Assembly: GCA_021228405.1 (NCBI GenBank)
Contig: JAJQRF010000011.1
Location: 62,001-126,000 of the forward strand
DNA: 64,000 nt
Source of the DNA: Pyrinomonadaceae bacterium
Lineage (GTDB): Bacteria > Acidobacteriota > Blastocatellia > Pyrinomonadales > Pyrinomonadaceae
Reading direction: 5' to 3'
Shown here: positions 1-64,000 of the stretch, piece by piece
How the letters are laid out: every line of letters begins with the position of its first letter
Position numbering within the stretch: position 1 is the first letter of the stretch
Program-made: the position numbers and the translations under genes
The notes under the pieces: generated by a model
The model's database searches: none
What the model was told of the DNA's origin: nothing
Seen by the model: the letters and a program-made list of their open reading frames with translations, nothing else

Positions 1-407
1 GTGTAATCCTGATCTAATCCTGCAATGATGACGCGCTTACCGTTATTGGCGAGTTCGGTTACGGCTTTGATGAGTTCCATATCGAAAAACTGTCCTTCGT
101 CGATGCCGACCACCTGCGTGTCGTCTTCCATTTTCGCCATCATTTCGGCGGCGGTCATCACGGGTTTTGAAACGTGAGTCATTCCCGAATGCGACGCGAT
201 CTGTTCAATTGAATAACGATCATCGATCTTCGGCTTGAAAACCTGAACCTTCTGACGCGCGATCTGGGCGCGTTTCAATCTTCTGATAAGTTCCTCGGAT
301 TTTCCCGAAAACATCGAACCGACAATGACCTCAATCCATCCCGCATCGCCGTTTTGACGCGACCGACGACGTTCTTCCGTATTATCGAAAGCAAATTCTT
401 CAACCAT
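1..407 (-). CDS. tdk: Thymidine kinase, 5' part (cut by window edge)
   Basis: Type II thymidine kinase, which phosphorylates thymidine with ATP in the pyrimidine salvage pathway in the cytoplasm. Reading from ATG at 407, 135 codons are visible. They hold the P-loop [15 protein letters not shown] near residues 30-45 and the Walker B-like DEGQFF near residue 109, the two signatures of the family. The C-terminal half, with the zinc-binding cysteines and lasso loop, lies beyond position 1. The first 20 residues are an acidic and Arg-rich extension before the usual start of the family. The region upstream holds the 20-bp repeat array described separately. Confidence 0.93.
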
Positions 408-608
408 TTTTTACGTTAATTTTCCTTAATTTCAGAGTTTGAAAACGCTAAGATTATCACAATTTGAAAGATGAGCCAAAACAGCTTTTCATAAGTGATA
501 ACGGATAACTGATAGCTGATACTTCAATCCCAAATTCGATCACATTTCTTTGTGAGCACGTTTCTGACTCATCACTCTCGCTTTATAAGCTCTTTTTTTA
601 CTCAAAAA

Positions 609-810
609 CATACCAAATGGTATGTCAACGCTCTGTGAAGTGCGAAAACATACGATTTGGTATATAAACGCTCTCCACAGAAGGTTGACGCACTCTACAG
701 AAGGTTCAACGTTCTGTGAGGTGCGAAAACATACGATTTGGTATGTTTTCGCACCTCACAGAAGGTTCAACGTTCAAAAAAGTGCGTCAACGCTCTCCAC
801 GAAACGACGG
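609..810. repeat. Tandem mosaic array, about 20-bp period, 10 units
   Basis: This lies in the 450-bp gap upstream of tdk, which has no convincing gene. Unit anchors (the C after AA) fall at 609, 629, 649, 669, 689, 710, 730, 750, 771 and 791, so the spacing is 20 bp with two steps of 21. Each unit is a 16-nt core plus a 4-5 nt spacer such as AAAA or TCAA. Cores are combinations of half-words, for example CATACGAT+TTGGTATG, CGCTCTGT+GAAGTGCG and CGCACCTC+ACAGAAGG. The last is nearly the reverse complement of CGTTCTGT+GAGGTGCG two units earlier. A small ORF across it looks fortuitous. Confidence 0.85.
713..762. repeat. Perfect 22-bp inverted repeat inside the 20-bp array
   Basis: Arms 713-734 and 741-762 are exact reverse complements around the 6-nt loop GATTTG. 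The hairpin is formed by one array unit and its inverted neighbour. As RNA or cruciform DNA it would be very stable. There is no T-run after it on either strand, so a terminator role is not supported. Confidence 0.85.
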
Positions 811-858
811 ATAAATGATAAGTGATAGTTAAATCTTTTCGTTATCCACTATCCGTTA

Positions 859-2541
859 TCACTTATTACTTATCACGAAATTTGGCTGGTTTGCATTTGA
901 ATTTGCGTTTGCGTTGATGTTTTGAGATTTGTTTGAATTTTCTTCTTTCGATTCATTTCCGTCGGCTTCGCCCATTAATTTCAGAACTATCGAATCGATC
1001 GTTCCGACACTGCTTTTTTGGCGCGTTTCGTTGTTGACCATCACGGCAAACGTGATGATTTCGCCGTCTTTTCTCTGCGCGTAACCTGCGAGCGAATTGA
1101 CGAATGAGATCGTTCCCGTTTTTGCCAGAACTCTGCCTTTTACTTTGCCGAATCTGCCGCCGAGCGTTCCGTCCGTTCCGCCGACAGGCAGAGAATCGGT
1201 AAATTCCTTCGCAAATTTGCTTTGCGCCGCGAAAATAAAGGCTCTTGCGAAAACTTCGGGGGTCACGAAATCCAATCTCGAAAGCCCCGAACCGTCGGAA
1301 ATCTGCACTTCGTCCGCCGCAATTTTATGTTCGAGCAACCATTTTTTGACGAGTGCCGCGCCCGCGATGTCGTCGCCGCGCACGTTTTGCGGAAGCTGAA
1401 TCGAATTCGGAACTTCCGCGCCGAATTTCTTGCCGATGGTGCGCAAAAGCAATTCGGCAATGATGTTGACCGAATGTTTATTCATCCGCCTGACGGCTTC
1501 GCCGAGCGTCTGGCTCTGCACCGAAGCGAGTTCCTGCGCCTTTGAAACGTCGAGCGCATCCGAAGATTTCCAGCTCCGCGTTTTCGTTTCGCCTTCGACC
1601 GAAATTCCTTTCTTTTCTAAAGATTCTTTGAGCGTTTTGGCAACCAAGCCCGACGGATTGTGCACCGACACGCGTGCGCCGAAGGCTTTCGTGTTTCCCC
1701 AAACGTAAAATTCATTGTCGTCGAGTCCGCGTTTGATGCCGCCCGCTTCGTAATTCGCATCGCGGTTCGCGTTATTTATCGGTGTCGGGTTGCCGACCGT
1801 GACGTTCAGATAATTGGTGTTGGCGCGTCCTTCGCCGTTTTCGACGTTGACGAAAGCCTGATTTTCGTTGATCGTAAGAGCCGATGCTTCCGCGCCGTAA
1901 TACCATTGCAGTTCGTTCCACGTCCAGCCGTCGCCGATGGTGTCGCCGCGAAAATAACTGTCGTCGCCGACGATATTTCCCTTCACGCGCTTCAAGCCCT
2001 TTTCCTGCAACTGAACCACGAGATTTTCGAGCGATTCGGCATTAAAATCGGGTGCGCCTTCGCCGTAAACGATTAAATCGCCGTTCAACGTTCCGTCCGA
2101 ATCGATCTGATTTTCGGCATAAATGCTCGTCTTCCAACGAAAATCCGCGCCGAGCCGGTCGAGCGCGACAATTGCCGTCAGGGTTTTCTGGATAGAAGCC
2201 GGATTGAAAAGTTTGCGCCCGTCACGCGAACATAAAACACGCCCGTCCTTCATCGAAACCGCGATCACGCCCCAACGCGCATTTGCCGACGGGCTTTTTT
2301 CGACGGCTTCGTTAATTTTGGCGCACAAAGCGACATCCTCGGGCTTTTGCGAAACAATCAGAGGATTCGACAAATTAATGTTCGGCGCGGAAACATCGAA
2401 AATTTCCGCCGGTTCGTCCGAAACGATTTGAGTATTTTGATTTACTTCAGGCTGATTTGAACGGCATCCTACAAAAAGGGAAAATGTAAGACATAAAAAA
2501 ATTGCCGTAAAACGTCGCCCGGCAACTAAAAAATTAAACAT
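859..2541 (-). CDS. dacB: D-alanyl-D-alanine carboxypeptidase/endopeptidase (PBP4-like, family S13), lipoprotein
   Basis: Periplasmic penicillin-binding protein that removes the terminal D-Ala or cuts peptide cross-links in peptidoglycan. It has 560 residues. A lipobox (LFVGC) puts the lipidated Cys at 26. The three active-site motifs are in order: SIQK (Ser116, Lys119), SVN in MNKHSVN, and KTG at 474-476. The insertion between the first two motifs is typical of S13 enzymes. The last 35 residues are Asn/Ser-rich low complexity. The E. coli enzyme is soluble, so the lipoprotein anchor is a variation. Start at ATG 2541 agrees with the signal peptide. Confidence 0.92.
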   Translation of the reverse strand: MFNFLVAGRRFTAIFLCLTFSLFVGCRSNQPEVNQNTQIVSDEPAEIFDVSAPNINLSNPLIVSQKPEDVALCAKINEAVEKSPSANARWGVIAVSMKDGRVLCSRDGRKLFNPASIQKTLTAIVALDRLGADFRWKTSIYAENQIDSDGTLNGDLIVYGEGAPDFNAESLENLVVQLQEKGLKRVKGNIVGDDSYFRGDTIGDGWTWNELQWYYGAEASALTINENQAFVNVENGEGRANTNYLNVTVGNPTPINNANRDANYEAGGIKRGLDDNEFYVWGNTKAFGARVSVHNPSGLVAKTLKESLEKKGISVEGETKTRSWKSSDALDVSKAQELASVQSQTLGEAVRRMNKHSVNIIAELLLRTIGKKFGAEVPNSIQLPQNVRGDDIAGAALVKKWLLEHKIAADEVQISDGSGLSRLDFVTPEVFARAFIFAAQSKFAKEFTDSLPVGGTDGTLGGRFGKVKGRVLAKTGTISFVNSLAGYAQRKDGEIITFAVMVNNETRQKSSVGTIDSIVLKLMGEADGNESKEENSNKSQNINANANSNANQPNFVISNK

Positions 2542-2592
2542 CGCTTTTTATTCTACATATTCGGTTTTGATTTTGGAAAGCCGCAACCGCGC

Positions 2593-3342
2593 TTATTTCA
2601 TTTTTGCGACAAACTCGTGAGAATCCGCGCCTTCGGGCAACATCGATCTGACCTCGTAACCGAGTTCGCGCAAAAATTTCAGGCATTCGGCACGAAGCGC
2701 GGGCGAGTGCGTGGAGAGAAAGATCGTCGGTTTCGCCTTTTGCAGGACATTTCTCGCGCCGTGAAATACGTCCATTTCCGCGCCTTCGACATCGATCTTC
2801 ATCACGTCGGGCAGAAGCTTCATTTTTTCGGCGATCTCGTCCAGCGTGACGGTCGGCACATAAACCAGACTTTCGCCTTTCCCGTTGCCGTTTCCCTCGG
2901 CAAGATGTCCCATCGCGGAATTTTGTCCGAGCGAAAATGTTGCGATCGAATTTTTGTCCGACAGTGCAAACGGAAGAACTTTCACGTTTTTCGCTTTGTT
3001 CAGTTCGACGTGGCGGTGCAGAAACGTAAGATTGCTGATGACCGGTTCAAACGCGACGACGGTTCCCGTTTCGCCGATGTTTCTCGAAGCGAGAATCGAG
3101 TAATAACCGATATTTGCGCCGATGTCGAAAAAAATCTTGCCTTTCGTAAATTCGGCAAGCATCGTTTCCGTCTGCTCGGCTTCCATCATATTGAAATAGA
3201 CCGACGCGCCGCCGCCTTCGCCAGCCATCGCGCCCAAAATAAACTTTGCGCCGCGAAGCGGTCCCGAAACAACCCTGTAAGCCCTGCGCGGTAAAATTTT
3301 CCCGAACAAAAATCTGCCCGATCTTCTTAAAAAACTATCCAT
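2593..3342 (-). CDS. FkbM-family SAM-dependent methyltransferase
   Basis: Class I methyltransferase of the FkbM family; these O-methylate sugars or polyketides. Length is 249 residues, usual for the family. Motif I, FFDIGANIGYYSIL, starts at residue 71, and the family motif MKIDVEGAEMDVF lies near 180-192. Substrate cannot be told from the sequence. It lies 51 bp downstream of the codirectional neighbour's end region and is not obviously in a sugar cluster; a lipopolysaccharide or glycan methylation role is only a guess. Confidence 0.85.
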   Translation of the reverse strand: MDSFLRRSGRFLFGKILPRRAYRVVSGPLRGAKFILGAMAGEGGGASVYFNMMEAEQTETMLAEFTKGKIFFDIGANIGYYSILASRNIGETGTVVAFEPVISNLTFLHRHVELNKAKNVKVLPFALSDKNSIATFSLGQNSAMGHLAEGNGNGKGESLVYVPTVTLDEIAEKMKLLPDVMKIDVEGAEMDVFHGARNVLQKAKPTIFLSTHSPALRAECLKFLRELGYEVRSMLPEGADSHEFVAKMK

Positions 3343-3420
3343 TTTTGATTGAAGCCGAAGAATTCAAATAAAGATTATACATTCAACACGTTTTTCGGGA
3401 AAATACGCTTTTGAATTCAT

Positions 3421-3456
3421 AAAAAAACCTTGACGAAAATAATCATCGTCAAGGTT
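3421..3456 (-). terminator. Intrinsic terminator of the NTF2-like gene
   Basis: Stem arms 3426-3435 (AACCTTGACG) and 3447-3456 (CGTCAAGGTT) are exact complements with an 11-nt loop. On the minus strand the stem is followed by a run of T (3427 down to 3421). This fits termination after the gene ending at 3527. Confidence 0.85.
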
Positions 3457-3526
3457 CAGGAGTTAAATTTATGGTGATAACAGAATCCAATGCCTATTTA
3501 TACTACTTTTTATTAAAAAAGCCAAG

Positions 3527-4024
3527 TCATTTTTTTTCAGGCGGTTTAAGATTGCTGTAGCCGTCCACCTGAAAACGCCATTTGCCGTCTTTTTCCCTGA
3601 CTACAACCGTCACGAATTTGCCCTGTCCGCTTCCTGCATCCTTGCCGTCTTTATACTGCCGGATCGTGTAAATGCCGACATCGTAAGCCAGATTTTTATC
3701 TACTTTACGCTGAAAAATTTGGAAAGAAATCGTCATCGTCCGTCCTTCCGTTTTGACCCAATCGAAAAACGATTTGAATGTCGGAATAATCGCCTCGCGC
3801 CCTTGCAGAATATTGTCATCAGGCGGCAAATACGCGGCTTTTTCCGTGTAAAGGTTCGCCACTTTTTCGACATCTAAGGTGCGGTAAGCCTCGCTAAACG
3901 CTCTGTAACTTGCGTCGATTTCCTTGTGTGCCGAAACCCCTTTTTCCAATATTAATTCGGAATTTTGTGCCTTAATGCTAATTGAAAATAACAATAATAA
4001 AGATAAAGATATAAGTGTTTTCAT
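3527..4024 (-). CDS. Secreted SnoaL/DUF4440-like (NTF2-fold) protein
   Basis: 165 residues with a clear signal peptide (MKTLISLSLLLLFSISIKAQ). The mature part has the NTF2-like pattern of an early helix (YRAFSEAYRTLDVEKVANLY), the phrase YLPPDDNILQGREAI, and late strands ending in GKWRFQVDGYSN, all typical of DUF4440/SnoaL-like proteins. Members of this fold are often small ligand binders or isomerase-like; no catalytic residue can be assigned. It follows the zinc-ribbon gene by 3 bp and has its own terminator, so it is probably the last gene of the run starting with the VWA gene. Confidence 0.75.
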   Translation of the reverse strand: MKTLISLSLLLLFSISIKAQNSELILEKGVSAHKEIDASYRAFSEAYRTLDVEKVANLYTEKAAYLPPDDNILQGREAIIPTFKSFFDWVKTEGRTMTISFQIFQRKVDKNLAYDVGIYTIRQYKDGKDAGSGQGKFVTVVVREKDGKWRFQVDGYSNLKPPEKK

Positions 4025-4027
4025 TTA

Positions 4028-4366
4028 TTATTCCTCGACTATTTTTCCGCAAGCAGCGCAAAAACTCGCTTGCGAAGTTCGCAAAGGCTTCCCGCAACTT
4101 TCGCAAGGTTCGCCATAAATTGAAATTCGGTGATGAATAATTGCATTGTGATTTGTTTCTATAAATTCTGTCAATTCTTCATATTTTTCGCACAAAGGTC
4201 GAAACCTTTCATTAATTGAACAGTTTTCCAAAGGCAAATCGTATTTTTGGCGAAATTCTTTCGTTGCTTTAATTCCGCCGCTGTATAAATCCGAAATCAC
4301 TTTAAATTCATCTTCATCGAGCATCGGCACTTCCATTTTGCAACGCCAACACCACATCATTTTCAT
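4028..4366 (-). CDS. Small zinc-ribbon protein, function unknown
   Basis: 112 residues. Two cysteine pairs are visible: CWRC near the N-terminus (residues 6-9), and CESCGKPLRTSQASFCAACG near the C-terminus, which reads as a rubredoxin-like zinc ribbon. The middle is helical and charged. There is no signal peptide, so it is cytoplasmic. It starts 1 bp after the VWA gene and ends 3 bp before the NTF2-like gene, so it is probably cotranscribed with both. I do not recognise a named family. Confidence 0.7.
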   Translation of the reverse strand: MKMMWCWRCKMEVPMLDEDEFKVISDLYSGGIKATKEFRQKYDLPLENCSINERFRPLCEKYEELTEFIETNHNAIIHHRISIYGEPCESCGKPLRTSQASFCAACGKIVEE

Positions 4367-4367
4367 A

Positions 4368-5693
4368 TTATTTTACGCGGCTTGTCCTTCGTTTCATAAA
4401 ATCCATCAAAACGAATTGTGTCAGATTGTTCGGGTTCGCAAAATACGCCTTGCCGCGGGTCATTGCCGACATTTGCTTGACGAATTCGACAAGGTAATAA
4501 TCATCGGCAAGCATAAACGTATTTATCATTATGTTTCCCTTGCGGCACGCCTGAACTTCCTTGAAAGTTTCCGCCATCACGAAGGGATCGTTGCCCATCG
4601 AGTTTTTATAAAGCAGACGTTTATCGTTTTTCACCTGCGAATAACGTCGATAATTGAAATATGCGGCGTTGTTCGTGTCGATGTAAGCGGCGGTCGGTTT
4701 GCCGTCGGTAATCATCACGATCTGCTTCATTTCCTTGTTTTGCGCGTTGAGAATGCGGCGCGCCAGCTTTAAGCCTTCAGCGGTGTTGGTGTGATACGGT
4801 CCGACCTGTGTCGTCGCCAATTTCGCAAGCGGCAACTCTTCCGCGCCGTCGTGGAAAAGCACGATCTTCAAAGAATCGCCCGGATATTGCGTGCGAATCA
4901 GATGCGCGAGCGCGAGCGCGACTTTTTTGGCGGGCGTAAATCTGTCTTCGCCGTAAAGAATCATCGAATGTGAACAATCGAGCATCACGACCGTCGCGCA
5001 GGATGATTGATAATCCTGCTGGTGAACGTATAAATCCTTGTATTCCAGATTGAGCGGAACGCCCAAACCTTCACGCGTGATCGCCGATAAAAGCGTCGCG
5101 TTGACATCAAGATTGATCGTGTCGCCGAATTCGTATTGTTTTGAACTGAGCGCGGCTTCGATTCCCGTGTCCAATTGCGGCGTTTCGTGGCGACCGATCG
5201 AAGATTTGCCCATCGAACCGAGCAATTTCTGCAAAGTCTTGTAACCGAGAAAATCCAAACCTTTTTCCGTTACCTGAAATTTGATGTTGCGCGGCATCGC
5301 TTCGCCGACCTCGCCTTTTCCGCCTTGTCCTTGCTGTTGCGGCGCGCGCGGCTGTTCGACTTCCTTAAGATCGAGATAACCTTCTTCGACCAATCTTTCG
5401 ATCAATTGATTAATTAATTCTTCGAGCAGAGAGCCTTTGAACTTGCCGTCGTTTTCATCGAGCATTTGCCGAATGTCTTGCTCGTTCAAAATTCCCTGTT
5501 CGAGCAAGGATTTCAAGATCGCCTGCCGAAGTGCGTCGAGCGAATCGTCGATTTCGTTGCGCTGGCGCGTCCACCAGTAATCTTCGTTATAGCCCGAATC
5601 GAGCAATGAATCGGACAACGACTGCATCAGTTCGCCGAGATTTACGCCGAAAACATCGAAGCCTTTAAATTTTGAATAGCGAATAAACTTCAT
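4368..5693 (-). CDS. VWA-domain protein (CoxE-like), partner of a MoxR-type ATPase
   Basis: 441 residues. The C-terminal half is a von Willebrand A domain with a MIDAS motif (DCSHS in [14 protein letters not shown]) and later TDGKPTAAY. The N-terminal half is charged and helical with a Gln-rich linker. ATG at 5693 is chosen over an upstream start because AAGGAG lies 8 bases before it. VWA proteins of this type act with AAA+ ATPases of the MoxR/ChlI class in metal insertion or protein remodelling; such an ATPase lies at 6889-8361. The exact client is unknown. Confidence 0.85.
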
Positions 5694-5840
5694 TCTTTTT
5701 ACTCCTTGCCCAAAGCGAACTTGCCATCTTTTTCGCAAATGGCTATTCTATCAATGAACTTTCCCTATAATTACTCTTCCCGAAAATTATCGCATTTCTC
5801 TCTCCAATTTGAAATTTTTAAAATGAAGGATGGAACAAAT

Positions 5841-6194
5841 ATGAAAAAATTTTTGGTATCAATGGTAATTATGTTCGTTTTCGTGGTCACGCTTCCGCTC
5901 TCGGCTGAAGCACAAACCTGCCGGACACGAAAAAGCTATCGCCGCAGTAATGTCAGCCGAAACTACGGCAACGCGAATCGCGGTTATTATCAAACACGCG
6001 GTTACTCGTATCAACGCCCGAGCTTTTACCGCCGGCATCGTAATCTGATAAATGTCGGCATCGGAACGGGCGCAGGCGCATTGATCGGCGGACTGCTCGG
6101 CGGCAGACGAGGTGTCGGTATCGGCGCATTGGTCGGCGCGGGAAGCGGCGCGGCTTATACTTACGGAATCCGCCCGAAAAAACGCAGATACTAA
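5841..6194 (+). CDS. Secreted glycine-zipper protein A
   Basis: 117 residues. A signal peptide (MKKFLVSMVIMFVFVVTLPL, cut near AEAQ) is followed by a Tyr/Arg-rich stretch, then HRNLINVGIGTGAGA and a run of GxxxG repeats (LIGGLLGGRRGVG) typical of YMGG-like glycine-zipper modules, which insert in or cross the outer membrane. The C-terminus is basic. It is a paralogue of the gene at 6442-6741; both share HRNLIN(V/I)GIGTGAGA(L/I)IGGL. It diverges from the VWA gene. Confidence 0.8.
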   Translation: MKKFLVSMVIMFVFVVTLPLSAEAQTCRTRKSYRRSNVSRNYGNANRGYYQTRGYSYQRPSFYRRHRNLINVGIGTGAGALIGGLLGGRRGVGIGALVGAGSGAAYTYGIRPKKRRY

Positions 6195-6222
6195 AGCAAA
6201 TTTCAATTAAAACTGAATAGTG

Positions 6223-6253
6223 AAAGCCTTGAAAATTTGATTTTCAAGGCTTT
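6223..6253 (+). terminator. Intrinsic terminator after glycine-zipper gene A
   Basis: A 14-bp perfect stem (6223-6236 with 6240-6253) closes a 3-nt loop and continues into TTTTCG. The stem core AAGCCTTG is shared with the terminator of gene B, which suggests the unit was duplicated together with its terminator. Confidence 0.9.
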
Positions 6254-6364
6254 TTCGCTTTTGCACACGATATTGTTCAATCGTAACCGATATAGTATTT
6301 CAAATGAATTTCGGATTTTTGCCGTTTTCGACCGAACTGTTGAAATAGCAAAACTTGTCCCTTT

Positions 6365-6380
6365 TGGCACAGTGGTTGTT
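6365..6380 (+). promoter_or_regulatory. Candidate sigma-54 promoter
   Basis: TGGCACAGTGGTTGTT matches the -24/-12 consensus TGGCAC-N5-TTGC at all but one conserved position (T for the last C). It is 62 bp upstream of the ATG at 6442 and on the correct strand. An NtrC-type activator is encoded at 23975-25327, but no link between them is shown. Confidence 0.5.
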
Positions 6381-6441
6381 ATGTATTAGGGCAACGAAAG
6401 CGAAAATGCTTTCAGAATTTATAAAGGGAGAAATTTTAGCA

Positions 6442-6741
6442 ATGAAAAAATTAATCACGACTTTCTTAATGATGGCAGTAATGGCAGTAGCAATTCCGTT
6501 TATGGCGACCACCGCCAATGCTCAAACCAGACGTTATTACAAAAAACCGAACGTCTATCAACGTCACCGTAACCTGATTAATATTGGTATCGGAACCGGC
6601 GCGGGCGCAATCATCGGCGGACTGATCGGCGGTAAAAAAGGAGCGTTGCTCGGAACGGCAATCGGTGCAGGCGGTTCAGCACTTTACACCTACAAACTTA
6701 ACCCGAAGACGAAAAAATATTACAGAGTTTATCGTCGCTAA
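6442..6741 (+). CDS. Secreted glycine-zipper protein B
   Basis: 99 residues, a shorter paralogue of the gene at 5841-6194. The signal peptide starts MKKLITTFLMMAVMAVAIP and is cut after ANAQ. A Tyr-rich linker and HRNLINIGIGTGAGAIIGG follow, with GxxxG repeats (LIGGKKGALLG) and a basic Tyr-rich tail. ATG at 6442 is chosen because AGGGAG lies about 11 bases upstream and the signal peptide begins there. A sigma-54-like promoter precedes it and a strong terminator follows, so it is a single-gene unit. Confidence 0.8.
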   Translation: MKKLITTFLMMAVMAVAIPFMATTANAQTRRYYKKPNVYQRHRNLINIGIGTGAGAIIGGLIGGKKGALLGTAIGAGGSALYTYKLNPKTKKYYRVYRR

Positions 6742-6772
6742 TCACAAATCAAGTTATCAGCCTTCAAACTTG

Positions 6773-6806
6773 GAAAGCCTTGGGAAATTTTCCCAAGGCT
6801 TTCTTT
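6773..6806 (+). terminator. Intrinsic terminator after glycine-zipper gene B
   Basis: GAAAGCCTTGGGAAA (6773-6787) pairs with the reverse complement at 6789-6803 and is followed by TTTTT. This is a classic rho-independent signal. Confidence 0.9.
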
Positions 6807-6808
6807 TT

Positions 6809-6887
6809 GCGGCAGAAGCCCGCGCGTAAGCAAGGGCGGGTTACATTACATTATTTCCGCCCTTGCTTACGCGCGGGCTTCTGCCGC
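6809..6887. repeat. 31-bp perfect palindrome between convergent genes (REP-like)
   Basis: Arms 6809-6839 and 6857-6887 are exact complements with a 17-nt loop. The arm includes CCCGCGCGTAAGCAAGGGC and is GC-rich compared with its surroundings. The right arm ends one base before the stop codon of the ATPase gene. A near-identical 29-nt copy of the right arm lies inside a coding sequence at 39341-39369, so this is a dispersed element. Confidence 0.88.
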
Positions 6888-6888
6888 A

Positions 6889-8361
6889 TTAATTATAGCC
6901 TTCAATATCGGTGAAATCTTCGTAGATCATTCCGCGACGGTCGCGTTTGGCTTTGGTTGCGGCTTCAAAACCGCCTTCTTCGTTGCGCGAGATTTTGTTT
7001 TGCGCGTAAAGTCCTTCCAAAACGAATTCGCACGCCGAAACGAGTTTGGCTTTTTCGCCGCGTCCGAATTCGAGCGGCACGAGCGTCGAATCGATCAATT
7101 CGGGAACGCTTTCGAGCAGCATCACGCATTCTTCCGCCGAAGCCGTTTCGCTTAAAAGGATTTTGTTGCCTTCGTCAAACCAGTTCACCGTCGGTGCAAA
7201 GTCGATGCCTAAAAAGAAACCTTCAAAGATTACACCGCAAGCGCGTTTTATCAAATCTTTTGCCAGACGTGTCGCGCCGATCTGTTCGCCTTCGTATTCG
7301 AGTTCCATCTTGCCCGTCATCGAAGGAAGCGCGGCGTAAATGTCCGAAATTCGCGGCACAATTTCCGCTTCATCCGTAATTAAAGCACGTCTTTCGGCGT
7401 TTGAAATCGCACTTTCCAACGCCGTGATCGGAAACCGTTGCGAAACGCCCGAACGTTTGTCGATGCGTTGATCGTCACGCGCTTCAAATGCGATTTGTTC
7501 GATGGTTTCGGCGATAAAATCGGGAATCTCGACGCGAAAACCTTCAAAATCCGCGCGGTTTATCCACGCTTCCTGTTTCGTGATCGAAGTTCCGAGTCCG
7601 ATGTCCTTCGGATAATGCGTCTGAATTTCCGCACCGATTCTGTCTTTTAACGGCGTGATAATTTTTCCGCGAGCCGTGTAATCTTCGGGATTCGCCGAAA
7701 AAACAAGCATCACGTCGAGCGGCAGACGAACCGGATAACCTTTAATCTGCACGTCGCCTTCCTGCATAATGTTGAAAAGCCCGACCTGAATTTTTCCTGC
7801 CAAGTCCGGCAATTCATTGATCGCAAAAATCCCGCGATTAGCACGCGGCAATAATCCGAAATGAATCGTCAGTTCGTCCGACAAAAGATGTCCGCCTTTC
7901 GCGGCTTTGATCGGGTCAACGTCGCCGATGATGTCAGCGATCGTCACGTCGGGCGTGGCGAGTTTTTCGACGAAACGATTATCGCGTTTGACCCAGTCGA
8001 TCTTCGTTTCGTCACCGTGAAAATCGACCTGATGACGACCGAAAGCCGAAAGCGGAGCAAACGGATTGTCGTTTATTTCCGAACCCGCGATGATCGGCAT
8101 TTCATCGTCCAATAATTCGGTTAACTGCCTGATAATACGGCTTTTCGCCTGCCCGCGTGTGCCGAGAAGAATGAGATTGTGTTTCGACAGAACCGCATTT
8201 ATCAATTGAGGAATGACCGATTCTTCGTAACCTAAAACGCCTTCAAACAGCTTTTCGCCCGATCTCAGTTTTTTGATAAGGTTCGCCCGCATTTCGTCTT
8301 TGACCGAACGCGTTTGATAGCCGCTTGCTTTCAGTTCGCCTAATGTTTTTGCTTTTTCCAT
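6889..8361 (-). CDS. MoxR/magnesium-chelatase-like AAA+ ATPase
   Basis: 490 residues. The ATPase core holds a Walker A variant, GTRGQAKSR, near residue 65, and Walker B-like and sensor segments (IFAINELPDLAGKIQ, VMLVFSANPEDYTARGK), matching the ChlI/MoxR branch of AAA+ proteins. This branch works with VWA-domain partners such as the product of 4368-5693, which lies on the same strand 1.2 kb away across the two glycine-zipper genes. Role is likely ATP-driven remodelling or cofactor insertion; the target is unknown. There is no signal peptide, so it is cytoplasmic. Confidence 0.85.
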   Translation of the reverse strand: MEKAKTLGELKASGYQTRSVKDEMRANLIKKLRSGEKLFEGVLGYEESVIPQLINAVLSKHNLILLGTRGQAKSRIIRQLTELLDDEMPIIAGSEINDNPFAPLSAFGRHQVDFHGDETKIDWVKRDNRFVEKLATPDVTIADIIGDVDPIKAAKGGHLLSDELTIHFGLLPRANRGIFAINELPDLAGKIQVGLFNIMQEGDVQIKGYPVRLPLDVMLVFSANPEDYTARGKIITPLKDRIGAEIQTHYPKDIGLGTSITKQEAWINRADFEGFRVEIPDFIAETIEQIAFEARDDQRIDKRSGVSQRFPITALESAISNAERRALITDEAEIVPRISDIYAALPSMTGKMELEYEGEQIGATRLAKDLIKRACGVIFEGFFLGIDFAPTVNWFDEGNKILLSETASAEECVMLLESVPELIDSTLVPLEFGRGEKAKLVSACEFVLEGLYAQNKISRNEEGGFEAATKAKRDRRGMIYEDFTDIEGYN

Positions 8362-8467
8362 AAAAATACTATGTCCGTATTTTTATTTTCGCTTATTGAA
8401 ACGATAATTGAAAGCAATAAGCGGAAGGAGTTTCTAAAAATTCGCCTAACACTATCTAAAAGTTTTT

Positions 8468-8590
8468 ATTATCCACAGATAAACACGGATGGACACAGAT
8501 TTTTCGGATTTATTTGAAAAGCTAAAATCGTTGTTGAGATTTTTTATCAGTAAAAATTATCCTTTTCATCTGTGTTAATGTGTGGCTAAT
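8468..8590. repeat. Imperfect palindrome between genes
   Basis: The left part holds ATCCACAGATAAACACGG and GGACACAGAT; the right part holds ATCTGTGTTAATGTGTGGCT, largely complementary, with about 65 bases between. The 244-bp gap has no gene. The words CACAGAT and ACACGGAT also occur in the hairpins at 25340 and 32147, so it may be a diverged member of that family. Confidence 0.6.
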
Positions 8591-8605
8591 TTTTCTTGTT
8601 TTATT

Positions 8606-9904
8606 TTAGACTTTAGAATCTAAAAAATGTTTGAGATATTCGAGAGTTTTTTCGGTCGCGCCGCGATTTTTATTCATCACTTCAAACGCATTTTCGCCTA
8701 GTTTTCGGCGCAGATCGTCGTCTTTGAGAATTTTGGAAAGTTCTTCGGCAAATTTGTCGGAAATTTCGTTTTCTTCCAATTTCGGAAGCTGAACAAGAGC
8801 ATTTTTTTCGAGAAATTCCTTCACGACCGCCGTAAAATTCATCGTGTAAAAGCCCGTGACGATTGCTTTTCCGTTCAAAGCAGGTTCCAAAACGCTTTGT
8901 CCGCCGTGCGGAATCAGACTTCCGCCGACAAAAACCATTTCGGCAAGCGGATAAACCGCACGAAGCTCGCCGATCGAATCGAGCAGGATGATTTCCGCCG
9001 TTTTGTCGCGCTCAGATTCGCTTTGCGAACGCCGAACGAATGAAAAACCCGTTTCTTTGATGAGATTTGCAACTTCTTCAAATCTTTCTGGATGACGCGG
9101 AACGAGCATCAAACGCGGAAGTTTTTCGGGAGAATTTTTGAAAACCTGCTTGAAAACATCGAGAATCCATTTTTCTTCGGGCGCGTGTGTGCTGGCGGCG
9201 ACAATCAGCGGCGCGTCTTCGTTCACAGCAAATCTTTCGCGGAAGATTTCCGTCAGATCGTTTGTTTCCGGCTTTTGGTCGAATTTGATATTTCCCGTCA
9301 CTTTTACCTTCGACGGGCGGATTCCGAGTTGTAAAATCCTTTTCGCATCAGCCTGACTCTGCATCAAAGCGAGATCAAGCCGACGCAAAACGCGTTCGAT
9401 AAAACTTTTGACAAACGAATAATTTCTGACCGATTTTTCCGAAAGTCTACCGTTGACAAGCGCGATGAAAACGCCGTTTTTGTTGGCTTCGCGGATAAAA
9501 TTGAACCAAAGTTCGGTTTCCATTATCAAAACCGCTTTCGGTTTGAAATGTTTGAGCGCACGATTGACCGTAAACTTCCAATCGAATGGAAAATAAAAAA
9601 CTTTTTCGGCAATTGTTTTGAATATATTTTCGGCGAGTTCCTGACCCGTTTTGGTCGTGGTGGAAACGACGATCCGATAATTCGGAAATTGTTTTTTCAA
9701 TTCTTCGATCAGAGGTTTAGCGGCGTTCGTTTCGCCAACCGAAACGCAATGAATCCATAAAACGGGATTTTCATTTTGCGTAAATTCAGGCAAATAACCC
9801 ATTCTCTGCCAAAATCCGGCGGCATATTTCGCCCTTTTCAGCAAAAAAATCGGCGACATAAAAATGAAGCCGACGGTCAGAAGAAAACTGTAAATTTGAA
9901 ACAT
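8606..9904 (-). CDS. waaA: 3-deoxy-D-manno-octulosonic acid (Kdo) transferase
   Basis: Inner-membrane glycosyltransferase that adds Kdo from CMP-Kdo to lipid A precursors, so the organism probably makes Kdo-containing lipopolysaccharide. It has 432 residues, the usual length. The N-terminal membrane anchor (IYSFLLTVGFIFMSPIFLL) is followed by the family phrase WIHCVSVGETNAAKPLI, then METELWFN and the C-terminal FVGGSLIPHGGQSVLEPA that lines the donor site. It starts at ATG 9904. Whether it adds one or more Kdo residues cannot be read from the sequence. Confidence 0.93.
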   Translation of the reverse strand: MFQIYSFLLTVGFIFMSPIFLLKRAKYAAGFWQRMGYLPEFTQNENPVLWIHCVSVGETNAAKPLIEELKKQFPNYRIVVSTTTKTGQELAENIFKTIAEKVFYFPFDWKFTVNRALKHFKPKAVLIMETELWFNFIREANKNGVFIALVNGRLSEKSVRNYSFVKSFIERVLRRLDLALMQSQADAKRILQLGIRPSKVKVTGNIKFDQKPETNDLTEIFRERFAVNEDAPLIVAASTHAPEEKWILDVFKQVFKNSPEKLPRLMLVPRHPERFEEVANLIKETGFSFVRRSQSESERDKTAEIILLDSIGELRAVYPLAEMVFVGGSLIPHGGQSVLEPALNGKAIVTGFYTMNFTAVVKEFLEKNALVQLPKLEENEISDKFAEELSKILKDDDLRRKLGENAFEVMNKNRGATEKTLEYLKHFLDSKV

Positions 9905-9921
9905 TGTAGTTTACGGGAAGT

Positions 9922-10007
9922 TTGCAGGTAGTTTTCAGAAAGTTCACAGGAAGTTGATAAAAGTTTATTTTCCTAAACTCTGCAACTTTCTGAAAACTAC
10001 CTGCAAA
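9922..10007. repeat. 24-bp perfect inverted repeat between waaA and efp
   Basis: Arms 9922-9945 and 9984-10007 are exact complements (core GCAGGTAGTTTTCAGAAAG) around a 38-nt loop. The element fills the gap between two minus-strand genes. No T-run follows on the minus strand, so a simple terminator is not clear. Confidence 0.8.
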
Positions 10008-10019
10008 TTTTCCAAAACC

Positions 10020-10583
10020 TTACTTCACTCTTTCCATATAGCGCGCTTCGGCAGGATTTACTTTGATCTTTTCGCCTTCGACGATAAACGGCGGAACGTA
10101 TAAAGTTACCCCGTTTTCGAGCGTCGCGGGTTTGTTCGAGTTTGAAGCGGTCGCGCCTTTCATCACGGGTTCGGTCGTGACGACGGTCAATTCCATCGAA
10201 CTGGGAAGCGAAACGCCGATCGGTGTGCCGTTGTAAAATTCGACCTCGATCTTCAAATTCGGCATCAGCCATTGCGCCGCGTCGCCGAGCTCGTCTTCGG
10301 TCAATGAAACCTGTTCGTAGGTTTCCGTATTCATAAAGTGATGATGCGTTCCGTCGGAATAGAGATATTCCATCGCTTGCTGTTCGAGCACGACGCGGTC
10401 GAGCGTGTCGTTCGAGCGGAAACGATGCTCAAACGAGTTTCCCGTCAAAAGATTACGCAGGCGCGTCTGCACCATTGCGCGAAGGTTGCCCGGCGTGTGA
10501 TGACGAAATTCCATCACTTTGCACGGCGCACCTTCAAATAATAAAACCATTCCTTTTCTGATGTCGTTAGCCTGAAGTGCCAT
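10020..10583 (-). CDS. efp: Elongation factor P
   Basis: Binds between the P and E sites of the ribosome to relieve stalling at polyproline. It has 187 residues and three beta-barrel domains, as usual. The N-terminal KOW-like domain holds RHHTPGNLRAMVQTRLRNL. The tip residue that is a modified Lys34 in E. coli or Arg32 in Pseudomonas is Asn33 here, so known beta-lysylation or rhamnosylation cannot occur at it. The C-terminal OB domain ends GEKIKVNPAEARYMERVK. Confidence 0.95.
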   Translation of the reverse strand: MALQANDIRKGMVLLFEGAPCKVMEFRHHTPGNLRAMVQTRLRNLLTGNSFEHRFRSNDTLDRVVLEQQAMEYLYSDGTHHHFMNTETYEQVSLTEDELGDAAQWLMPNLKIEVEFYNGTPIGVSLPSSMELTVVTTEPVMKGATASNSNKPATLENGVTLYVPPFIVEGEKIKVNPAEARYMERVK

Positions 10584-10689
10584 AAATTCTGTTTAAATCT
10601 CCGTATGTTATAAAATTTTCGATATTTGCAAAAGAGTTAGTTTAATTTTTGTGAGGCGATTTTGTCTAGTCGGAGCGTTTACAAGATGC

Positions 10690-10719
10690 GAAAACCGCCG
10701 ACAAATTCCGGCGGTTTTC
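10690..10719. terminator. Hairpin downstream of a small secreted-protein gene
   Basis: GAAAACCGCCG (10690-10700) pairs with CGGCGGTTTTC (10709-10719). It sits 25 bp past the stop of the gene ending at 10745 and the minus-strand 3' side reads TTTTCGC. It is probably a terminator with a weak U tract. Confidence 0.6.
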
Positions 10720-10744
10720 AAACTAAAATTTGAACTCCGAACTT

Positions 10745-11128
10745 TTATTTGACCGAAACGTTCAATTTGTAACTTCCGCGCCAAGGGTCGGCTTTCATAC
10801 ATTCGACGACGATTATCTTGTAATCGCCCGCGACGGTCGGCGAAATTTCGGCGCGTCCGTTACAGCTTAAATCCCTGTCCATCACGTCTTCGCCCGATGG
10901 ATCAACGACCGCGAGAGTTACGGAACGGTTTGAATCGACTTTCAAAGTCTGTCCTTCACGAACGCGCAAAACGTAAGTGTCTTTGCTTTTATAACCGTTC
11001 ATCGTTCCCGTTACGACGGCTTTCGTCGCGCCTTTTTTGAAATAAATTCGCTTCGCAGGTTTGGCGAAAACTGCTGATTGCACGCCAAGAACGATTAAAA
11101 CTAAAATACTCGCAATTAATTTTTTCAT
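10745..11128 (-). CDS. Small secreted beta-sandwich protein
   Basis: 127 residues with a signal peptide (MKKLIASILVLIVLGVQSAV, cut after VFA). The mature part (FKKGATKAVVTGTMNG, YVLRVREGQTLKV, TLAVVDPSGED, PTVAGDYKIIVVE, GSYKLNVSVK) has the strand pattern of bacterial pre-peptidase C-terminal-like domains, with the phrase AGDYKI typical of them. No enzyme motif is seen. Cysteines in LSCNGR and VVECMK could form a disulfide. It is likely periplasmic or cell-surface; partner unknown. Confidence 0.7.
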   Translation of the reverse strand: MKKLIASILVLIVLGVQSAVFAKPAKRIYFKKGATKAVVTGTMNGYKSKDTYVLRVREGQTLKVDSNRSVTLAVVDPSGEDVMDRDLSCNGRAEISPTVAGDYKIIVVECMKADPWRGSYKLNVSVK

Positions 11129-11169
11129 TTGCTTTTTTCCCTGATCCGGATGTATCGATCCGCTCCGTC

Positions 11170-11703
11170 TTATTTTTTGATCGGCATCGGCGGCGGTTCT
11201 TCGCCTTCTTTCGGCGGTTCGCGTCCGATGCTTTCAAAAATGCTGATGATCTGATCGTGCATTGCTTTTGCTTCCGTATCGTTCGGATTGAGCTTCAAAC
11301 CTTTGCGGAAATCGCCGAGCGCGGCACGGTATTGCGCCGCTTTGGTAAGCGCAAAAGCGCGTTCAAAATAAGCGGCGGCAAGCGTTTCCTTCGCTTTTGC
11401 GTCGGTCGTTTTCGCTTTGTATTCCTTGTCCGCCTTTTCGATCTTGGCGGTCATTTCCGAAACGTCAACCGCTTGCTGATTCGGCGAACCGACCGATGTT
11501 TTGTCGCTTTCGGTTTTCGGCGGTGCGCTTTTTTCGGTCGAATGGCTCGAAACCAGCCCCGAATCGTTCATCGCGGGTTTGGTCGCCGCGACGGTCGAAT
11601 TATTTACCGCATTTTGTGCCGAAGTATTGGCGGTTTGCTGATTTGCATTGCCGCATCCGATCAAAAATAAAGCCGATAAACTTAAAATCGTTATGTTTTT
11701 CAT
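11170..11703 (-). CDS. TPR-like lipoprotein
   Basis: 177 residues. The lipobox (ALFLIGC) predicts an outer- or inner-membrane lipoprotein. A Ser/Asn/Thr-rich linker precedes a helical region with a TPR-like unit (AAYFERAFALTKAAQYRAAL followed by GDFRKGLKLNPNDTEA) and a proline-rich tail. ATG at 11703 is preferred over the TTG six bases upstream. It lies 41 bp from the next minus-strand gene and may be cotranscribed with it. Role is likely protein-protein contact; nothing more can be said. Confidence 0.7.
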   Translation of the reverse strand: MKNITILSLSALFLIGCGNANQQTANTSAQNAVNNSTVAATKPAMNDSGLVSSHSTEKSAPPKTESDKTSVGSPNQQAVDVSEMTAKIEKADKEYKAKTTDAKAKETLAAAYFERAFALTKAAQYRAALGDFRKGLKLNPNDTEAKAMHDQIISIFESIGREPPKEGEEPPPMPIKK

Positions 11704-11799
11704 ACTCAATCAATTTAACCAAAAAATATTCTGCGCTCAAACAAAAATAAATCACATTTCTTAACAGCGAAACACAAATAAATTCATATGAGCGACCAC

Positions 11800-13767
11800 T
11801 TATTTCTCGATATAAGGGCGCGACTGAACGATGTAAATCTTGCCGTCCATAATTCCCCATTCGATGTCCTGTTCCTTTTTCCCGCCGAAAGTCGTGCGGA
11901 TATTCAAGGCGATCTTTGCCAGATTGCGCGACTGCTGATCGGTCAAAACGCGTTTCTGCGTGTTGACACATTTGTCGGGCGATTCGACCAAACCGCCGTC
12001 CGGGTCGAAAACGAGCGAATTTTTCTGATCGGAAAGCGTCATCACGATCACCGAATTCGATTTCGGATTAAATAAAATCTGTTCGGGAATGCCGTTGTTG
12101 TTGACGACGTTCGAGTTGTGTCCGCAAACCGCGCTGATGTAAACGGAATTTCTGTTTTGCGCGTCGAACGGGTCTTTCGAGATCATCACGCCGCCGCGAT
12201 CCATATCGACGCTCAATTGGATCAAAGCGGACATATAAACGCTTTGCTGATCGACATAATTTCTGACGCGTGCTTCATACGCTTCAAACTTCCAGAGCGA
12301 AGCCCAGACTTTTTTCACGGCTTCGATCAGTTTTTCTTCGTCCTTCACGTTCGGAACGCTCGAATAAAGTCCCGCGCCCGAAAAATTCGGCAAATCCTCG
12401 GCGTTCGACGAGCTCCGCACGAAAACCGACCTGCCGCCGAGCTGAGTTTTCCATTTTTGAACGATCCCGGCTTTTAACTCGTCGTCAAACTTCCCGTTTT
12501 GAATCGCCGTGCGGAGTTCTTCCAATTTCTGACGGCGGTAGCGCGGATTATGGATAAAGTCGTTTTCGTCCAGTCGCTCTTCGATGACTTTGTCGAAACC
12601 GTTGTCGCGCATAAATTTATCATACCAGTAAAACGGAACGGTGAAGCCGTCGGGCACGCTGAAACCGACCATTTTCGAGTTGAGCATTTCACCTAAGTTA
12701 GCCGATTTCGCACCGAAAGCAATACTGTCTTTTTGACGCATTTCTTTAAGCGGCGTGAGTTTTTTAACGTTCAAATTCGCCGGAGCATTGCGCGGCGCAA
12801 CGCATTTATCGGGAAATTGTTTGCAGAAATCTTCGATTACTCCCGATTTTTCAACTCTCTTTATTTTGTAATCGGTCAGTTTTGCGTCGAGTTCGACCCA
12901 CCACGTATCAAACTCCTTGAAAAGCTTGTCGGCATCCTTGATGTAAACGTTCGGCACGTTCCAGCCTTTTGCCAAAATATTGATATGCGAAAGCGGCGTT
13001 GAAGGTTTGGCAACGATGATGCCGCGCACAGGCGGCAAGCTGATCGGTAATTCCTTCAGAATGATGATCTCGTTGTCCCCGATCTCAACCGTGTCGTCCA
13101 GTTTATCGATGATGTGAATTCTGCCGACGGCTTTTCCGGTATTTAAGGCAAGATATTCCTGATTTTTGTTGAGCTCGTCCTGCGTCACGCGTTCAAAACC
13201 GAGATTTGACGATTCGTCTTCCTGGCGAATCGAGTTCGGTTTGTAAAATACGGGTTTGAAAAACGATTTGTTGATCGCCGTATTCGCAATCTTCAGATGT
13301 TCCGCTTTCGCCAGATCGCCTTCCCAGAGTTCCCAGGTCCATTTCTCGACCGTTTTCTGCCACGCAATCGTGCCGACGATAAAACGGCGGTCGTCGTTGT
13401 AATAAGCGGTTTTGTAAATGTCCGAACCAATCGGCACGAGCTTCATCGCGTAGAGAAAATCCTTGTGAAAACGGAATATTTGCGAATTCACATAATAGAT
13501 TTTGTTCTTGTTGCGGCGGTCGATGATGAACATCGCGTGCGGCAGAGCATAGGGCGTGTTTTGATGATATGTGCGCCCGATCGAATCGAACGCGGCTTGC
13601 GAGGGAATTCCCGGCAAATAGGTTTTGTTCGTTTTCGGTTTATTCGACATCGCGCCGGCGGGTTCGCGGGTCGCGCTCGGCTTGCGCGACATCTGCGCGG
13701 CGGCAAACGAATTTCCGAAAACGATTGTCAGCAGTAATAAAAAACAACTCAGCGAAGTTTTCTTCAT
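11800..13767 (-). CDS. Secreted PEP-synthase/PPDK-like phosphotransferase, domain-permuted
   Basis: 655 residues with a signal peptide (MKKTSLSCFLLLLTIVFGNS). Residues about 215-300 resemble the swivelling phosphohistidine domain (KPSTPLSHINILAKGWNVPN, with the His in the SH pair). Residues about 335-650 resemble the ATP-grasp PEP/pyruvate-binding domain (FGAKSANLGEM, VFVRSSSNAEDLPNFSGAGL, GIMDGKIYIVQSRPY). This order, His domain before ATP domain, is that of glucan water dikinases and the reverse of PEP synthase. No PEP-binding barrel is seen. Export from the cytoplasm is odd for an ATP-using fold. Confidence 0.75.
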   Translation of the reverse strand: MKKTSLSCFLLLLTIVFGNSFAAAQMSRKPSATREPAGAMSNKPKTNKTYLPGIPSQAAFDSIGRTYHQNTPYALPHAMFIIDRRNKNKIYYVNSQIFRFHKDFLYAMKLVPIGSDIYKTAYYNDDRRFIVGTIAWQKTVEKWTWELWEGDLAKAEHLKIANTAINKSFFKPVFYKPNSIRQEDESSNLGFERVTQDELNKNQEYLALNTGKAVGRIHIIDKLDDTVEIGDNEIIILKELPISLPPVRGIIVAKPSTPLSHINILAKGWNVPNVYIKDADKLFKEFDTWWVELDAKLTDYKIKRVEKSGVIEDFCKQFPDKCVAPRNAPANLNVKKLTPLKEMRQKDSIAFGAKSANLGEMLNSKMVGFSVPDGFTVPFYWYDKFMRDNGFDKVIEERLDENDFIHNPRYRRQKLEELRTAIQNGKFDDELKAGIVQKWKTQLGGRSVFVRSSSNAEDLPNFSGAGLYSSVPNVKDEEKLIEAVKKVWASLWKFEAYEARVRNYVDQQSVYMSALIQLSVDMDRGGVMISKDPFDAQNRNSVYISAVCGHNSNVVNNNGIPEQILFNPKSNSVIVMTLSDQKNSLVFDPDGGLVESPDKCVNTQKRVLTDQQSRNLAKIALNIRTTFGGKKEQDIEWGIMDGKIYIVQSRPYIEK

Positions 13768-13781
13768 AATTTTATGGCGGT

Positions 13782-14450
13782 TCAGTTCGTTCGGCGAACG
13801 ACTTTATTCTTTGTTTTTTCCAAAAATCTCTTTCTTAAAGAATTCGTATCAACGCGATTTTCGAGATGAACGTCGAGATCGGTAATGATGCCGTCGTTCA
13901 GATCGTAAATCCAACCGTGAACGCGAAGCGGCTGTTTGCGTTCCCAAGCGTCTTGAACGATGGTCGTTTCCGCAACGTTCAAAACTTGTTCGATAACATT
14001 AAGCTCGCAAAGTTTGTCCAGTTTTTCCGCGTCGTCTTCGATTTGCGATAAAATTTCCCCGTAAAGATTCGCGGTGTCCTGAATGTGCCGAAGCCAATTG
14101 TCGATCAGCCCGTGTCGCTGATTTTCGAGCGCGGCTTTCACCCCGCCGCATCCGTAATGACCGCAAACGATGATGTGTTTGACCCTTAAAACTTCAATTG
14201 CGAATTGCAAAACCGACAGGCAGTTCATATCCGTATGAACCACGAGATTGGCGATATTTCGATGCACGAAAACTTCGCCCGGCATCAATCCGACGATATT
14301 GCTTGCCGAAACGCGGCTGTCCGAACAGCCGATCCAGACGAATTCGGGGCTTTGCTGTTTCGCAAGGTCGGTAAAAAAATCGGGCATTTCCCGCCTGACC
14401 TTTTCAGACCAATTTTTATTGTTATCGAGTAAATGTTTGAGCGTCTTCAC
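13782..14450 (-). CDS. can: Beta-class carbonic anhydrase
   Basis: Interconverts carbon dioxide and bicarbonate using a zinc ion; cytoplasmic. It has 222 residues. The zinc ligands and dyad are present: Cys42, Asp44 and Arg46 in GCSDSRVSAS, and His98 and Cys101 in CGHYGCGGV. The phrase FVHRNIANLV is also typical. It lies 14 bp downstream of the neighbouring start and is codirectional with it. No metabolic partner is visible nearby. Confidence 0.95.
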   Translation of the reverse strand: MKTLKHLLDNNKNWSEKVRREMPDFFTDLAKQQSPEFVWIGCSDSRVSASNIVGLMPGEVFVHRNIANLVVHTDMNCLSVLQFAIEVLRVKHIIVCGHYGCGGVKAALENQRHGLIDNWLRHIQDTANLYGEILSQIEDDAEKLDKLCELNVIEQVLNVAETTIVQDAWERKQPLRVHGWIYDLNDGIITDLDVHLENRVDTNSLRKRFLEKTKNKVVRRTN

Positions 14451-14474
14451 GATTTATTCCAAAAATATTTTACC

Positions 14475-14538
14475 TTAATATTAAAAATGAACTCAAAAAT
14501 GTCGGCATTAATATTAAAAATGAACTCAAAAATGTCGG
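14475..14538. repeat. Two tandem copies of a 31-bp sequence, period 33 bp
   Basis: Copies 14475-14505 and 14508-14538 are identical (each contains AATGAACTCAAAAATGTCGG). They lie in the 149-bp gap upstream of the carbonic anhydrase gene. They could be a regulatory duplication or recent slippage; no palindrome is present. Confidence 0.85.
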
Positions 14539-14599
14539 TAATTTTTTCGACAAGCGATTTCAACTGAAGTTCGATTTTTAAAGGATTTCGCCGCAAACG

Positions 14600-15853
14600 T
14601 TAAATTTTCAGTAGATTTTCAATCGCATCGCACGCCGTTCGCGTGCCGTGTTCCGATCGAACGATCTTCGCGTTTTCGATTGCACGTTTTTTGTAGTTTT
14701 CGTCGGAGAGAAGTTTGCCTAGTTCACGCGCCGCCGTTTCCGCCGTGTAATTGTCGCGTGAAATCGTCCGCGCCACGCCGAGACGTTCACAACGCGCCGC
14801 GTTATCGGGCTGATCGTGCGAATAAGGCATAAAAAGATGCGGAACTCCTGAGCGTAAAACCTGCGAAGTAGTTCCGACTCCGCCCTGATGCACGACGCAC
14901 GCCGCCTTCGGAAAAACGAACGAATAAGGTGCGTAATCGAAACCGACGATGTTTTCGTCCAGAATCTTCGGCGGTTCGTTAAAAATCCCGTAAAGCAAAA
15001 CCGCGCGTTTGCCCAAAATACGCGCCGCCTTTGCGCTTTCTTCAAAAAAATCCCGCGCATCCATCACCGCCGCGCTTCCCAACGTAAAAACGATCGGCGC
15101 GTCGCCGTTTTCCAAAAATTCCGTCAGACCTGCGGGCATTTTGCCCATATCGTCTTTGCCGTCGTAAAAACAAAACCCCGTCTGCAAAGTCGGCGAATGC
15201 CAGTCAGGTTGCGGTTTTCCGAGAACCTTTGAAAACATTGCCAGATTCAGTAAACCCGATTTTCCCGAAAAAAGCGGGTCGTGATTCTCGCTCAAACCGA
15301 GTTCGCGCCGAAATGCACGGTAATCGTCATACCAAGATTCGACATACTTTCGGGCGATCTTGAACATCGCGCCGTGAAACGCGCTTCCGAGAAAGCGGAA
15401 ATGTTTGAGCCAAACGGCGGTCGGCGGCACGAACGGGTCGTAGGCGGAAAGAAAAGTTCCCGGCGCAAGATTGGTCGTTACCCATTTGATGCCCGTTTTT
15501 TCCGCAACCGACGCGCCGACGAAAACGACTTCGGTCGAAATTAAAAGGTCTGCACCTTCGACGGCTTTCATCAAATCTTCATACATCGGGCGCAGATTAG
15601 GCAGGATCAATTCGCGCAAAAGAGCTTCCGAACCGCTCTTTGCATCCATCAATCTTTTCGCCAATTCGCGGTTGGTCGGGTCGAGATGCGGGCGCATCGA
15701 GCAAAACCCGAAACCGAGCATTTCGAGTTTTTCGCGGTAGAAATCCATCGCCGCAAAAGCGACTTCGTGACCGCGTTTTTTGAGTTCGAGTCCGAGCGCG
15801 TTCATCGGGTGCATATCGCCGAGCGAACCGAAAACGGCTATTACGATTTTCAT
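14600..15853 (-). CDS. GT1-like glycosyltransferase
   Basis: 417 residues with the GT-B layout of GT1 enzymes that glycosylate small molecules, lipids or antibiotics. The N-terminus (IVIAVFGSLGDMHPMNALGL) is the acceptor side. The C-terminal donor motif is VVHQGGVGTTSQVLRSGVPHLFMPYSHDQPDNA, split here as HQGGVGTTSQVL and MPYSHDQPDNA. These motifs resemble the sterol glucosyltransferase and rhamnosyltransferase branch. The real acceptor is unknown. The start overlaps the end of the upstream small membrane-protein gene by 4 bp, so the two are probably translationally coupled. Confidence 0.85.
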   Translation of the reverse strand: MKIVIAVFGSLGDMHPMNALGLELKKRGHEVAFAAMDFYREKLEMLGFGFCSMRPHLDPTNRELAKRLMDAKSGSEALLRELILPNLRPMYEDLMKAVEGADLLISTEVVFVGASVAEKTGIKWVTTNLAPGTFLSAYDPFVPPTAVWLKHFRFLGSAFHGAMFKIARKYVESWYDDYRAFRRELGLSENHDPLFSGKSGLLNLAMFSKVLGKPQPDWHSPTLQTGFCFYDGKDDMGKMPAGLTEFLENGDAPIVFTLGSAAVMDARDFFEESAKAARILGKRAVLLYGIFNEPPKILDENIVGFDYAPYSFVFPKAACVVHQGGVGTTSQVLRSGVPHLFMPYSHDQPDNAARCERLGVARTISRDNYTAETAARELGKLLSDENYKKRAIENAKIVRSEHGTRTACDAIENLLKI

Positions 15854-16194
15854 AAGGTCGATCTTTGTTCGTGGTTGGTGGTTGATTGTTCGCGGTTGGT
15901 GGTGCTTTGTTCGTTGATTCGTTCGTTCGCCGCAATGTCATTCAAAGCGTTCGGCGAATCAAAATTCTCACCATCTCCGTGTCCCTGCATTTCCGCGTTT
16001 CCTCGTTTTTCACGCGCCGCTTCGCGTTCGTTTAATCTGCCTTTGACCTGAAACCTGACGCTGATAAAAAAGCAGACCGCACCGACAACGGCGGCGATAA
16101 ACGCACCGTCGCCGTTTTTCTGCCACAAAAAATAAGCGGCGATTCCTGCCAGAATCATCGCACTTATCCTGAAAATCATTTCCATAACTTTCAA
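15850..16194 (-). CDS. Small membrane protein with low-complexity tail
   Basis: 114 residues. Two hydrophobic segments (MILAGIAAYFLW and FIAAVVGAVCFFISV) suggest two membrane passes. The tail (NREQSTTNHEQRSTL) is encoded by a degenerate simple repeat of GTTGGTGGT-like words, which looks like later expansion. It overlaps the glycosyltransferase start by 4 bp. No family is recognised. Confidence 0.6.
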   Translation of the reverse strand: MKVMEMIFRISAMILAGIAAYFLWQKNGDGAFIAAVVGAVCFFISVRFQVKGRLNEREAAREKRGNAEMQGHGDGENFDSPNALNDIAANERINEQSTTNREQSTTNHEQRSTL

Positions 16195-16196
16195 TT

Positions 16197-18263
16197 CTAG
16201 TTATTCGGAAGTCCGAAGTAAATCGGCACGTCCTGAACGCCGCCGAATTGCTCGGTAACGGGTCCGAACTGCGTAAACGACCAATTATACCAGACGCGCT
16301 GTGAAGGTCGGTAAACGACAACTTCCGCGCTCAATGCGTTGCGGTAAAAGCCGACCGCAAAATCGCCCGTCATTCCCCATTGAATCGCATTAAAAGAATT
16401 GTTCATACTTCGCAAAATAAACCAAGACCCGTCACGGAAAACCGCCACATCCGCTTTGCGGTCGCCGTCATAATCGGCGGGAACGGGTTTATCGGTCGAA
16501 ATTCCCCAATTAATTGCGCCGAAACTCGAATCCGAACTTTTTAAGTAATACCAGGCTCCGTTTGACGGTCGGAAAACCGCCGCATCCGTTCTGCCGTCGC
16601 CGTCGTAATCGGCAGGAACGGGTTTGTCGCCGTTCGTTCCGAAATTTATCGCTTTGAACTGTTGTGTTTCCGTGAGCCAGATATACCAAGCACCGTTCGA
16701 CGGGCGAAAAACCGCGATGTCGGTTTTGCCGCCGCCGTCATAATCGTTCGGCACGGCAATATCACCGTTAAGACCGAAATTCAACGTCAGCCATGTCCCG
16801 TTCGAGCTCTGCCGAACATACCACGTTCCCGTGTTTGCACGGAAAACTCCCGTGTCGGTTTTACCGTCGCCGTCGTAGTCGCCGGGTGCAGGTATGTCGC
16901 TAAGCGAACCTAATCCCCAATTGGTCTGACTGAAATCAGTGCCGGAAGCTATCGTCCAGGTTGCGTCTCTGTATGACCAATTGCCGTTATTCGGATTCCA
17001 GACCACCATATCGGTAAGATAATCGTTTCCGAAATTTGCCCGTGCCGTTTCACCGGATGTTTGACAATTGTTTTCACGAACCGACAATATGTCGTCCCCG
17101 AAAATATTTTTATGAGTGACCGATGTTTGGTTGAACTCAATAGCATCGGCTTTCCCGTCGGCATTGACATCCTCGAACAGATCAGCCCTGCGGAAATATT
17201 TTGAGTAATCGTTTCGAGTGAAATTGCCGTTGCCGTTGTTTACATATACGGAATAATTGTTTTCGCTGGTTGTAAATTCGATAATGTCGAGATTGTTGTC
17301 GCCGTTCAATTCACGCGCCATAAAAGAAGTCGAACGTTCGCCGTCGCGCACTGAAAGTTCGGTTTCGGCGAAAGTTCCGTTCGACTGTCCGAACAAAACA
17401 AAAGGTCTGGTCGGATAATATTTAACCGATAAAATATCGGCTTTTCCGTCATTGTTAAAATCTCTGACATCGGAAAAATTACCGGCGTTTGTAATTACTG
17501 CGCTTCCGATTTGAAAAGTGCCGTTGCCCATCCCTTTCATAAAAAAGTATTTGTAATCGCTACCGAAATAGGTCGCATAAACGATGTCGATTTTTCCGTC
17601 GCCGTCAAAATCGCCGACGGCTTTGGCGGCATTATTCAAATGATTTTCGGCGGTGTGGGCAATTACCGTAACTGCCGAACTAAACGAGCCGTCCGCGTTG
17701 CCCAACTGATACCTGATTTGCTGTCCCGTCGGATCGACGCTTACCCAATAAAGCCAATCCAACAAATTGTCGCCGTTTATATCAAAATAACCGAGTGTGC
17801 CGATCCATTGCGGATCGCCGAATATCGGCGTAAGTCCCGTTAATGTTCCGTTACCGTTATTTTTATAAATTCGGTTGCCGAACAAAAAATCGATCTTTCC
17901 GTCCGAATTGAAATCTTTTAATACTTTCGTTTGATTGGAAGAAAGGCTGACCGAGATCGGAATGTCGGTCGTGAAAACAAGCGGGTTATTCCAATCCCAA
18001 TATCCCGTAGGTTTGCTCGGATAAATAAGAACGTCCTGTGTTTGAGTAGCCGAATTTTGCCGGAAATTGTAAAAATCCGAGGTGCCGTCGCCCGTCCAGT
18101 CGCCGGTTGAAAAAAAGCTGTTGTTTGAAAACGGAAGTTTACCGACGGCGCGGTGACTCGGCTTAAAAAATATACCGCATTGCGCCTGAGTTTCCGTGAC
18201 AAAAACTTCTCCGCATACTGTAAAGATGAAAATCCAAAGAAATACAAAAATTTTTCGGGACAT
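16197..18263 (-). CDS. Secreted FG-GAP/VCBS repeat protein A
   Basis: 688 residues. ATG at 18263 is chosen because AAGGAG lies 9 bases upstream and the signal peptide (SRKIFVFLWIFIFTVCGEVF) starts there. The body is made of beta-propeller-type repeats with calcium-binding loops such as DYDGDGKTD, DYDGDGRTD and DFDGDGKID. From about residue 430 the repeats are regular and about 50 residues long, each with VFR.(S/N)(N/T)G.WY. It ends PIYFGLPNN. Likely exported, with binding or adhesion as the common role of such proteins. It is paralogous to the gene at 20534-22570. Confidence 0.85.
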   Translation of the reverse strand: MSRKIFVFLWIFIFTVCGEVFVTETQAQCGIFFKPSHRAVGKLPFSNNSFFSTGDWTGDGTSDFYNFRQNSATQTQDVLIYPSKPTGYWDWNNPLVFTTDIPISVSLSSNQTKVLKDFNSDGKIDFLFGNRIYKNNGNGTLTGLTPIFGDPQWIGTLGYFDINGDNLLDWLYWVSVDPTGQQIRYQLGNADGSFSSAVTVIAHTAENHLNNAAKAVGDFDGDGKIDIVYATYFGSDYKYFFMKGMGNGTFQIGSAVITNAGNFSDVRDFNNDGKADILSVKYYPTRPFVLFGQSNGTFAETELSVRDGERSTSFMARELNGDNNLDIIEFTTSENNYSVYVNNGNGNFTRNDYSKYFRRADLFEDVNADGKADAIEFNQTSVTHKNIFGDDILSVRENNCQTSGETARANFGNDYLTDMVVWNPNNGNWSYRDATWTIASGTDFSQTNWGLGSLSDIPAPGDYDGDGKTDTGVFRANTGTWYVRQSSNGTWLTLNFGLNGDIAVPNDYDGGGKTDIAVFRPSNGAWYIWLTETQQFKAINFGTNGDKPVPADYDGDGRTDAAVFRPSNGAWYYLKSSDSSFGAINWGISTDKPVPADYDGDRKADVAVFRDGSWFILRSMNNSFNAIQWGMTGDFAVGFYRNALSAEVVVYRPSQRVWYNWSFTQFGPVTEQFGGVQDVPIYFGLPNN

Positions 18264-18446
18264 AAGCGACGGCTCCTTATAACAAAAAAAATGTTGGAAT
18301 TGTGGGATTTTTTTCACTTATCTTATAACCCTTGAGCCGCAAAGTCTATAATTTTTTTTCGGCTTCCGGCATAACTAAAAAATAAGCGGCGATTCCTGTC
18401 AAAATCACCGCAAAATCTGAAAAATCTTTTCGTTTACTGCCGAAAA

Positions 18447-19427
18447 TTAATCTTCCTTGATTTCCTCGCGCACGATCTCTTCGGGTTGGGTTGCGGGTTT
18501 GCGAAAACGTAATCTTTTCCAGAAATAACGCAAAACGAGATAGATCGGTAAAAGAACCAACAGCACGAACGGTAGAATTGCGATCAGAAACGTGATAAAG
18601 CCGAGCACGAAGCTCATCGCAAAATCGAAACCGTTGCGGATGGAATCGGTCAGACGATAGAAAAATCCGCCCGAATTCGGCGTAAACGCGGTTGGCGTTT
18701 GCAGATGTATTCTGATCGTTGAAAGACTCGCCTGATTTTCGAGAAAACGCTTGCGACCTTCGATCTTTTCGATCTCGCCGCGCACTTCGGCAAGCTGTTT
18801 CTGCACGTTCAGCGCGTCTTCGACCGAATTTGCGCGTTTCATTATTTCGAGAAACTGTTCTTCGAGCGCACGTTTCGCCTTCAAACGCGCTTCGATGTCG
18901 ATAAATTCTTCGGTTACGTCCTGACCTTTGACCGTTTCGACGATCACGCGATTCGCGCTTTTACGGATTTCTTCGAGCGTTTCGGCAAATTTTTCCGCCG
19001 GAACGCGCACCGTCATCGTGACAATATCACGCGAAACGGCTTTCACATCGCGACTGCTTTGCGTCGATTCGACGACGAAACCGCCTTTGCTTTCGACAAT
19101 CGCAGAAATTTTCTTCTGATCTTCTTCGGGCGAATCAGTTTCAAGTTGAAGATCGGCGTTGCGGATGATTTTCCGTTCGACGGGTTTGACGGGTTCGGTC
19201 GGATTTTTATCGCCGGTTTCGAGCGAAACCTGATTTTGCGCGATCAATTTTTCGCTCGTATCTTCGCGTCCGCCGCCGCCGCCGCCCGTATTTCTCGCCA
19301 AATCGGGCTGACTGCTCGGCGCAGATGTTGAAATATCTTCGCTTTGCTGACTTTTTTCGGCACTTGCACAGGCGGCAAATATTACTGCCAGTAAAATAAG
19401 GACTGAAATTATTTTTGCTCTATTCAT
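18447..19427 (-). CDS. DUF4349 lipoprotein
   Basis: 326 residues. ATG at 19427 is chosen because GGAG precedes it and the lipobox (VIFAACAS) fits; a longer reading frame only runs into the repeat array. After a Gly/Ser-rich linker, residues about 90-270 match DUF4349 (VKPVERKIIRNADLQLE, VTMTVRVPAEKF, EEFIDIEARLKAKRALEEQF), with a coiled coil of VRGEIEKIEGRKRFLE type, then a membrane segment (FLIAILPFVLLVLLPIYLVL). Function of the family is unknown; it is envelope-located. Confidence 0.85.
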   Translation of the reverse strand: MNRAKIISVLILLAVIFAACASAEKSQQSEDISTSAPSSQPDLARNTGGGGGGREDTSEKLIAQNQVSLETGDKNPTEPVKPVERKIIRNADLQLETDSPEEDQKKISAIVESKGGFVVESTQSSRDVKAVSRDIVTMTVRVPAEKFAETLEEIRKSANRVIVETVKGQDVTEEFIDIEARLKAKRALEEQFLEIMKRANSVEDALNVQKQLAEVRGEIEKIEGRKRFLENQASLSTIRIHLQTPTAFTPNSGGFFYRLTDSIRNGFDFAMSFVLGFITFLIAILPFVLLVLLPIYLVLRYFWKRLRFRKPATQPEEIVREEIKED

Positions 19428-19460
19428 AATTTTCTCCGACGGAAATGCAGAAATCGTTTT

Positions 19461-19754
19461 TGCCCGCAAATAATCTTTTTTCGCCGGCAAATTTACTTTT
19501 TTCGCTCTCCGAGAATATTTATTTGCCGGCAAATAATATGTGTTTGCTGGCGGAGAAAGTTATTATGCTCTCCGGGAAAGTTCATTTGCCGGCAAATAAA
19601 CTCTGATTGCTCTCCGAGAATGATTTTTTGCTCTCAAAATATCTCTGTATGCTGGCGGAGAATGTTTATTTGCACTCTAAAGTGATTGGTTTGCGAGCGG
19701 AAAAACTTTCTCCGCCAGCAAACACATATTATTTGCGAGCGGATTTTGCTTTCC
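19461..19754. repeat. Tandem mosaic array, exact 21-bp period, 14 units
   Basis: This fills the 337-bp gap upstream of the DUF4349 gene; no gene lies in it. Anchoring on the G of (T/C)GC, units start at 19462, 19483, 19504, 19525, 19546, 19567, 19588, 19609, 19630, 19651, 19672, 19693, 19714 and 19735: every step is 21. Each unit has a 16-nt core of two half-words, for example TTTGCCGG+CAAATAAT, TTTGCTGG+CGGAGAAA and TTTGCTCT+CCGAGAAT, then about 5 AT-rich bases. Cores recur in both orientations. Confidence 0.93.
19532..19733. repeat. 30-nt perfect inverted repeat within the 21-bp array
   Basis: 19532-19561 and 19704-19733 are exact reverse complements over 30 nt, including the spacer bases on both sides of the core TTTGCTGGCGGAGAAA. 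Inversion or copying therefore acted on units with their spacers. The arms are 142 nt apart. Confidence 0.9.
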
Positions 19755-19764
19755 AAAAAACAAA

Positions 19765-20391
19765 TTAACCTGCTTTTTGGGCGACTTCCTTGAAGCTTTC
19801 ACCGCGAAACAGTGCGCGAATTCCATTGAATAATCGTTTGAAGGCGCGAAAAACCTTCGGCGTAAACCAGATGAAAAAGATCGTGAAAAGGATCAGGACA
19901 ATTGCAATGACGATCGGCGCGAAAACGGCAAGAATCGAACCGACAAAAGCGATCACGTCTTCGACGAGCGATAAAATCCAGTTTGAAACGGGTTCGGGCG
20001 AAAGATTCGCTCCGGCGCGAAGCGCGGCTTTCGTGCCGTGCGAAGAAAGAGCCAAACCGCCGCCGAGCAAAGTTGCGATCGTATGAACGCTCGTATCCAT
20101 CTCATTCGTCGCCGCATATGCGACGACCGCGCCCGCCGGAACGCGGATAAACGTGTGAACGACATCCCAAACGCTGTCAACGTATGGAATTTTGTCGGCG
20201 AAAAACTCGATGAGATAAAGCCCGCCCGCCACGCCGATGATCCACCAATTATCCAGAACATCCAATCCGCCGGGAAGCTTCGTAAAAGCGAATTTCTGCA
20301 AAATTCCCAGCACGGCAACCGTCGCATAAAGATTAATGCCCGATGTCCAAGCCGTTCCCAGAGCCAAACTCAATGTCGAAAACCATTCCAT
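19765..20391 (-). CDS. DUF4126 membrane protein
   Basis: 208 residues. ATG at 20391 is chosen for the strong AGGAGGAG site upstream; an earlier in-frame start lacks one. The N-terminus WFSTLSLALGTAWTSGINLY and the phrases GGLYLIEFFADKIPYVDSVWD and LSSHGTKAALRAGANLSPEP are typical of DUF4126. At least four hydrophobic stretches predict an inner-membrane protein, and the end is amphipathic. Function of the family is unknown. Confidence 0.88.
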   Translation of the reverse strand: MEWFSTLSLALGTAWTSGINLYATVAVLGILQKFAFTKLPGGLDVLDNWWIIGVAGGLYLIEFFADKIPYVDSVWDVVHTFIRVPAGAVVAYAATNEMDTSVHTIATLLGGGLALSSHGTKAALRAGANLSPEPVSNWILSLVEDVIAFVGSILAVFAPIVIAIVLILFTIFFIWFTPKVFRAFKRLFNGIRALFRGESFKEVAQKAG

Positions 20392-20533
20392 TCGATTCTC
20401 CTCCTGCTGCTCGAAATCAGCATAAAACAAAACGCTTTTTTGTCCGATTTGTTTTGAGTTTCAAACATTTAATCACAAAAGGCGGAAAATTAATAAATTC
20501 CCGCCTTAAAATTCCTGAATTCTTAACCGATTT

Positions 20534-22570
20534 CTAATTATTCGGCAACCCGAAATAAACCGGAGCATCCTGACTCGTTCCCAATGTAACACTCAATTGC
20601 GTGTTTCTATTTTCATATCCGCGCCAGGTATTATTCGACGGACGATAGATCGTAAAATCTGCGTTGATCGAATTGCGGTAAACAGGAACGGGAATATCAC
20701 CTGCCGTTCCCCATTGAATACCGATGGCGGAATTATCGACACTTCGCAAGACCCACCAAGTACCGTTGCGATAAACCGTTAAATCAGCTTTACCGTCGCC
20801 ATCATAATCCGCCGGAACGAGTTTATCGGTAGAAATTCCCCATTGTTGGCTGACAAAACCTCCATCCGAGCTTTTCAGGTAATACCAGTAACCGCTCGAC
20901 GGTCGGAAAACGCAGATGTCGGTTTTGCCGTCGCCGTCGTAATCGGCAGGAACGGGTTTGTCGCCGTTCGTTCCCCAATGAACGCCCAAAAATTGTTGCG
21001 CTTCGGAAGACCAGAAATACCAATCGCCGTTTGAGGGACGAAAAACGGCAATGTCGCTTTTCCCGCCGCCGTCATAATCGTTCGGGACGGCAATATCGCC
21101 CGTCGTTCCGAATTGTAAGGCAGTTAATGTTGAATTGGAGCTGTTAAGAACATACCAGGCACCTGTGCTGGTTCGGTAAACCGCGTAATCGGTTTTGCCG
21201 TCGCCGTCGAAATCTCCGGGCGCAGGAACGTCGCCCGACGCACCTGTTCCCCACTGAAAACTTCTGGCTGTTCCCTCGACATTGATGTAATTAGCATTTT
21301 TCGATGACCAAACTCCGTTAGTCGGATTCCACATCGTGAGATCGGAGTTTTCATTATCGTCAAAATCGAGCATTTTCGTTTCGCCGGATGCCTGACAAAC
21401 ATTTTCCTTTATCGTGAGCAATTTTTCGCCGAAAGCGTTGTAGTTATAAATCGGACTTGTGGTGCGTCCGTCATAGAAATCGTCCTTTCCGTCAGCATTG
21501 AAATCTTCAAATTTCCAGCCGAATGTCGTGAAACCGCTTGCCACCAGAGGCTTCGGGTAAACAGTTCGTGAAAATCCGCCCGCGCCGTTATTGATATGTG
21601 TCGCGTAGTCGTTAGTCCCAAATTCGACGACATCCAAGTTGCCGTCTCCGTTTAACTCTGCGGGAAGCAGAAAACTGCTGACGGCGGAAAGCGGCAGTTG
21701 TTGGAAAGTGCCATTCGCCTGACCGTAAAAAATACTCGTTCGGCTTAAAACATCGTCTTTGCCGTCGTTATTAAAATCTCTCACCGGATTTCGGAAAACT
21801 GTAATTTCTGCTGACGTTGCCGGTCCGACCTGAAAAACTCCGTTGCCCGTATTTCTAATCATCGTATAAGTGTTCGGACTTGGAGGAAAAATGATGTCTT
21901 TTCTTCCATCGCCATCGAAATCTCCGACGGCATTACTGGAAGGCGTGAAACCTGTCGTTATATTCGTTTTACTGCCGAACGTACCGTTGGAATTCTGCAA
22001 TTGGTATCTTAAAGTAAAACTGGAATTAATACTCACCGAATACACCCAGTCGAGTAAACTATCTCCATTTACATCAAAAAATCCGACGTTAGAAGTTGAA
22101 ACAAAGCCTCCGTCCGAATCGGTAAATGCCGGCGAAGCGACCAGAGTTGAGGTTCCGACATTGCGGTGAATTCGCATATCGCCGGGAGAGCCGTAAATCA
22201 GGTCAACTCTTCCGTCGGCATCCACGTCTTTCACCCAATATTCGCCGTCGCCTAAGATTGTTGTCGTATAAATTATCGGATTATTCCAATCCCAATAACC
22301 GTTCGGCTGGCTTGGATAAATCACAACGTCAAGCCTGAATGTAGTTTGATTTCCCCTGAAATTCCAAAAATCGGACCTGCCGTCTCCTGTCCAATCATCG
22401 AGTTTTGGTTCCCGGACAAAATTACTCGTGCCTAATTTGTTAATAACATTGTAATCAGACTTGAAATAATTACCGCATTGAGCCGATGCCGAAAGCGCGG
22501 AAACAATAAAAACCGAACTGAAAACGAAAAGCCAAACGAAACGCTGCAAGATAAGATTATTCTCTTTCAT
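20534..22570 (-). CDS. Secreted FG-GAP/VCBS repeat protein B
   Basis: 678 residues, paralogue of the gene at 16197-18263. The signal peptide (LFVFSSVFIVSALSASAQ) is followed by CGNYFKSDYN, matching CGIFFKPSHR of the other copy. Repeats with calcium loops (DFDGDGKTD, DYDGDGKTD, DYDGDGKAD) fill the protein, and it ends PVYFGLPNN. ATG at 22570 has an AGGGGA site upstream. The two copies flank the DUF4349 and DUF4126 genes on the same strand. It is likely surface-exposed or secreted. Confidence 0.87.
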   Translation of the reverse strand: MKENNLILQRFVWLFVFSSVFIVSALSASAQCGNYFKSDYNVINKLGTSNFVREPKLDDWTGDGRSDFWNFRGNQTTFRLDVVIYPSQPNGYWDWNNPIIYTTTILGDGEYWVKDVDADGRVDLIYGSPGDMRIHRNVGTSTLVASPAFTDSDGGFVSTSNVGFFDVNGDSLLDWVYSVSINSSFTLRYQLQNSNGTFGSKTNITTGFTPSSNAVGDFDGDGRKDIIFPPSPNTYTMIRNTGNGVFQVGPATSAEITVFRNPVRDFNNDGKDDVLSRTSIFYGQANGTFQQLPLSAVSSFLLPAELNGDGNLDVVEFGTNDYATHINNGAGGFSRTVYPKPLVASGFTTFGWKFEDFNADGKDDFYDGRTTSPIYNYNAFGEKLLTIKENVCQASGETKMLDFDDNENSDLTMWNPTNGVWSSKNANYINVEGTARSFQWGTGASGDVPAPGDFDGDGKTDYAVYRTSTGAWYVLNSSNSTLTALQFGTTGDIAVPNDYDGGGKSDIAVFRPSNGDWYFWSSEAQQFLGVHWGTNGDKPVPADYDGDGKTDICVFRPSSGYWYYLKSSDGGFVSQQWGISTDKLVPADYDGDGKADLTVYRNGTWWVLRSVDNSAIGIQWGTAGDIPVPVYRNSINADFTIYRPSNNTWRGYENRNTQLSVTLGTSQDAPVYFGLPNN

Positions 22571-22669
22571 AAAATTCCCCTGATAAGATCAACTTTGCGG
22601 AAATTATAGTTTAAGTTCCGCTTCAAATACAATAAATTTCCCTCAAACACGATTGAATTGAGGGGTAAG

Positions 22670-23890
22670 TTAACGAGAACCGAGGGAGTAAAGTTGCGTT
22701 TCGTGATTGTAAGTTTTCCAATCGAACCAATAATCTTTTATCGCCTTAATTTTCCTGAGTTGCTTGCCTGTCATTTCGCCTCTGACGGCTTTGCCCGAAA
22801 AATCCCAAACACTGGCGGTTTCCGCGTCGACGATCTCTTTAGTGTCGGGTTTGATGAAAAATTCGAGCGTTTTGCCGTCAATTTCCCTTTCAAAACCGCG
22901 CACCGATTTCTGGTCTTCGGCGAGAATGATAATGATTTTTTTACCGCCGACCGTATCGAGAATCGGGTTTTGTTTCTCGATTGCCGAAAACGGATAAGCT
23001 TTTGAATTGCCGTTTATTTCCAAACCGACGACAAGCGTTCGCGGTTCGAGGGTTTTGTCCAATTCCTTTGAAATCCTGACGGGCATTTTTGCGACTTTGG
23101 TTTCCCAATCCGCTTCATATTCGTTTTCGGCAAGCTTTTCTTCATCGGGACGAAGAACGCGACCGTTCGGATTTTCCCGTTTCCAAATGCCGTAGGAAAT
23201 TTCGTCGAAATCGACCTCGGCGAGTTTCTGTCCTTTCAGTTTTCCCTGAATAGCTTCGCCTGAAATCTGTTGCCACCACGAACCCGTTTCCTCGTCGCGC
23301 ATTATGAAATTCTGGTTATTGATTCCCGCCAGTTGAAATTTTAACGTCTGCCCGTTCACGACGGACTGCCACACAATTCCAGTGTGGCAGAGCGTTCAGT
23401 AAGTCGCTGTGATCGGCATTCCGCCGACGACATCCTGCACGATGTGGTGATACGCCATCTGCCGAACGGGAAAAGCCGCCGCATCGTCATTAACCTTAAC
23501 GGCTAAAACCATCTCGTCATCCGCGACGAAATCGGTTTCAGAAACTTTTGCAAATCGCGCATTTTCGAGCGGATTGAACATCCACTCAAAATGATTCTGC
23601 CGCGCAAACCAAGTGAAACCGAAAATAATCAAAAGCGGCACGATCAAAGCAATTTTGCCATACCAGCGTTTCGATTTTTTCCAGATAATGACGGCTAAAC
23701 CGACCGCCGCGATCGAAAGAACAATCGTTAAGATCGGCGACCAGCTCCGTAAAAAATAGGAAATTTCCAGTTGCTTTTCGGTCTGCGCCGAAAATGGTTT
23801 GATGAACCAAACGGGTGTGAAAACCATCGCCGCAACGATCGCCGTTATCAAAAACAGGATCAACCAAGCCGTTTTATAACCGAGTTTCAT
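22670..23890 (-). CDS. DUF3179 membrane protein with in-frame UGA (predicted selenoprotein)
   Basis: Read through the UGA at 23398-23396, this is one 406-residue protein. Residues 1-95 hold three membrane segments. The DUF3179 domain follows (AAAFPVRQMAYHHIVQDVVGG). The conserved CxxC site reads ITATY-U-TLCHTGIVWQ, with selenocysteine at 165 in place of the first Cys. The frame is preserved on both sides with no indel, and the downstream part (FVGLEING-type segment VVGLEINGNSKAYPFSAI) is a second copy of the same pattern. A SECIS-like hairpin follows. Function of DUF3179 is unknown; UxxC suggests a redox role. A nonsense pseudogene is the alternative. Confidence 0.85.
23366..23390 (-). promoter_or_regulatory. 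SECIS-like hairpin for the DUF3179 UGA
   Basis: On the minus strand, five bases after UGA, CTGCCACAC pairs perfectly with GTGTGGCAG around the loop TGGAATT. The 9-bp stem lies entirely in codons, and GG in the apical loop is about 16 nt from the UGA. This is the placement and form of bacterial SECIS elements read by SelB. Confidence 0.8.
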
Positions 23891-23974
23891 AAAATTGATT
23901 TCAGCAAGAATATTTTACCTTTTCGATTATCACAAGCCGTTTCAGGATTTTTTGCCCTAAAAAGTCCTGATCTT

Positions 23975-25327
23975 TTACTCTTCTTCTTCCGCGCCGTCGC
24001 GTTTCACGCCGAATTTTTCAAGCCGATACTGCAACGTTCTGAACGTCAACCCCAACAATTTCGCCGATTTCGTGATGTTGTTGTCGGTGCGCTCCATCGC
24101 CTGCATTATCAAACTTCGTTCGACATCTTCAAAATTCACGCCTTCGGGCGGAAGTTTGAAAAGCGAATCGCCGCCAGCGGTCGTCGCCGCCGAAACGCCT
24201 TGATTAAGCATTTCGGGCGGCAGGTCTTCGAGCGTGATCGTGTCGTTTTCACAAAGTAAAACGGCGCGTTCGATGGCAGATTCGAGCTGGCGAACATTGC
24301 CCGGGTAAAAATAATTTTCGAGCAATTTCTTCGCGCCCGAATCCAACGTGACCTTTCGACTCGTGCCGCGTGTGTGTTTTTTCAGGAAATAATCGAGCAA
24401 AACAGGAATGTCGCCGCGCCGTTCGCGCAAAGCGGGAAGCTCGATGCTGAGAACATTCAGACGATAATACAAATCTTCGCGGAAACGTTTTTCCGTCGTC
24501 ATCGCCAGCAAATCACGGTTTGTCGCCGCGACAACGCGCACATCGACGTTTATTTCACGCGTTCCGCCGACGCGCCGAATTTGTTTTTCCTGCAAAGCGC
24601 GAAGCAATTTTGCCTGCAACGAAATGTCGAGTTCGCCGATTTCATCCAAAAACAAAGTTCCGCCGTCGGCAATTTCAAAAAGTCCTTTTTTCTCGCCGAC
24701 TGCGCCCGTAAAACTTCCCTTTTCGTGCCCGAAAAGTTCCGATTCGAGCAAATTTTCGTTGATCGCGGCGCAGTTTACGGCTTGAAAAACTTCGCTTGCA
24801 CGCAGTGAATTATTATGAATCGAACGCGCGATCAACTCTTTTCCCGTTCCCGATTCGCCGCGAATCAAAACCGTCGAATTAGACTTCGCAACCTTCAAGA
24901 TCAGCTTTTTCACCTTGTCCATTTCCGGCGATTCGGAAACGATTTCCGTGTCGAGCGTCGAAAGCTTGTTCAGCGCGCGCGAAACCGTGTCGAGCAATTT
25001 TTCGCTGTCGTAAGGCTTCTGCAAATAGTCGAACGCGCCGAGCCGCAACGCATCGACCGCCGAATCGACCGAACCGTGTGCCGTTAAAAGTATGACAATA
25101 ATGGATTTGTCAAAATCCGTCAGTTGTTTGAGCAAATCCAAACCGCTCATTCCCGTCATTTTCAGGTCGGTCAAAACCAGATCGAAATGCCTGTCGGCAA
25201 CAAATTTCATCGCCGCTTCGCCCGAGCTCGCCGTCGTCACATCGTAACCTTCGCCCGACAAGATCATTTCCAAAATTTCACGTTGCGATTTTTCATCGTC
25301 AACAACTAAGATTGATTTTCTACTCAT
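23975..25327 (-). CDS. NtrC-family sigma-54 response regulator
   Basis: 450 residues. Receiver domain at 1-120 with phospho-acceptor Asp54 (VLTDLKMTG). AAA+ domain at about 135-370 with Walker A GESGTGKE (157-164) and the sigma-54 contact loop GSFTGA (204-209; Ser replaces the common Ala). The C-terminal Fis-type helix-turn-helix is NNITKSAKLLGLTFRTLQYRL. It activates sigma-54 promoters when phosphorylated, most probably by the kinase encoded just upstream at 25432-26916. Confidence 0.95.
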   Translation of the reverse strand: MSRKSILVVDDEKSQREILEMILSGEGYDVTTASSGEAAMKFVADRHFDLVLTDLKMTGMSGLDLLKQLTDFDKSIIVILLTAHGSVDSAVDALRLGAFDYLQKPYDSEKLLDTVSRALNKLSTLDTEIVSESPEMDKVKKLILKVAKSNSTVLIRGESGTGKELIARSIHNNSLRASEVFQAVNCAAINENLLESELFGHEKGSFTGAVGEKKGLFEIADGGTLFLDEIGELDISLQAKLLRALQEKQIRRVGGTREINVDVRVVAATNRDLLAMTTEKRFREDLYYRLNVLSIELPALRERRGDIPVLLDYFLKKHTRGTSRKVTLDSGAKKLLENYFYPGNVRQLESAIERAVLLCENDTITLEDLPPEMLNQGVSAATTAGGDSLFKLPPEGVNFEDVERSLIMQAMERTDNNITKSAKLLGLTFRTLQYRLEKFGVKRDGAEEEE

Positions 25328-25339
25328 TTATTTTTTTCG

Positions 25340-25427
25340 GAAACAACGATTTATACAGATTTTCGCGGATTATTTTTAAAAACAGGATTTAATAAATCTG
25401 TGTAAATCCGCGTCAATCGTTGTTTCA
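25340..25427. repeat. Intergenic palindrome, GAAACAACGAT family
   Basis: GAAACAACGATTTATACAGA on the left and the complementary AATCCGCGTCAATCGTTGTTTC on the right bracket an about 30-nt centre. It fills the 104-bp gap between the regulator and kinase genes. The same outer ends occur at 32147-32224. Confidence 0.75.
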
Positions 25428-25431
25428 AACA

Positions 25432-26916
25432 TTAAACTTTCGGTAATTTTACTACAAAAACCGTTCCTTCGTTCAATTCCGATTCGACCGAGATTTCACC
25501 GTTGTGAACGTCGATGATTTTTTGGACAATCGCCAACCCCAAACCCGTTCCGGTTTCTTTGGTCGAAAAATACGGCTCGAATATCTTTTCGAGGTTTTCG
25601 GGCGGAATCCCGTTGCCCGTGTCGCGTATCTCTATTTTGACGAATTGTCCGTCGGGCGAAATTTTCACGTTCAGATGTCCGCCTTTCGCCTCCATCGAGT
25701 GAACCGCGTTAATGAAAAGATTATTGAAAACCGACCGTAAAAATTCCGCATCAGCCAACATTTTCGGCACGTTTTCTTCTTCGATCAGACTTATCTTAAT
25801 GTCGCACTCGGCGGCTTGCGCCTCAACGATCCGCAGAGAATCTTCGACGACTTTCCTCGCATCGGTCGGCTGTAGATCGGCTTTCGCCGGACGCGAATAA
25901 TTTAAAAAATCCGTGATCTGATTATTGATCCTGCCGACTTCCGCTTTTAACTGCGCCGTCAATTTTTCAAAAGTTTCACGCTTCGTTTCGTCTTCGGGTT
26001 TGAATTTATTACGCAAATGATCGAGCGATAAGTTTATATAATTGAGCGGATTGCGGATTTCGTGAGCGATGGCGGAAGCAAGTCTGCCGACGACCGCCGA
26101 TTTTTCCGCTTCCTGAAATTTCGCTTCGAGTTCGCGGTTTTTTGCCAGTTCGTCCGTCATCCGGTTAAACTGCGAAGCGAGTTCGCCCATTTCATCCGAA
26201 CGGTTTGCGCCTTCGACGCGCACACAAAGGTCGCCGTTGGCGATCTGCCGCGCCGCATAGGAAAGATTGGCGATTGGTCGCGTAAAACGCCAGACGAGCC
26301 AGAAAGTTATGAGCGTCGAAACGAGCAAAATGCCGAGCGTATAGATGAGCGGACGCGCGGCGCGGCTGGCGGCGGCTTTTTTATCGTTTTCCAGAATCAC
26401 CATCGCATACCAACGTCCCTGGCTGGTCGTGATCGGAATGGCATACGCTTCACCGTTGGTTTCCTTGTTTGCCGCAGTTTTGCGGTTCGGAAATTTTTCG
26501 AGGTCCTCGCCGAGTCTTTTACCTTCCATAAGCGGCGGCAGATTTTGCAGTTCGCTCAATTTCAAATATTTTATTTCGCCGTCGCTTCCGGTCGAAGGCA
26601 GATATTCGCCCGTCAGGTTATCGGTCACATCCCAATTATTGTTAATGATAATGATGTCCCTGATGCGTTCGGTCGTCTTCTCGTCATAAAACGGCTGACC
26701 TTCGCGTTTGACTAAATCCTGTAAATATTCGCTCGACGTGATGCTGTTGAAACCGAGCGTGATTCCGGCGGCGAGTGCCTTCGATTGCGCTTCGAGAATC
26801 TGGTTATTCTCTTCCTGTGTGCCGAGATTCAGATAATATTGAAAACTCAGCGTGGCGATCAGCATAAACGCTAAGATAATCAAAAGCTTACCGCGAAATG
26901 TATTGAAAAACCTCAT
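25432..26916 (-). CDS. Membrane sensor histidine kinase
   Basis: 494 residues. Membrane segments at about 11-29 and 190-209 bracket a periplasmic sensor region of about 160 residues. A HAMP domain follows ([20 protein letters not shown]), then the phosphoacceptor box with His285 ([20 protein letters not shown]), and the ATPase domain with N box [27 protein letters not shown] and [10 protein letters not shown]. The form is like AtoS/ZraS, which pair with NtrC-type regulators. The stimulus is unknown. Confidence 0.94.
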
Positions 26917-27124
26917 ATTCGGTTAATTTTAAGTTTCAAACTTAATCTTTTTCCTGAAGATATTTTTACCTAATTTTCCTTGCCGTTTTTCCAGTCTGAA
27001 TGTTATAGTCTTGTTTAGCTTAAACGCAAATTCTTGGAAAACCAATAGAAATTTAATTTTACAGGAATTTCCGGCTCTCCTCGATAACTCGTCAAAAAAA
27101 TAAAATTTTCAGAGGTAATTAAAT

Positions 27125-28747
27125 ATGCTGTTATGCCCCGAAAGGTATTCATCAAAGCTGTGTTTTGTGCTTTTAATATCCGTTTTCCTGCTCGTTTCAA
27201 CCACGCAGGCGCAATCGAAAAAACCTGTTAAGGGCAAACAAACCGCAAGTAAGACTGTGGAAAAGACCGCAAAAGATGCCAAAAAAGATTCCAAATCTAA
27301 AAAGGAAACTGCCTCGGCAAAATCAAAATCCGATTCAAAATCGAAATCCAATCAAGCCGAATTAAACAAAAAAGACGCGAAATCGGCAAAATCGAACGAC
27401 AAAAATTCTAAAAAAGCCCGCGAAGAAGCCGCGCGTTTAGCCGAAGCCCGACGCGTCGAAGAAGCGAAACGCCGCGCCGCCGAAGAAGCACGCCGTCAGG
27501 CGATTCTCGCGGAAAAACGCCGCCGCGAACAGATCGCCCGCGAAGCCCGCGCCCGCGCACTGGCTTTTGAACGCGGATTGCGCACCACGACCGTCGAAAA
27601 TATCTCAAACGACATCACCGAAGGCGAAGATTTGCAGATTCGCCGCGCTGCGATCAACGCGCTCGGCAATCACGCCGGAACGGTCGTCGTGATGGAAGCG
27701 CAAACCGGAAAGGTTTTAACCATCGTCAATCAGGATTGGGCGATTCGCAACAGCTATCGTCCGTGTTCGACCATTAAATTGGTCACAGGCGTTGCCGGAT
27801 TAAACGAAAACGTCATCAATCAGGATGGAATGGTCGGCAATTTTCGGATGAATCTCGACGATGCGCTCGCTTTTTCAAATAATTTGTATTTTCAAAAAGT
27901 CGGCGTAAATATCGGCAACAGCAGAGTTATCGAATATGCGCGCGCACTCGGACTCGGTGAACCGACCGGAATCAACGATCAGGGCGAAGTCGGCGGAAAG
28001 CTTCCGTATAACAACAGCAATGCGCGTATTTATTCGCACGGCGACGATTTTGAAGTTTCGCCTTTGCAATTAGCCGTGCTCGTTTCGGCGATCTCGAACG
28101 GCGGAAAGATCGTCGTTCCGCAGGTTCCGCGCTCGCGCGTCGAACAAGCTAACTTTCGCGGTTATCTGCGCCGACAGGTTAATCTGCCGATGAACAAAGT
28201 CATGGGCGTGATCCCCGGAATGATCGGCGCGGCTGAATACGGCACGGCACATCGCGGTGTCGACCACACGCTCGGAATTGCGGGGAAAACCGGTTCGTGC
28301 ATCGGAAAAGGTTCGTGGCTCGGACTTTTCGCTTCGGTCGCGCCGATTCAAAACCCGAAATACGCGGTCGTCGTTATCACACGCGGACAGTCGGAACGCG
28401 GAAAATATGCGGCGGCGGTCGCCGGGCAAGTTTATAATGCGCTCAGTCCGCGTCTTTTGGAAAACGGAAACAAAAATCTGGCGTTGATTCCCTACAATCT
28501 GAAACCGAAAACACAGATCAACCTGAAAACGGCGGCAAAGATCGAGGAGGAGGACGAAGATGAGGACACAACCGCTGAAGAAGCGGAAGCTGACGCGGAA
28601 AAAGAAAAGATTATCGTCAAACAAACTCCGCCGAGAACTCCCGAAAAGAAACAGCAAAATACTGAAAATTCTTTTCCGCCCGTAGTGATCGAGGTAAAAA
28701 AATCGAACGGCGAGTTTACGCGACCGCGCATTGTCAACAATAAATAG
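27125..28747 (+). CDS. Secreted penicillin-binding transpeptidase-like protein with basic linker
   Basis: 540 residues. A signal peptide (FVLLISVFLLVSTTQAQ) is followed by a Lys/Arg/Ala/Glu-rich coiled linker at about 31-150. The transpeptidase domain has Ser215-x-x-Lys218 (CSTIK), SNN (251-253) and KTG (388-390). The class B dimerisation domain between anchor and transpeptidase is missing. The tail is acidic then Pro-rich. It probably binds beta-lactams and acts on peptidoglycan. GAGG precedes the ATG. A terminator follows at 28770. Confidence 0.85.
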   Translation: MLLCPERYSSKLCFVLLISVFLLVSTTQAQSKKPVKGKQTASKTVEKTAKDAKKDSKSKKETASAKSKSDSKSKSNQAELNKKDAKSAKSNDKNSKKAREEAARLAEARRVEEAKRRAAEEARRQAILAEKRRREQIAREARARALAFERGLRTTTVENISNDITEGEDLQIRRAAINALGNHAGTVVVMEAQTGKVLTIVNQDWAIRNSYRPCSTIKLVTGVAGLNENVINQDGMVGNFRMNLDDALAFSNNLYFQKVGVNIGNSRVIEYARALGLGEPTGINDQGEVGGKLPYNNSNARIYSHGDDFEVSPLQLAVLVSAISNGGKIVVPQVPRSRVEQANFRGYLRRQVNLPMNKVMGVIPGMIGAAEYGTAHRGVDHTLGIAGKTGSCIGKGSWLGLFASVAPIQNPKYAVVVITRGQSERGKYAAAVAGQVYNALSPRLLENGNKNLALIPYNLKPKTQINLKTAAKIEEEDEDEDTTAEEAEADAEKEKIIVKQTPPRTPEKKQQNTENSFPPVVIEVKKSNGEFTRPRIVNNK

Positions 28748-28769
28748 CAATTAAATTCTTTATTTGCCG

Positions 28770-28820
28770 AAAAAGCATTGAGTTATCCGATGGATTCGTG
28801 AGATAATTCAATGCTTTTTT
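28770..28820 (+). terminator. Intrinsic terminator after the transpeptidase-like gene
   Basis: A long stem (AAAAAGCATTGAGTTATC at 28770 with its near complement ending at 28820) is followed by TTTTTT. It is the first element of the 345-bp gap before 29093. Confidence 0.85.
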
Positions 28821-28835
28821 ATAAAAAAAATACGC

Positions 28836-28864
28836 AACTTTTGCTTGACACATCAGCAAAAGTT
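28836..28864. repeat. Second hairpin in the gap before 29093
   Basis: AACTTTTGCT (28836-28845) and AGCAAAAGTT (28855-28864) are exact complements with a 9-nt loop. The rest of the gap, to 29092, is AT-rich and holds no gene or other clear signal apart from a GGAGG ribosome site just before the ATG at 29093. Confidence 0.7.
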
Positions 28865-29092
28865 ACGTGATTATTTAGTTTTCTGTTTTGCAACAGGATT
28901 TTGTTTTCCGTAAATTCACGAATAACAATTATTTAATATCCGTGTCTTAAAAATAGCTTGCCGAAATTACAAAATCTTGCAACTTATTTTTTTCTGAAAA
29001 CATCTGAACAGACGCAAAACGCTTGAAACTTTAACGAGTTTCAGCTTTGGGGAAAATAAAAGTTTTATAACAGCTTTGGAGGAAAAATTTTA

Positions 29093-30466
29093 ATGAAATC
29101 AGTTTTTAGGTTCTCAGTTATCGGAGTTTTGACGCTGGCATTTGCCGGAGCAAGTTTTGCGCAGGACCCGTGTGCGGATATTGAAGCAAAACAAGCATTA
29201 TACGGAGTTTTTACAACGAAATATCCGCTGAAACCGCTTGCGGATCAGAAAGAAGCATTGAAAGCGGCAAAATCTTACGTTGAAAAATACGGGAAGTGCG
29301 AAGATGATAAAGCACAGATCGATTATTTCAATGATTATATTCCGAAACAGGAAAAAATCGTTAAAGACCGTGAAGAACAGGAAGCCCTTGATGCACTGTA
29401 TGCGCGTTTCAATGATTCTTTGAAAAATGCGAATTGGGACGGCGTTTATGCAAGCGGTAAAGAAATTCTCGCGCATCCGAAACCGGATTCAAAATTGAAG
29501 GTTGATATTACGATTTTGCTCGGCTCGATCGGTTTCGATGAAGCGATCAACAATAACGACAAATACAATGCTGAAACCGTTAAATATGCCCAGGACGCGA
29601 TTCGTCAACTCGAAGGCGGCGCGGTCGGCGACAAATACGGGGTCGGCAATGCCGGTAAAGGCGTTATTTATAAAACAAAAGATAATGCACTCGGTTGGTT
29701 GAATATGACCGTCGGTTATATTAAATATTACCGCGACAAAAACCAGAAAGACGCGATTCCGTTTCTTTATAAAGCAACACAGCAAGCTAATTCGGGGACG
29801 AAAACCAATGCGCTCGGTTATGTAGCAATCGGAAACTGGTATACGAAAGAAGTTGAAGAAAGAGAAAAAGAACGAACTCAGCTTCTCGCCGATGCTAAAG
29901 CCGCCGAAGATCAAGCTAATAAAGCCGGAATTTCGGAAGAAGAAAAGAAAGCCGCAATCGACAAGATCAAAGAATCGACCGATAAAGCGAAAGCTGTCTA
30001 CGCTTTACAGAAAGGCTATGCTGACCGTGCAATCGATTCATTTTCGAGAGCCTACAATGCTTATACCGATGCGCGTGATAAAGGTTTGAAGGACGATGTT
30101 TACAACACGATGAAAGAGCTTTACAAATTCCGTAACAACGGTAAGGAAGCCGGATTGGACGTTTTGATCTCAAGCACCAAGACAAAACCGATGCCGAATC
30201 CTTCATCGGAAGTAATGCCTGTTGTCGAAGCGACTCCGGCGGAAGGAACGACAACCGGAACTGCGCCGAAGGCATCAACGACAACGCCTGATGCAACAAC
30301 CAACAAACCGGGCACGACCGCGAAACCCGCCGCAGGTGCAAAACCTGCCGCAACAACGACGACCGCGAAGCCTGCCGCCGCAAATGCAACGGTCAAACCT
30401 GCTTCGACCGCAACGACCACAACTCCTGCGAAAAAGCCGGCTCCGAAAAAGAAAGGAACTCGCTAA
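29093..30466 (+). CDS. Secreted helical repeat protein with Ala/Thr/Pro/Lys tail
   Basis: 457 residues. The signal peptide is cut near FAQDP. Residues about 25-350 are helical and TPR-like (GWLNMTVGYIKYYRDKNQKD, AIPFLYKATQQANSG, YADRAIDSFSRAYNAYTDAR), with a charged coiled stretch around 250-290. The last 90 residues are a repetitive Thr/Ala/Pro/Lys region (TTTAKPAAANATVKPAS), likely disordered or cell-wall-contacting. A strong GGAGG site precedes the ATG. No enzyme motif is seen; it is probably a periplasmic scaffold. Confidence 0.75.
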   Translation: MKSVFRFSVIGVLTLAFAGASFAQDPCADIEAKQALYGVFTTKYPLKPLADQKEALKAAKSYVEKYGKCEDDKAQIDYFNDYIPKQEKIVKDREEQEALDALYARFNDSLKNANWDGVYASGKEILAHPKPDSKLKVDITILLGSIGFDEAINNNDKYNAETVKYAQDAIRQLEGGAVGDKYGVGNAGKGVIYKTKDNALGWLNMTVGYIKYYRDKNQKDAIPFLYKATQQANSGTKTNALGYVAIGNWYTKEVEEREKERTQLLADAKAAEDQANKAGISEEEKKAAIDKIKESTDKAKAVYALQKGYADRAIDSFSRAYNAYTDARDKGLKDDVYNTMKELYKFRNNGKEAGLDVLISSTKTKPMPNPSSEVMPVVEATPAEGTTTGTAPKASTTTPDATTNKPGTTAKPAAGAKPAATTTTAKPAAANATVKPASTATTTTPAKKPAPKKKGTR

Positions 30467-30495
30467 ACTAATTTGAGGTAAAAACCTAAAAACAG

Positions 30496-30536
30496 GTCGG
30501 ACATTTGAAATCTCAGATGTCCGACTTTCCTTTTTG
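30496..30536 (+). terminator. Intrinsic terminator after 29093-30466
   Basis: GTCGGACATTTGA (30496-30508) pairs with TCAGATGTCCGAC (30513-30525), one wobble, 4-nt loop, then TTTCCTTTTT. Confidence 0.88.
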
Positions 30537-30562
30537 CAACTTGTTTCTTAAAATTAGCCGTA

Positions 30563-31285
30563 ATGTCGGAAAATGTTGCCAAGCTTGAAAATATCCTCGG
30601 CTATAAATTTCAAAACCTTGCGTTGCTCGAACGTGCGGTGACGCACCGTTCCTGGGCTTATGAAAATATTCCCGACGGCGATGAGGAAAAAATCCGTGAA
30701 CAGCAAAACGAATCGCTCGAATTTGTGGGAGATTCAGTCCTCGGTTTGGCAATCGCCGAACAGCTTTATCTGCGAAATCCGAAATCGAGCGAAGGCGACC
30801 TGACCTTGATGAAACATCATCTGGTGAGCACGCAAACATTAGCAAAACTGGCACAGGAATTTAATCTCGGAGATTTTATCCGCGTCGGTCGCGGCGAGGA
30901 AAAAACGGGCGGCAGACGCAAACAGGCGTTGTTGGCTGATGCGCTCGAAGCCATTATCGGGGCGATTTTCTTTGACAGCGGTTATATCTCGGCGCGGGCT
31001 TTTGTCAACCGGGTTTTCGTCGAAGAACTAAAAAACGCGACACCGAAAACTTCGATTGACTACAAAACGCTTTTGCAGGAAACTTTGCAGGCTGAAAAAC
31101 TTGCCGCGCCTGTTTACAGGGTTGTCAAAACCGAAGGTCCGCCGCACGACCGCACATTTTTCGTTGAAGCCGTCTGGCACAACGGGAAAGTTCACGGGCA
31201 AGGAAATTCGATCAAAGCGGCAGAAATGATGGCGGCAAACGAAGCCTTAAAAATGCTCGAAATTGCCAAAACATCGAAACAATAA
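30563..31285 (+). CDS. rnc: Ribonuclease III
   Basis: Cuts double-stranded RNA in rRNA maturation and mRNA turnover. It has 240 residues. The signature NESLEFVGDSVLG holds the catalytic acidic residues Glu53 and Asp57, and DALEAIIGAIFFDSG holds the second pair. The C-terminal double-stranded RNA-binding domain runs from about 160 (DYKTLLQETLQAEKL to NSIKAAEMMAANEAL). It precedes lepB by about 30 bp, a common rnc-lepB linkage. Confidence 0.95.
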   Translation: MSENVAKLENILGYKFQNLALLERAVTHRSWAYENIPDGDEEKIREQQNESLEFVGDSVLGLAIAEQLYLRNPKSSEGDLTLMKHHLVSTQTLAKLAQEFNLGDFIRVGRGEEKTGGRRKQALLADALEAIIGAIFFDSGYISARAFVNRVFVEELKNATPKTSIDYKTLLQETLQAEKLAAPVYRVVKTEGPPHDRTFFVEAVWHNGKVHGQGNSIKAAEMMAANEALKMLEIAKTSKQ

Positions 31286-31316
31286 GGATAAATTACCCGT
31301 ATCAAAAAATATTTCT

Positions 31317-32141
31317 ATGAGTAAAGAAGAAAAAGAAATTACAAAAACCGAAGAACCGAAACCGACCGGACCGCCGAAGAGCGCGTTTCGCGAGTATTTT
31401 GAATCGTTTGTCGTCACGCTCGTGATGGCACTTTTCGGAATGACCTTCATCATCCAAGCCGTCACCGTTCCGACCGGTTCGATGCAAAACACGATTCTCA
31501 TCGGCGATTATCTTCTGGTCAACAAATTCATCTTTGCTCCCGGCGGAAAGCCCGTTCCGCTTCTGCCTCAAAAAGAAATCGAACGCGGAGATATTATCGT
31601 TTTCAAATTTCCCGGTTATCCGAAAGAAATGAATGTTTCCAAACAGAACAGGGATGATGCCGGAGTTCCTTACCAGACCAATTTCGTTAAACGCGTGATC
31701 GGCTTGCCCGGCGATAAGATCGAGATCAAAGGAACTGACGTATACATAAACGACAATCTTTTACCCGAACATAAGATCATCGGCGACCCGCCGTCAAAAC
31801 ACGCCGCCCTCGATACGGAAGAATTTGAACCGCGCCAGCCTGACCAAACCTACGACGTTTACTATTCGGAGGATTCGATCAAAGGCGCGCCCGCCAACCA
31901 GAGAGTTCCTTTTGCAGGAACCGGAAAGCCATACGTCGTTCCCGAAAACAGTTATTTTGTAATGGGTGACAGCCGCGATCAAAGTCTTGACAGCCGATTT
32001 TGGGGAGTTGTCAGCCGTGACCTCATCATCGGACGCGCAATGTTTGTTTATTGGTCATGCGACCGTGCCGCAAGCAGTGAAAGTATGCTCGGATGTATCA
32101 CGCATCCGCGTTTTGACCGCATCGGAAAAGTAATCAAATAA
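31317..32141 (+). CDS. lepB: Signal peptidase I
   Basis: Membrane serine protease that removes signal peptides on the outer face of the inner membrane. From ATG 31317 it has 274 residues. One membrane anchor (FVVTLVMALFGMTFIIQAVT) precedes Ser55 in PTGSMQNTILIGDYLLVNKF; the general base is Lys125 in NFVKRVIGLPGDKIEI; box E is MGDSRDQSLDSRFWGVV. A longer reading frame would start inside rnc; no good ribosome site is seen for either start, so the N-terminus is uncertain by up to 18 residues. Confidence 0.93.
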   Translation: MSKEEKEITKTEEPKPTGPPKSAFREYFESFVVTLVMALFGMTFIIQAVTVPTGSMQNTILIGDYLLVNKFIFAPGGKPVPLLPQKEIERGDIIVFKFPGYPKEMNVSKQNRDDAGVPYQTNFVKRVIGLPGDKIEIKGTDVYINDNLLPEHKIIGDPPSKHAALDTEEFEPRQPDQTYDVYYSEDSIKGAPANQRVPFAGTGKPYVVPENSYFVMGDSRDQSLDSRFWGVVSRDLIIGRAMFVYWSCDRAASSESMLGCITHPRFDRIGKVIK

Positions 32142-32146
32142 GGTCG

Positions 32147-32224
32147 GAAACAACGATAAACGCAGATTTGCACAGATTTCTATTCTAAAATCAATCCGTG
32201 TAAATCTGCGTTTATCGTTGTTTC
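32147..32224. repeat. 32-bp inverted repeat, GAAACAACGAT family
   Basis: Arms 32147-32178 and 32193-32224 match with two mismatches around 14 bases. The outer 20 nt are GAAACAACGATAAACGCAGA. It fills the gap between lepB and psuG and has the same ends as the element at 25340-25427. Confidence 0.88.
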
Positions 32225-32234
32225 AAACAAAAAA

Positions 32235-33140
32235 ATGAAGCTCAATTTTAGTGAAGAAGCAGAATCCGCCATCGAAAATAACCAACCTGTCGTCGCACTC
32301 GAATCGACTGTCATTGCACACGGCTTGCCGTATCCGCATAATTTTGAAACCGCCAAAAAACTTGAAAATACAGTGCGTGAAAACGGTGCGGTTCCCGCTA
32401 CGATTGCCGTTTTCGACGGCGAATTCTGCGTCGGATTGAGCGAGGAACAGATTAATTTCCTGGCGACCGAAAAGAATATCCGTAAAATTTCGCGTCGCGA
32501 TCTGCCGATCGTCACCGCCAAAAAGATGAACTGTGCAACGACCGTTGCGACGACGACCTTCATTGCTCATAAAGCCGGTATCAGAGTTTTTTCGACAGGC
32601 GGAATCGGCGGCGTTCACCGTGGATTTTCGGCAGACATCTCGGCTGATCTGCCCGAACTCGCACAAACGCCGATCACGGTCGTTTGTTCGGGCGCGAAGA
32701 TTGTGCTCGATCTTCCGCGCACGCGCGAATGGCTCGAAACTCACGGCGTTTCCGTTCTGGGTTGGAAGTGTGAAGAGCTTCCCGCTTTTTATTCTCACAA
32801 AAGCGGTTTATTCGTCGATGAAAAAGTAGAAACTGCTAACGAAGTTGCCGAAATTGTAAATTCCCGCGATGAATTAAAACTTCAAAATTCGATTCTTCTG
32901 ACCGTTCCCGTTCCCGGAAGTTTTGAAATCGATTCACAGGAACTCGAAAAAATTCTTGCCGAAGCCTTAGATATGGCGGATGAAAACAAGATCAGCGGAA
33001 AAGAGATCACGCCTTTTCTGCTCGCGCAAATGTCGGAAAAAAGTGCAGGCAAAACGCTCGCGGCAAATATTGCGCTTTTAGAAAACAACGCCAAAATCGC
33101 CGCGCAAATCGCCGTTGAATTAAGTCAAAGTAAGAAATAA
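32235..33140 (+). CDS. psuG: Pseudouridine-5'-phosphate glycosidase
   Basis: Splits pseudouridine 5'-phosphate into uracil and ribose 5-phosphate in nucleoside recycling. It has 301 residues, the family's usual length. Diagnostic stretches include VVALESTVIAHGLPYPHN, ENGAVPATIAVFDGE, ISRRDLPIVTAKKMNCATTV and FSTGGIGGVHRGF. No adjacent pseudouridine kinase (psuK) is present. It starts 10 bp after the palindrome. Confidence 0.95.
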   Translation: MKLNFSEEAESAIENNQPVVALESTVIAHGLPYPHNFETAKKLENTVRENGAVPATIAVFDGEFCVGLSEEQINFLATEKNIRKISRRDLPIVTAKKMNCATTVATTTFIAHKAGIRVFSTGGIGGVHRGFSADISADLPELAQTPITVVCSGAKIVLDLPRTREWLETHGVSVLGWKCEELPAFYSHKSGLFVDEKVETANEVAEIVNSRDELKLQNSILLTVPVPGSFEIDSQELEKILAEALDMADENKISGKEITPFLLAQMSEKSAGKTLAANIALLENNAKIAAQIAVELSQSKK

Positions 33141-33157
33141 GAAAGACGATTCACGCT

Positions 33158-33913
33158 TTACTTTTTCTCAAGCTTCTCTTTCAGAGCATCTAAACGTTTT
33201 TGCGCTTCCGGGGCTTCATTGGAGTTAGGATATTTTTTGACTAATTCTTCCCAACTTGCGCCGTTGTAGTGATAATTTTTCGTGCTTGAATTGAAAAAGA
33301 AAACAATTCCGAGTTTGCGGTATCTGTCCAAACTCACGAAATTCAGATAATAACTGTGCAAAGGTGCCCCCGAAGCCGCCATTTCACGATTGTTTAAGCG
33401 GCGCGTTGCGTTTTTTGAAAGCGTTGCGGCGGTTTCTTCGCACAGATCGCCGAAAAGAAGCAAGATGGCGGGACGGAGTATTGAATCGGGATATATTTCA
33501 AAAAACTGTTCGGCAATTTCGAGTTGGTCGAAACCGTTTGAAGCCTGTATCAAACGCGCCAGTCGTTCGTCGTCGCCGCGGCGAAATTTACCGAAAACGG
33601 CTTCGGACTGAATCCAACCCGATATTTTCGGCATTTGTGCATTCACACGATAAAATATTACGCCGTCGGCTTCTTTTTCGCCCGTGACCTGTATTTTTCT
33701 ACCGCGCCGCATTCTTTGGACGGACTCGGCGAAAAGGCTCGGATGCGTTCGTAAAACCGCCAGACTTTCATCTATCACGACCGCCGAATTAGTAATCGGT
33801 TTGACGCTTTGGGCGACATTTGTTTTCGGTTTCGGAACCGCTCGTCTTTTTTGCGATTGCGCATTGAAGACAAACAAAACCATCAAAAAAAGCAAAGAAA
33901 GCGGAACTTTCAT
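33158..33913 (-). CDS. Secreted SH3-like/TPR-like protein
   Basis: 251 residues with a signal peptide (VPLSLLFLMVLFVFNAQSQ). Residues about 45-105 look like a bacterial SH3 domain (SLAVLRTHPSLFAESVQRMR, RGRKIQVTGEKEADG, ISGWIQSEAVFGK). The rest is helical and ends with a YfiO/TPR-like phrase (YNGASWEELVKKYPNSNEAP). Likely periplasmic, perhaps binding peptidoglycan or a partner. It converges with psuG across 17 bp. Confidence 0.7.
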   Translation of the reverse strand: MKVPLSLLFLMVLFVFNAQSQKRRAVPKPKTNVAQSVKPITNSAVVIDESLAVLRTHPSLFAESVQRMRRGRKIQVTGEKEADGVIFYRVNAQMPKISGWIQSEAVFGKFRRGDDERLARLIQASNGFDQLEIAEQFFEIYPDSILRPAILLLFGDLCEETAATLSKNATRRLNNREMAASGAPLHSYYLNFVSLDRYRKLGIVFFFNSSTKNYHYNGASWEELVKKYPNSNEAPEAQKRLDALKEKLEKK

Positions 33914-34173
33914 AATTTTTCTCCCTTGAAGTGCCGAAGTCAGAAATTAAAAACCGCCTTGAAGAAAATTTTCCGTTTATGCGTAAAATTGCTTTAAATT
34001 GTTTTGATTTGCCAAATATAAACCATCTTTCCAAAACTGTAAAGATTTGTTTGAGGGTATTTTTAATCAGCACGCTTATCAGGCTGATTTATCGGATCGA
34101 AGCGGATTTTTTTATAAAATTCATCTAAAAAACCTGCCTGATCCGCCCCATCCGCGTGCTGATGTAGTTAAAA

Positions 34174-34683
34174 TTAACGCAGTTTCAGTTTTGCCTGATT
34201 TATTTTGTTCTGAATTCCGGCGTGGTGAAAATGACAGATGGCGATCGCAAGCGCATCGGCGGCATCGTGCGGTTGCGGAACGGTTTTCATTCGCAAAAGC
34301 AGACGCACCATTTCCTGCACCTGATGTTTTTCGGCGTTTCCGTAGCCGACTACGGTTTGTTTGATAAGGCGCGGCGCATATTCGCCGATTTCCAAACCCG
34401 CTTTTTCGCCGAGCACGAGCACGACTCCGCGCACTTGTCCCAATTTCAGCGCGACATTGACGTTGACGGCATAGAACGCTTCTTCAACGGAAAGCGCGTC
34501 GGGCTGATATTTTTCGATCAGTTCCTGCACGCCGTTGTGAATTTTGAGTAGACGCTTTGAAAATTTTTCGCGCGGACTCGACTTGATCGTTCCATAATCA
34601 ACCAGAGAATATTTCAGTCCGCTTCCTTCGACCACGCCCCAGCCGAGAGTTTCACTGCCGGGATCGATTCCTAAAACTCGCAT
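34174..34683 (-). CDS. ruvC: Crossover junction endodeoxyribonuclease RuvC
   Basis: Resolves Holliday junctions with RuvAB. It has 169 residues. The first catalytic Asp is Asp7 in VLGIDPGSETLGWG; the Glu is in LSVEEAFYAVN, and the last acidic pair in PHDAADALAIAICHF. No ruvA or ruvB is next to it. It is preceded (33914-34173) by a 260-bp AT-rich gap with no feature I can support. Confidence 0.95.
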   Translation of the reverse strand: MRVLGIDPGSETLGWGVVEGSGLKYSLVDYGTIKSSPREKFSKRLLKIHNGVQELIEKYQPDALSVEEAFYAVNVNVALKLGQVRGVVLVLGEKAGLEIGEYAPRLIKQTVVGYGNAEKHQVQEMVRLLLRMKTVPQPHDAADALAIAICHFHHAGIQNKINQAKLKLR

Positions 34684-34859
34684 TGAACGATTGTATAACT
34701 TTTCCGCCCGAAACCGCCCGAAATTTGCCGCAAAGATAACCTGTTTTTTTTTGACGCAATTACGTGTAGAATGTTAACGGACTTAATTGACATTGGTCAT
34801 CAAAAATTCCGCTTCCCGATGCTATAAAGATTTTCAAGATTAAAGTAGAATATTTCCCG

Positions 34860-35765
34860 ATGAAAAATTCTAACCCCAAAGAATCCGTTCGAGTTTTGCT
34901 TTCAGAGATAATTGATTACGCCGGGCTTTTTCCGCCGTCACAGCTTTCGATGGCAGAAGCCGTCATCAATTACGCGACTTATAAAAACAGTAACTACAAT
35001 TGGATGCTCGGCAGATTTGTCGTGCCGGCGGCGCGGCTCGAAGAATTTATCGAAAACGCGCAGGATTTTATTTCGCACGACACGAAAAGCGGCTGGCGTT
35101 TGTGCGTTTTGGCGGGCGAAGACATTTACGAAACGATGCGCCAGATCGAAGATTTCAATGCGCGAAACGCTTCGCGCGTTTTGTGCGACGTGCTCGAAGT
35201 GAAAGCAAGCACGACCTCAAAGATCGAAAATACCGCCAAAGTTCTGCCCGATTACGTGACCGCTTATTTCGAGCTTCCGCTCAATGAAAACCTCGGCGAT
35301 CTGGTTTCCGCGCTCGCAATCAACGGGCAAAACGCAAAAATTCGCACCGGCGGCATCACGGCGGACGCATTTCCGCCGACTTCCGAAATAATTCGTTTTA
35401 TCCGCACTTGTCTGGCGGCAAACGTAAAATTTAAGGCGACTGCCGGACTTCATCATCCGATTCGCTGTTTTAAGCCTTTGACGTATGACGCGAACGCGCC
35501 CGAAGGCACGATGCACGGCTTTTTGAATTTGTTTTTAGCCGCCGGATTTGCCCGCGCCGGATTCAAATCGAGTCTTCTGGAAGAATTGATGGAAGACGAA
35601 TTTCCCGAAAATCTTTCATTCAGCGAAGGCGGCGTAACGTGGCATCGCGATTACATTTTGACGGTTTCGCAGTTAAAACACCTGCGCGAAGAAAGCGTCG
35701 GCTCATTCGGAAGCTGTTCGTTTGACGAACCGATCACCGATTTGCGCGAAATCGGGCTTTTGTAA
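34860..35765 (+). CDS. Conserved protein of unknown function next to fahA
   Basis: 301 residues, no signal peptide. Recognisable phrases are EIIDYAGLFPPSQLSMAEAV at the N-terminus, AKIRTGGITADAFP and VKFKATAGLHHPIRCF, with GTMHGFLNLFLAAGFAR after it. These look like the strand-loop ends of a TIM-barrel-type enzyme, but I cannot name the family. The two conserved His (LHHP) could bind metal or substrate. It lies 61 bp upstream of fumarylacetoacetase on the same strand, so a link to aromatic amino acid breakdown is possible but inferred. Confidence 0.75.
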   Translation: MKNSNPKESVRVLLSEIIDYAGLFPPSQLSMAEAVINYATYKNSNYNWMLGRFVVPAARLEEFIENAQDFISHDTKSGWRLCVLAGEDIYETMRQIEDFNARNASRVLCDVLEVKASTTSKIENTAKVLPDYVTAYFELPLNENLGDLVSALAINGQNAKIRTGGITADAFPPTSEIIRFIRTCLAANVKFKATAGLHHPIRCFKPLTYDANAPEGTMHGFLNLFLAAGFARAGFKSSLLEELMEDEFPENLSFSEGGVTWHRDYILTVSQLKHLREESVGSFGSCSFDEPITDLREIGLL

Positions 35766-35772
35766 CATTCGC

Positions 35773-35836
35773 CATTTATCATTTATCATTTACCAAACAA
35801 ATAAATTGATAAATGGTAAATGATAAATGATAAATG
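35773..35836. repeat. 23-bp perfect inverted repeat overlapping the fahA start
   Basis: 35773-35795 and 35814-35836 are exact complements made of a simple ATTTATC pattern, with 18 bases between. The ATG at 35827 lies inside the right arm, so the hairpin in mRNA would cover the start codon. Confidence 0.85.
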
Positions 35837-37152
35837 AAACACACGACCCGAACTTAAAAAGCTGGATCGAATCCGCAAACGATCCGAACACCGATTTCCC
35901 GATTCAAAACTTGCCTTTTTGTTTATTTTATAATGAAAACTCTCCTAATTATCCAGTTGAAGGCGTTATTATCGGCGATTATGTTTTAGAACTGACAAAT
36001 GTTTTACAGCCTCTAAAAGATGAAAAGTTAATTGAGGATAATGATTTTCGTGAATGGATGCTTCAAAACACAATCAATCGGCGAATTGTTTTTACAGATA
36101 ATGAAGAAGTTTCTCGGTTGCGAAAGTATTTAGTAGAACTTTTGCGAGCGGATTGTCCGAAGGAAAAACGCGAAGTTTTACAAAAAGGCTTATTTCCAAT
36201 TTCGGAAATTAAATTTGCCGTTCCTGCTGAAATCGGCGATTACACTGATTTCTACTGTTCGATCTTTCACGCGACGAATGTCGGCGCGATGTTTCGTCCC
36301 GATAATCCACTGTTGCCGAATTATAAATACATTCCCATCGGCTATCACGGACGCGCTTCGTCGATCGTCGTTTCGGGAACGGATGTGAAACGCCCGAAAG
36401 GTCAGAATCGCACCGATCAGGACGCGCCGCCCGTTTTTATTCCTGCGAAAAATCTCGATTACGAAATGGAAGTCGGCTTTTTTGTCGGAAAAGGAAATAA
36501 TTTGGGCGAATCAATTCCGATTGAAAACGCGGAAGAACATATTTTCGGGCTTTGTCTGGTCAACGATTGGTCGGCGCGTGACATACAGGCTTGGGAATAT
36601 CAGCCTTTAGGTCCGTTTCTCGCAAAAAATTTCGCGACGACTGTTTCGCCGTTTGTCGTCACGTTGGAAGCCCTCGCGCCGTTTCGCGTTCCGGCGTTTG
36701 AACGTGAAGAAGGCGATCCGCAACCGCTCGATTATCTGAACGGCGAACAAAATCAAAAACACGGCGGATTTGACATAAAGCTCGAAGTTTACATCCAAAC
36801 CGAGAAAATGCGCGCTGAAAGCATTGAACCGTTTCTGCTTTCACGCTCGAATATGAAGGATTTGTATTGGACAATCGGGCAAATGCTGACGCATCACGCC
36901 TCAAACGGCTGTAATCTGCAAACCGGCGATCTGATGGCGACGGGAACGGTTTCGGGACGCGAAAAGAGCGAACGAGGCTGTCTTTTGGAACTCACTTGGC
37001 GCGGAAAGGAACCGATCCGCCTTCCGAACGGCGAAGAACGCAGATTTTTAGAAGACGGCGACGAAATTATTATGAAAGGCTTCTGCGAAAAAGAAGGTTT
37101 CCGCAGAATCGGTTTCGGCGAATGCCGCGGACGAATTTTGCCAGCCGATTAA
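35827..37152 (+). CDS. fahA: Fumarylacetoacetase
   Basis: Hydrolyses fumarylacetoacetate to fumarate and acetoacetate, the last step of tyrosine and homogentisate breakdown. It has 441 residues, close to the full-length enzyme. Key stretches are DYTDFYCSIFHATNVGAMFR (metal and catalytic region), PIGYHGRASSIVVSGTDV, LDYEMEVGFFVGKGN and NDWSARDIQAWEYQPLGPF. The start codon is inside a palindrome and no ribosome site is visible, so the exact N-terminus is less sure. Confidence 0.94.
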   Translation: MINETHDPNLKSWIESANDPNTDFPIQNLPFCLFYNENSPNYPVEGVIIGDYVLELTNVLQPLKDEKLIEDNDFREWMLQNTINRRIVFTDNEEVSRLRKYLVELLRADCPKEKREVLQKGLFPISEIKFAVPAEIGDYTDFYCSIFHATNVGAMFRPDNPLLPNYKYIPIGYHGRASSIVVSGTDVKRPKGQNRTDQDAPPVFIPAKNLDYEMEVGFFVGKGNNLGESIPIENAEEHIFGLCLVNDWSARDIQAWEYQPLGPFLAKNFATTVSPFVVTLEALAPFRVPAFEREEGDPQPLDYLNGEQNQKHGGFDIKLEVYIQTEKMRAESIEPFLLSRSNMKDLYWTIGQMLTHHASNGCNLQTGDLMATGTVSGREKSERGCLLELTWRGKEPIRLPNGEERRFLEDGDEIIMKGFCEKEGFRRIGFGECRGRILPAD

Positions 37153-37156
37153 CTTT

Positions 37157-37429
37157 ATGGAAGAGCTGATTTCTGCGTTTGAAAGAATAATTAAACTTCT
37201 CGAAAATTCGGAAGATTCGATCTGGGCAAATTATACGGTGGATGAAGCCAAAGAAATTTTGCAGACCGAACTCGTAAATTACAAACAAACGCAAAAACTC
37301 AGCGATTCGGGCAAGTCCCGCATAAATTTTCTCTTTCTGCCGACAAGCGCGTTGCAGGAAATTTCGATGGACAACGGCTGGGGCGATCAATATGTCGAAA
37401 TCTCAAACATTTTCGACAAATATCTTTGA
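37157..37429 (+). CDS. Small hypothetical protein
   Basis: 90 residues, starting 4 bp after the fahA stop, so probably translated with it. It is acidic and mostly helical at the N-terminus (ELISAFERIIKLLENSED), then has a Phe/Leu patch (RINFLFLPTSALQEISM). There is no signal peptide or motif I recognise. The position fits a real gene rather than a chance frame. Confidence 0.6.
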   Translation: MEELISAFERIIKLLENSEDSIWANYTVDEAKEILQTELVNYKQTQKLSDSGKSRINFLFLPTSALQEISMDNGWGDQYVEISNIFDKYL

Positions 37430-37442
37430 GCTTCGGAAAGTT

Positions 37443-37519
37443 TTAGCCGCGAACAAACACGAAAGTTCGCGAAAATTATAAATCTTTTTTCGTGTCTTTT
37501 CGTGTTTGTTCGCGGCTAA
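37443..37519. repeat. 22-bp perfect inverted repeat between convergent genes
   Basis: Arms 37443-37464 (TTAGCCGCGAACAAACACGA and two more bases) and 37498-37519 are exact complements with a 33-nt centre that holds TTTTTT. It separates two convergent genes and could terminate both. The CACGAAA core relates it to the elements at 60537 and 62305. Confidence 0.85.
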
Positions 37520-37530
37520 TTTATAAAAAT

Positions 37531-38274
37531 CTAAAATTCGATACCGTTGGCGGTGATTTGCAGATTATTGGCGTTGCTGCCGAAAAGTCTTTCGAGATTT
37601 TGCTGTCCCAGACTGGTCAAATCCTTGCGGTTTCGGCTTTGTTCAAACGTTGCGATCGGCATTCCGCCCATCGTGATTAAAAGTTCGGCGTAAAGCTGTT
37701 TGTCCGCAGGTTTTAATTTCATAAATTCGGCATCTTTTCCCAAAATTTCCGCGACCTGCCTGTAAACCGCGACCGAATTTTCTGAAGCGAGCGACTGAAT
37801 ATCATTGGCGTAAAGATAACTGCTGACGATGTAATATGTCATCGCCGAAGCGACATCGTTAAAGGGCATTCCGAGCCGTCGATTTTCATCCGCAAACGTC
37901 GTTTCGTATTTGCCCCACATATATTTCACGATCTGCTGAACCTTTGCCGTGTCATTCGCATTCGCCTTTTGAGTTTCCGCCATTTTTTGCGCGAGCGGCG
38001 AATTTACAGCGCGTTGAAATGCGAATTGTTTTTGATAAACCGCCGACGTTTTCGGCGCGGTCGCAGTTTTTCCCTTTACCGCCGTTTTACCTTTCGTTTT
38101 GGAATTTCGCGCCATATCAGCCGCCATCTGACTGCCGATCTGACCGACGCGCATATCGCTCCAGATGCGGTTCGGCGTAATCACGGGCGCAATCGTCGGA
38201 TTTGTAAAAACCTGTCCGAACGCGGGAGCCGAGAAAAGCAAACTCACAAGAACCGTCAAAAATCTCTTTTTCAT
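37531..38274 (-). CDS. Secreted protein, possibly DUF6683-like
   Basis: 247 residues. ATG at 38274 is preferred, with AGGAG upstream and the signal peptide (KKRFLTVLVSLLFSAPAFGQ) starting there. After a basic linker, the C-terminal part (QIVKYMWGKYETTFADENRR, NDVASAMTYYIVSSYLYAND, LYAELLITMGGMPIATFEQS) is helical; it reminds me of DUF6683 proteins, but I cannot confirm that. Likely periplasmic. No catalytic motif is seen. Confidence 0.65.
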   Translation of the reverse strand: MKKRFLTVLVSLLFSAPAFGQVFTNPTIAPVITPNRIWSDMRVGQIGSQMAADMARNSKTKGKTAVKGKTATAPKTSAVYQKQFAFQRAVNSPLAQKMAETQKANANDTAKVQQIVKYMWGKYETTFADENRRLGMPFNDVASAMTYYIVSSYLYANDIQSLASENSVAVYRQVAEILGKDAEFMKLKPADKQLYAELLITMGGMPIATFEQSRNRKDLTSLGQQNLERLFGSNANNLQITANGIEF

Positions 38275-38385
38275 CTTTTTTCTCCTTTGGAACAATTTCC
38301 TTAAATCATATTATATCGCGCCGAAAATTTAAATCTTTTCTTTTTTGAAGTTTACAAAAACCGCTTCGTAAACTAACTTAAATTC

Positions 38386-40671
38386 GTGGATAAATACGCC
38401 GGACAAGACCGCGGAAACCTCTCGGAATATGAAGAATATTTCGCCGGAATGGATGCCTCGATGCAGCAGAAAATTGCGCTGACGACGGCGCATTTCCCTT
38501 CGCGCGGATTGATCGCCGATATGGGTTCAGGTTCGGGAAGCGGAACTTTCGATCTCGCGCGGCTTTATAAAAACCTCGAACTCGTCGGCGTTGACATCAA
38601 TCCCGTCACGGTCGAATATTCGCAAAACCATTACAAAGCGGAAAACTTAAAGTTTGAAGTCGGCGACATCGCCGAAAACGTTTTCGCCGAAAATACGCTC
38701 GACGGCATTCTCGATTCGTCGGTTCTGCATCACGTTACGAGCTTTAACGGTTTCGATGCCGCGCAGATCACGAAAACCTTAAAAAATCAGGTTGCCCAAC
38801 TGAAAACGGGCGGCGTGCTGATAATCCGCGATTTCGTCGTGCCTGACGAAGCCGGAAAGCAAGTCTATATAGATTTGCCGAACGATGACGGCAAAGATTC
38901 GGGAAAAATCCCCGAACTTTCGACCGCCGCACTTTTTGAGATTTTTGCGCGTGATTTTCGTTCGAGTTTGAACTTAAATTCCTCGGTTCCATATCGAAAA
39001 ACCGATTCGCCGAAACCGGACTTTACGCGTTTTCAAACTTCCCTGCGCTCTGCCGCCGAATTCGTTTTGCGAAAGGATTACCGCGATCATTGGTCGCCCG
39101 AACTGTTGGAAGAATATTGCTATTTTTCGCAGAAAGATTTCGAGGAAAATTTTCGCAAAGAAAATCTGCGAATCGTTGTTTCAATGCCGCTTTGGAATCC
39201 GTGGATTGTCGAAAATCGATTTCGGAAAAAGTTTTACTTGTCTGATTCGGAAGGAAATGATTTAACATTTCCGCCGACCAATTATTTAATTGTCGGCGAA
39301 AAAGTTAAGGATTCAGACGGCGTTCAATTAGCGGAAGTTTCCGCCCTTGCTGACGCGCGGGCTTCTGCCTCGATTGCCTACGAAAAACCGGGCGTTGGCA
39401 AGGGGACAAAAAGTTTTCTAAATCTCAAATTTTACAGGAATAAACAGACTGCACAAATCTACGAACTTGCTGAACGCCCAAATCAAACGATCGATCTTTT
39501 GCCCTGGTTTGAGAACGAAAACGGGCAGATTTTAATCCTTGCGAAAAAGGATTTTCCGCGCCCGATCATCAATGCAGACAACGAGCGAAAAAACCTGAAT
39601 TGCGCTAATTATTCCGGCTATCTGACCGAACCGATCAGTGCGATCTGGGATTTCGGATTCGGGATTTCGGATTTGCAAAATTCAAAGACCGAAACCCGAA
39701 GAGCGGTTTTCGAGATTTTGAATAACCGCGCCGAGTTAGCTGAAAATGAAATTCTCGAAATCGGCGAACCTCAGTTTTACTATACTTCGGCGGGCGGAAT
39801 CGATGAGCGCGCCGCTTCGTTTCTGGTTAAAATCTCGCCTTTTGAAAAACAGCCGCACGAGATCGAAAACTACACGCAATTCAAAAGTGCAGGCTTTGTC
39901 CGCGAGCTCGACGCACTTCAGGTTCTCCGCGCTTCGCACGTCGGCGGAATGTTCGATGCGCGGCTTGAGATCAGTATTTATCGGCTTTTGCGAAGATTGA
40001 ACCGTTCGGCAAGCGCGTGGATCGGCGCGGCGGTTTCGCCGACAACGCAATTTTTTTCAGGCAAGATCGAAACCGGCTTCGAGGTCGAAAATCGCAAGGG
40101 ATTTGAAGAGATCGGATCAGCCGAAAACTCATTTTTGAAACTCTGCAAAAGCGAATTTATCGAAACCGATTCAGCAAAAAATATAATTTCACGCGCCGAA
40201 TTTGAATATGTCGTGCCGAAAAATTTCAGTAAAAACACGGTCGCGGCGATTCCATTCATCAAAACCGAAAACGAAATTCTCGTCGGCATTGAAACGCGCG
40301 ATTTGCCCGCGCCGCAGAATTTTTCGGACAGTTCGCAACTTTTTTGCGTTCCCGCGTGGCGTTTGCCGTTTTCGATCGAACATAAATTCGAGATCGAGAA
40401 CTTCCTGCGCGAACGATTTCCGAAGGATTTCAAAGTTTCATTAAACAAAACCTGGGAGCTCGGCGGCAGTTATTTTACTTCTGCCGGAATCACGCCCGAA
40501 ACGGTTTATCCATTTGCGGTCGAACTCGATGCGAAAAGTTTGAGCGAAACCGATCTGAAATTCTTTCATCTGAACAAATTGCTCGAAAATTCGGAGAAGA
40601 TTCAGGACGCGCATCTCTTGATATTGCTCAATCGTTTCGCACACAGTTTAGGAGAATTGACCGCGAAATAA
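38386..40671 (+). CDS. Methyltransferase fused to two degenerate Nudix-like regions
   Basis: 761 residues with a GTG start. Residues 35-180 are a class I SAM methyltransferase (LIADMGSGSGSGTFDLARLY, LVGVDINPVTVEYSQNHY, ILDSSVLHHV). Residues about 345-510 and 590-730 each read like a Nudix fold (ILILAKKDFPRPII then GEPQFYYTSAGGIDERAASF; ILVGIETRDLPAPQ then LGGSYFTSAGITPETVYPFA) without an intact Nudix box. A 29-nt REP-like copy encodes part of SALADARASAS at about 320-330, and a GGATTTCGG-type simple repeat is translated near 425. Substrate unknown. Confidence 0.7.
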   Translation: MDKYAGQDRGNLSEYEEYFAGMDASMQQKIALTTAHFPSRGLIADMGSGSGSGTFDLARLYKNLELVGVDINPVTVEYSQNHYKAENLKFEVGDIAENVFAENTLDGILDSSVLHHVTSFNGFDAAQITKTLKNQVAQLKTGGVLIIRDFVVPDEAGKQVYIDLPNDDGKDSGKIPELSTAALFEIFARDFRSSLNLNSSVPYRKTDSPKPDFTRFQTSLRSAAEFVLRKDYRDHWSPELLEEYCYFSQKDFEENFRKENLRIVVSMPLWNPWIVENRFRKKFYLSDSEGNDLTFPPTNYLIVGEKVKDSDGVQLAEVSALADARASASIAYEKPGVGKGTKSFLNLKFYRNKQTAQIYELAERPNQTIDLLPWFENENGQILILAKKDFPRPIINADNERKNLNCANYSGYLTEPISAIWDFGFGISDLQNSKTETRRAVFEILNNRAELAENEILEIGEPQFYYTSAGGIDERAASFLVKISPFEKQPHEIENYTQFKSAGFVRELDALQVLRASHVGGMFDARLEISIYRLLRRLNRSASAWIGAAVSPTTQFFSGKIETGFEVENRKGFEEIGSAENSFLKLCKSEFIETDSAKNIISRAEFEYVVPKNFSKNTVAAIPFIKTENEILVGIETRDLPAPQNFSDSSQLFCVPAWRLPFSIEHKFEIENFLRERFPKDFKVSLNKTWELGGSYFTSAGITPETVYPFAVELDAKSLSETDLKFFHLNKLLENSEKIQDAHLLILLNRFAHSLGELTAK
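39341..39369 (+). repeat. REP-like fragment inside a coding sequence
   Basis: 29 nt matching the right arm of the palindrome at 6857-6887 with one mismatch (G for T). It is in frame, adds ALADARASA-type residues and does not break the gene. Confidence 0.85.
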
Positions 40672-40755
40672 TCCGAAAGACACGACTTTTTCCAAAAATT
40701 TCCCTCGTGTTACCGGTGTCATTCGTGGCTCGATCTTTTTTGTGGCAAAATAGAA

Positions 40756-42168
40756 ATGATGGATTTGATTCTCGATAAATTTCACGAAGAATGCGGCATT
40801 TTCGGTATCTACGGACACGCAGAAGCCTCGACCTTAACCCAACTCGGACTTTTTGCGCTACAGCATCGCGGGCAGGAGGCTTGCGGGATCGTTTCGAGCG
40901 ACGGCGCAGACCTTCACCAGTTTCGTTCGCAAGGTTTGGTTGCCGACGTTTTGGTTGAGGACGAACTGCTCAAGCTGACCGGAAACTCGGCAATCGGGCA
41001 TACGCGCTATTCGACCGCCGGAAAAAATACGATTAAGGAAGTTCAGCCGTTTTCGGTGACTTGCCAGCACGGACAGATCGCTGTCTGTCATAACGGAAAC
41101 CTGCCTTTTGCCAATCAAAAACGCGCCGAACTGGAAAAAGCAGGCGCAATTTTTTCGTCAACTTCCGACACGGAAACCATTCTTCATTCGATCGCACGAA
41201 CGCAAGCGAAAGACGTGATCGAAGCCGTTTCAAAGGTTTTGAAGGAAACCGAAGGCGCGTTTTCACTTTTGTTTTTAACGCCGCAATGTTTGATCGCCGT
41301 CCGCGACCCGCGCGGATTTCGTCCGCTCGCGCTCGGAAAATTGAAGGATGCGTGGTGCGTTGCATCGGAAACCTGCGCTTTCGATCTAATCGATGCGGAA
41401 ACGGTGCGCGAGATAAAAGCGGGCGAAATGCTCGTGATCGATGAGAACGGGCTTCGTTCCTTCTTTCCTTTCGAGCAAAAGCCGGTTTCGGTTTGTTCCT
41501 TTGAACACGTCTATTTTTCGCGTCCCGATTCGATCGTTTTCGGAAAATCGGTCAATCAATCGCGTCATAATATGGGCAAACAACTGGCGGTCGAACATCC
41601 GGTCGACAATTTCGACAACAACGCGATGGTCGTGCCCGTTCCCGATTCGGGCGTGGCGGCGGCGGTCGGTTTTGCGCGTGAATCGGGCATCAATTTCCGC
41701 CACGCGATCATTCGCAATCATTACGTCGGACGAACTTTTATCGAGCCTTCGCAAAGCATCCGTTCATTCGGCGTGCGCCTAAAGCTTAACCCGATCAAGG
41801 ATTTAATAAACGGTAAACGAATCGTTTTGATCGACGATTCGATCGTGCGCGGAACGACCTCGAAAAAGATCGTGCAGATGGTGCGTGAAGCAGGCGCGAA
41901 GGAAGTTCATATGCGGATTTCCTGCCCGCCGACGATTTCGCCGTGTTATTACGGCGTTGATACGCCGAGCAAAGGCGAACTGATCGCCGCGCAGATGACC
42001 GTCGAGGAAGTTTGCCGCTACATCGAAGCGGACAGTTTGGGCTATCTTTCGCTCGAAGGAATGCTCAAAGCGACCGGAATAGAAACCGATTCAGCCTGTG
42101 TTGCGTGTTGGAACGGGAAATATCCGACGTTGATCGCCAACGGAAAATCGGCGACCAATCAAATTTAA
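40756..42168 (+). CDS. purF: Amidophosphoribosyltransferase
   Basis: First committed step of purine synthesis: PRPP and glutamine give phosphoribosylamine. It has 470 residues. A 12-residue propeptide precedes the nucleophile Cys13 (EECGIFGIYG). The glutaminase part has SAIGHTRYSTAG and CHNGNL; the PRPP motif is VLIDDSIVRGTTSKKI. C-terminal cysteines (CPPTISPCYYG, SACVACW) fit the iron-sulfur type of enzyme. The gap before it holds only a weak CACGA/TCGTG palindrome. Confidence 0.96.
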   Translation: MMDLILDKFHEECGIFGIYGHAEASTLTQLGLFALQHRGQEACGIVSSDGADLHQFRSQGLVADVLVEDELLKLTGNSAIGHTRYSTAGKNTIKEVQPFSVTCQHGQIAVCHNGNLPFANQKRAELEKAGAIFSSTSDTETILHSIARTQAKDVIEAVSKVLKETEGAFSLLFLTPQCLIAVRDPRGFRPLALGKLKDAWCVASETCAFDLIDAETVREIKAGEMLVIDENGLRSFFPFEQKPVSVCSFEHVYFSRPDSIVFGKSVNQSRHNMGKQLAVEHPVDNFDNNAMVVPVPDSGVAAAVGFARESGINFRHAIIRNHYVGRTFIEPSQSIRSFGVRLKLNPIKDLINGKRIVLIDDSIVRGTTSKKIVQMVREAGAKEVHMRISCPPTISPCYYGVDTPSKGELIAAQMTVEEVCRYIEADSLGYLSLEGMLKATGIETDSACVACWNGKYPTLIANGKSATNQI

Positions 42169-42192
42169 TTCAATAAAAATAAGGAGAAATCA

Positions 42193-42732
42193 ATGCGACA
42201 TATTTTATTAGTTGCTGCCGTTTTTCTAACTGCTTTAGCAGTTTTGACGGCGTGCCAAAATGCCGCGCAGCCGAAAGCGGAAACAGCCAAAGCAAATACG
42301 AAAGCGACTCCGGCGGAAATCATTAAAGATAAAGACCCTGCCGATGACGCGCCGCGCATCGATCTGGCTGATGCCAAGAAGGATTTCGACGCGGGAAACG
42401 CCATTTTCGTGGACACACGCGCCGAATTTACCTACAAACAGGAACACATCAAGGGCGCGATCAACGTTCCCGCCGAAGCGATGGAACTGCGCTACAAAGA
42501 AATCCCGACGGACAAAAAGATCATTGCCTATTGCTCCTGACCGAGCGAACATACAAGCGCCGGTCTGGTTGCTAAATTGAAAGAAAAAGGTATCGGAAAT
42601 GCTTTTGCGCTCGTCGGCGGAACTCAGGCGTGGAAAAACGCGGGTTATCCGATGGAAGGCGAAGCGAGTAAGAAGAACGATTCGACCACGAACGAGAACA
42701 AATCCGTGGACAAACCGCCCGTCGATAAATAA
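42193..42732 (+). CDS. Rhodanese-like lipoprotein with in-frame UGA (predicted selenoprotein)
   Basis: Read through UGA at 42538-42540 it has 179 residues. The signal peptide ends in a lipobox (AVLTAC). The rhodanese domain runs from about 55 (IDLADAKKDFDAGNAIFVDT, RAEFTYKQEHIKGAINVPAE) to LVGGTQAWKNAGYPMEG. The active-site loop reads IAYCS-U-PSEHTSAG; the catalytic Cys of this branch is at that spot, so Sec116 would be the persulfide-carrying residue. The frame is intact on both sides and a SECIS-like hairpin follows. It starts 24 bp after purF with an AAGGAG site. Confidence 0.87.
42556..42573 (+). promoter_or_regulatory. SECIS-like hairpin for the rhodanese UGA
   Basis: AGCGCC pairs with GGTTGCT (one wobble, one bulged T) around the loop GGTCT, 15 nt after UGA. 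The apical loop GGUCU and the bulged U recall the E. coli fdhF SECIS as I remember it. Stem is short, so this is weaker than the DUF3179 hairpin. Confidence 0.65.
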
Positions 42733-42755
42733 CTGAATTAACTAAAAAAAAACAA

Positions 42756-42788
42756 AAGTAATGCCTGAAATATCGGGCATTGCTTTTT
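42756..42788 (+). terminator. Intrinsic terminator after the rhodanese gene
   Basis: AAGTAATGCCTGA (42756-42768) pairs with 42773-42785 with two wobbles around a 4-nt loop, followed by TTT. It lies just past the stop at 42732, which supports the read-through end of the gene. Confidence 0.85.
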
Positions 42789-42875
42789 GCATAGACCGAT
42801 CGCTCAAAAATTGACCGTCATTGGTCAAAATTCCTCTTTGGCGAGCAAAACCCCTCTACACAGACCGTTTGACCG
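42787..42875. repeat. Short mosaic array, 20-bp period, four units
   Basis: AAAA spacers lie at 42807, 42827 and 42847, and a fourth boundary at 42867, exactly 20 apart. The 16-nt cores between them are TTGACCGTCATTGGTC, TTCCTCTTTGGCGAGC and CCCCTCTACACAGACC; a further core precedes them. GACC/GGTC and GCTC/GAGC half-words recur in both orientations. Architecture matches the arrays at 609 and 19461. Confidence 0.75.
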
Positions 42876-42947
42876 AATTAATTGTTCTATAAATTAAAAA
42901 AAGCGGCAGAATAAAAGTATTTTTTGTGATTTTTGTGATTTTTTGCG

Positions 42948-44087
42948 CTATTTTCCCGTCAAAGCGTCACAGATTCTTTCCGCCGCGCGTCCGTCCCATA
43001 AAGGCGGAATTTTCGCGTCTTTTTTCTCGGAACTTTCCAAAATTTGAAAAGCGGTTTCTTTAATTCTTTCGGGATTCGTGCCGACCAAGACGTTTGTTCC
43101 CATTTCGATCGTGATCGGTCTTTCGGTGTTTTCGCGCAAAGTCAGACACGGAATCGAAAGCGCGGTCGTTTCTTCCTGCAATCCGCCCGAATCGGTCAAA
43201 ACCAGCTTTGCGCCCGAATAAAGATTCATAAAATCCAAATATCCGAGCGGTTCGATCAAGCGAATATTTGAATTTGCGACCTTTTCTGCAAAGCCGAATT
43301 TTTCGATATTTCCACGTGTTCGCGGGTGAACGGGAAAGATGACCGGCAGTTTTTCACCAACCGAGATCAACGCTTCGAGCAAACCGCTGAAAACCTCTTT
43401 TTCATCGACATTCGACGGGCGGTGAAGCGTCAGAACGGCGTATTCTTTACCGGTCAATCCTAAATCTTCGCGCGTTTTCGATTCCTTTGATTTTTCGAGA
43501 TTATAAAAAAGCGAGTCGATCATCACGTTTCCGACAAATTTTATTTTGTCGTCCGCACTACCTTCCTGTTTCAAATTTTCGTCCGCATCCGGCGAGGTCG
43601 TGAGCAGTAAATCCGAGATCGCATCGGTCAAAATGCGGTTGATCTCTTCGGGCATCGCCCGGTCACGGCTTCTCAAACCTGCTTCGACGTGCGCGATTTT
43701 TACGCCCAGTTTTGCACAAACAAGCGCACACGCGATCGTTGAATTGACATCGCCGACGACGAGAACCCAGTCGGGTTTTTCCCGCAAAACGATCGGCTCG
43801 AAAGACATCATAATTTTCGCCGTCTGAACCGCGTGCGAATGAGAGCCGACTTCGAGATGAAAATCGGGTTCCGGAATGCCGAGATCGCGAAAAAACGAAT
43901 CGGACATCGCTTCGTCGTAATGTTGCCCCGTGTGAACGATGAGCGGCTGAAACTCGTCTTCACGCCGCCGCATTTCACGAACGATCGGTGCGATCTTCAT
44001 AAAATTAGGGCGTGCGCCGACGATGTTTAAGACTTTCGATCTTCGATCTTCGATCTTTGATCTTTGATTATTATTTTCTGTTTCCAC
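42948..44087 (-). CDS. wecB: UDP-N-acetylglucosamine 2-epimerase (non-hydrolysing)
   Basis: Converts UDP-GlcNAc to UDP-ManNAc for surface polysaccharide. It has 379 residues. The typical start VLNIVGARPNFMKIAPI is at about 19; before it an odd stretch (NQRSKIEDRRSK) is encoded by a GATCTTCGATCTTTGATC simple repeat. Other motifs are HTGQHYDEAMSDSFF, VVGDVNSTIACAL, AHVEAGLRSRDRAMPEEINR and TDSGGLQEETTAL. The nucleotide-sugar dehydrogenase needed next is at 45230-46567. Confidence 0.95.
   Translation of the reverse strand: METENNNQRSKIEDRRSKVLNIVGARPNFMKIAPIVREMRRREDEFQPLIVHTGQHYDEAMSDSFFRDLGIPEPDFHLEVGSHSHAVQTAKIMMSFEPIVLREKPDWVLVVGDVNSTIACALVCAKLGVKIAHVEAGLRSRDRAMPEEINRILTDAISDLLLTTSPDADENLKQEGSADDKIKFVGNVMIDSLFYNLEKSKESKTREDLGLTGKEYAVLTLHRPSNVDEKEVFSGLLEALISVGEKLPVIFPVHPRTRGNIEKFGFAEKVANSNIRLIEPLGYLDFMNLYSGAKLVLTDSGGLQEETTALSIPCLTLRENTERPITIEMGTNVLVGTNPERIKETAFQILESSEKKDAKIPPLWDGRAAERICDALTGK
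44037..44068. repeat. Simple repeat, left flank of the four-helix gene
   Basis: Repeats of GATCTTCGATCTTTGATC type, in the wecB N-terminal codons. The inverted form AAGATCAAAGATCAAAGATC occurs on the other side of the four-helix-bundle gene at about 44474-44494. Confidence 0.8.
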
Positions 44088-44451
44088 GGATTGTTTCTGC
44101 TGCTTTTCGCAAGTATGAATTTAGTTTCGGTATCAGTTCATTGATGAGAGGCAAGAGTTTTTCGGTATTTTCCTGAGATAAAAGTTTTCTTTTGTAAGCG
44201 CGGCGCAACCAATGTCTTGTTTCATATAACGAGCCTCGCGCCATTCGTAAAAACCGTCGGTTATCTTGCGGAGTTCCGCGTCCGCGTCCTTCGGCGATAT
44301 TTGCGCCGATACTGTCGGCAGAGCGAATAATCTGTTTCCCAACCGTATCTTGAGCCAGATTATTCCATTTTATAACTATTTCCCAAATCTCATCCGTGAT
44401 TTTTTCGGAAAGTTTATAAATATCCGGATTTTCAAAGTTAGTCTTTTCCAT
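44071..44451 (-). CDS. Four-helix-bundle protein (23S rRNA intervening-sequence protein family)
   Basis: 126 residues. The phrases FENPDIYKLSEKITDEIWEI, QIIRSADSIGANIAEGRGRG and FLRMARGSLYETRHWLRRAY are diagnostic of this family, often first seen in rRNA intervening sequences but common as free-standing genes. It overlaps wecB by 17 bp and is flanked by inverted GATCTTTGATC repeats, as if inserted as a unit. Its biochemical role is unknown; some relatives are linked with diversity-generating retroelements, none of which is seen here. Confidence 0.9.
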   Translation of the reverse strand: MEKTNFENPDIYKLSEKITDEIWEIVIKWNNLAQDTVGKQIIRSADSIGANIAEGRGRGTPQDNRRFLRMARGSLYETRHWLRRAYKRKLLSQENTEKLLPLINELIPKLNSYLRKAAETIRGNRK

Positions 44452-44473
44452 AAATTCCCCAACTTATTAGTAA

Positions 44474-44494
44474 AAGATCAAAGATCAAAGATCA
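44474..44494. repeat. Simple repeat, right flank of the four-helix gene
   Basis: AAGATCAAAGATCAAAGATC, the inverted counterpart of 44037-44068. The two flanks bracket only the four-helix-bundle gene. Confidence 0.8.
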
Positions 44495-44498
44495 TAGG

Positions 44499-45101
44499 TC
44501 ACTTTTTCTTCTTGATTAATTTGAGAGGTTTCAGTTCAACTTTTGAATAAATATTTTTGAGCGGGATTTTGCAGTCTATCGAATCTAAGATCAATTTATC
44601 GTCCAGACTTTCCAACACTTCAAACGTCCATTTTCCGCCGCCGATTCTTGAATAATGCTCGACGCGAACGCGGTTTTGGGCGATCATCACGTAATCGCGC
44701 AAAGATTCGAGTTTGAAATAATCTTCCGCTTTATCGCCGCGGTCGCGGCTTTCGGTCGATTTCGATAAAACCTCGAAAATCACGAGCGGATTGAGCAAGG
44801 TCGTGCCGTTCGTGTCAAAATCTATCTCGTCGCAAACGACGCTGACATCGGGGTAAACGTAATGACCTTCGCGGATCAAAACCTTGATGTCGCTTCCGTG
44901 AACTTCGCAAGGTTTATCTTCAAGTTGATTTCCAACCGAACGGCTGACGTTTTGTGAGATCGTGCTGTGACTGCGCTTTACGCCAGCCATTTGAAAAATT
45001 TCGCCGTCCATAAATTCGTGTTTGCGTCTGGATTTTTCCTCAAACATCAGATATTCTTCGACGGTCATCGTTTTCTGTTTTTTGGCTAAGGCACGGCTCA
45101 T
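44499..45101 (-). CDS. Uma2-family putative endonuclease (DUF820)
   Basis: 200 residues from ATG 45101 (GGGA upstream; a start at 45119 is possible). The pattern TVEEYLMFEEKSRRKHEFMD, EVHGSDIKVLIREGHYVYPD, VSVVCDEIDFDTNGTTLL and NPLVIFEVLSKSTESRDRGD, KAEDYFKLESLRDYVMI is the PD-(D/E)XK-like Uma2 fold with Asp, Glu and Lys-like positions retained. Targets are unknown for this family, which is common in multicopy in cyanobacteria and Acidobacteriota. Confidence 0.9.
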   Translation of the reverse strand: MSRALAKKQKTMTVEEYLMFEEKSRRKHEFMDGEIFQMAGVKRSHSTISQNVSRSVGNQLEDKPCEVHGSDIKVLIREGHYVYPDVSVVCDEIDFDTNGTTLLNPLVIFEVLSKSTESRDRGDKAEDYFKLESLRDYVMIAQNRVRVEHYSRIGGGKWTFEVLESLDDKLILDSIDCKIPLKNIYSKVELKPLKLIKKKK

Positions 45102-45153
45102 ACTTTTTCCCGTAAACATTTTAACTCAATTCATTTGGACGGCAAAGTTTTTC

Positions 45154-45213
45154 TTTTATCAGAAAAAAGAGAAAACGCTGAAAACCTCTGATAAAAAAGG
45201 ATTCAGCGTTCTC
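45154..45213 (-). terminator. Interleaved hairpins, terminator region of the dehydrogenase gene
   Basis: Stem A is TTTTATCAGA (45154-45163) with TCTGATAAAA (45187-45196). Stem B is AACGCTGAA (45174-45182) with TTCAGCGTT (45202-45210). They overlap as A-B-A'-B', so they exclude each other or form a pseudoknot. On the minus strand stem B is followed by TTCTCTTTTTT, a terminator for 45230-46567. Confidence 0.7.
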
Positions 45214-45229
45214 TTAATTTTCGGTAAAA

Positions 45230-46567
45230 TTACAAGCGAATGATCTTTGCCTTGCTCGTTTCGCGCAAATCTTCCTTCAAAGCATTGCGCGTATCGACGA
45301 TGACTTTTGAAAGCTCGCAGACGCGTTTGTAATCAACGCCCGAATGCTCGGTGCAGATGACGATGCAATCGGCTGAAGTCAGTAATTCGTCGGTCAATTC
45401 CTGATTATAAAGCGGTTCGCCGTCGCCGATAGTGTAGGCGTGATCGAAAGTGACTTCGGGCACGAGCGCGTCGTGGTAGACGACTTCCGCGCCGCGTGAA
45501 CGAAGCAGATCGATGACCGAAAGCGCGGGCGATTCGCGCATATCGTCGATGTCTTTTTTATAAGCCACGCCGAGAATCAAAACTTTCGAGCCTTTGACCG
45601 CTTTTTCTTCGTCGTTCAAAGCATCGCGCACAAGCCCGCAAACGTATTTCGGCATTCCCGAATTGATCTGCTCGGCAAGCGTGATAAATTGCGAATCGAA
45701 ACCGTGCTGACGCGCTTTCCACGACAAGTAATGCGGGTCGAGCGGAATGCAGTGCCCGCCGATGCCCGGTCCCGGATAGAAAGGCATAAAGCCGAAAGGT
45801 TTGGTCGCGGCGGCGCGGACGACTTCCCAGGTGTCGATGCCGAGCGCATTGCAGACTTTCGCCATCTCGTTCGCCATTCCGATATTGATAGCGCGAAAAG
45901 TGTTTTCCCACAATTTACAGGCTTCGGCGACGCGTGCCGACGAAACCGCGTGAACTTCACCGACGATTTCCGCATAAAGCATCGCGGCAACCTCGGTCGA
46001 ATCTTTCCCGACTCCGCCGACGACCTTCGTGATGTTGTGCGTCAAAAACTGCGGATTGCCCGGATCGACGCGTTCGGGCGAAAATGCGAGCAGAAAATCT
46101 TCGTCGAGTTTGAAGCCTTTTTCCTCAAACATCGGCTGGAGAACTTCATCGGTCGTTCCGGGATAGGTCGTTGATTCTAAAATAATCAACTGACCTTTGC
46201 GCATATATTTTTGAATTTCCGCACCCGAAGCCAGAATGTAAGACATATCGGGGTCTTTCGTTTTCCGAAGCGGTGTCGGAACGCAGATGATGATAACGTC
46301 GCATTCCGAAAGTTTTGAGAAATCGGTCGTTGCGGTGAGTTTGCCGTCAGCCAGACATTTGCGCACGTTTTCCGAAGGAACGTCAACGATATACGATTCG
46401 CCGTTGTTGATCGCATCGGCTTTCTTCGTGTCAACCTCGAAACCGATGCCCCGAAAGCCTTTCAAGCAAAATTCGACAATTAAAGGAAGCCCGACGTAAC
46501 CGAGTCCGATGACCCCGATCACGGCTTTTTTTTCCGCAATAAGATTTTTAAGTTCGTCCTTAATCAT
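45230..46567 (-). CDS. Nucleotide-sugar dehydrogenase (UDP-GlcNAc/UDP-ManNAc 6-dehydrogenase type)
   Basis: 445 residues. NAD-binding GLGYVGLPLIVEF at about 20-35, ESTTYPGTTDEVLQP, SPERVDPGN, and the catalytic Cys in PGPGIGGHCIPLDP. The family oxidises C6 of a UDP-sugar to the uronic acid. Sequence style resembles WbpA and WecC rather than UDP-glucose dehydrogenase. With the adjacent 2-epimerase it could make UDP-ManNAcA. Ends in the hairpin region above. Confidence 0.92.
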   Translation of the reverse strand: MIKDELKNLIAEKKAVIGVIGLGYVGLPLIVEFCLKGFRGIGFEVDTKKADAINNGESYIVDVPSENVRKCLADGKLTATTDFSKLSECDVIIICVPTPLRKTKDPDMSYILASGAEIQKYMRKGQLIILESTTYPGTTDEVLQPMFEEKGFKLDEDFLLAFSPERVDPGNPQFLTHNITKVVGGVGKDSTEVAAMLYAEIVGEVHAVSSARVAEACKLWENTFRAINIGMANEMAKVCNALGIDTWEVVRAAATKPFGFMPFYPGPGIGGHCIPLDPHYLSWKARQHGFDSQFITLAEQINSGMPKYVCGLVRDALNDEEKAVKGSKVLILGVAYKKDIDDMRESPALSVIDLLRSRGAEVVYHDALVPEVTFDHAYTIGDGEPLYNQELTDELLTSADCIVICTEHSGVDYKRVCELSKVIVDTRNALKEDLRETSKAKIIRL

Positions 46568-46788
46568 TTTTTATATGTTTGATTACAAAAGATTTTCCAT
46601 TCTGAATTAAGTATTTCGGAGAGTTTTTTCCGAAATGATTAGACTAAGTTAAGCCTCTTTGATAGTCAAGAATGTAAACATTTATTAATTCTTTTGTGCT
46701 ACAATGTTTTGGCGTTTGAAGTTCAAATCATCCGCTTTTCACACTTTCCTTATCAAACTTAACTTTGCACCAATCTTTAAGAGTTCAT

Positions 46789-48006
46789 ATGAGTTTTGAA
46801 ATAAATTCAACCAATCCGGTTGTCAAAGCAATTATCGAAGGAACCGCGCCGCGTCCGGCACAGCTTGCCGCCGCCCGCGGAATGCTGCCGATCTCTGCAA
46901 CCGATCTGCTCGAAGTTCTGGTCGGCGTGGCGCGGGGAAACGATTCCGAATTAGCGAAGATCGCCCAGCAAACGCTGGTCGCCCAAGACATCAACGACAT
47001 CAAAAATTCCTTCAATTCGGATGAAATTGCGCCGCAGGTTTTGGGTTATTTTGTCGAAAAGGATTTTTTTCCGAAGGAAGTTCAGGAAATTGCGATTGCC
47101 AATAAAAAAACGCCGCGACCTTCGCTTGTAGAATTTGCGCAAAACACGCGTCACGGCGAATTGCTCGAACTTGTTTCGCTCAATCAACAGCTTCTGATCC
47201 AAACGCCCGAACTCATCGAGGCAATCGTTTCCAACCCGCACCGCACCGCCGAAGCCGAACGCCGCGCCGCCGAAACGAAACGCGAATTTTTTGAAAAGGA
47301 ACGCGGTGCACAGCAGATCGCCAACGAACTGCGCGCGCAGGGCAAGGAAGCCGCCGCCGAATTTATCGAAGCCGCCGAAGTCGCGCAAGAGTTTGAAGAC
47401 TCGAGCCTGAGTTTGGATGATGCGGTCTTTCTCGCCGAATTTATCGAAGTTCCCGATTCGGAAGTCGATGATTCGTGGCTCGGACTCGATTATCTCGAAG
47501 ACATTTTCGAGGAAACCGAAGAACAGCGTCTGGCGATCGTCAACAAGATCATCGGCGAAATGAAAGGCGACGGCGACGAAATTACGAGCGAGCGCGAATC
47601 GATGGTCAGCCGCATTTTGAAGATGGGTATGAAGGGTCGCGTCAAACTCGCGGCAAAAGGCGACCGCGAAGCCCGCAACATTCTCATCCGTGACCCGAAC
47701 CGCATCGTCGCGCAAGCCGTGATCGGCAATGCGCGCATCACCGAACAGGAAGTCGAAAAGATCGCTTCGATGCGCACCGTTCCCGAAGACGTTCTGCGCC
47801 TGATCGCCATCAACCGGAACTGGACGCGAAATTATATGATTATGCACAAACTCGCCCAAAATCCGCGCACGCCGATTGCTAACGTAATGACGATCCTGAC
47901 GCGTTTACAGCTTCGTGACCTTGCCGCGCTTTCCAAAAACCGTAATGTTTCCGATGCCGTCCGCCGTCAGGCTTTACGTCTTGCACAAGCCCGAACAGGA
48001 CGATAG
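46789..48006 (+). CDS. Conserved helical-repeat protein, function unknown
   Basis: 405 residues from ATG 46789 (MSFEINSTNPVVKAIIEG). Helical throughout, with HEAT-like units (GDREARNILIRDPNRIVAQA, VIGNARITEQEVEKIASMRT, VPEDVLRLIAINRNWTRNYM) and an acidic middle. No signal peptide; a cytoplasmic scaffold or regulator is possible. The 221-bp gap before it has one promoter-like word (TACAAT near 46699). I do not recognise a named family. Confidence 0.75.
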   Translation: MSFEINSTNPVVKAIIEGTAPRPAQLAAARGMLPISATDLLEVLVGVARGNDSELAKIAQQTLVAQDINDIKNSFNSDEIAPQVLGYFVEKDFFPKEVQEIAIANKKTPRPSLVEFAQNTRHGELLELVSLNQQLLIQTPELIEAIVSNPHRTAEAERRAAETKREFFEKERGAQQIANELRAQGKEAAAEFIEAAEVAQEFEDSSLSLDDAVFLAEFIEVPDSEVDDSWLGLDYLEDIFEETEEQRLAIVNKIIGEMKGDGDEITSERESMVSRILKMGMKGRVKLAAKGDREARNILIRDPNRIVAQAVIGNARITEQEVEKIASMRTVPEDVLRLIAINRNWTRNYMIMHKLAQNPRTPIANVMTILTRLQLRDLAALSKNRNVSDAVRRQALRLAQARTGR

Positions 48007-48026
48007 TTATTCATTTCAAAAAAAAA

Positions 48027-48059
48027 GAAAGTGCGGAGATTTCTTCGCACTTTCTTTTT
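48027..48059. terminator. Bidirectional terminator between convergent genes
   Basis: GAAAGTGCG (48027-48035) pairs with CGCACTTTC (48046-48054); TTTTT follows on the plus strand and the bases before it are AAAAAA, so it can serve both 46789-48006 and 48095-48760. Confidence 0.88.
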
Positions 48060-48094
48060 GCCGCCGTGTTTTCCCTTCGTTCGTTCCGTTTGAA

Positions 48095-48760
48095 TCATTT
48101 TGCGGTCGTCGCCGTTAAAATCGCTTCGGCAACTTTTTCGATCATTGGCGAAATAACGTCTTCGCCGTCCGAGTTTGCTTTTGCTTTTAATGAATTGCTG
48201 ACTTTCACCGCACCGCCTTCAGCTGAAACGAGTGCGTATTCGAGCGTGAAGGTATCTTTCGATTTCGTGTTTGAAGACATATTTGCCGCCGAGTAGAGCG
48301 CGCCCTGCGCAACCTGTCCGGCAACCTGTCCCGCGACGTTGCCGCCTACGCCCGCCAGCGGTGTCGCACTTGCCAAAACCGGCGCGATCTTTTTGAACAT
48401 CCCGAAACCGCCGCTGCTTTTCTTCTGGGTGACGGCAATACTCAGGATGTAATTACAGCCTTTTTCCTGCGCTTCGTTCGCTAAAGCCGATGCCAGTTTC
48501 GCTTCGAGCGGCACGAGTTCGATGTTTGAGCCTTGCAGATATTGGCTGACCAGATCGCGGATGCCTGCCGACATCATTGCACCGTCAACACCTTCGGAAA
48601 ACTGTCCTTTCGGAAGCGGAACGCCGATGCGCACCGCCTGCGCCACTTCCGGCGCGGCTTCGGGTTTCTGCAAAACTTCCTGCGCGAAAAGCGAAGTTGC
48701 CGAAAAAATTGCGAATAAAAGTGTAAAAAAGCCGATTGCTCTGATTGATAAGTTTCTCAT
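48095..48760 (-). CDS. Secreted protein, function unknown
   Basis: 221 residues with a signal peptide (FFTLLFAIFSATSLFAQ). Mature part begins VLQKPEAAPEVAQAVRIGVP; later EAQEKGCNYILSIAVTQKK suggests a strand-rich fold of the kind seen in lipoproteins that sense or bind, and a Gly/Ala run (AGVGGNVAGQVAGQVAQG) follows. Pattern of NYILSI resembles CsgG-like folds only vaguely. No motif is diagnostic. Confidence 0.65.
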   Translation of the reverse strand: MRNLSIRAIGFFTLLFAIFSATSLFAQEVLQKPEAAPEVAQAVRIGVPLPKGQFSEGVDGAMMSAGIRDLVSQYLQGSNIELVPLEAKLASALANEAQEKGCNYILSIAVTQKKSSGGFGMFKKIAPVLASATPLAGVGGNVAGQVAGQVAQGALYSAANMSSNTKSKDTFTLEYALVSAEGGAVKVSNSLKAKANSDGEDVISPMIEKVAEAILTATTAK

Positions 48761-48911
48761 TATGATTCCTCTTTTGTTATAAAATCTCCGGCTCGCAAGC
48801 CTTCCTGTTTATCTAACGCGTCGAAGAATCGGAAAAAGTATCAGGCGGAAATAAAAAATCCTGCACGATATTTTTATTTCCGCCCGGCGGTTTATTTTTC
48901 GGCTGTTTTAC

Positions 48912-49547
48912 TTAAAATATTTCACGCCATTCGAGGGCTTGCAGATTATATTTTCCCCATTTCAGAATTTTTCCGATGGGCAGGTTATTTCCCGAAACGC
49001 GAATTGCGAGTAATGCCCCGTAACCGCTTGCAGGTTTCGGATCGAGCCACCAACCCGCGCTTGCGTCCCAGACCTTTAATTGACGGTTCGCCGTTTCGAT
49101 GGCGCAACCTTCGTGATAGATCAGATCGTCATTGACCCACGGAAGCGGTTCGTTTCCCTCGTTCCAGCTGTTCGTCCATTGACTGATCGCCACCTCGGAA
49201 AATTTTTGCACCACCTGAACGCGGTAGGTTTTGACGTTTCGCACCCTGAAAACTTCGTGCGAGATCGCCGCCAGCGCGCCGCAGTCGAGCGTGTCCCGGC
49301 GCACGGCTTCGCACCAGAAGATCGGGAAAGCCGATGCGCCCCATTTGAATCTTTGCCTCAGCCAGCGCGGTCCCGTGTAAAGACAATCGCCGTTAAGCTC
49401 GGAGAAATCCGTCGCCGTTATCCATTCGCGCGCGATCTCACAGCAAATTTTTCCGTGATGCGAAATCTGCGAAGGCTGCCAGTATTTCCATTTATCGAAA
49501 ACACGCTTTTTCTCAAAAGCCGGAACGGCTTTTGCTACACTGCTCAT
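48912..49547 (-). CDS. Transglutaminase-like protein in a small biosynthetic-type locus
   Basis: 211 residues from ATG 49547; an upstream start would overlap the fusion gene. A Cys-His-Asp set typical of transglutaminase/papain-like folds may be Cys89 (LDCGALAAISHEVF), His145 (LIYHEGCAIE) and Asp161 (LKVWDASAGWW). The order and spacing fit, but I do not know the family and the assignment is tentative. It follows the ATP-grasp/decarboxylase gene by 22 bp and is probably in the same transcript. Confidence 0.6.
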   Translation of the reverse strand: MSSVAKAVPAFEKKRVFDKWKYWQPSQISHHGKICCEIAREWITATDFSELNGDCLYTGPRWLRQRFKWGASAFPIFWCEAVRRDTLDCGALAAISHEVFRVRNVKTYRVQVVQKFSEVAISQWTNSWNEGNEPLPWVNDDLIYHEGCAIETANRQLKVWDASAGWWLDPKPASGYGALLAIRVSGNNLPIGKILKWGKYNLQALEWREIF

Positions 49548-49569
49548 TTCTAAATTTATTAAGTTATTA

Positions 49570-51837
49570 CTACCCGCGTCCAAATACATAGCTCATACTC
49601 CTATCGTAAGCACCCGCGTCGCAGAAGACCAAAATATCGCCAACCTGCGCGTTTTCGGGTAATTCAACATTTGAAGCGACAATATCGTGTTCCATACACA
49701 ATCTGCCTAAAAGTCTTGTTTTCCCTCTGCTGAGAGATTTCCAACTGCCGTTTTCCGCGTTTTGATACAAAATCCGGTGCGGAAAAAAGAAATACATCGG
49801 AAGTTCGGCAATCGAACCGTCAACGACGGCTTCCGTAACGGTTTCGGCGGAATTGCGAAGTTCCAAAATCTGCATCGCAACCGCCATCGTCGGCTGTGCC
49901 AGAGCTTTGCCGGGTTCGGAGATTATCCGCCTCACGTTCGGCAAAAACTCGGGAATCAGCGCGATCGCTTTTTTGAAGTTTTCGGCTGAATCCTTTTGCA
50001 AATCTTCGGGAAACCAACCGCCGCCGATGTCCAGAATCTCGATCAATCTGCCCGTTAAAGCCTCAATCGAATTGCACCAGCGCAACATCGATTCAAACAG
50101 ATGCCACCAGTGCCCGACTCCGACATTACTGCTCGCCATATGAAAATGAACGGCGAATTTATATTTTTTCGGAATCCTGCGCACGGCTTCGATCAGTTTT
50201 TCAAAAACCTCGGGCGTATCGATCGGAATTCCGAAGCGCGAACGCACGTTCGGAGTGCGCAGACGCACGCCGAGAAAATTCGTTCTTGTTTTACCGTTTT
50301 CGAGTTTTTCGAGAACCTGTTCGAGTTCTTCGATCGAATCGCAGAAAATGCTGTAAAACTTGCCTTCGGGCAAAATTTCCTGCCGCCACCACTTGCCCGG
50401 ACCGTTTAAGATGAGTTGTTCGGGTTTGAAACCGATCTGAATCGCTTTTTTGACTTCCAGAATACTGATGGTTTCGGCAAGAAATCCCGAATCAAGCGCA
50501 AGCTTTATCAGGCGTTCGTCGGGATTCGTCTTGATGCTGTAAGCGTTTGTGACGTTCAGTTCGTCCGAACTGAGTTCTTTGACCAGTTCGCTCGCGCTCC
50601 GAAAATTTCCGCTCGCCGTATTTTCGAGGAACAAGCTCGCAGGAGTTTGCATTTCGTGCAGATCGAAACTGTCGAGATCGTCGATAAAACTCGCCGGAAC
50701 TTTCGGCGCGTTGAAAAAAGTTTTCCCGTTTTCTTCCGTAATTTCCTCGTTGAAAATATCGGTTTTATGTAAGCGGCTCGCAAATTGGATCAAGCCCGAC
50801 GGATGTTTCAACGAATGTCCGATCTCTCCGCCCAAAGGTTCGGGAAGCGGCGAAAGCGGATATTCCGAACGAACCGGGATTTCCATCACGACGCGCGTAA
50901 ATTCTTCCGCCAAAACAGGCGAAATCTGCTGACGAACTCCGGTTGCGCCTTCGACCAGAATCGCGGGCATATTTCTGCCCGTGATCGTTGAACCGTGAAT
51001 CCAAGCCGGAAAACGCGGATTTATTTCCAAAAGCCAAAGCTGATTGTCCGCATCGCGCACCATTTCAAGTTCTGCACCGCCCGTCCAATCGAGTTTGCGG
51101 ATAATTTCACGCAGAGGACGCAGAAAATCTTCTTCGACTTCGGAAATATCGCCCGCCCACGTCTTGCTTAATTCGGTCAGATCGCGTTTCCGCATCCGCA
51201 CACAATCAAGCAATTTGCCCCTGTAAGCGGAGAGCGCAATCGATTCTTCATAACCCGAAACGTGCGTTTGTAAAAATAATTTCTCGGTCGCCCAGGCTTT
51301 CGATAAAATCCGCCGTCTTTCTTCAAACTCCATCCAGTTTCCGGCTCTGACGGCTTCGTAATAAGGACCTTTGAGCCAAACCTTCCAGTCGTGCTGACGG
51401 CAAAAAGCGTGTAAATCCCAATCGGAAATCTCCGTTGTGACAAACGTCGGAATCTTTACGGGCAAACCTTCGTGCGCGGAGATCGCAGGCTTTGCGATCT
51501 GTTCCAGAGCCGCCGCCGCCGGGGTCAGCAGATTTGGATGACCGTCGGGGAAAACGCGCGCAAACCACATTATTTCGAGATCGATGCTCGAAATCCAGAG
51601 TGCGCCCGAATCTAAAACTTTTCTTATCTCTTCGGCGTGTGTCGTTAAGTTTATCTCTTCCCACGGACGCTGGAGCCAGATGTCGTCAAAATCCTTCCAA
51701 TGAATCCCCGAACAGCGATTTGAGTATTCGACCCCGATGAGTTTTGCGCCCGGAAACGCGGTGCGGAGAGAACGGGCGATGCCAACACCCGGTTGCGGGT
51801 TAGTCCCGCTGTAAAGTCCGCTGATATAAATTTTCAT
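49570..51837 (-). CDS. ATP-grasp ligase fused to PLP-dependent decarboxylase
   Basis: 755 residues from ATG 51837. Residues about 1-350 are an ATP-grasp domain (the acidic site is in GGAELEMVRDADNQLWLLEI and NPRFPAWIHG). Residues about 385-750 are a fold-III PLP decarboxylase of the DAP/ornithine group: Lys436 in AYSIKTNP, VHFHMASSNVG, LDIGGGWFPED, ISEPGKAL, and LCMEHDIVASN. The two activities in one chain suggest decarboxylation or binding of an amino acid and ATP-driven amide formation. A degenerate direct repeat of ACTACCCTT lies just before the start. Confidence 0.85.
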   Translation of the reverse strand: MKIYISGLYSGTNPQPGVGIARSLRTAFPGAKLIGVEYSNRCSGIHWKDFDDIWLQRPWEEINLTTHAEEIRKVLDSGALWISSIDLEIMWFARVFPDGHPNLLTPAAAALEQIAKPAISAHEGLPVKIPTFVTTEISDWDLHAFCRQHDWKVWLKGPYYEAVRAGNWMEFEERRRILSKAWATEKLFLQTHVSGYEESIALSAYRGKLLDCVRMRKRDLTELSKTWAGDISEVEEDFLRPLREIIRKLDWTGGAELEMVRDADNQLWLLEINPRFPAWIHGSTITGRNMPAILVEGATGVRQQISPVLAEEFTRVVMEIPVRSEYPLSPLPEPLGGEIGHSLKHPSGLIQFASRLHKTDIFNEEITEENGKTFFNAPKVPASFIDDLDSFDLHEMQTPASLFLENTASGNFRSASELVKELSSDELNVTNAYSIKTNPDERLIKLALDSGFLAETISILEVKKAIQIGFKPEQLILNGPGKWWRQEILPEGKFYSIFCDSIEELEQVLEKLENGKTRTNFLGVRLRTPNVRSRFGIPIDTPEVFEKLIEAVRRIPKKYKFAVHFHMASSNVGVGHWWHLFESMLRWCNSIEALTGRLIEILDIGGGWFPEDLQKDSAENFKKAIALIPEFLPNVRRIISEPGKALAQPTMAVAMQILELRNSAETVTEAVVDGSIAELPMYFFFPHRILYQNAENGSWKSLSRGKTRLLGRLCMEHDIVASNVELPENAQVGDILVFCDAGAYDRSMSYVFGRG

Positions 51838-51964
51838 ACTACCCTTGTTCTTGTTACTACCCTTAAAAGTTTCGCTTTTAACTTGTTCTCGCATTTTCAA
51901 TTTGCGTTAATTTAATTAAATAGATTCCAATTAACCGCCTTGCTTTGCATATTAAATAATAATT

Positions 51965-52771
51965 TTAGTTTTGATGACAAGCCCAGAACGATGGTGTCGA
52001 AGCAGGATTTATCTTCGGCTTCGGAATTTTGGCGCGAAATTCGTCCGTAAATTTGCCGTCAATGCGGACGCTGAAGGTCAAACCGTCCGCCGCGTCACTG
52101 CCGTGATATTGATTCACCGTATCGAACCAAGCCGTGTATCCATCGACATATTTCCTCTTGTTCGTTTGCTCGTTGAGCATATAAAAAGGCTTTTTCAAAT
52201 TTGTGCGAAACCATAAAAACTCGTGACAAATATCCGTTTCGATATGATCGCGATGTGCCGGCACCGCGCGCCTGACATCGTCATAAATAATTAACATTCT
52301 GCCCGTTGATTCAAAAGGAAGCGTTTTTACAAAATCCATCAAAAGCGTAAATTCGGTCGCATAAACGGTCGGATGCCAGACCTCGGTTCGGTCGAGATCG
52401 AAATAGCTGTCGGGCAATTCCGAGTGAGCGAGATAGATCATCCGCGAACCGGGAATGATCGGCGCGTTATTTTGCAAACAATACGGTCCCGTATAAAATT
52501 TCAAATCTTCGTGCGTTTGAATATGACGCTTGATTCTTTGCCTCATATAGCCGTCGAGAGAGCGCAGCCGTTCGATGTCTATAAATTCGTCAAAAGATTT
52601 GTATGAAGGATAAAAAATGCCTGAATCGACTTCCGAATTGAAATATTCCGTGTCGATCACGCCGCTTTCGGTCTTTGTTGTTACGGATGAAATCATAATA
52701 ATGTTTACGGCTTTCTTATTTTTTACTGTTTTCTTATTAAACCGACCGACCGCCGATTTTCGATAAATCAT
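51965..52771 (-). CDS. 2OG-Fe(II) oxygenase-like protein
   Basis: 268 residues. The iron site can be read as His173-x-Asp175 in VPAHRDHIETD and distal His223 in NQYHGSDAADG, with the 2OG-binding Arg236 in SVRIDGK, the spacing of aspartyl/asparaginyl-hydroxylase-like oxygenases. A GGGAT site precedes ATG 52771; ATG 52696 is an alternative that drops 25 basic residues. It lies 127 bp upstream of the ATP-grasp fusion on the same strand, so it probably modifies the same product. Confidence 0.75.
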   Translation of the reverse strand: MIYRKSAVGRFNKKTVKNKKAVNIIMISSVTTKTESGVIDTEYFNSEVDSGIFYPSYKSFDEFIDIERLRSLDGYMRQRIKRHIQTHEDLKFYTGPYCLQNNAPIIPGSRMIYLAHSELPDSYFDLDRTEVWHPTVYATEFTLLMDFVKTLPFESTGRMLIIYDDVRRAVPAHRDHIETDICHEFLWFRTNLKKPFYMLNEQTNKRKYVDGYTAWFDTVNQYHGSDAADGLTFSVRIDGKFTDEFRAKIPKPKINPASTPSFWACHQN

Positions 52772-52909
52772 TTAAAATCCCGACTTTTCGATACAAATCA
52801 AGTTAACGTTAAATAGAATTAAATAATCTGTATGAAAGCCGACAAACTTTGATTTTAGTGATCGGAAAGCTTCGTGCGCGGGCAAATTTTCCCGCTTTGC
52901 TTCGATGGA

Positions 52910-55900
52910 TCAGAGTTTAGAGATTTTTACTTTTTTCAAAATATCGTCGTAACGTTCGTCGTTGTGCAGAATTTTTAACTTCGGTTCGGTTGCGAGCCAA
53001 TTTGTCCACGCGCTGTATTCCGCGACGGTTTTTTCGAGGTATTCAAAAGCGGTGTCGATCTCGCCGACTGCCAGATGCGTCATCGCCATAAAATACGGCA
53101 TTACATATTGCGTCTTTTCCGCTTCCTGCAATTTCGCCAATTGTTCCCGCGCTTCTTCGATCTTTCCCGCCGCCGCGAGTGCAAAGCAATAGTCGTAAAC
53201 CGGAAGCATGGTCGAAGGCATCAGTTCCAGTCCTTTCTGACAGGTTTCGAGGGCTTCGTCAATTCGTCCGAGTTCAAGCAGAATGTTGCCTGACTGCAAA
53301 TATCCCTGCGCAAAACCCGAGTCGAGTTCGATGATTTCCTGTGCTTTGGTAAGAGCTTCATCAAAAAATCCTGCCTGGTAAGCCGTCCAAGCCGTGAGCG
53401 TTTTGGCACGAAGCGAAAACGGGTCGAGCTGTTCCGCCAGCCGCACTTCTTTCATCCCTTCTTCAAATCGTCCCGAACCGACGAGAAGCGCGGAAAACCA
53501 TTCGTGTGCAAGCGAATAATTCGGATTCAGTTCGAGGGCGCGGCGGTATGAAATTTCCGTTTTTTCCCAATCTCGTATACAAGAATAGTAAAGTCCGATG
53601 GCGGCGTGGGCTTCGGCAAGCTGATCGTCGATTTCGAGCGCGCGCGATGCCGCTTCAAAAACCTTTGGAAGGCTAATTTCGGGCGGAATCACGCCGTAAA
53701 TCGACGACCAGGTGTAAAAATCGGCAATTCCCGTGTAAGCCAGCGCGTAGTCCGGATCGAGTTCGACGGCTTTTTGAAACAGCGTGATCGCTTTCCCCAA
53801 AGACTCTGGTGTGAACTGACTCCAGAAAAATCGCCCGCGCAAGTAGGCTTCGTGGGCTTCTGCGCTGCTCGTTCCGCGCTTTGCAAGCTGTCGTTGGTCT
53901 TCGCCCGTCAAACGCGGTAAGAGCGAACGCGTCACGCGGTCTGAGATCGAATCTTCGAGCGCGAGAACGTCCGTGTAATCTTCATCGAAACGCATCGCCC
54001 AATGCGTCGAACTTTCGCCGACATCCAACAATTGCGCCGCGACGCGGATCCGATTGCCGATGCGCCGGATATTTCCGTCAACCACGAAATCAACGCCGAG
54101 TTTTTTTCCGACCGCGAACGGCTCAACGTCGCTTTTCCCGAGATTCAGCACCGAACTCGTCGGGCGCACCAAAAAACGCCGCACATTTGAGAGCCGCATC
54201 GTCAGAGCGTCCGCCAACCCGAAACCAAGATATTCGTCCTCGCTTCCCGTATTTACGTTTGAAATGAATTTGAACGGTAGAACGGCGATCGATTTTTCAC
54301 TGCCGCCCGTCGTCGTTTCCGAATTCGGCGGACGCGACTGCAATTCGTAGATCGGATTATTCGTTTTTTCGAGCAGTTTCAAATAGTGCGGGTCTTTGCG
54401 GAAACGGTCGAGTTTCGGTTCGATGCCGAACCAGATGAACCATTCGTTTCTTTCGTCGATCGCTTTTTCAAACCATTTCGCGGCTTCGCCGAATTCATCG
54501 AAGGCGGCATACGCCATTCCGAGAAAATAGGGTTTGACGTATCCTTTTGCCTCCAACTCCTTTATTTCGTTCAAAATCTGAACAGCTTCCTCGAGTTTTC
54601 CGTCAGCGATCAGCGCGTAAATCAGCATATATCGCGGCATCGCACTGTCTTTCCATAATTCGACCGCAAGCTGCAAAACCTCAACGGCTTCCGCCAATTT
54701 TCCGGCGTTTGTCAGACTGTTGCCGAGATGCAGTAAAACCTGCGGAAAATCGCCGACCATTTCGCGCACACGTCTTGCTTTTGCAATACCTTTTGAAAAA
54801 TTTCGCACCTGATAAAGTGTCCACGAAGTCATCAGCATCGCTTTCGGCGCAAGCGGGTCGAGTTCTTCGGCGCGTTTGATTTCCGCGACGGCTTCATCGA
54901 AACGACCTTGCGACGCGAGAAAATTTGAATAACATTCGTGTGCAAACGAATAATTCGGACTGAGTTCGAGCGATCTTTTGACGAGTTTTTCGGCTTCCGC
55001 CCAGTTCCAGTCGTAAAGCAAAGTCGCAAAAGCGAGTTGTGCGTATGATTCGCCCGATTGATCGTCGATCTCAAGTGCACGCCGCGCCGCGGTTTTCGCT
55101 TGCGGAAAACCTTCGTTTGAAGGAATATGTCCGAAAATGCTCGCCCAGATATAAAAATCGGCAATCCCGACGTGCGGCAGAACGTAATTCGGATCGATCG
55201 CGATCGCTTCGCGGAAACATTCGACCGCTTTGTAAAGGTCTTCGCCCGTGAAACGGTTTTGCAGGTAACGTCCGCGCATATAAGCCTGATATGCGGCGGG
55301 CACGTTCGTTCCGCGTCTTTCGAGTTTTTGCTTTTCGTCGCCCGTTAATTGCGGAAGCAACAGATTAGCGACCTTTTCGGAAATAACGTCTTCGAGTTCG
55401 AGCACGTCGGTAAAATTTTCGTCAAACTTTTCCGCCCAACGCGTCGAATTTTCACTGACGTTCAAAAGCTGAACCGTGACGCGGATGCGGTCGCCGACAC
55501 GCCGGAAATTTCCTTCCAAAATGTAATTGACCCCGAGTTCCCTGCCCGCTTCAAACGGGTTTGCCGTCACTTCCGCATAGCGCAAAACCGAGCTTGTCGG
55601 GCGCACGACGATGCGGCGGATATTCGTCAAACGCGCCACCAGTGCGTCAGCCAAACCGATGCTCAAATATTGATCGTCAGCCGACTGCGATTCGCCGAAA
55701 AACATCGATTTGAGCGGCAAAATCGCAATCGAACGCGTTTCGTTTACGCTTGAAACGCTCTTTGCGGTCGATTCAAAAAATTCGGCTTTGACGGGCAGTT
55801 TTTCGAGAAAATTATCAATATCCCCGGCAAATTCGGCGGCTGAAATGTAACGTTCGCCGGAGTTTTTCCGCAATGCTTTGAGAATTATCTTTTCCAGATC

Positions 55901-56716
55901 GAACTCGATTCTTTCGCCGTGCCTTTCCGCATTTTGCGGTTCGTTTATCTCCGATGACGGGCGAACCGCAACCGACGACGGACGAATCGGCGTTTCTTCG
56001 CAGATGATCCGCGAGGCTTCGTGCGGCAGTTTGCGTTTCAAATAATAAGGGCGATGTCCCGTAACGAGTTCGTAAAGAATCACGCCTAAGCTGTAAACGT
56101 CCGAAGCAGGCAAAATTTCGCCGCCGCAAACCTGTTCGGGCGAAGCGTATTCAGGTGTCATCACGCGCATTTGCGTCGCCGTCGGTTCGATCTCGGTGAC
56201 TTCAAGTTCGGCATCGAAAACCTTTGCGATGCCGAAATCGAGCAGTTTCGGCTTGCCGTCCGGTTTGACGAGAATATTCGACGGTTTCAGATCGCGGTGA
56301 ATCACCTGAATTTCGTGCGCGGCTTGCACGGCATCGCAAATCTGCTTAAAAATCTGCAATCTTTCGTTAATGTTCAGATGTTTTTCGTCGCAAAACCGGT
56401 AAAGCGGTTTGCCTGCGATATATTCCATCACGAAATACGGCAAACCGTCGGCGGTCGAACCGCCGCCGAGAAAATAAGCGATGTTCGGATGATTCAAAGC
56501 GGCTAAAATCTGGCGTTCGCGGCGAAAGCGTTTGAGGATCAGATCGGTGTCCATTCCGCGTTTAATTAATTTGACGGCAACTGTCTGATCGAATTCGCCG
56601 TCGGCGCGTTCCGCAAGATAAACCGCACCCATTCCGCCGCGTCCGAGTTCGCGTTTCAACTCGAAAACGCCGACACGCTGACCGATCATCGAATCCTGTT
56701 TATCTTCGTAACTCAT
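52910..56716 (-). CDS. Ser/Thr protein kinase with two tandem sensor/TPR modules
   Basis: 1268 residues. Kinase domain 20-310: GRGGMGAVYLAE, Lys49, HRDLKPSN with Asp142, DFG 160-162. Then two copies of one module, at about 325-780 and 800-1265. Each has an adenylate-cyclase-associated FlgO-like part (SIAILPLKSMFFG / SIAVLPFKFISNV; RPTSSVLRY / RPTSSVLNL; LPQLTGDEKQKL / LPRLTGEDQRQL) and about nine TPR units (KAVECFREAIAIDPNY / KAITLFQKAVELDPDY). No membrane segment is evident, so it is probably soluble. Confidence 0.93.
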   Translation of the reverse strand: MSYEDKQDSMIGQRVGVFELKRELGRGGMGAVYLAERADGEFDQTVAVKLIKRGMDTDLILKRFRRERQILAALNHPNIAYFLGGGSTADGLPYFVMEYIAGKPLYRFCDEKHLNINERLQIFKQICDAVQAAHEIQVIHRDLKPSNILVKPDGKPKLLDFGIAKVFDAELEVTEIEPTATQMRVMTPEYASPEQVCGGEILPASDVYSLGVILYELVTGHRPYYLKRKLPHEASRIICEETPIRPSSVAVRPSSEINEPQNAERHGERIEFDLEKIILKALRKNSGERYISAAEFAGDIDNFLEKLPVKAEFFESTAKSVSSVNETRSIAILPLKSMFFGESQSADDQYLSIGLADALVARLTNIRRIVVRPTSSVLRYAEVTANPFEAGRELGVNYILEGNFRRVGDRIRVTVQLLNVSENSTRWAEKFDENFTDVLELEDVISEKVANLLLPQLTGDEKQKLERRGTNVPAAYQAYMRGRYLQNRFTGEDLYKAVECFREAIAIDPNYVLPHVGIADFYIWASIFGHIPSNEGFPQAKTAARRALEIDDQSGESYAQLAFATLLYDWNWAEAEKLVKRSLELSPNYSFAHECYSNFLASQGRFDEAVAEIKRAEELDPLAPKAMLMTSWTLYQVRNFSKGIAKARRVREMVGDFPQVLLHLGNSLTNAGKLAEAVEVLQLAVELWKDSAMPRYMLIYALIADGKLEEAVQILNEIKELEAKGYVKPYFLGMAYAAFDEFGEAAKWFEKAIDERNEWFIWFGIEPKLDRFRKDPHYLKLLEKTNNPIYELQSRPPNSETTTGGSEKSIAVLPFKFISNVNTGSEDEYLGFGLADALTMRLSNVRRFLVRPTSSVLNLGKSDVEPFAVGKKLGVDFVVDGNIRRIGNRIRVAAQLLDVGESSTHWAMRFDEDYTDVLALEDSISDRVTRSLLPRLTGEDQRQLAKRGTSSAEAHEAYLRGRFFWSQFTPESLGKAITLFQKAVELDPDYALAYTGIADFYTWSSIYGVIPPEISLPKVFEAASRALEIDDQLAEAHAAIGLYYSCIRDWEKTEISYRRALELNPNYSLAHEWFSALLVGSGRFEEGMKEVRLAEQLDPFSLRAKTLTAWTAYQAGFFDEALTKAQEIIELDSGFAQGYLQSGNILLELGRIDEALETCQKGLELMPSTMLPVYDYCFALAAAGKIEEAREQLAKLQEAEKTQYVMPYFMAMTHLAVGEIDTAFEYLEKTVAEYSAWTNWLATEPKLKILHNDERYDDILKKVKISKL

Positions 56717-56931
56717 TTTTGGAGGTGAACTGCTTGAAACGTAGAAATTTCAGTAGTTTATTTTGTCACTAGCCGGTGATGCGGTCAATCGATTTTCGTA
56801 ATTCTATGGGGAAAATGAAAACTTTTTTCGTTTTTTCATCCAATTATTTTTCAGGCTGATACATTTTCCGAAATTCTTGCGCGTTTAGAATTGAGCGGCT
56901 GAAAATCCGCAATTATGAAAGGAGCGCATTT

Positions 56932-57414
56932 ATGAAATTTATATCATTTTTATTCTTATTTTTATTCCTGGCAGTAAGCCAAACATTTGCCCAGAAAGTC
57001 CCTGCCGAGCTCGTCGGTGAATGGCACAACGGAAGCGTTTCGATGTTGCAGGACAAAAATCTGACGACCGGACAAACGACCGCTTCAAACGGTTCGACGT
57101 TTACCTATAAATTTTCGGCAAACGGAAATTTTGAATATATCGGCTATATGAAATCGACGATGTATGGCTGCACGACCGATCTTTTCAACGACAAACGCGG
57201 CAAGGTCGAGATCGACGGCGACCAGATCACGTTCATCCCGTCGAAAAACTACTGGAAAAATACTTACAGTTGTTCGCCGAAATCGAACAAGGAAAGAAAT
57301 TACACGTTGGAACGTGAAACTTACACGTGGAGCACGAAAACCGACGAATACGAAAAGGAATATATTTGTCTGGCAAATGCCAAAGGCGAAACCTGCTTCC
57401 GCCGAGAAGAGTAA
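56932..57414 (+). CDS. Small secreted protein, lipocalin-like pattern
   Basis: 160 residues with a signal peptide (FISFLFLFLFLAVSQTFAQ). Mature part: ELVGEWHNGSVSMLQD, a strand-rich run with TFTYKFSANGNFEYIGYM and ITFIPSKNYWKNTYSC, suggesting a small beta barrel with two Cys pairs. GGAG lies close before the ATG. No named family is recognised. Confidence 0.7.
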   Translation: MKFISFLFLFLFLAVSQTFAQKVPAELVGEWHNGSVSMLQDKNLTTGQTTASNGSTFTYKFSANGNFEYIGYMKSTMYGCTTDLFNDKRGKVEIDGDQITFIPSKNYWKNTYSCSPKSNKERNYTLERETYTWSTKTDEYEKEYICLANAKGETCFRREE

Positions 57415-57442
57415 TTTTTGATTTTTCGTCCTCTTTCCGTTC

Positions 57443-57470
57443 GGGCAAATCGAAAGATTTGCCCTTTTTA
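57443..57470 (+). terminator. Intrinsic terminator with GAAA tetraloop
   Basis: GGGCAAATC (57443-57451), loop GAAA, GATTTGCCC (57456-57464), then TTTTTA. Confidence 0.93.
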
Positions 57471-57628
57471 TTGCTCGCTATTCGAGCATAAGTCCACACT
57501 AAACAATTAAAGAATCGATCTAAAGAATGAATCTTTATCTGTTTTTTGAGACTTTTTTTAATTTTATTGCGCGTTAGAAATTGAGCCGAAAATTATTTCG
57601 GCAAAACTATTTTGAGGATTTCGATTTT

Positions 57629-59983
57629 ATGAAAAGAGCGGTGTTTCCGAACAAATTTTTAACATTTCTGTTTTGTCTGAGTTTATTTAACGGCGTTTCG
57701 GTTTTCGCGCAAAAACGTCCCGCTGCAAAAACAAATCAGCCTGTTTCGACAAAACAAACAGGAAAAAGATGCGCGGGCGGCTGGAGCGGAATCGTCACGT
57801 ATAAAAAGACTCTCAAGGATTCGCTCGAATCGGACGAACCCGGAATCCGTAAAAACATCGACCGCATCAAGCATAAAACTTCGCGCGATTACAATTACAC
57901 GGGTCGCGCCGTCGTTGACGGAACAAATCCGCAAAATCCCGCCGTCAGCACAAACGTAAATTTTACCGACAACGATCTGAATTGGGGACAGGAAAAAGTT
58001 TGGGATTCGTGCGGTTCGCGCGAAAGCGGACATTGGTTCATCATCGAAGGAACCGACGACCGCCAAACGCAGGCGCAAGCAAGCGGTTCGGCGGAATCTT
58101 TTAATTTGAGCGTCGATGAAGCAAGCGGAAATTATGCTTTCAGTTTGCAGTTTCCCGATGCGAAAGGCGTTTACAAACGCGAACAGCACGTCAAACGCAG
58201 CGGTCACTGCCAGCCGAGAAACAATGAGCCTCTCGATAAATCGGACAACGAACCGACCAAGATCAACGGCGAAAGTCTTTCCATCGATTCGCAAAAGGTC
58301 GATCCCGAAAATCCCGACGTTTTGACGGGAACGAAAGTTTGGGGCGACGACGGAAAAGGTGCTGTCCGAACTTTTATTTATGAAGTTTCGTGGCATTTTA
58401 CGCGCTGTCCGGGAAAACTTTTGATTACCGATCTGAAATTCGAGCATCCCGATTTTCCTGATTTTGAAAACTGGAAAGAGATCGAAAATCCGAAAGGCAC
58501 GATCGACGGAAACCGAATAAAAGTCAAGGCGAAAGTTTTGAATATGACGGCGGAAACGAAATACGCCGAGCTGAAAATCGCCGAAACCTACAAAGGCGAC
58601 AAATACAACGGCGCACGTCCTGACGAACCTTTGCCCGAAGCCGAATCTTCTTTCCGCATCGACGCGGGCGAAGAAAAGGAATTTGAATTTATCTGGGATT
58701 CGGAAGGTCAGGCGTGGTTTGACGACGGTCGTCCGCATCTTTTCCACCGCATCAAAGCCGAACTCGCGGAAAACGGGCAGAAAAAAGACGAAAAGGAAAA
58801 ACCTTTAAATATCGCCCCGAAACCGTTGGTGTTGGTTCACGGCGTTTATTCCGATCACACGATTTGGGAGCCGCTTTATCAAAATCTTCTGACGCTGAAT
58901 CACAGTTATCAATGGAAAGCTTACGCCGTCGGTGCCGAACCGCAATTCGGCGTGATGCGGATGGGCAAATGGAACGGAAGCGATGCCAGCTTCAATTCCG
59001 TTTACGATAACGCCGATCAGCTTGCGAAATACATAAAACACGCGCAGGAAGATGCGAATGCGTGGCACGTCGATCTGGTTGCACATTCGACCGGCGGACT
59101 CGTGGCGCGGCTTTATCTGCATAAATCGATGCCTGTCAGTCCCGATGCGCGTCCGTTGGTAAAACATTTAACGATGCTCGGAACTCCGAACGGCGGCGTT
59201 CCCTGCGCCGATGTATTTGTCGGAAAGCTCGGAATGTTTCAAACCGAACGCTCTTTGCGCGAACTGACCAACGACGAAATGCTTCGTTTCAATCAATTCG
59301 TTGTCAATACGGGTGGCACGAAATTTTCGGCATTGGTCGGCAATTCCGTTCCCGTCATTTGCGGCGGTTTTGAATGGAACGACAGTTTTGTGACGGTCAA
59401 ATCCGCCAAATTCGGCGTTGAAGATTTTGCATATTCAAACGATCTGAACTGGCAATTGGTTGATGCGAAAAATTTCGGTAATTTCGTCAAACCGCACATC
59501 GTGAGCGGACCGAAAGGAACTTATCCTTTCCCCGTCAAATCCGATCCGAACGACTTTGACCGTTGGAAAATGAACGGAAGTTTTTACGGTAATCTTAACG
59601 ATAACTTTGCAAATGTTTCGTTGACGGACGAAGCGACGCAAAATCCGCAGAATTTCAGTAAAGAATTGAAGCTTGCGCCGAATCAAAGTCTTGAAATCGA
59701 AATTCCCGTCGAAGCGGCGGCAAATCTCGGCGTGACATTCGTGGCGGCGAAAAACATTTCGGTTTCGTTGATAAACGATAAAGGAATCGCCGTCAGCAAA
59801 AATTTATCGACCTCGGAGTTTGCCGCATCGCCGTTTCGGATGGTTTTTACCAACAAACCTGTCGTAAAATCCGTGTGGAAATTGCGCATCGAAAATTCTT
59901 CGGCAACGGAAGAAAAATTTGCCGCTTTCGCGTGGTCGGCAAGCGATCTGAAAACTATAAATAAATCTTTGGTCGGTGAATAA
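57629..59983 (+). CDS. Secreted alpha/beta-hydrolase (lipase/PGAP1-like)
   Basis: 784 residues from ATG 57629, where the signal peptide starts (FLTFLFCLSLFNGVSVFAQ). The N-terminal 400 residues are strand-rich (Ig-like in style). The hydrolase part has the oxyanion phrase VLVHGVYSDHTIWEP and the nucleophile elbow VDLVAHSTGGLVARLYL with Ser487, then HLTMLGTPNGG. A late His/Asp pair is likely but not certain. It is an extracytoplasmic esterase or lipase; substrate unknown. Confidence 0.85.
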   Translation: MKRAVFPNKFLTFLFCLSLFNGVSVFAQKRPAAKTNQPVSTKQTGKRCAGGWSGIVTYKKTLKDSLESDEPGIRKNIDRIKHKTSRDYNYTGRAVVDGTNPQNPAVSTNVNFTDNDLNWGQEKVWDSCGSRESGHWFIIEGTDDRQTQAQASGSAESFNLSVDEASGNYAFSLQFPDAKGVYKREQHVKRSGHCQPRNNEPLDKSDNEPTKINGESLSIDSQKVDPENPDVLTGTKVWGDDGKGAVRTFIYEVSWHFTRCPGKLLITDLKFEHPDFPDFENWKEIENPKGTIDGNRIKVKAKVLNMTAETKYAELKIAETYKGDKYNGARPDEPLPEAESSFRIDAGEEKEFEFIWDSEGQAWFDDGRPHLFHRIKAELAENGQKKDEKEKPLNIAPKPLVLVHGVYSDHTIWEPLYQNLLTLNHSYQWKAYAVGAEPQFGVMRMGKWNGSDASFNSVYDNADQLAKYIKHAQEDANAWHVDLVAHSTGGLVARLYLHKSMPVSPDARPLVKHLTMLGTPNGGVPCADVFVGKLGMFQTERSLRELTNDEMLRFNQFVVNTGGTKFSALVGNSVPVICGGFEWNDSFVTVKSAKFGVEDFAYSNDLNWQLVDAKNFGNFVKPHIVSGPKGTYPFPVKSDPNDFDRWKMNGSFYGNLNDNFANVSLTDEATQNPQNFSKELKLAPNQSLEIEIPVEAAANLGVTFVAAKNISVSLINDKGIAVSKNLSTSEFAASPFRMVFTNKPVVKSVWKLRIENSSATEEKFAAFAWSASDLKTINKSLVGE

Positions 59984-59987
59984 ATTT

Positions 59988-60533
59988 ATGAGATTAGAAC
60001 CAATCAAAAAACCTTCGGGAATTTTTCTAAAAATCGCCTATTTCGTCAGCAAACAGCAATTCGGCAAAGTCTTAACGCCGATGAAGGTCATTTATGCGCG
60101 AAAACCTCAACTGCTGAATTTCGCAATGAAGATCGCGAAATTTGAAGACAAGCAGAATTCGCTTTCGACGGATTTGCGCATTTTCATAAAATACGCCGCC
60201 GCCGCGCAAAACGGCTGTTTATTCTGCACCGACATTGCGCTTGCCAAAGCCGTTAAAGAGAAAATCGGAACGGAAAAATTTACGGCTTTGCTCGACGAAA
60301 CGAAGCACGATTCATTCACCGAAAAAGAACGCGCCGTTTTCAATTTCATCAGGGAATATGCGGAAACGAAAAAGACGAGCGACGAAGTTTTTAAGGCTTT
60401 GCAAAAGAATTTTTCGGAAACCGAGATCGTCGAAATCCTCGCGCTCAATGCTTTCGAGCAATTCTACAACGCAATGACGATTCCGCTTCAGATCGAATCC
60501 GACGAGCTTGAGAAACTCGCGGCAGAAAAATAA
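59988..60533 (+). CDS. AhpD-like carboxymuconolactone decarboxylase family protein
   Basis: 181 residues. The redox site is Cys77-LF-Cys80 in AAQNGCLFCTDIALAKAV, typical of AhpD-type proteins with a disulfide. Helical otherwise. It starts 4 bp after the lipase gene and may be cotranscribed. Both cysteines are normal codons, unlike the two UGA-containing genes in this window. Confidence 0.88.
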   Translation: MRLEPIKKPSGIFLKIAYFVSKQQFGKVLTPMKVIYARKPQLLNFAMKIAKFEDKQNSLSTDLRIFIKYAAAAQNGCLFCTDIALAKAVKEKIGTEKFTALLDETKHDSFTEKERAVFNFIREYAETKKTSDEVFKALQKNFSETEIVEILALNAFEQFYNAMTIPLQIESDELEKLAAEK

Positions 60534-60536
60534 GAA

Positions 60537-60634
60537 GATTTTGCCCACGAAACACACGAAAAGCACGAAAAAAGGCAAAAACAATTTGTCTTATTTTTCG
60601 TTTCTTTCGTGTATTTCGTGGGCAAAATCTTTAT
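60537..60634. repeat. Long palindrome between convergent genes, copy 1
   Basis: Arms starting AGATTTGCCCACGAAACACA and ending TATTTCGTGGGCAAAATCT are largely complementary around an AT-rich centre. It lies between convergent genes and is repeated in inverted orientation at 62305-62408. Confidence 0.85.
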
Positions 60635-61164
60635 AAAAAATCTGTAACTTTTCCCGTTTTCACGAAAGTTCCCGCCATATCGGTGAGCGTGTGGCTTGCC
60701 GCGCCGAGCCATAGACCTGCGAAAAGCCAGATAAAGACGTGTTCGCCGAAATTAGCGCGGGCAACTTCGCCGATTCCGCTCCAGGCTTTTGTAAATTCGA
60801 TCAAACGCGGCAAATCGCCGCCCGTATAAGCGGCGTAAACGTATGCGCCGAGAAACGAAAGCAGTGTCAGCACGCCCATAAAATAAACGACGCGCAGAAA
60901 CGTGCCGAAAACCAATCCGTGCGACCAGCGCGAACGATGTTTGAAAAACGCCTGATACGGATACCAGAGCGATTTGAAAATTCCCCAACGCACGTATTGC
61001 TTGCTCATCGTGTCGAGATCGGGACCGAACATCAAACCGCCGATCAGAAACGCGACCGCCACCAAAACCGAATTCGGGACGCTTTCGGTAAATTTCCAGG
61101 TTGCCGCAAAAACAGGCGCGGCGAAAAAAAATGTAACTGCGTCGTGTGTTTTCCCTGAAGGCAT
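60631..61164 (-). CDS. DUF2227-like membrane metal-binding protein
   Basis: 177 residues. It begins PSGKTHDAVTF, with a His near the start, and has FGPDLDTMSKQYVRWG, FKHRSRWSHGLVFGTFLRVV and GAASHTLTDM, the metal-binding-like His/Asp pattern of DUF2227/YdjM-type proteins. Several membrane segments are seen. It is divergent from the UbiA-family gene. Function of the family is not established. Confidence 0.85.
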   Translation of the reverse strand: MPSGKTHDAVTFFFAAPVFAATWKFTESVPNSVLVAVAFLIGGLMFGPDLDTMSKQYVRWGIFKSLWYPYQAFFKHRSRWSHGLVFGTFLRVVYFMGVLTLLSFLGAYVYAAYTGGDLPRLIEFTKAWSGIGEVARANFGEHVFIWLFAGLWLGAASHTLTDMAGTFVKTGKVTDFL

Positions 61165-61172
61165 AATTCGAT

Positions 61173-61431
61173 TTTGGATTTAGGATTGCGGATTTCGGAT
61201 TTGCGACAATTCGCGACAAATCATTTTAACCAAAAGTTTCGTAATTTCAAATCTATTTGCAAAATGCGATTCTCTGTTTCGGTTGCTTGGCAAATTGCCT
61301 CGATAAATGCCGAAATAGTTTGTTTTTGCTACAATTTTCGTTTGGCAAAATATTTGCTTTTCTTGTCGATTGCATTTGTGAATTCGGGTTTTCGTCAAAT
61401 CCCAAATCCGAACTCCCAAATCCCAAATTGA
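61173..61431. repeat. Inverted degenerate simple repeats in a divergent promoter region
   Basis: Left: GGATTTAGGATTGCGGATTT followed by CGGATTTGCG. Right: AAATCCCAAATCCGAACTCC followed by CAAATCCCAAATTG. They are inverted relative to each other and border the 268-bp gap between divergent genes; the centre is AT-rich with no gene. Confidence 0.65.
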
Positions 61432-61432
61432 A

Positions 61433-62308
61433 ATGAATTCTTTCTGGCAAAAATTAAAAACGACGCTCGCAATGATAAAGTTCGAGCATACTTTGTTCGC
61501 GCTTCCGTTTGCGTTTCTCGGTGCGGTGATGGCGGCGGACGGGTTGCCGACGCTTTCGCAGGTTCTCTGGATCACGGTTGCGATGTTCGGCGCGCGGTCG
61601 GCGGCGATGACCTTTAACCGCATTATCGACCGCAATTTCGACGCGGCAAATCCGCGCACGGCTAATCGTGAATTGCCGTCGGGCAAGCTTTCCGTTTCGT
61701 TCGCGTGGGCGTTCTTTTTCGTGTCGGTCGCGCTGTTTGAAGTCGCGGCTTATATGCTAAATTGGCTGACGTTTGCGCTTTCGCCCGTCGCGCTTCTGAG
61801 CGTTCTCGGTTATTCATACGCGAAAAGATTTACGAGCCTGGCGCATTTGATTCTCGGTTGGGCGTTGGCGATTTCGCCGACGGCGGCGTGGATCGCGGTG
61901 CGCGGCGCGATCGATTCGGAAGTTCCGCTTCTGCTTTCCCTGCTCGTGATGATGTGGACGGCGGGTTTCGACGTTTTATATGCCTGTCAGGATTTTGAAT
62001 ACGACAAAAAAGCCGGACTTCGTTCGATTCCGGCGCGTTTCGGCATCAAGGGCGCGATGATGATCGCCCGTCTTTTTCACGTTCAGGCGTTTATCGTTTT
62101 GATGTTTTTATATCTCGTTACCGATCTGGGCTGGCTCGCTTTTCTCGGCGTGGTCGCGGTCGGCGCGTTGATGATCTATCAGCATACGCTCGTCAAACCG
62201 AACGATCTTTCCAAAATGAACGCCGCTTTTTTCACGACGAACGCTTTCGTCAGCGTCATTTTATTCATTACTTTCGGCGGAGCGGTTTTTCTCGCAAAAT
62301 TAAATTAA
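61433..62308 (+). CDS. UbiA-family prenyltransferase (MqnP-like)
   Basis: 291 residues, multiple membrane segments. The first Asp-rich motif is [20 protein letters not shown] and the second is [20 protein letters not shown]. UbiA members attach a polyprenyl chain to an aromatic acid; the phrase and length resemble the MqnP/UbiA group that serves menaquinone (futalosine route) or ubiquinone. No other quinone gene is adjacent, so the specific role is inferred. Confidence 0.88.
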
Positions 62309-62408
62309 GAATTTTGCCCACGAAATACACGAAAGAAACGAAAAAGAACATAAAATTATTTTGCTTTTTTTCGTGCTTTTCGTGTATTTCGTGGGCAAAT
62401 CTTCTTAA
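62305..62408. repeat. Long palindrome between convergent genes, copy 2 (inverted)
   Basis: About 100 bp, reverse-complement copy of 60537-60634 with a few differences (CACGAAATACACGAAAGAAA on the left, TTCGTGTATTTCGTGGGCAA on the right). Confidence 0.85.
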
Positions 62409-62410
62409 AA

Positions 62411-64000
62411 TCAATGTGCCAGTTCGCGGATTTGATTAAGAATCGGCGGAATTGCAAATTCCTTCGTCTGCGCCAGATCGCCGATCATTTCTTCCGCCGC
62501 GAGGCTGTTGAGCGGGCGCGAATAGAAGAATCCCTGACAATATCCGCATTGAATCTCGCGCAGGAAATCGAGTTGTTCGGCGGTTTCCACGCCTTCGGCG
62601 ACGACTTCCATTCCGAGATTGTAGGCGAGATTGATGATCGTCTGCACGATTTCGCCGTTTTCCTTTTCCGCGCCGATGCGGTTGATGAACGAGCGGTCAA
62701 CCTTGAGCGTGTCGATCGGGAAATGATGCAGATAACTGAGTGATGAATAACCCGTTCCGAAATCGTCGATCGAAACGCGGATGCCCATTTCACGCAGTTG
62801 CTTGACGGTTTCGGCGGCTTGCTCGGCGTTGTTCATAATCACGCTTTCCGTGATTTCGAGCTTGAGATTATGCGCCTCGAAACGCGTTTCATACAAAATA
62901 TGCTCGATCTGCATTATCAAATCCTTCTGCTCCAGCTGACGCGCCGAAAGATTGACGCTCACGATAAGCGGTTCGGCGAGATTATATTTATCCTGCCATT
63001 CGCGCATCTGGCGGCACGACTCGAACAAAACCCATTGACCGATGTAAAGAATCAAACCCGTTTCCTCGGCGACGGGAATAAATTCGTTCGGCGGAACCAT
63101 TCCGCGTTCGGGATGATTCCAGCGAATCAGCGATTCAAAACCGATCATCACTTCCGAATCGAGCGAAATTATCGGCTGATAATGAAGCACGAATTCGCGG
63201 CGTTCGATGGCGCGGCGCAGATCGATCTCGAGTTGCAGTTGCGAAACCGCGCCGGCGTGCACCTGCGGGTCGAAAATCTCGAAACGCGCCTTGCCTTTCG
63301 TTTTCGCCCGATACATCGCCATATCCGCATCGCGCACGAGATCGTCGGGCGTATCGTAAGTGTTCGTGCCGAGGACGATTCCGATGCTCGCGCTCGAATA
63401 AATTTCCTGCCCGCCGATGGCGATCGGTTGCTGTAATTCCATCTGAATACGGTCGGCGATTTGTTCGACAAGCTGTTGGTCGGTGACGGATTCGAGCAAA
63501 ACGACAAATTCATCGCCGCCGAGCCGCGCGACCATATCCGAAGGACGCACAATCTTCTGCAATTTCTCCGTGATGCTCAAAAGCAGTTCGTCGCCCGCCT
63601 GATGTCCCATACTGTCATTAATGGTTTTGAAGCGGTCGAGATCGATGAAAAGTGTCGCGAAACCGTAAGTTTTGCTATGTCTTTTCCGCTCGATCGAACG
63701 CGCCAGACGGGTCATCAAACATTTGCGGTTGGGCAAACCCGTCAGCGCATCGTGAACCGCATCGTGTTCGAGCTTGGCTTCAGCGATCTTGCGTTCGTCG
63801 ATGTCGGTCAGCGAACCCGCGATGCGGAGGGCTTTGCCGTTTTCGTCCTTGACCGCCAAACCGCGAATCAAAACCCAGCGATATTCGTCCTTACCGTGCA
63901 AAACGCGGTGTTCGTTCTCAAAATGATGCGTTTCGCCGAGCAGATGCGAGTTGAGTTCGTCGATCACGTTTTCCTTGTCTTCGGGATGAATGCGCTCAAA
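62411..64000 (-). CDS. PAS-GGDEF-EAL protein, 5' part missing (window edge)
   Basis: Cyclic-di-GMP enzyme. The reading frame is open to the window end (FERIHPEDKENVIDEL, a PAS-type ending), so the true start is outside. GGDEF domain: DALTGLPNRKCLMTRLARSI and intact RLGGDEFVVLLE. EAL domain: signature is ESLIRWNHPERG (Ser for Ala) with DDFGTGYSSLSYL intact, so both synthesis and breakdown are possible. Which one dominates cannot be told. Confidence 0.93.
   Translation of the reverse strand, partial: FERIHPEDKENVIDELNSHLLGETHHFENEHRVLHGKDEYRWVLIRGLAVKDENGKALRIAGSLTDIDERKIAEAKLEHDAVHDALTGLPNRKCLMTRLARSIERKRHSKTYGFATLFIDLDRFKTINDSMGHQAGDELLLSITEKLQKIVRPSDMVARLGGDEFVVLLESVTDQQLVEQIADRIQMELQQPIAIGGQEIYSSASIGIVLGTNTYDTPDDLVRDADMAMYRAKTKGKARFEIFDPQVHAGAVSQLQLEIDLRRAIERREFVLHYQPIISLDSEVMIGFESLIRWNHPERGMVPPNEFIPVAEETGLILYIGQWVLFESCRQMREWQDKYNLAEPLIVSVNLSARQLEQKDLIMQIEHILYETRFEAHNLKLEITESVIMNNAEQAAETVKQLREMGIRVSIDDFGTGYSSLSYLHHFPIDTLKVDRSFINRIGAEKENGEIVQTIINLAYNLGMEVVAEGVETAEQLDFLREIQCGYCQGFFYSRPLNSLAAEEMIGDLAQTKEFAIPPILNQIRELAH

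Follow-up and report, generated by a model that had tools for sequence, protein, structure and literature searches.

What kind of element is formed by ten short cores that recur every 20 bp between two genes? The question is raised by an array at positions 609-806 of a 64,000-nt stretch (the window) of a Pyrinomonadaceae (Acidobacteriota) genome. The array lies between the genes for thymidine kinase (3-407, start at 407, running off the window; Pfam PF00265, E 3.7e-32) and a D-Ala-D-Ala carboxypeptidase of family S13 (859-2541, 3' end towards the array; Pfam PF02113, E 2.4e-90), both on the minus strand. A consensus scan of window 300-1000 revealed no terminator- or promoter-like site at the array, and window 1-21000 had no Rfam match. 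Nothing in phages or plasmids matched the array. Viral contigs contained seven 16-mer matches, all of them single, which were taken as chance, and a phage or plasmid origin was rejected.

The ten 16-bp cores start at 609, 629, 649, 669, 689, 710, 730, 750, 771 and 791. The step is 20 bp, twice 21 bp, and the spacers have 4 nt, twice 5 nt. CATAC-type cores are near-perfect palindromes: core 1 (609-624), an end unit of the form CATAC-6-GTATG, core 3 (649-664) and core 7 (730-745). The other cores combine the half-words CGCTC, CGCAC, CGTTC and CCTTC with their complements. These are core 2 (629-644, CGCTC...GTGCG), core 4 (669-684, CGCTC...GAAGG), cores 5 and 8 (689-704 and 750-765, both CGCAC...GAAGG), cores 6 and 9 (710-725 and 771-786, both CGTTC...GTGCG, each after a 5-nt spacer) and core 10 (791-806, CGCTC...AAACG), a degenerate end unit. 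Core 7 is the centre of a long hairpin, a perfect inverted repeat at 712-763 whose 23-bp arms, 712-734 and 741-763, enclose a loop of 6 nt (735-740).

Identical 6-mer pairs 15-170 bp apart (window 605-806) were found at distances of 20k to 20k+2 in 79/80 cases, whereas 1000 dinucleotide shuffles of the array had on average 1.0 and never more than 12 on-step pairs. The repeated-8-mer score, direct plus inverted, was 72 (shuffle maximum 10). The periodicity was far above that of the shuffles, confirming the original prediction of ten anchors on a 20-bp spacing (21 twice), and the cores do occur in both orientations, as predicted. The perfect hairpin that it described is present, but one pair longer than the 22 bp given, and its two-part core of 16 nt has the right length but is better read as a 5-nt arm, a 6-nt centre and a 5-nt arm. 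The architecture had also been equated with that of the other array of the window (19460-19760, cores such as TTTGCCGGCAAA). The two have a common design, but the latter has a period of 21, not 20.

An own-genome search showed that the words of the query array recur only in arrays at C18:225020-225255 and C7:898665-898726. The CATAC core pattern occurred at seven places in the 5.72-Mb genome, three in the query array, three in the C18 array and one in the C7 array. All seven were inside these arrays, and no solitary core was found. The C18 array is colinear with the query array across the last four units, with the CATAC cores inverted between them. The C7 array has three units, its end units being similar to the query array, and core 1 matches the end unit of both the C18 and the C7 array (minus-strand reading, then TTTTT). 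Among 119 genomes of the family, the query array was matched by its own genome only. The suggestion that such arrays are locus-specific was not borne out: besides the three loci of the query family, genome-wide searches found three for the TTGCAG family, five for F1 and six for F2.

Arrays of the same design, built from other words, were found throughout a 1.27-Mb sample (22% of the genome). Intergenic identical 8-mers per 10 kb numbered 28.4, 28.8, 12.5 and 10.9 at distances of 21, 42, 63 and 84 bp, and 10.5 and 10.0 at 20 and 40 bp, with only 0.4 at 41 bp. Collection by periodicity yielded 41 candidate arrays, 32 of period 21 and nine of period 20, with a median length of 213 bp and many unrelated word sets, so the prediction that the design is kept while the words differ held genome-wide. 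Extrapolation suggests about 180 arrays in the whole genome. The catalogue came from a thresholded detector, with hand-set boundaries for the query and C18 arrays. Two probable coding repeats (C7:665908 and C7:524013) were removed by hand before counting, and three weaker candidates (C7:451483, C7:540663 and C7:622387) were retained by hand. Predicted ORFs covered less than 60% of 33/41 arrays; genes were simple ORF calls, and intergenic counts are therefore approximate. Higher-order periods of 42, 63 and 81 bp were present in the arrays. The uniform step is compatible with one generating process and also with one shared constraint.

Between neighbouring units with at least 60% identity, 187/196 steps equalled the array's own period (exactly 21 in 159/164, exactly 20 in 28/32). 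These units differed at 1095 of 3961 compared positions, by 569 transitions and 526 transversions. The array pairs 869646/730486 and 451513/540664 were gapless across 190 and 149 bp, the register of the first being uncertain because adjacent offsets score nearly equal in periodic sequence. F1, an element of 337 bp, is present with identical sharp ends at four loci unrelated to one another (C7:17913, C17, C14 and C7:238638). Its copies have net lengths of 337, 337, 338 and 337 bp, at most 1 bp apart, and mutually differ at 26-37% of positions. Their six pairwise alignments held 615 mismatches versus 14 gaps, and two were gapless. In bacterial spacers, indels usually amount to a tenth or so of substitutions. 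Compared with this, small indels look depleted several-fold in the arrays, which is the main evidence for a constraint on the step, somewhat biased by a detector that favours regular arrays.

F2 consists of a 17-bp core and a 4-nt variable spacer at six loci, without a unit order common throughout. Its core has 27 exact matches genome-wide, every one of them inside the six arrays and none solitary, and 20/21 within-array intervals were multiples of 21. Of 86 F2 spacers, a count that includes a few stray matches outside the arrays, 49 were distinct. Five consecutive spacer pairs were common to F2 loci (shuffled mean 0.8; 0/2000 shuffles as high), which points to block copying. Alignment of two TTGCAG arrays showed a complete extra 21-bp unit in one of them, with no other large difference, and two gaps of 1 bp. 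On one side, the homology between the arrays C7:200573 and C18:154743 continues for 67 bp beyond the arrays, and copying thus involves more than units. The F2 array at C20:19388 has at least seven near-identical units, broken by a masked stretch, and looks like a recent expansion.

Conserved columns clustered in the 26 arrays with enough units for this comparison (mean neighbour correlation 0.15 vs. -0.05 expected; P<0.05 in 8/26), as a core beside a variable spacer. The dispersion of column variability, 2.5, was not greater than the 3.3 of a neutral simulation. Dyad symmetry was significant (P<0.05) in 22 of the 37 arrays with enough units and not in the other 15, and arm covariation was weak (8/37 arrays). 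Curvature by 10-11-bp phasing was rejected, as GC autocorrelation at lags 10/11 was 0.002, which did not differ significantly from a null of -0.026 (sd 0.018). As a class, the arrays have a strict step, small multi-copy families and a core/spacer structure, and carry no coding or RNA-wobble signal.

Arrays prefer gene 3' ends and convergent junctions. Among spacers of at least 120 bp, they were held by 15/58 convergent, 22/216 tandem and 4/108 divergent ones (convergent/divergent odds ratio 9.1, P=4e-5), a comparison valid between orientation types and not in absolute terms, since arrays lengthen their own spacers. A joint scan of 71 flanking proteins showed mixed genes of 129 Pfam families, none with more than three members, and a gene family adjoining the arrays was rejected. 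The search for an associated protein, proposed with the original prediction, found none, and the flanking genes are unrelated.

Ten relatives (40 kb each) had heptamer repeats and no such array in non-coding DNA. Among 17 further genomes (7-40 kb each), one, G025 from another genus, had a period-21 array; it was the only one of the 27 sampled relatives with such arrays. On its contig C63, a 35-kb span contained three period-21 arrays, whose words, by eye, do not resemble those of the host genome. The other G025 stretches (about 330 kb) had no array outside predicted ORFs.

We tentatively interpret the query array as a member of a dispersed group of non-coding, BIME-like intergenic elements whose sites keep helical phase, probably so that DNA can be bound cooperatively. 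Such an element would be a run of ~12-17-bp DNA sites, often dyad-symmetric, whose step is constant at 20 or 21 bp. As this step is about two helix turns, all sites are on the same side. The step may be kept because a dimeric or oligomeric putative DNA-binding protein occupies neighbouring sites cooperatively on one face, and the arrays could perhaps serve as a boundary or supercoiling sink at transcription-unit ends. They would gain and lose whole units and invert cores within palindromes, and blocks of units would be copied from locus to locus. No search found a binding protein for the arrays, and because the families have no common consensus, one protein cannot read all of them by sequence. 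If helical phase were selected, mixtures of 20 and 21 within one array should be tolerated, yet they are rare. The missing 10/11-bp sub-period in composition, the dyad-less arrays, the neutral-like dispersion, the weak arm covariation and the array-less relatives also speak against phased binding.

The strongest rival to phased binding is that the arrays are selfish or neutral repeats with a fixed writing step. Slippage and fold-back template switching would lengthen them, recombination or transposition would disperse them, and the 20/21 step would reflect the machinery that generates them, or descent from a single ancestral array, rather than any use by the host. This is possible, if rather doubtful. 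It agrees with the higher-order periods, the mutation-like proportion of transitions to transversions, the inverted cores between homologous arrays, the consecutive spacer pairs common to F2 loci, a column dispersion like that of the neutral simulation, and the small number of arrays close to promoters. The scarcity of small indels beside many substitutions argues against it, as does the F2 core, conserved next to a variable spacer at six loci, and no process working in constant steps of 20/21 nt is known to us. Tn7- and Mu-like transposons carry multiple transposase-binding sites at their ends, and the 20/21-bp units could have the same role in non-autonomous, MITE-like mobile elements. The F1 copies, with identical sharp ends at four unrelated loci, resemble MITEs, and the small dispersed families of three to six loci would fit as well. 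However, inspection by eye showed no target-site duplication consistent across the four copies of F1, colinearity between F2 copies is incomplete, and the flanking genes are mixed. An expansion of REP-type Y1 (RAYT) transposases was not seen either, since the host genome has nine, within the range of 0-16 in 29 other genomes. We consider mobile elements improbable.

Two further explanations have less in their favour. Transcribed 3' untranslated hairpins, acting as terminators or stabilisers, would account for the 3'-end preference and for the strong self-complementarity of many arrays, with folding z scores of -12.4 and -15.0 for the query array. Against such RNA elements, several other arrays fold with z near 0, and dyad G-T and A-C mismatches on the transcribed strand are balanced (76/73 in ++ arrays, 60/64 in -- arrays), so RNA base pairing is not the kept feature. 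Without wobble asymmetry, and with neither an Rfam match nor a terminator-like site in the regions scanned, the RNA hairpin reading was rejected as very unlikely. Degenerate or real coding repeats, in which seven codons make 21 bp, are scarcely credible. They could apply to the 8/41 arrays with a predicted-ORF overlap of at least 0.6, but codon phase was significant (P<0.05) in only one of the 22 period-21 arrays with enough units, paralogous copies likewise showed none (differences by codon position 42/40/42), and period-20 arrays cannot stay in frame.

A bolder claim goes beyond membership in a BIME-like group, namely that this is a new class of bacterial DNA element whose defining feature is spacing, not sequence. 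It would comprise dozens of unrelated families on a two-helical-turn step, kept against indels at transcription-unit ends, and either read by a general machinery that senses phased arrays or written with a 20/21-nt step. We regard this as somewhat unlikely. Should the step be under selection, the arrays would amount to a large natural experiment on how function in the intergenic regions of bacteria can rest on spacing alone, without fixed sequence, and ought to point the way to an abundant putative DNA-binding system at the gene ends of Acidobacteriota. Should it stem from a generating process, that process would be a new mode of producing tandem repeats at a constant stride.

A literature search, with most subscription journals and all preprints outside its coverage, found no recognised description of such arrays. 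Minisatellites or VNTR loci have tandem units, gain or lose whole units and show higher-order periods. The present arrays are similar in their tandem units, in homologous arrays one whole unit apart and in their higher-order periods, and differ in being locked at 20/21 across unrelated sequences, in their dispersed families and in their conserved core next to a variable spacer. Sites about two helical turns apart on one face are likewise found in plasmid iterons and phased operator arrays; unlike these, the arrays are not near one cognate gene and have many word sets per chromosome. CRISPR arrays have near-identical repeats and unique spacers of at least 20 nt, whereas here the spacers have 4-5 nt and the cores are divergent. 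Heptamer intergenic repeats are known from cyanobacteria as STRRs. The TAACTGA heptamer repeats of Beggiatoaceae are, in the account of PMC4679880, tandem, intergenic, of fixed unit length and widespread in the genome, all of which the arrays share. Heptamer repeats have a 7-bp unit and one recurrent word, however, in contrast to 20/21 bp and many word sets here.

Closest are BIMEs and REPs. In the description given by PMC2817692, BIMEs are likewise mosaics located between genes, built of short palindromic units that occur in both orientations at regular spacing, and are protein-binding sites with suggested roles in chromosome organisation and termination. The arrays differ in their 20-21-bp units, 16-17-bp cores and many families of few loci, in the lack of solitary units in the two families tested (27/27 and 7/7 cores in arrays) and in a host genome without an excess of Y1 transposases. 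REP families, as characterised in PMC3733652, carry a tag, GTAG or CGTC, at the base of their palindrome. Such a tag was not general here, with five cases over 41 arrays (CGTC in four, GTAG in one), a case being an array whose tag copies reached at least half its number of units. As the REP tag was not general and the two families tested had no solitary units, we filed the class as a variant of intergenic mosaic repeats, not as REP/BIME proper.

Other repeats were noted in the window. GATAACG-like heptamer repeats lie on both sides of the query array, at 491-521 and 807-876, in opposite orientations, and the 807-876 stretch is itself an inverted pair. Such heptamer hairpins are common intergenic elements in the host genome and its relatives, and the heptamer arrays of the host genome form a class separate from the 20/21-bp arrays. 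A short array with a period of about 11/22, followed by an inverted copy, is located between two genes at 9906-10018 and may be a small or decayed class member. Inverted arrays of nine-mers (CACGAAAAA / TTTTTCGTG) at the ends of genes (60540-60620 and 62319-62393) belong to another repeat class. At 14475-14538, an AT-rich unit of 33 bp is exactly duplicated in tandem within a spacer.

Follow-up and report, generated by a model that had tools for sequence, protein, structure and literature searches.

The 21-bp array between the DUF4126 and DUF4349 genes of this Pyrinomonadaceae genome is one of dozens of like arrays and is not unique as a type. It belongs to a class that is defined by the DNA helix and not by a common sequence. 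Our preferred reading, held with about even confidence, is that the helix constrains the array, which probably has an architectural protein bound to it or wrapping it and has grown by local duplication and inversion. The window, a stretch of 64,000 nucleotides, corresponds to positions 62001-126000 of contig C13 in a genome of 5.72 Mb on 20 contigs.

The focal array and its neighbours

After trimming to the limits given in Table 1, the register was unchanged through all of the approximately 14.5 units of the focal array. The autocorrelation was 0.52 at lag 21, 0.60 at lag 42 and 0.59 at lag 63, while the maximum obtained with 500 dinucleotide shuffles was 0.37. The maximal direct repeats of at least 6 nt were mostly spaced by exact multiples of 21 bp (33 of 41), and higher-order repeats of 42 and 63 bp were also present. 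No off-register units were found within 126 bp on either side. The initial annotation had described fourteen units at an exact 21-bp period, with spacing kept more strictly than sequence, and both descriptions were borne out.

The cores were TTTGC-NN-GCAAA, TTTGC-NN-GCGGAGA, GCTCTCCGAGAA and similar words, and both orientations occurred. Column conservation was heterogeneous (p = 0.002), the cores being conserved and the spacers freer. The units were palindromic with alternating orientation (z = 4.7 against column permutation), and comparison of the array with its own reverse strand gave a best self-match of 69% over 208 bp. The centres of the 14 longest inverted repeats all shared one value modulo 10.5 bp, and the dyads formed two interleaved sets offset by one turn. 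Inversion was seen directly as a perfect inverted repeat; the initial annotation had recognized it as perfect but gave its length as 30 nt, which is corrected here to 33 nt.

Stops were present in all six frames of the array, and no Rfam family matched anywhere in the window at the curated cut-off. A second locus for the array was not found in the part of the genome that was read (next best E = 1.5), and a shared dispersed element of the REP type was thereby ruled out for it. The Pfam names of both neighbouring genes were confirmed. The array had been placed directly upstream of the DUF4349 gene; its full setting is between the DUF4126 and DUF4349 genes.

Table 1. Coordinates of the arrays, cores, inverted repeat and neighbouring genes in the window
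Feature	Position	Strand	Remarks
Second array	600..810	.	Fractional ruler, about 10.1 bp per turn
Weaker array	9904..10019	.	10-11-bp words, long inversion; downstream of EF-P
DUF4349 protein gene (PF14257)	18447..19430	-	Start codon 18 bp from focal array
Focal array	19449..19752	.	About 14.5 units, 21 bp exactly; dyad-symmetric cores, variable spacers
Core TTTGCCCGCAAA	19459-19470		Variant of palindromic core TTTGCCGGCAAA
Palindromic core TTTGCCGGCAAA	19522..19533	.	Recurs at 19585-19596
33-nt perfect inverted repeat, left copy	19529..19561	+	Core, spacer and core
Mixed core TTTGCTGGCGGAGA	19543..19556	+	Identical word on minus strand at 19709-19722
33-nt perfect inverted repeat, right copy	19704..19736	-	Centre on 10.5-bp dyad lattice
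DUF4126 protein gene (PF13548)	19765..20430	-	Stop codon 12 bp from focal array; coordinates are the longest open frame, true start codon may be further in

Arrays of the same type in the genome and in relatives

About 1.28 Mb of the genome was fetched and scanned together with the window, giving 1.34 Mb of 5.72 Mb (23%). A count of loci at lags 20 and 21, as suggested in the initial annotation, gave 12 and 31 loci, respectively. Lag 19 gave 1 locus and lags 22 and 23 none, and a Markov surrogate gave none at any lag. A more sensitive scan of the same 1.34 Mb yielded 50 candidate arrays, whose median size was 11 units (about 230 bp). At least one candidate (contig C4, 254307) probably lies inside a real coding sequence and one on contig C3 is a recent perfect repeat; with these set aside, about 45 of the 50 were of the array type. 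Scaling of 40-50 arrays in 1.34 Mb gives an estimate of about 170-210 arrays for the whole genome. Within a near-perfect 21-bp repeat, the array at C20 19374-19564 (locus L058) has an assembly gap, written as a run of N. On C13 (locus L051) an A/T-rich repeat region that includes a 19-bp tandem part occurs twice, at 237-407 and 3644-3833. Its copies are about 81% identical, and this pair is probably unrelated to the helix-phased arrays.

The period was also determined without a preset lag, by fitting periods of 7.5-14.5 bp to maximal exact repeats of at least 6 nt in 260-bp non-coding windows. In the 1.34 Mb, 47 loci exceeded Z 5, compared with none in the Markov surrogate. Seven of them were a single CRISPR array on contig C16, which served as a positive control. 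In this array (about 8900-11900, locus L054) the period is about 66 bp and the repeat is GTTTCAATTCCAGATTGGTTCAATTAAAAG. The remaining 40 loci were all helical in period, 11 at 9.9-10.15 bp and 29 at 10.35-10.55 bp, in agreement with the earlier reading of 21 bp as two helical turns.

Several of the arrays at 9.9-10.15 bp, among them the second array of the window and those at C18 225083-225249 and C4 27080, had word distances of 20, 40, 61, 81, 101/102, 121/122, 142 and 162 bp. Within the second array itself the distances were 20, 40, 61, 81, 121/122, 142 and 162 bp. In such arrays the spacing follows multiples of about 20.2 bp and does not drift. A helical ruler explains this, but copying of a unit fixed at 20 or 21 bp does not. 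Of all the observations, this fractional ruler speaks most strongly for a constraint by the DNA helix.

Words were mostly specific to one locus, and in the part of the genome read they were shared by pairs and triples of loci at most. The words CATACCAAATGGTATG and CGCACTCCACAGAAGGTT of the second array also occurred at C18 225083-225249 and C7 898665-898726, and one other array family had 2 loci. On contig C4 the stretches 162477-162632 and 244480-244635 have about 155 bp in common at about 90% identity. The shared stretch covers about 50 bp ahead of the arrays at 162528 and 244521 and their first units, after which the sequences diverge. The diverged later parts both retain word distances at multiples of 21. 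Judging from the sequences, the pair appears to be a case of segmental copying of array starts.

A dyad-symmetric unit (p < 0.05) was found in 27 of the 50 arrays (Stouffer z 16), chiefly in the 21-bp group, while the 20-bp arrays were mostly non-palindromic. Column conservation was uneven in 32 of the 50. A uniform purine-to-pyrimidine polarity at the dyads was not found across the arrays (10 vs 10). In the 20-bp arrays the 10.0-bp harmonic carried both an A/T-G/C signal (z 11.7) and an AA/TT signal (z 9.5); part of the signal in this group could stem from descent from 10-bp repeats. The 21-bp arrays had a purine/pyrimidine signal at 10.5 bp (z 7.3). Bending was calculated with two dinucleotide models (roll and wedge) against column-permuted arrays. 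The bending excess at 10-10.5 bp was strong in the 20-bp arrays (Stouffer 10.0 and 8.7 with the two models) and moderate in the 21-bp arrays (3.8 and 5.5); with symmetry kept in the null, the values of the 21-bp arrays were 3.7 and 3.0.

The gene contexts of the arrays, determined with simple open frames as gene calls, were convergent in 18 cases, tandem in 25 and divergent in 2, and 2 arrays were inside frames. The comparison set, gaps of 150-900 bp that hold no array, had 41 convergent, 173 tandem and 79 divergent cases (chi-square p 8e-6; convergent vs divergent, p ~3e-6). The convergent excess and the divergent deficit indicate that the arrays sit mainly behind genes, at their 3' ends.

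The relatives compared were Pyrinomonadaceae and other Blastocatellia MAGs, none of them of the same genus. A DNA search with the focal array in 60 relatives gave two chance short matches only. At the DUF4126-DUF4349 locus the 21-bp array was absent from about 14 fetched relative loci, a few of which were duplicates of one genome, and the spacing between the aligned gene parts was mostly 48-358 bp. The locus of one other array of the genome was inspected in about 20 relatives, none of which had an array there. The initial annotation had counted a lack of periodicity at the focal locus in relatives against its reading. Literally, this is what was found in the fetched relative loci; the result demonstrates a lineage-specific origin and not an artefact. 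When the same period scan was applied to sequence from relatives (about 2.2 Mb, of which about 372 kb is non-coding), it gave 4 loci of helical period, two in G013 and one each in L149 and L190, compared with 40 loci in 1.34 Mb of this genome, where the open-frame mask leaves about 160 kb of non-coding DNA. In the non-coding DNA of relatives such arrays are thus roughly 20 times rarer, a figure for which the non-coding masks differ somewhat.

Inverted arrays built from short words lie downstream of EF-P in this genome (the weaker array of Table 1) and in several relatives, and the words change between genomes. In one other Acidobacteria MAG this array (L141, 915-1080) is related in style, with words every 10-11 bp.

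No histone fold was found in 40 genomes. An expansion of HU was likewise not found, the number of HU-family genes being ordinary. In these two groups, histone folds and the HU family, the search thus gave no DNA-binding protein that is particular to genomes rich in arrays.

Alternative explanations

The main rival, which we consider somewhat unlikely, is a neutral process whose steps are set by the helical turn. The arrays would be neutral or selfish minisatellites that arise by slippage and by fold-back template switching at palindromes behind genes, with no function for the cell and with a step that the copying machinery holds close to two helical turns. Adjacent units were more similar than distant units (Stouffer 6.2), and ordinary local tandem duplication therefore also operates; the initial annotation had considered a copying process, and local copying does contribute. 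The 42/63-bp higher-order repeats and the 33-nt perfect inversion about a dyad agree with such copying, as does the fact that the arrays are lineage-specific and missing at orthologous sites. In addition, most members of the family have a weak canonical SbcD or none, and palindromes may therefore be tolerated. However, relatives without arrays also have a weak or absent SbcD, and its weakness was rejected as an array-specific cause. MutS is present, and loss of mismatch repair was rejected as well.

The register is also difficult to reconcile with neutral copying. The mean unit identity within arrays was 57%, yet the register was kept without drift, and off-register units were absent within 126 bp of the array ends in 33 of 41 arrays. 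Indels in bacteria are usually several-fold rarer than substitutions, yet they are not absent. Such divergence without loss of register suggests that indels which break the register are purged by selection, although detection by lag favours arrays that are in register. Finally, the fractional 20.2-bp ruler is hard to obtain by copying of units.

An action at the RNA level, as stacked hairpins that end or protect transcripts, is improbable. The location at the 3' ends of genes would suit such a role, and for the palindromic arrays either strand gave very good folds (z about -3 to -20). However, about one third of the 21-bp arrays and most of the 20-bp arrays folded weakly or not beyond shuffles, and control convergent gaps folded about as frequently as the arrays did. 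As the non-palindromic, non-folding arrays have the same pitch, the pitch and not the hairpin is the common property, and a pitch of 20-21 bp is not required by RNA hairpins. Compensatory covariation between paired positions inside units was looked for and was not found. The missing Rfam match in the window also speaks against an RNA element.

Still less probable are gyrase-wrapping sites analogous to the BIME-2 elements downstream of genes in E. coli. Gyrase sites of E. coli show phased G/C variation with a period of 10.75 bp, and there is an enrichment of these sites behind operons with high transcription (PMC6379681). They resemble the arrays in their helically phased composition and in lying downstream of genes. 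However, they do not need repeated words, and their attraction to downstream regions is reported not to be hard-wired in the sequence. The arrays have periods of 10.0-10.15 or 10.5 bp instead, A/T-G/C phasing of about 10.75 bp over 130 bp was not detected in them, and the 21-bp group had no A/T-G/C signal at 10.5 bp.

A decayed coding sequence with 7-residue repeats, the alternative named in the initial annotation, has next to no probability: 21 is divisible by 3 and spurious long open frames cross many arrays, but 20-bp and fractional arrays are not multiples of 3, the units are palindromic, the position is intergenic, the focal array has stops in six frames, and the gaps of relatives are short here.

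Known systems and proposed action

Literature searches, incomplete in their coverage, returned REP/BIME elements, VNTRs and abundant intergenic heptamers, but no arrays with these properties. REP/BIME elements of E. coli and other bacteria share with the arrays palindromic units, alternating orientation and mosaic arrays outside genes. REPs, however, are dispersed families with a common sequence and more than 100 copies per genome (PMC2817692, PMC3733652), whereas the words of the arrays are mostly specific to one or to 2-3 loci, and it is a 10.0-10.5-bp helical ruler that defines the arrays. VNTR or minisatellite arrays of bacteria are likewise tandem, intergenic and more similar between neighbouring units. 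The arrays described here differ from them in their identity of about 57%, the lack of register slips, driftless fractional spacing, inverted units in register and, in the part of the genome scanned, exclusively helical periods. A head-to-tail fixed unit of high identity, as expected of a minisatellite, was not found, given the 57% identity and the fractional spacing in several arrays; the earlier statement that the focal array is not a simple tandem repeat thus holds.

Heptamer simple repeats are common in intergenic DNA of prokaryotes (PMC6344855). They resemble the arrays in being intergenic and periodic, and 21 is 3 x 7, but the arrays showed no excess of matches at lags 7 and 14, where values were at or below background, and a heptamer origin was ruled out. 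In the intergenic DNA of this phylum such repeats (lags 14, 21, 28 and 35) are common in L155, L196, L210 and others and are distinct from the arrays. The focal array is not a CRISPR either, as had been stated before. In place of near-identical repeats with unique spacers it has diverged units and recurring spacers, and the real CRISPR array of the genome differs from it.

Iterons and the parS/parC centromeres are phased arrays of binding sites that occur at one or few loci and have one cognate protein. By its sequence the focal array would be classed with such phased arrays, as it has constant helical spacing, conserved cores and freer spacers. Dyad or direct cores, helical spacing and variable spacers are common to both. 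In contrast to iterons and centromeres, the arrays occupy dozens of loci, have differing words and are without a known protein. As the tests for membership of known systems failed, the array class is judged to be new, a judgement that does not prove that the literature lacks it.

Returning to the helix-constrained reading, the arrays consist of short words, mainly dyad-symmetric pairs, that recur at intervals of two helical turns through about 230 bp. There are two groups, the 21-bp arrays with 10.5 bp per turn, and the 20-bp and mixed 20/21-bp arrays with 10.0-10.15 bp per turn. Three observations favour binding or wrapping at the level of duplex DNA: the two preferred pitches match the helix, some arrays keep a fractional ruler, and the pitch is also found in arrays that are not palindromic. 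Together this suggests that one face of the helix is read or wrapped at the arrays. The phased words would most likely present equivalent contacts or bends on that face. A dimeric or filament-forming architectural protein could then bind cooperatively or wrap the array segment. Because the words differ between arrays, they cannot all depend on a single sequence-specific protein. The outcome might be a local structural or topological node between genes, such as an insulator, a supercoil sink or a transcription block, through which the arrays may influence the neighbouring genes. Local duplication of one or two units, inversions, and the transfer of copied array segments to other loci account for how the arrays form and grow, and changes that break the register appear to be removed.

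On this basis we tentatively propose, at somewhat less than even confidence, an undescribed class of bacterial chromosomal elements with perhaps 150-200 members per genome in this lineage. In it the words are free and the pitch is held at about 10.1 or 10.5 bp, and the members would serve as wrapping or filament-nucleation sites behind genes, comparable to nucleosome-positioning sequences. If the arrays are neutral, bacteria would have a way of copying repeats in lockstep with the helical turn, and this would be equally unexpected. If they are a functional class, they would be direct sequence evidence of a bacterial chromosome written with a helix ruler, in which the spacing is kept and the sequence is free. 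They would also help to work out how bacteria that lack histones might mark DNA for wrapping or bending, with dozens of natural test sites at two pitches.

Follow-up and report, generated by a model that had tools for sequence, protein, structure and literature searches.

Selenoproteins with a thioredoxin fold carry a UxxC redox motif, and their Cys homologues use CxxC. The DUF3179 gene described here has the UxxC motif in common with them but differs in its domain, which is predicted to be a Rieske-like beta domain. The listing of DUF3179 among the selenoproteins is reportedly traced to Zhang and Gladyshev (2007) and a symbiont of Olavius algarvensis. DUF3179 is catalogued as a prokaryotic selenoprotein family with the motif UxxC/T (PMC9312934, PMC13188914). 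The preliminary description of the window (the whole 64-kb stretch of DNA that was analysed) had proposed a DUF3179 selenoprotein; the Sec reading is strongly supported by the machinery, the Sec/Cys alternation and the conserved hairpin, although a Sec form is no first for this family, being already catalogued. The window gene resembles the catalogued members in its Pfam domain, in the placement of the predicted Sec in the same kind of motif (UxxC) and in its bacterial SECIS-type element. It differs from them in belonging to a subfamily that is anchored in the membrane by three predicted helices; most members of this subfamily are from Acidobacteriota, and two are Gemmatimonadota MAGs.

The gene and the codon at issue lie on the reverse strand.

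22670..23890, minus strand: putative DUF3179 selenoprotein gene, from ATG at 23890 to TAA at 22672-22670, 406 aa, residue 165 being the predicted Sec (read-through translation, PF11376, dN/dS)
23396..23398, minus strand: UGA codon predicted to be read as selenocysteine, residue 165 in Y-U-T-L-C (UGA kept in the orthologues of relatives)

The start codon, the TGA at 23398-23396 and the terminal TAA share one common frame, in which this TGA is the single in-frame one. Residue 165 stands in the context ATY-U-TLCHTG, so that U165-T-L-C168 forms a UxxC motif. The Pfam DUF3179 model (PF11376) matches residues 108-398 unbroken across the UGA (E value 6e-69; 233 bits against a curated cut-off of 27), and the continuity of this match shows that there is no indel, as had been claimed from the reading frame and homology; a search of NCBIfam with the protein assigned no family. 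A screen of the window for read-through frames that stay open for 80 or more codons on either side of a UGA gave 13, and the DUF3179 gene was the sole survivor once frames overlapping other genes by at least 40 % were dropped.

The UGA is conserved well beyond the window. In the closest 60 genomes, the window copy and the orthologues covering the codon in 12 of 12 relatives (a count that excludes a few short fragments) each contain a single stop, which is this TGA, and none of the signs of decay named in the preliminary description (other stops, frameshifts or a lost downstream half) was seen there. Among the best 80 DUF3179 matches in named genomes, codon 165 is UGA in 76, including L188, which was read from its sequence since its motif ends in Phe, and TGC in four, namely three Edaphobacter lichenicola strains and one MAG. 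UGA and TGC thus alternate at this column, in keeping with the earlier view that the UGA occupies the first Cys of a Y-C-x-L-C motif. All of these matches are from Acidobacteriota except three MAGs: L151 and L170, which are Gemmatimonadota, and one with no phylum in its title. From these neighbours, the organism of the window would belong to the Pyrinomonadaceae or lie close to them. Across the survey, the 55 UGA-bearing DUF3179 loci have the UGA at the same motif position. Values of dN/dS are as low upstream of the UGA as downstream of it, and those of the downstream half (0.07-0.16) indicate purifying selection. The TGA does interrupt the frame, as it would if a nonsense mutation or sequencing error had broken the gene and left its downstream half a pseudogene; however, this is refuted by the recurrence of the same TGA in dozens of independent genomes across genera, and both the constraint on the downstream half and the frozen synonymous sites near the UGA speak against it, leaving this explanation with virtually no credence.

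The source genome encodes the components needed for selenocysteine insertion, all four of which the preliminary description had proposed to look for. We detected a tRNA-Sec with a UCA anticodon (69.9 bits; ARAGORN reports it as tRNA-SeC(tca)) together with matches to SelB (397 bits), SelA (556 bits) and SelD (347 bits). In 56 of 60 relatives, the SelB score exceeds the cut-off of the family. In the window subfamily, SelA was found in 20/20 Sec-form genomes vs 0/10 Cys-form genomes of the phylum draw. SelB was likewise not found in these ten Cys-form genomes, of which the named ones are Edaphobacter, and neither was a strong tRNA-Sec match, the 51 bits of G179 being close to what ordinary tRNAs score. 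In other subfamilies, two genomes with a UGA form (G102 and G354) returned no SelA match; as tRNA-Sec is present in both and SelB in G102, these are likely assembly gaps. Genome-wide reassignment of UGA, or readthrough by a near-cognate tRNA that inserts another amino acid, with the hairpin acting as a general readthrough signal, would likewise keep the frame open. We regard this as very unlikely, since TGA terminates 8 of the 47 long ORFs in the window, the full Sec machinery is present and the UGA/Cys alternation goes with whether a genome has SelA and SelB.

As a separate observation, the SelD of the source genome (G000:C7:566309-567229, locus L043) is itself a Sec form, with a UGA in SCAGUVAK at what is apparently the catalytic position.

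The Cys-form loci of Edaphobacter and relatives (L089-L095, L184, L189, L193 and L194) are nested within the Sec clade on the tree, with SH-aLRT values of 96-99 on the enclosing branches, implying a Sec-to-Cys reversal in the window subfamily. With the Cys clade inside the Sec clade, the pattern therefore points to one Sec-to-Cys change rather than ten independent ones. Such reversals are called rare in bacteria by a 2026 review, which names FdhA and SelD (PMC13188914).

Immediately 3′ of the UGA lies the hairpin that the preliminary description had singled out.

23366..23390, minus strand: bacterial SECIS-type hairpin, 9-bp stem and 7-nt loop with GG (sequence, folding energy, kept pairs, frozen codons)

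A 5-nt spacer (ACGCT) is followed at 23390-23366 by CUGCCACAC-(UGGAAUU)-GUGUGGCAG, with nine perfect pairs, exactly as had been reported: a perfect stem and GG-containing loop formed from codons 5 nt past the UGA. The hairpin alone folds at -15.6 kcal/mol, and a 53-nt stretch containing it at -21.9 kcal/mol (z -2.9), an energy reached by 1 of 200 shuffles. It had also been argued that a random nonsense mutation would not create such a hairpin. Taken singly, this hairpin is less improbable than that implies, as recoding the window gene synonymously 5000 times reached the same energy in 125 cases (p about 0.025): the amino acid sequence itself favours pairing, because the Leu-Cys-His-Thr codons are almost able to pair throughout with those for Val-Trp-Gln. 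The window hairpin by itself is thus suggestive only as evidence of a SECIS, and the part of the argument that stands is conservation across genomes, which we regard as decisive for reading the hairpin as a genuine SECIS.

This conservation is apparent at the level of individual codons. In 83 distinct UGA-form sequences of the subfamily, the His-Thr-Gly-Leu-Val codons in the stem and loop are CAC ACC GGU CUG GUG at 92-100 %, whereas just outside the hairpin (+10 to +17) the commonest codon has a share of 35-76 %, and GGU makes up only 12 % of Gly codons elsewhere in UGA-form genes. At the same five hairpin places in the Cys forms (ten sequences), the top codon holds a 40-70 % share. The six inner pairs are kept in 72-73 of 73 distinct sequences, and one compensatory change in the core stem, from C-G to U-A, was made by two synonymous substitutions; the three outer pairs of the window stem are far less common among relatives. 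Over all surveyed DUF3179 subfamilies, a hairpin of -7.5 kcal/mol or lower is present at 49/55 UGA loci vs 3/36 Cys loci, counts that are uncorrected for shared ancestry. A possible fossil SECIS in the Cys forms was considered and dropped, as the hairpin remnants do not exceed what the protein sequence permits. In one UGA-form relative, L173 (match 4001-5326), one core pair is broken and an alternative hairpin (CGGGUCUGGUCUGGACCCG) lies slightly downstream, possibly representing a shifted SECIS.

Published criteria for bacterial SECIS elements comprise a stem of 4-16 bp, a loop of 3-9 nt, a G within the first two loop positions and an energy of -7.5 kcal/mol or lower, while a UGA-to-apical-loop spacing of 16-37 nt is stated for most, not all, elements (PMC13188914). 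The window hairpin lies within these bounds for stem, loop, G position and energy, and each computational check suggested in the preliminary description gave a positive result; its spacing of 14 nt (15 nt in most orthologues) is slightly under the published range. An Rfam scan of the 64-kb window returned nothing at gathering thresholds. The hairpin resembles the E. coli fdhF SECIS in being a coding-region hairpin just past the UGA with an apical loop containing GG, and the loop GGUCU is common to fdhF and many relatives of the window gene; it differs in that the UGA-to-loop distance is about 17 nt in fdhF vs about 14-15 nt here, and the loop of the window copy is UGGAAUU. Conservation of the hairpin also bears on whether two separate genes are present, the first stopping at the UGA and the second restarting at the GTG at 23374, 8 codons past it. 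Such a split would cut the invariant UTLCHTG motif from the first DUF3179 repeat, and the hairpin is conserved with the UGA but not maintained in Cys forms, where the ORF is continuous, making this arrangement extremely improbable.

The predicted protein comprises a membrane anchor and two repeats.

23600..23866, minus strand: three predicted membrane helices, about residues 9-29, 51-71 and 78-97 (hydropathy and helices of the AlphaFold2 model)
23168..23515, minus strand: DUF3179 repeat 1, residues 126-241, with predicted Sec165-x-x-Cys168-His169 (repeat alignment; predicted Rieske-like fold)
22691..23035, minus strand: DUF3179 repeat 2, residues 286-400, without the redox motif (aligned to repeat 1)

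Helices 2 and 3 are joined by a basic loop, WKKSKRWYGK, which should lie inside according to the positive-inside rule and would thus place the DUF3179 domain outside the cytoplasm. DUF3179 is an internal tandem duplication (BLASTP E value 7e-11; hhalign 99.8 % between the repeats), in which the UTLC positions hold Cys or Sec in repeat 1 only and neither in repeat 2; His149, Cys168 and His169 are invariant. Comparison by sequence with solved structures gave none that is similar (best E value 0.47). The AlphaFold2 model is confident (pLDDT 92.8 for the whole protein and 92.5 for repeat 1 alone), and the best fold matches of both repeats, and of repeat 1 modelled alone, are Rieske domains. For the domain-only model, 50 of the 50 entries listed were Rieske (Z 9.2 to 7.1), although a Z near 8 can reflect a common arrangement and the Foldseek matches of the models are weak, with E values not below 0.01. 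That other folds do not appear among the structure matches does not count against them. The repeats thus resemble the Rieske [2Fe-2S] proteins (PF00355) in predicted fold but lack the cluster motif CxH..CxxH and show no significant profile similarity, the hhalign probability against Rieske sequence profiles being only 0.5 % for repeat 1 and 26 % for repeat 2. Because the motif is absent and the profiles do not match, we treat the resemblance as one of predicted fold and not of family membership. Hand alignment of UTLCH to the first Rieske box was tried and dropped, as it received no support from hhalign and the aligned ranges put Sec before the cluster loops; by these ranges, the model would suggest a Sec some 12 residues ahead of the first Rieske ligand.

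These results bear on the possibility that Sec is inserted, but that its site serves as a ligand to a metal or an iron-sulfur centre of a Rieske-like domain instead of acting as a thiol-type catalyst. The fold match of both repeats and the three invariant residues (two His and one Cys) speak for such a site; however, the missing cluster motif, the poor profile comparison, the probable position of Sec ahead of the first ligand and the loss of the second Cys in many Sec forms argue against it, and we consider a metal site unlikely. A redox centre formed by Sec165 and Cys168 is preferred here.

The loss of the second Cys is evident in other DUF3179 subfamilies, where 19 of 29 Sec loci lack it (UPLA, UPLT, UPLV and UPID motifs; counted by eye, with one pair duplicated), vs 33 of 36 Cys loci in which CxxC is kept (motif lists, counted by eye). 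Acidobacteriota Sec forms of this kind are L054, L056, L065, L067, L071, L075, L097, L101-L104, L108 and L110-L115. Sec alone seems to suffice in these subfamilies, suggesting that Sec may be the attacking residue and the second Cys an optional resolving one. The SECIS loop in the forms that lack the second Cys is mostly about 20-21 nt from the UGA, vs 14-15 nt in the window subfamily.

The UGA and the hairpin are maintained together under selection, the machinery is complete and Cys takes the place of Sec in some relatives. Reading these lines of evidence jointly, we consider it very probable that the locus encodes a genuine selenoprotein, with SelB-dependent insertion of Sec165, a three-helix anchor, a DUF3179 domain that is probably extracytoplasmic, a putative Sec165-Cys168 redox centre, and Cys forms in genomes that lack Sec genes. 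With the components present, SelB would recognise the hairpin 3′ of the UGA and bring Sec-tRNA-Sec, allowing the ribosome to place selenocysteine at residue 165 and carry on to residue 406. The three N-terminal helices would anchor the product in the membrane, with the two-repeat domain probably outside the cytoplasm. In repeat 1, Sec165 and Cys168 would form the redox centre, most likely cycling via a selenenylsulfide, and repeat 2 would be a structural partner with no redox site. From the UxxC motif and by family analogy, we infer a biochemical redox function for the DUF3179 protein, which may be a thiol- or peroxide-type oxidoreductase activity at the membrane. Edaphobacter and relatives, which lack Sec genes, have TGC at this codon, and the hairpin is no longer maintained there. 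A wider interpretation, possible but on balance doubtful, is that DUF3179 is a duplicated Rieske-like fold with selenothiol redox chemistry in place of the iron-sulfur cluster. The protein would then be an extracytoplasmic selenoenzyme retained widely in Acidobacteriota, with Sec as the older state of the subfamily and Cys derived after loss of the Sec system.

Relative to the catalogued family, the analysis seems to add a large membrane-anchored, Acidobacteriota-centred subfamily, the Sec-to-Cys reversal together with the missing Sec machinery, the prediction of tandem repeats with a Rieske-like fold, and the UxxA/V/D variants. Most Acidobacteriota members of the window type appear to need selenium, and gene prediction that treats UGA as a stop would break such DUF3179 genes in two. 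Through the clade that has exchanged Sec for Cys and has no Sec genes, natural Sec/Cys pairs are available with which the contribution of Sec could be studied, and the cultured Edaphobacter species make the Cys form open to direct biochemistry.

Finally, the surroundings of the gene were compared. No conserved neighbour hinting at a substrate was found outside the close relatives, and none of the ORFs in the other loci under comparison grouped with the FG-GAP repeat protein at 20534-22570. Since a histidine kinase, an NtrC-type regulator and DUF4126 accompany the gene only in close relatives, no operon partner was assigned. The arrangement at window 18450-26916, with histidine kinase, NtrC-type regulator, DUF3179 and DUF4126 in that order, is largely retained among those relatives.

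Follow-up and report, generated by a model that had tools for sequence, protein, structure and literature searches.

The gene at positions 42193 to 42732 of the window (the whole stretch of 64,000 nucleotides analyzed here) is best explained overall as encoding a rhodanese lipoprotein that faces the periplasm and has selenocysteine (Sec) as residue 116, a reading to which we give a probability of roughly 0.8. Translation of this stretch with read-through yields 179 amino acids and crosses a single in-frame TGA, at codon 116, in an active-site loop that reads YCS-U-PSEHTSAG. A gene caller using translation table 11 would stop the protein at 115 residues, inside that loop. The features on which the argument draws are the following.

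40756 to 42168, plus strand: purF, ending 24 bp upstream of the Sec-rhodanese gene
42181 to 42186, plus strand: ribosome binding site AAGGAG, 6 nt ahead of the ATG, recognized from the sequence
42193 to 42732, plus strand: gene of the Sec-rhodanese lipoprotein, running from ATG to TAA and encoding 179 residues when the UGA is read through
42193 to 42255, plus strand: lipoprotein signal peptide and lipobox, recognized from the sequence, with the codon of the predicted lipidated Cys21 at 42253 to 42255
42367 to 42642, plus strand: rhodanese domain, residues 59 to 150, from Pfam PF00581 and fold matches
42532 to 42534, plus strand: Cys114, at the end of the predicted strand 109-113 that precedes the active-site loop, proposed partner of Sec116, invariant in 30 homologues
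42538 to 42540, plus strand: UGA codon assigned to selenocysteine, residue 116, from TGA in 30 of 30 homologues, a class-wide signature and Cys orthologues
42556 to 42573, plus strand: SECIS hairpin AGCGCC-GGUCU-GGUUGCU, loop GGUCU at 42562 to 42566, with a U bulged on the 3' side, from comparative tests
42754 to 42787, plus strand: intrinsic terminator-like hairpin of 15 bp, from folding (-19.8 kcal/mol, z -6.3)
22670 to 23890, minus strand: second Sec gene of the window, encoding a DUF3179 protein, with a TGA at 23396 to 23398 in TYUTLC (TYUTLCHTG) and a SECIS-like hairpin thereafter

The product matches the Pfam rhodanese model PF00581 with 57.3 bits, against a cutoff of 22.2. Its first 21 residues, MRHILLVAAVFLTALAVLTAC, have the character of a lipoprotein signal with the lipobox LTAC at residues 18 to 21, as judged by inspection of the sequence, and the lipobox Cys column is conserved in at least 90% of the 30 homologues. 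The protein is thus very probably exported and lipidated at Cys21, with its rhodanese domain anchored so that it faces the periplasm. In Escherichia coli, a Gln after the lipidated Cys favors the outer membrane; Gln follows Cys21 here, and outer membrane sorting is accordingly the favored prediction. The gene lies on the same strand as purF. We examined the eight closest relatives, and in five of them purF is likewise directly upstream; since this order is kept, the two genes are probably cotranscribed. The initial annotation had described a rhodanese lipoprotein with UGA in its active-site loop, whose frame runs on to a normal stop and then a strong terminator, and this description is borne out: the frame closes at the TAA at 42730 to 42732, and folding clearly shows a terminator hairpin beyond it, even though a scan of the window for terminator-like elements gave no entry for 42754 to 42787.

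The UGA codon is strictly conserved. TGA occupies the position in all 30 of the best homologues from relatives, which are 35 to 66% identical to the product, TAA and TAG never occur there, and the portion downstream of the UGA is conserved among these homologues as well. We also searched 162 genomes of the class, from 53 genera, for a DNA signature composed of the UGA and the hairpin apex. The TGA form of this signature was found in 112 genomes and 35 genera, a count of Sec-rhodanese carriers rather than of carriers of this orthologue, given that the signature also catches paralogues that are not lipoproteins. Neither a TAA or TAG form of the signature nor the control in which the signature is read backward gave a match in any of the 162 genomes. 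Varied stops in relatives, which the initial annotation had named as an observation that would speak against recoding, were therefore not seen at this codon.

The genome from which the window derives has the components of selenocysteine decoding. Profile searches recovered SelB (397 bits; cutoff, 242), SelA (556 bits) and SelD (347 bits), and a tRNA-Sec with a UCA anticodon is present, so that the absence of SelB or tRNA-Sec, likewise proposed as grounds for refutation, does not apply, and the expectation that this organism uses Sec is strongly supported. SelD carries an in-frame UGA of its own in the motif SCAGUVAKL (L046, 2380 to 2430, minus strand) and is itself a selenoprotein. The second recoded gene announced by the initial annotation within the same 64 kb is the DUF3179 gene on the minus strand, which matches its family with 227 bits, is the sole PF11376 match in the genome, contains one TGA and has a 9-bp hairpin with the loop UGGAAUU shortly 3' of it; Sec is already known in the DUF3179 family (PMC13188914). 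Three relatives (G018, G025 and G053) gave no SelB, but SelA is present in all of them, as is a fragment of SelB in G053; the missing SelB is likely an assembly gap in each case, and we did not count these genomes as exceptions.

Downstream of the codon, the hairpin with a GGUCU loop and a bulged U that had been noted 15 nt past the UGA was recovered at that distance, with the loop itself starting 21 nt after the UGA. The stem and an invariant GU (positions 2 and 3 of the 5-nt loop) can form in all 30 homologues, compared with 0.9 of 30 expected under synonymous recoding, and a hairpin of this geometry with a loop GU follows only 3 of the 2,025 TGA triplets in the window. Only 1 of 22 Cys homologues has a GU-loop hairpin of SECIS shape. 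Codons +7, +8 and +9 have the same third base in every one of the 30 homologues, and codon +6 does so in 26 of 30 (each p < 1/2000), while in most flanking and further-downstream codons third-base identity is close to expectation. Compensatory changes were seen too: in the homologue L041 a Ser codon has changed from AGC to TCC together with a change of GC to GG on the opposite side, and in L020 and L021 a C-G pair has become U-A. Judged by these comparisons, the SECIS element is under selection. The support is comparative and not thermodynamic, because on its own the 36-nt hairpin stretch folds with no unusual stability (-5.2 kcal/mol; z about 0), and a longer stretch of 53 nt, at -11.6 kcal/mol, adopts a competing fold in which the UGA region is paired. 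Thermodynamic folding was for these reasons dropped as a proof of the SECIS element. A ribosome that pauses at the UGA should mask this alternative pairing. The hairpin fits the published bacterial SECIS model in loop, stem and spacing; for energy, that model sets an upper limit of -7.5 kcal/mol on the minimum free energy (PMC13188914, Fig 2), compared with the -5.2 kcal/mol of the 36-nt stretch.

Taken with the sequence comparisons above, the UGA at 42538 to 42540 is almost certainly read as selenocysteine, and the alternatives to this decoding have very little room left. Table 11 assigns UGA to termination and the first open reading frame is a clean 115 amino acids, as would be the case if the codon simply ended translation or had arisen by mutation in a pseudogene, leaving a truncated 115-residue protein and a decaying remainder. 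We regard this as highly improbable in view of the 30 homologues with TGA, the 112 of 162 genomes with the signature and none with TAA or TAG, the conserved downstream half, and the Cys at this codon in orthologues without Sec machinery; truncation would also cost the fold its last strands. An error of sequencing or assembly, conceivable in a draft genome of 20 contigs, is even less probable, given that dozens of genomes, each assembled independently, share this TGA. Stop, pseudogene and sequencing error were thus all rejected on the conserved TGA and the lack of TAA and TAG. Read-through by itself names no residue, so decoding of UGA as another amino acid, as Trp or by a suppressor, has to be weighed as well. 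However, TGA is present in just one of the nine rhodanese matches of the genome, namely the Sec-rhodanese lipoprotein, which together with the Sec machinery led us to reject generic UGA suppression; a selected hairpin follows the codon, the SelABCD set is complete, and the replacement found in relatives is Cys and not Trp, leaving non-Sec read-through with a very slim chance.

The comparison with Cys-containing homologues that the initial annotation had proposed shows a natural exchange of the two residues. A scan of GTDB genomes for the motif with Cys in place of Sec gave 22 Cys homologues, from Acidobacteriota, Chloroflexota and other phyla. The closest of these, L048 and L049, have TGT at the Sec codon, keep the downstream gene order and are nested with good support in the UGA clade of the tree, and both SelA and SelB are missing from their genomes. 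Downstream of the codon, differences are mostly at third positions. Another homologue, L050 (around 3001 to 3462), has TGC at the codon, although a SECIS-shaped hairpin persists there and its genome still encodes SelA and SelB; it looks like a recent replacement of Sec by Cys. Sec orthologues in Sec-decoding genomes and syntenic Cys orthologues in genomes without SelA and SelB form matched pairs, which could allow the contribution of selenium to rhodanese chemistry to be measured.

An AlphaFold2 model, built with Cys in place of Sec, has a rhodanese fold with a mean pLDDT of 83 and values above 90 across most of the domain. The closest fold is 3tp9 (Z 18.2, root mean square deviation [rmsd] 1.4 over 106 residues), followed by 3gk5 (Z 17.3). 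The thiosulfate sulfurtransferases GlpE and PspE share the fold (1gmx, Z 15.4, rmsd 2.3 over 104 residues) but have a single catalytic Cys, a shorter loop and no Sec; PspE is exported. In the Sec-rhodanese lipoprotein the active-site loop, which connects strand 109-113 to helix 120-131, has two residues more than that of canonical rhodaneses. C114 is at the strand end, but the loop thereby departs from the usual length, a feature of typical sulfurtransferases that Pfam does not demand. The best Foldseek match, BH2092 (3nhv), has the same loop length in an ungapped alignment and a strand-end Cys at C114; it differs in lacking Sec and in having its second Cys at +5 from the first, compared with Sec at +2 here.

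Which of the two residues corresponds to the catalytic Cys depends on the alignment: the ungapped one to 6mxv, in helix register, sets it on U116, while the gapped one to 3tp9, guided by the preceding strand, sets it on C114. Given this disagreement, we dropped the choice of a nucleophile from sequence. The earlier proposal, which placed Sec at the sulfur-carrying catalytic position, is therefore upheld as far as Sec lies in the active-site loop, whereas the assignment to that exact position is not, the alignments giving either C114 or U116. One alternative is a single-residue sulfurtransferase with the canonical six-residue loop, where Sec116 alone would carry the persulfide while C114 would be structural, a view that agrees with the 6mxv alignment, where the helix register and the S-A of the loop match. 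We consider it possible but the less likely option, since C114 stands at the strand end, as the canonical Cys does, and, like U116, is invariant in 30 of 30 homologues, the 3tp9 alignment places its Cys on C114, 3nhv has a Cys at C114 in a loop of the same length, and L115 has UGA at both positions. The C114/U116 pair (C-x-U) appears to be the safer and better-supported description of the active site.

Going by the comparisons, the ribosome almost certainly inserts Sec at the UGA at 42538 by means of SelB, Sec-tRNA(Sec) and the SECIS element at 42556 to 42573 and continues to the TAA at 42730. In the lengthened loop, Cys114 and Sec116, two residues apart, may act as a redox pair, where one chalcogen would accept sulfane sulfur from thiosulfate, polysulfide or persulfide and the other would form an S-Se bond to resolve it, after which thiols of the periplasm would reduce the pair again. 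We put this specific chemistry forward tentatively, at a little under even odds, and hold with moderate confidence that the broader role lies in periplasmic sulfane-sulfur/thiol redox chemistry.

The genetic neighborhoods of Sec-rhodanese genes differ between branches. In most of the closest relatives, UDP-sugar genes of the UDP-GlcNAc epimerase and UDP-glucose dehydrogenase types lie downstream. We dropped the idea of deriving a function from these and from purF, as the orthologues' own neighbors show orthology and not function. In distant branches, three sulfate ABC substrate-binding proteins above the cutoff adjoin the gene, as does a CysT/W-like permease, in keeping with an ABC importer of the sulfate/thiosulfate type, and the neighboring Fe-S/NrfD proteins resemble parts of TtrB, DsrO and polysulfide reductase. 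The Sec-rhodaneses at L082, L083, L084 and L085 have neighbors of two kinds, sulfate ABC substrate-binding proteins and proteins in which 4Fe-4S and NrfD parts are fused (511 to 549 amino acids), and a PrxQ adjoins the one at L079. These sulfur-related neighborhoods belong to paralogous branches and not to the orthologous group, which adjoins purF. In one relative (L080, genome G029), selB immediately precedes a Sec-rhodanese lipoprotein gene on the same strand, as might be expected if the protein handled selenium instead of sulfur and carried or reduced selenite or selenide in the periplasm. Consistent with such a role, a passage of PMC5877670 refers to work in which a rhodanese was able to bind selenium, and the same paper places the rhodanese-like extH in a cluster linked to selenite reduction. 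However, the selB neighbor occurs in just one genus and most neighbors are sulfate-transport-like, NrfD-like or purF, which makes selenium handling an improbable alternative to the sulfane-sulfur role.

That Sec-rhodaneses were already known, as the initial annotation supposed, is correct. A 2026 review lists five rhodanese-like Sec forms, of which form 3, CxU, is cataloged as NF041203 (rhodanese_LYCAU, "rhodanese-related [seleno]protein"), a family with the same CxU/CxC loop and either Sec or Cys at the same place (PMC13188914). All 30 homologues match this model, and the Sec-rhodanese lipoprotein does so from residue 45 onward of its own sequence, the lipoprotein signal being additional to the 126 positions of the model; its score of 83.5 bits is below the cutoff of 115, and we did not assign it to the NF041203 equivalog. 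It would nevertheless work like a form-3 Sec-rhodanese, judging from the shared loop. Other relatives are more distant: TsoB (NF045694, UxxxxU), which resembles a rhodanese/DsbD fusion, also has Sec in the rhodanese active-site loop (PMC13188914) but differs in the positions and number of its Sec residues (two) and in the DsbD-like fusion, and matches the lipoprotein with only 33.9 bits. Rhodanese-like forms 1, 2 and 4 (UxxS, UxxG) are bacterial Sec rhodaneses as well, with motifs unlike CxU (PMC13188914), and these motifs suggest that their Sec-bearing loop has the ordinary length. In the open-access literature we found no paper on a Sec-rhodanese lipoprotein or on selenocysteine in Blastocatellia, which does not prove that the form is undescribed. 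The kind of protein is thus known, and what is added here is the predicted exported, lipid-anchored form, its spread in Pyrinomonadaceae and the swap of Sec for Cys upon loss of Sec decoding. The Sec-rhodaneses would in this way gain an exported, membrane-anchored branch that is sparsely cataloged although very common, with the caveat that the 112 of 162 genomes with the signature mix lipoprotein and cytosolic copies.

As a tentative proposal that we think rather unlikely in its full extent, Pyrinomonadaceae and related Acidobacteriota might share a lineage-wide set of Sec-rhodaneses with three interchangeable chalcogen positions in the loop (strand end, +2 and +5; CxU, CxxxxU and UxU). Within this set, the CxU form with its lipid anchor would use selenium in the periplasm to reduce or transfer sulfane sulfur, and some branches would couple this activity to the uptake of sulfur oxyanions.

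Several further Sec-rhodaneses were observed alongside the lipoprotein. A second type of about 112 amino acids, without a signal peptide, was found at six loci (L104, L105, L106, L108, L109 and L111). Its motif, YC(A/S)xP(T/S)UxAS, places Sec five residues past the strand-end Cys (CxxxxU), and a hairpin resembling GCCGCC-CGUGAACU-GGCGGC lies downstream; CxxxxU is absent from the rhodanese forms listed in the 2026 review (PMC13188914). At L115 (223 to 561, minus strand; genome G057), the loop contains two UGA codons, YUTUQMEASSA (UxU), an observation from a single genome in which an error is possible. Finally, Sec-rhodanese genes occur as tandem or nearby duplicates within about 600 bp, each with its own TGA, at L078, L082, L083 and L087.
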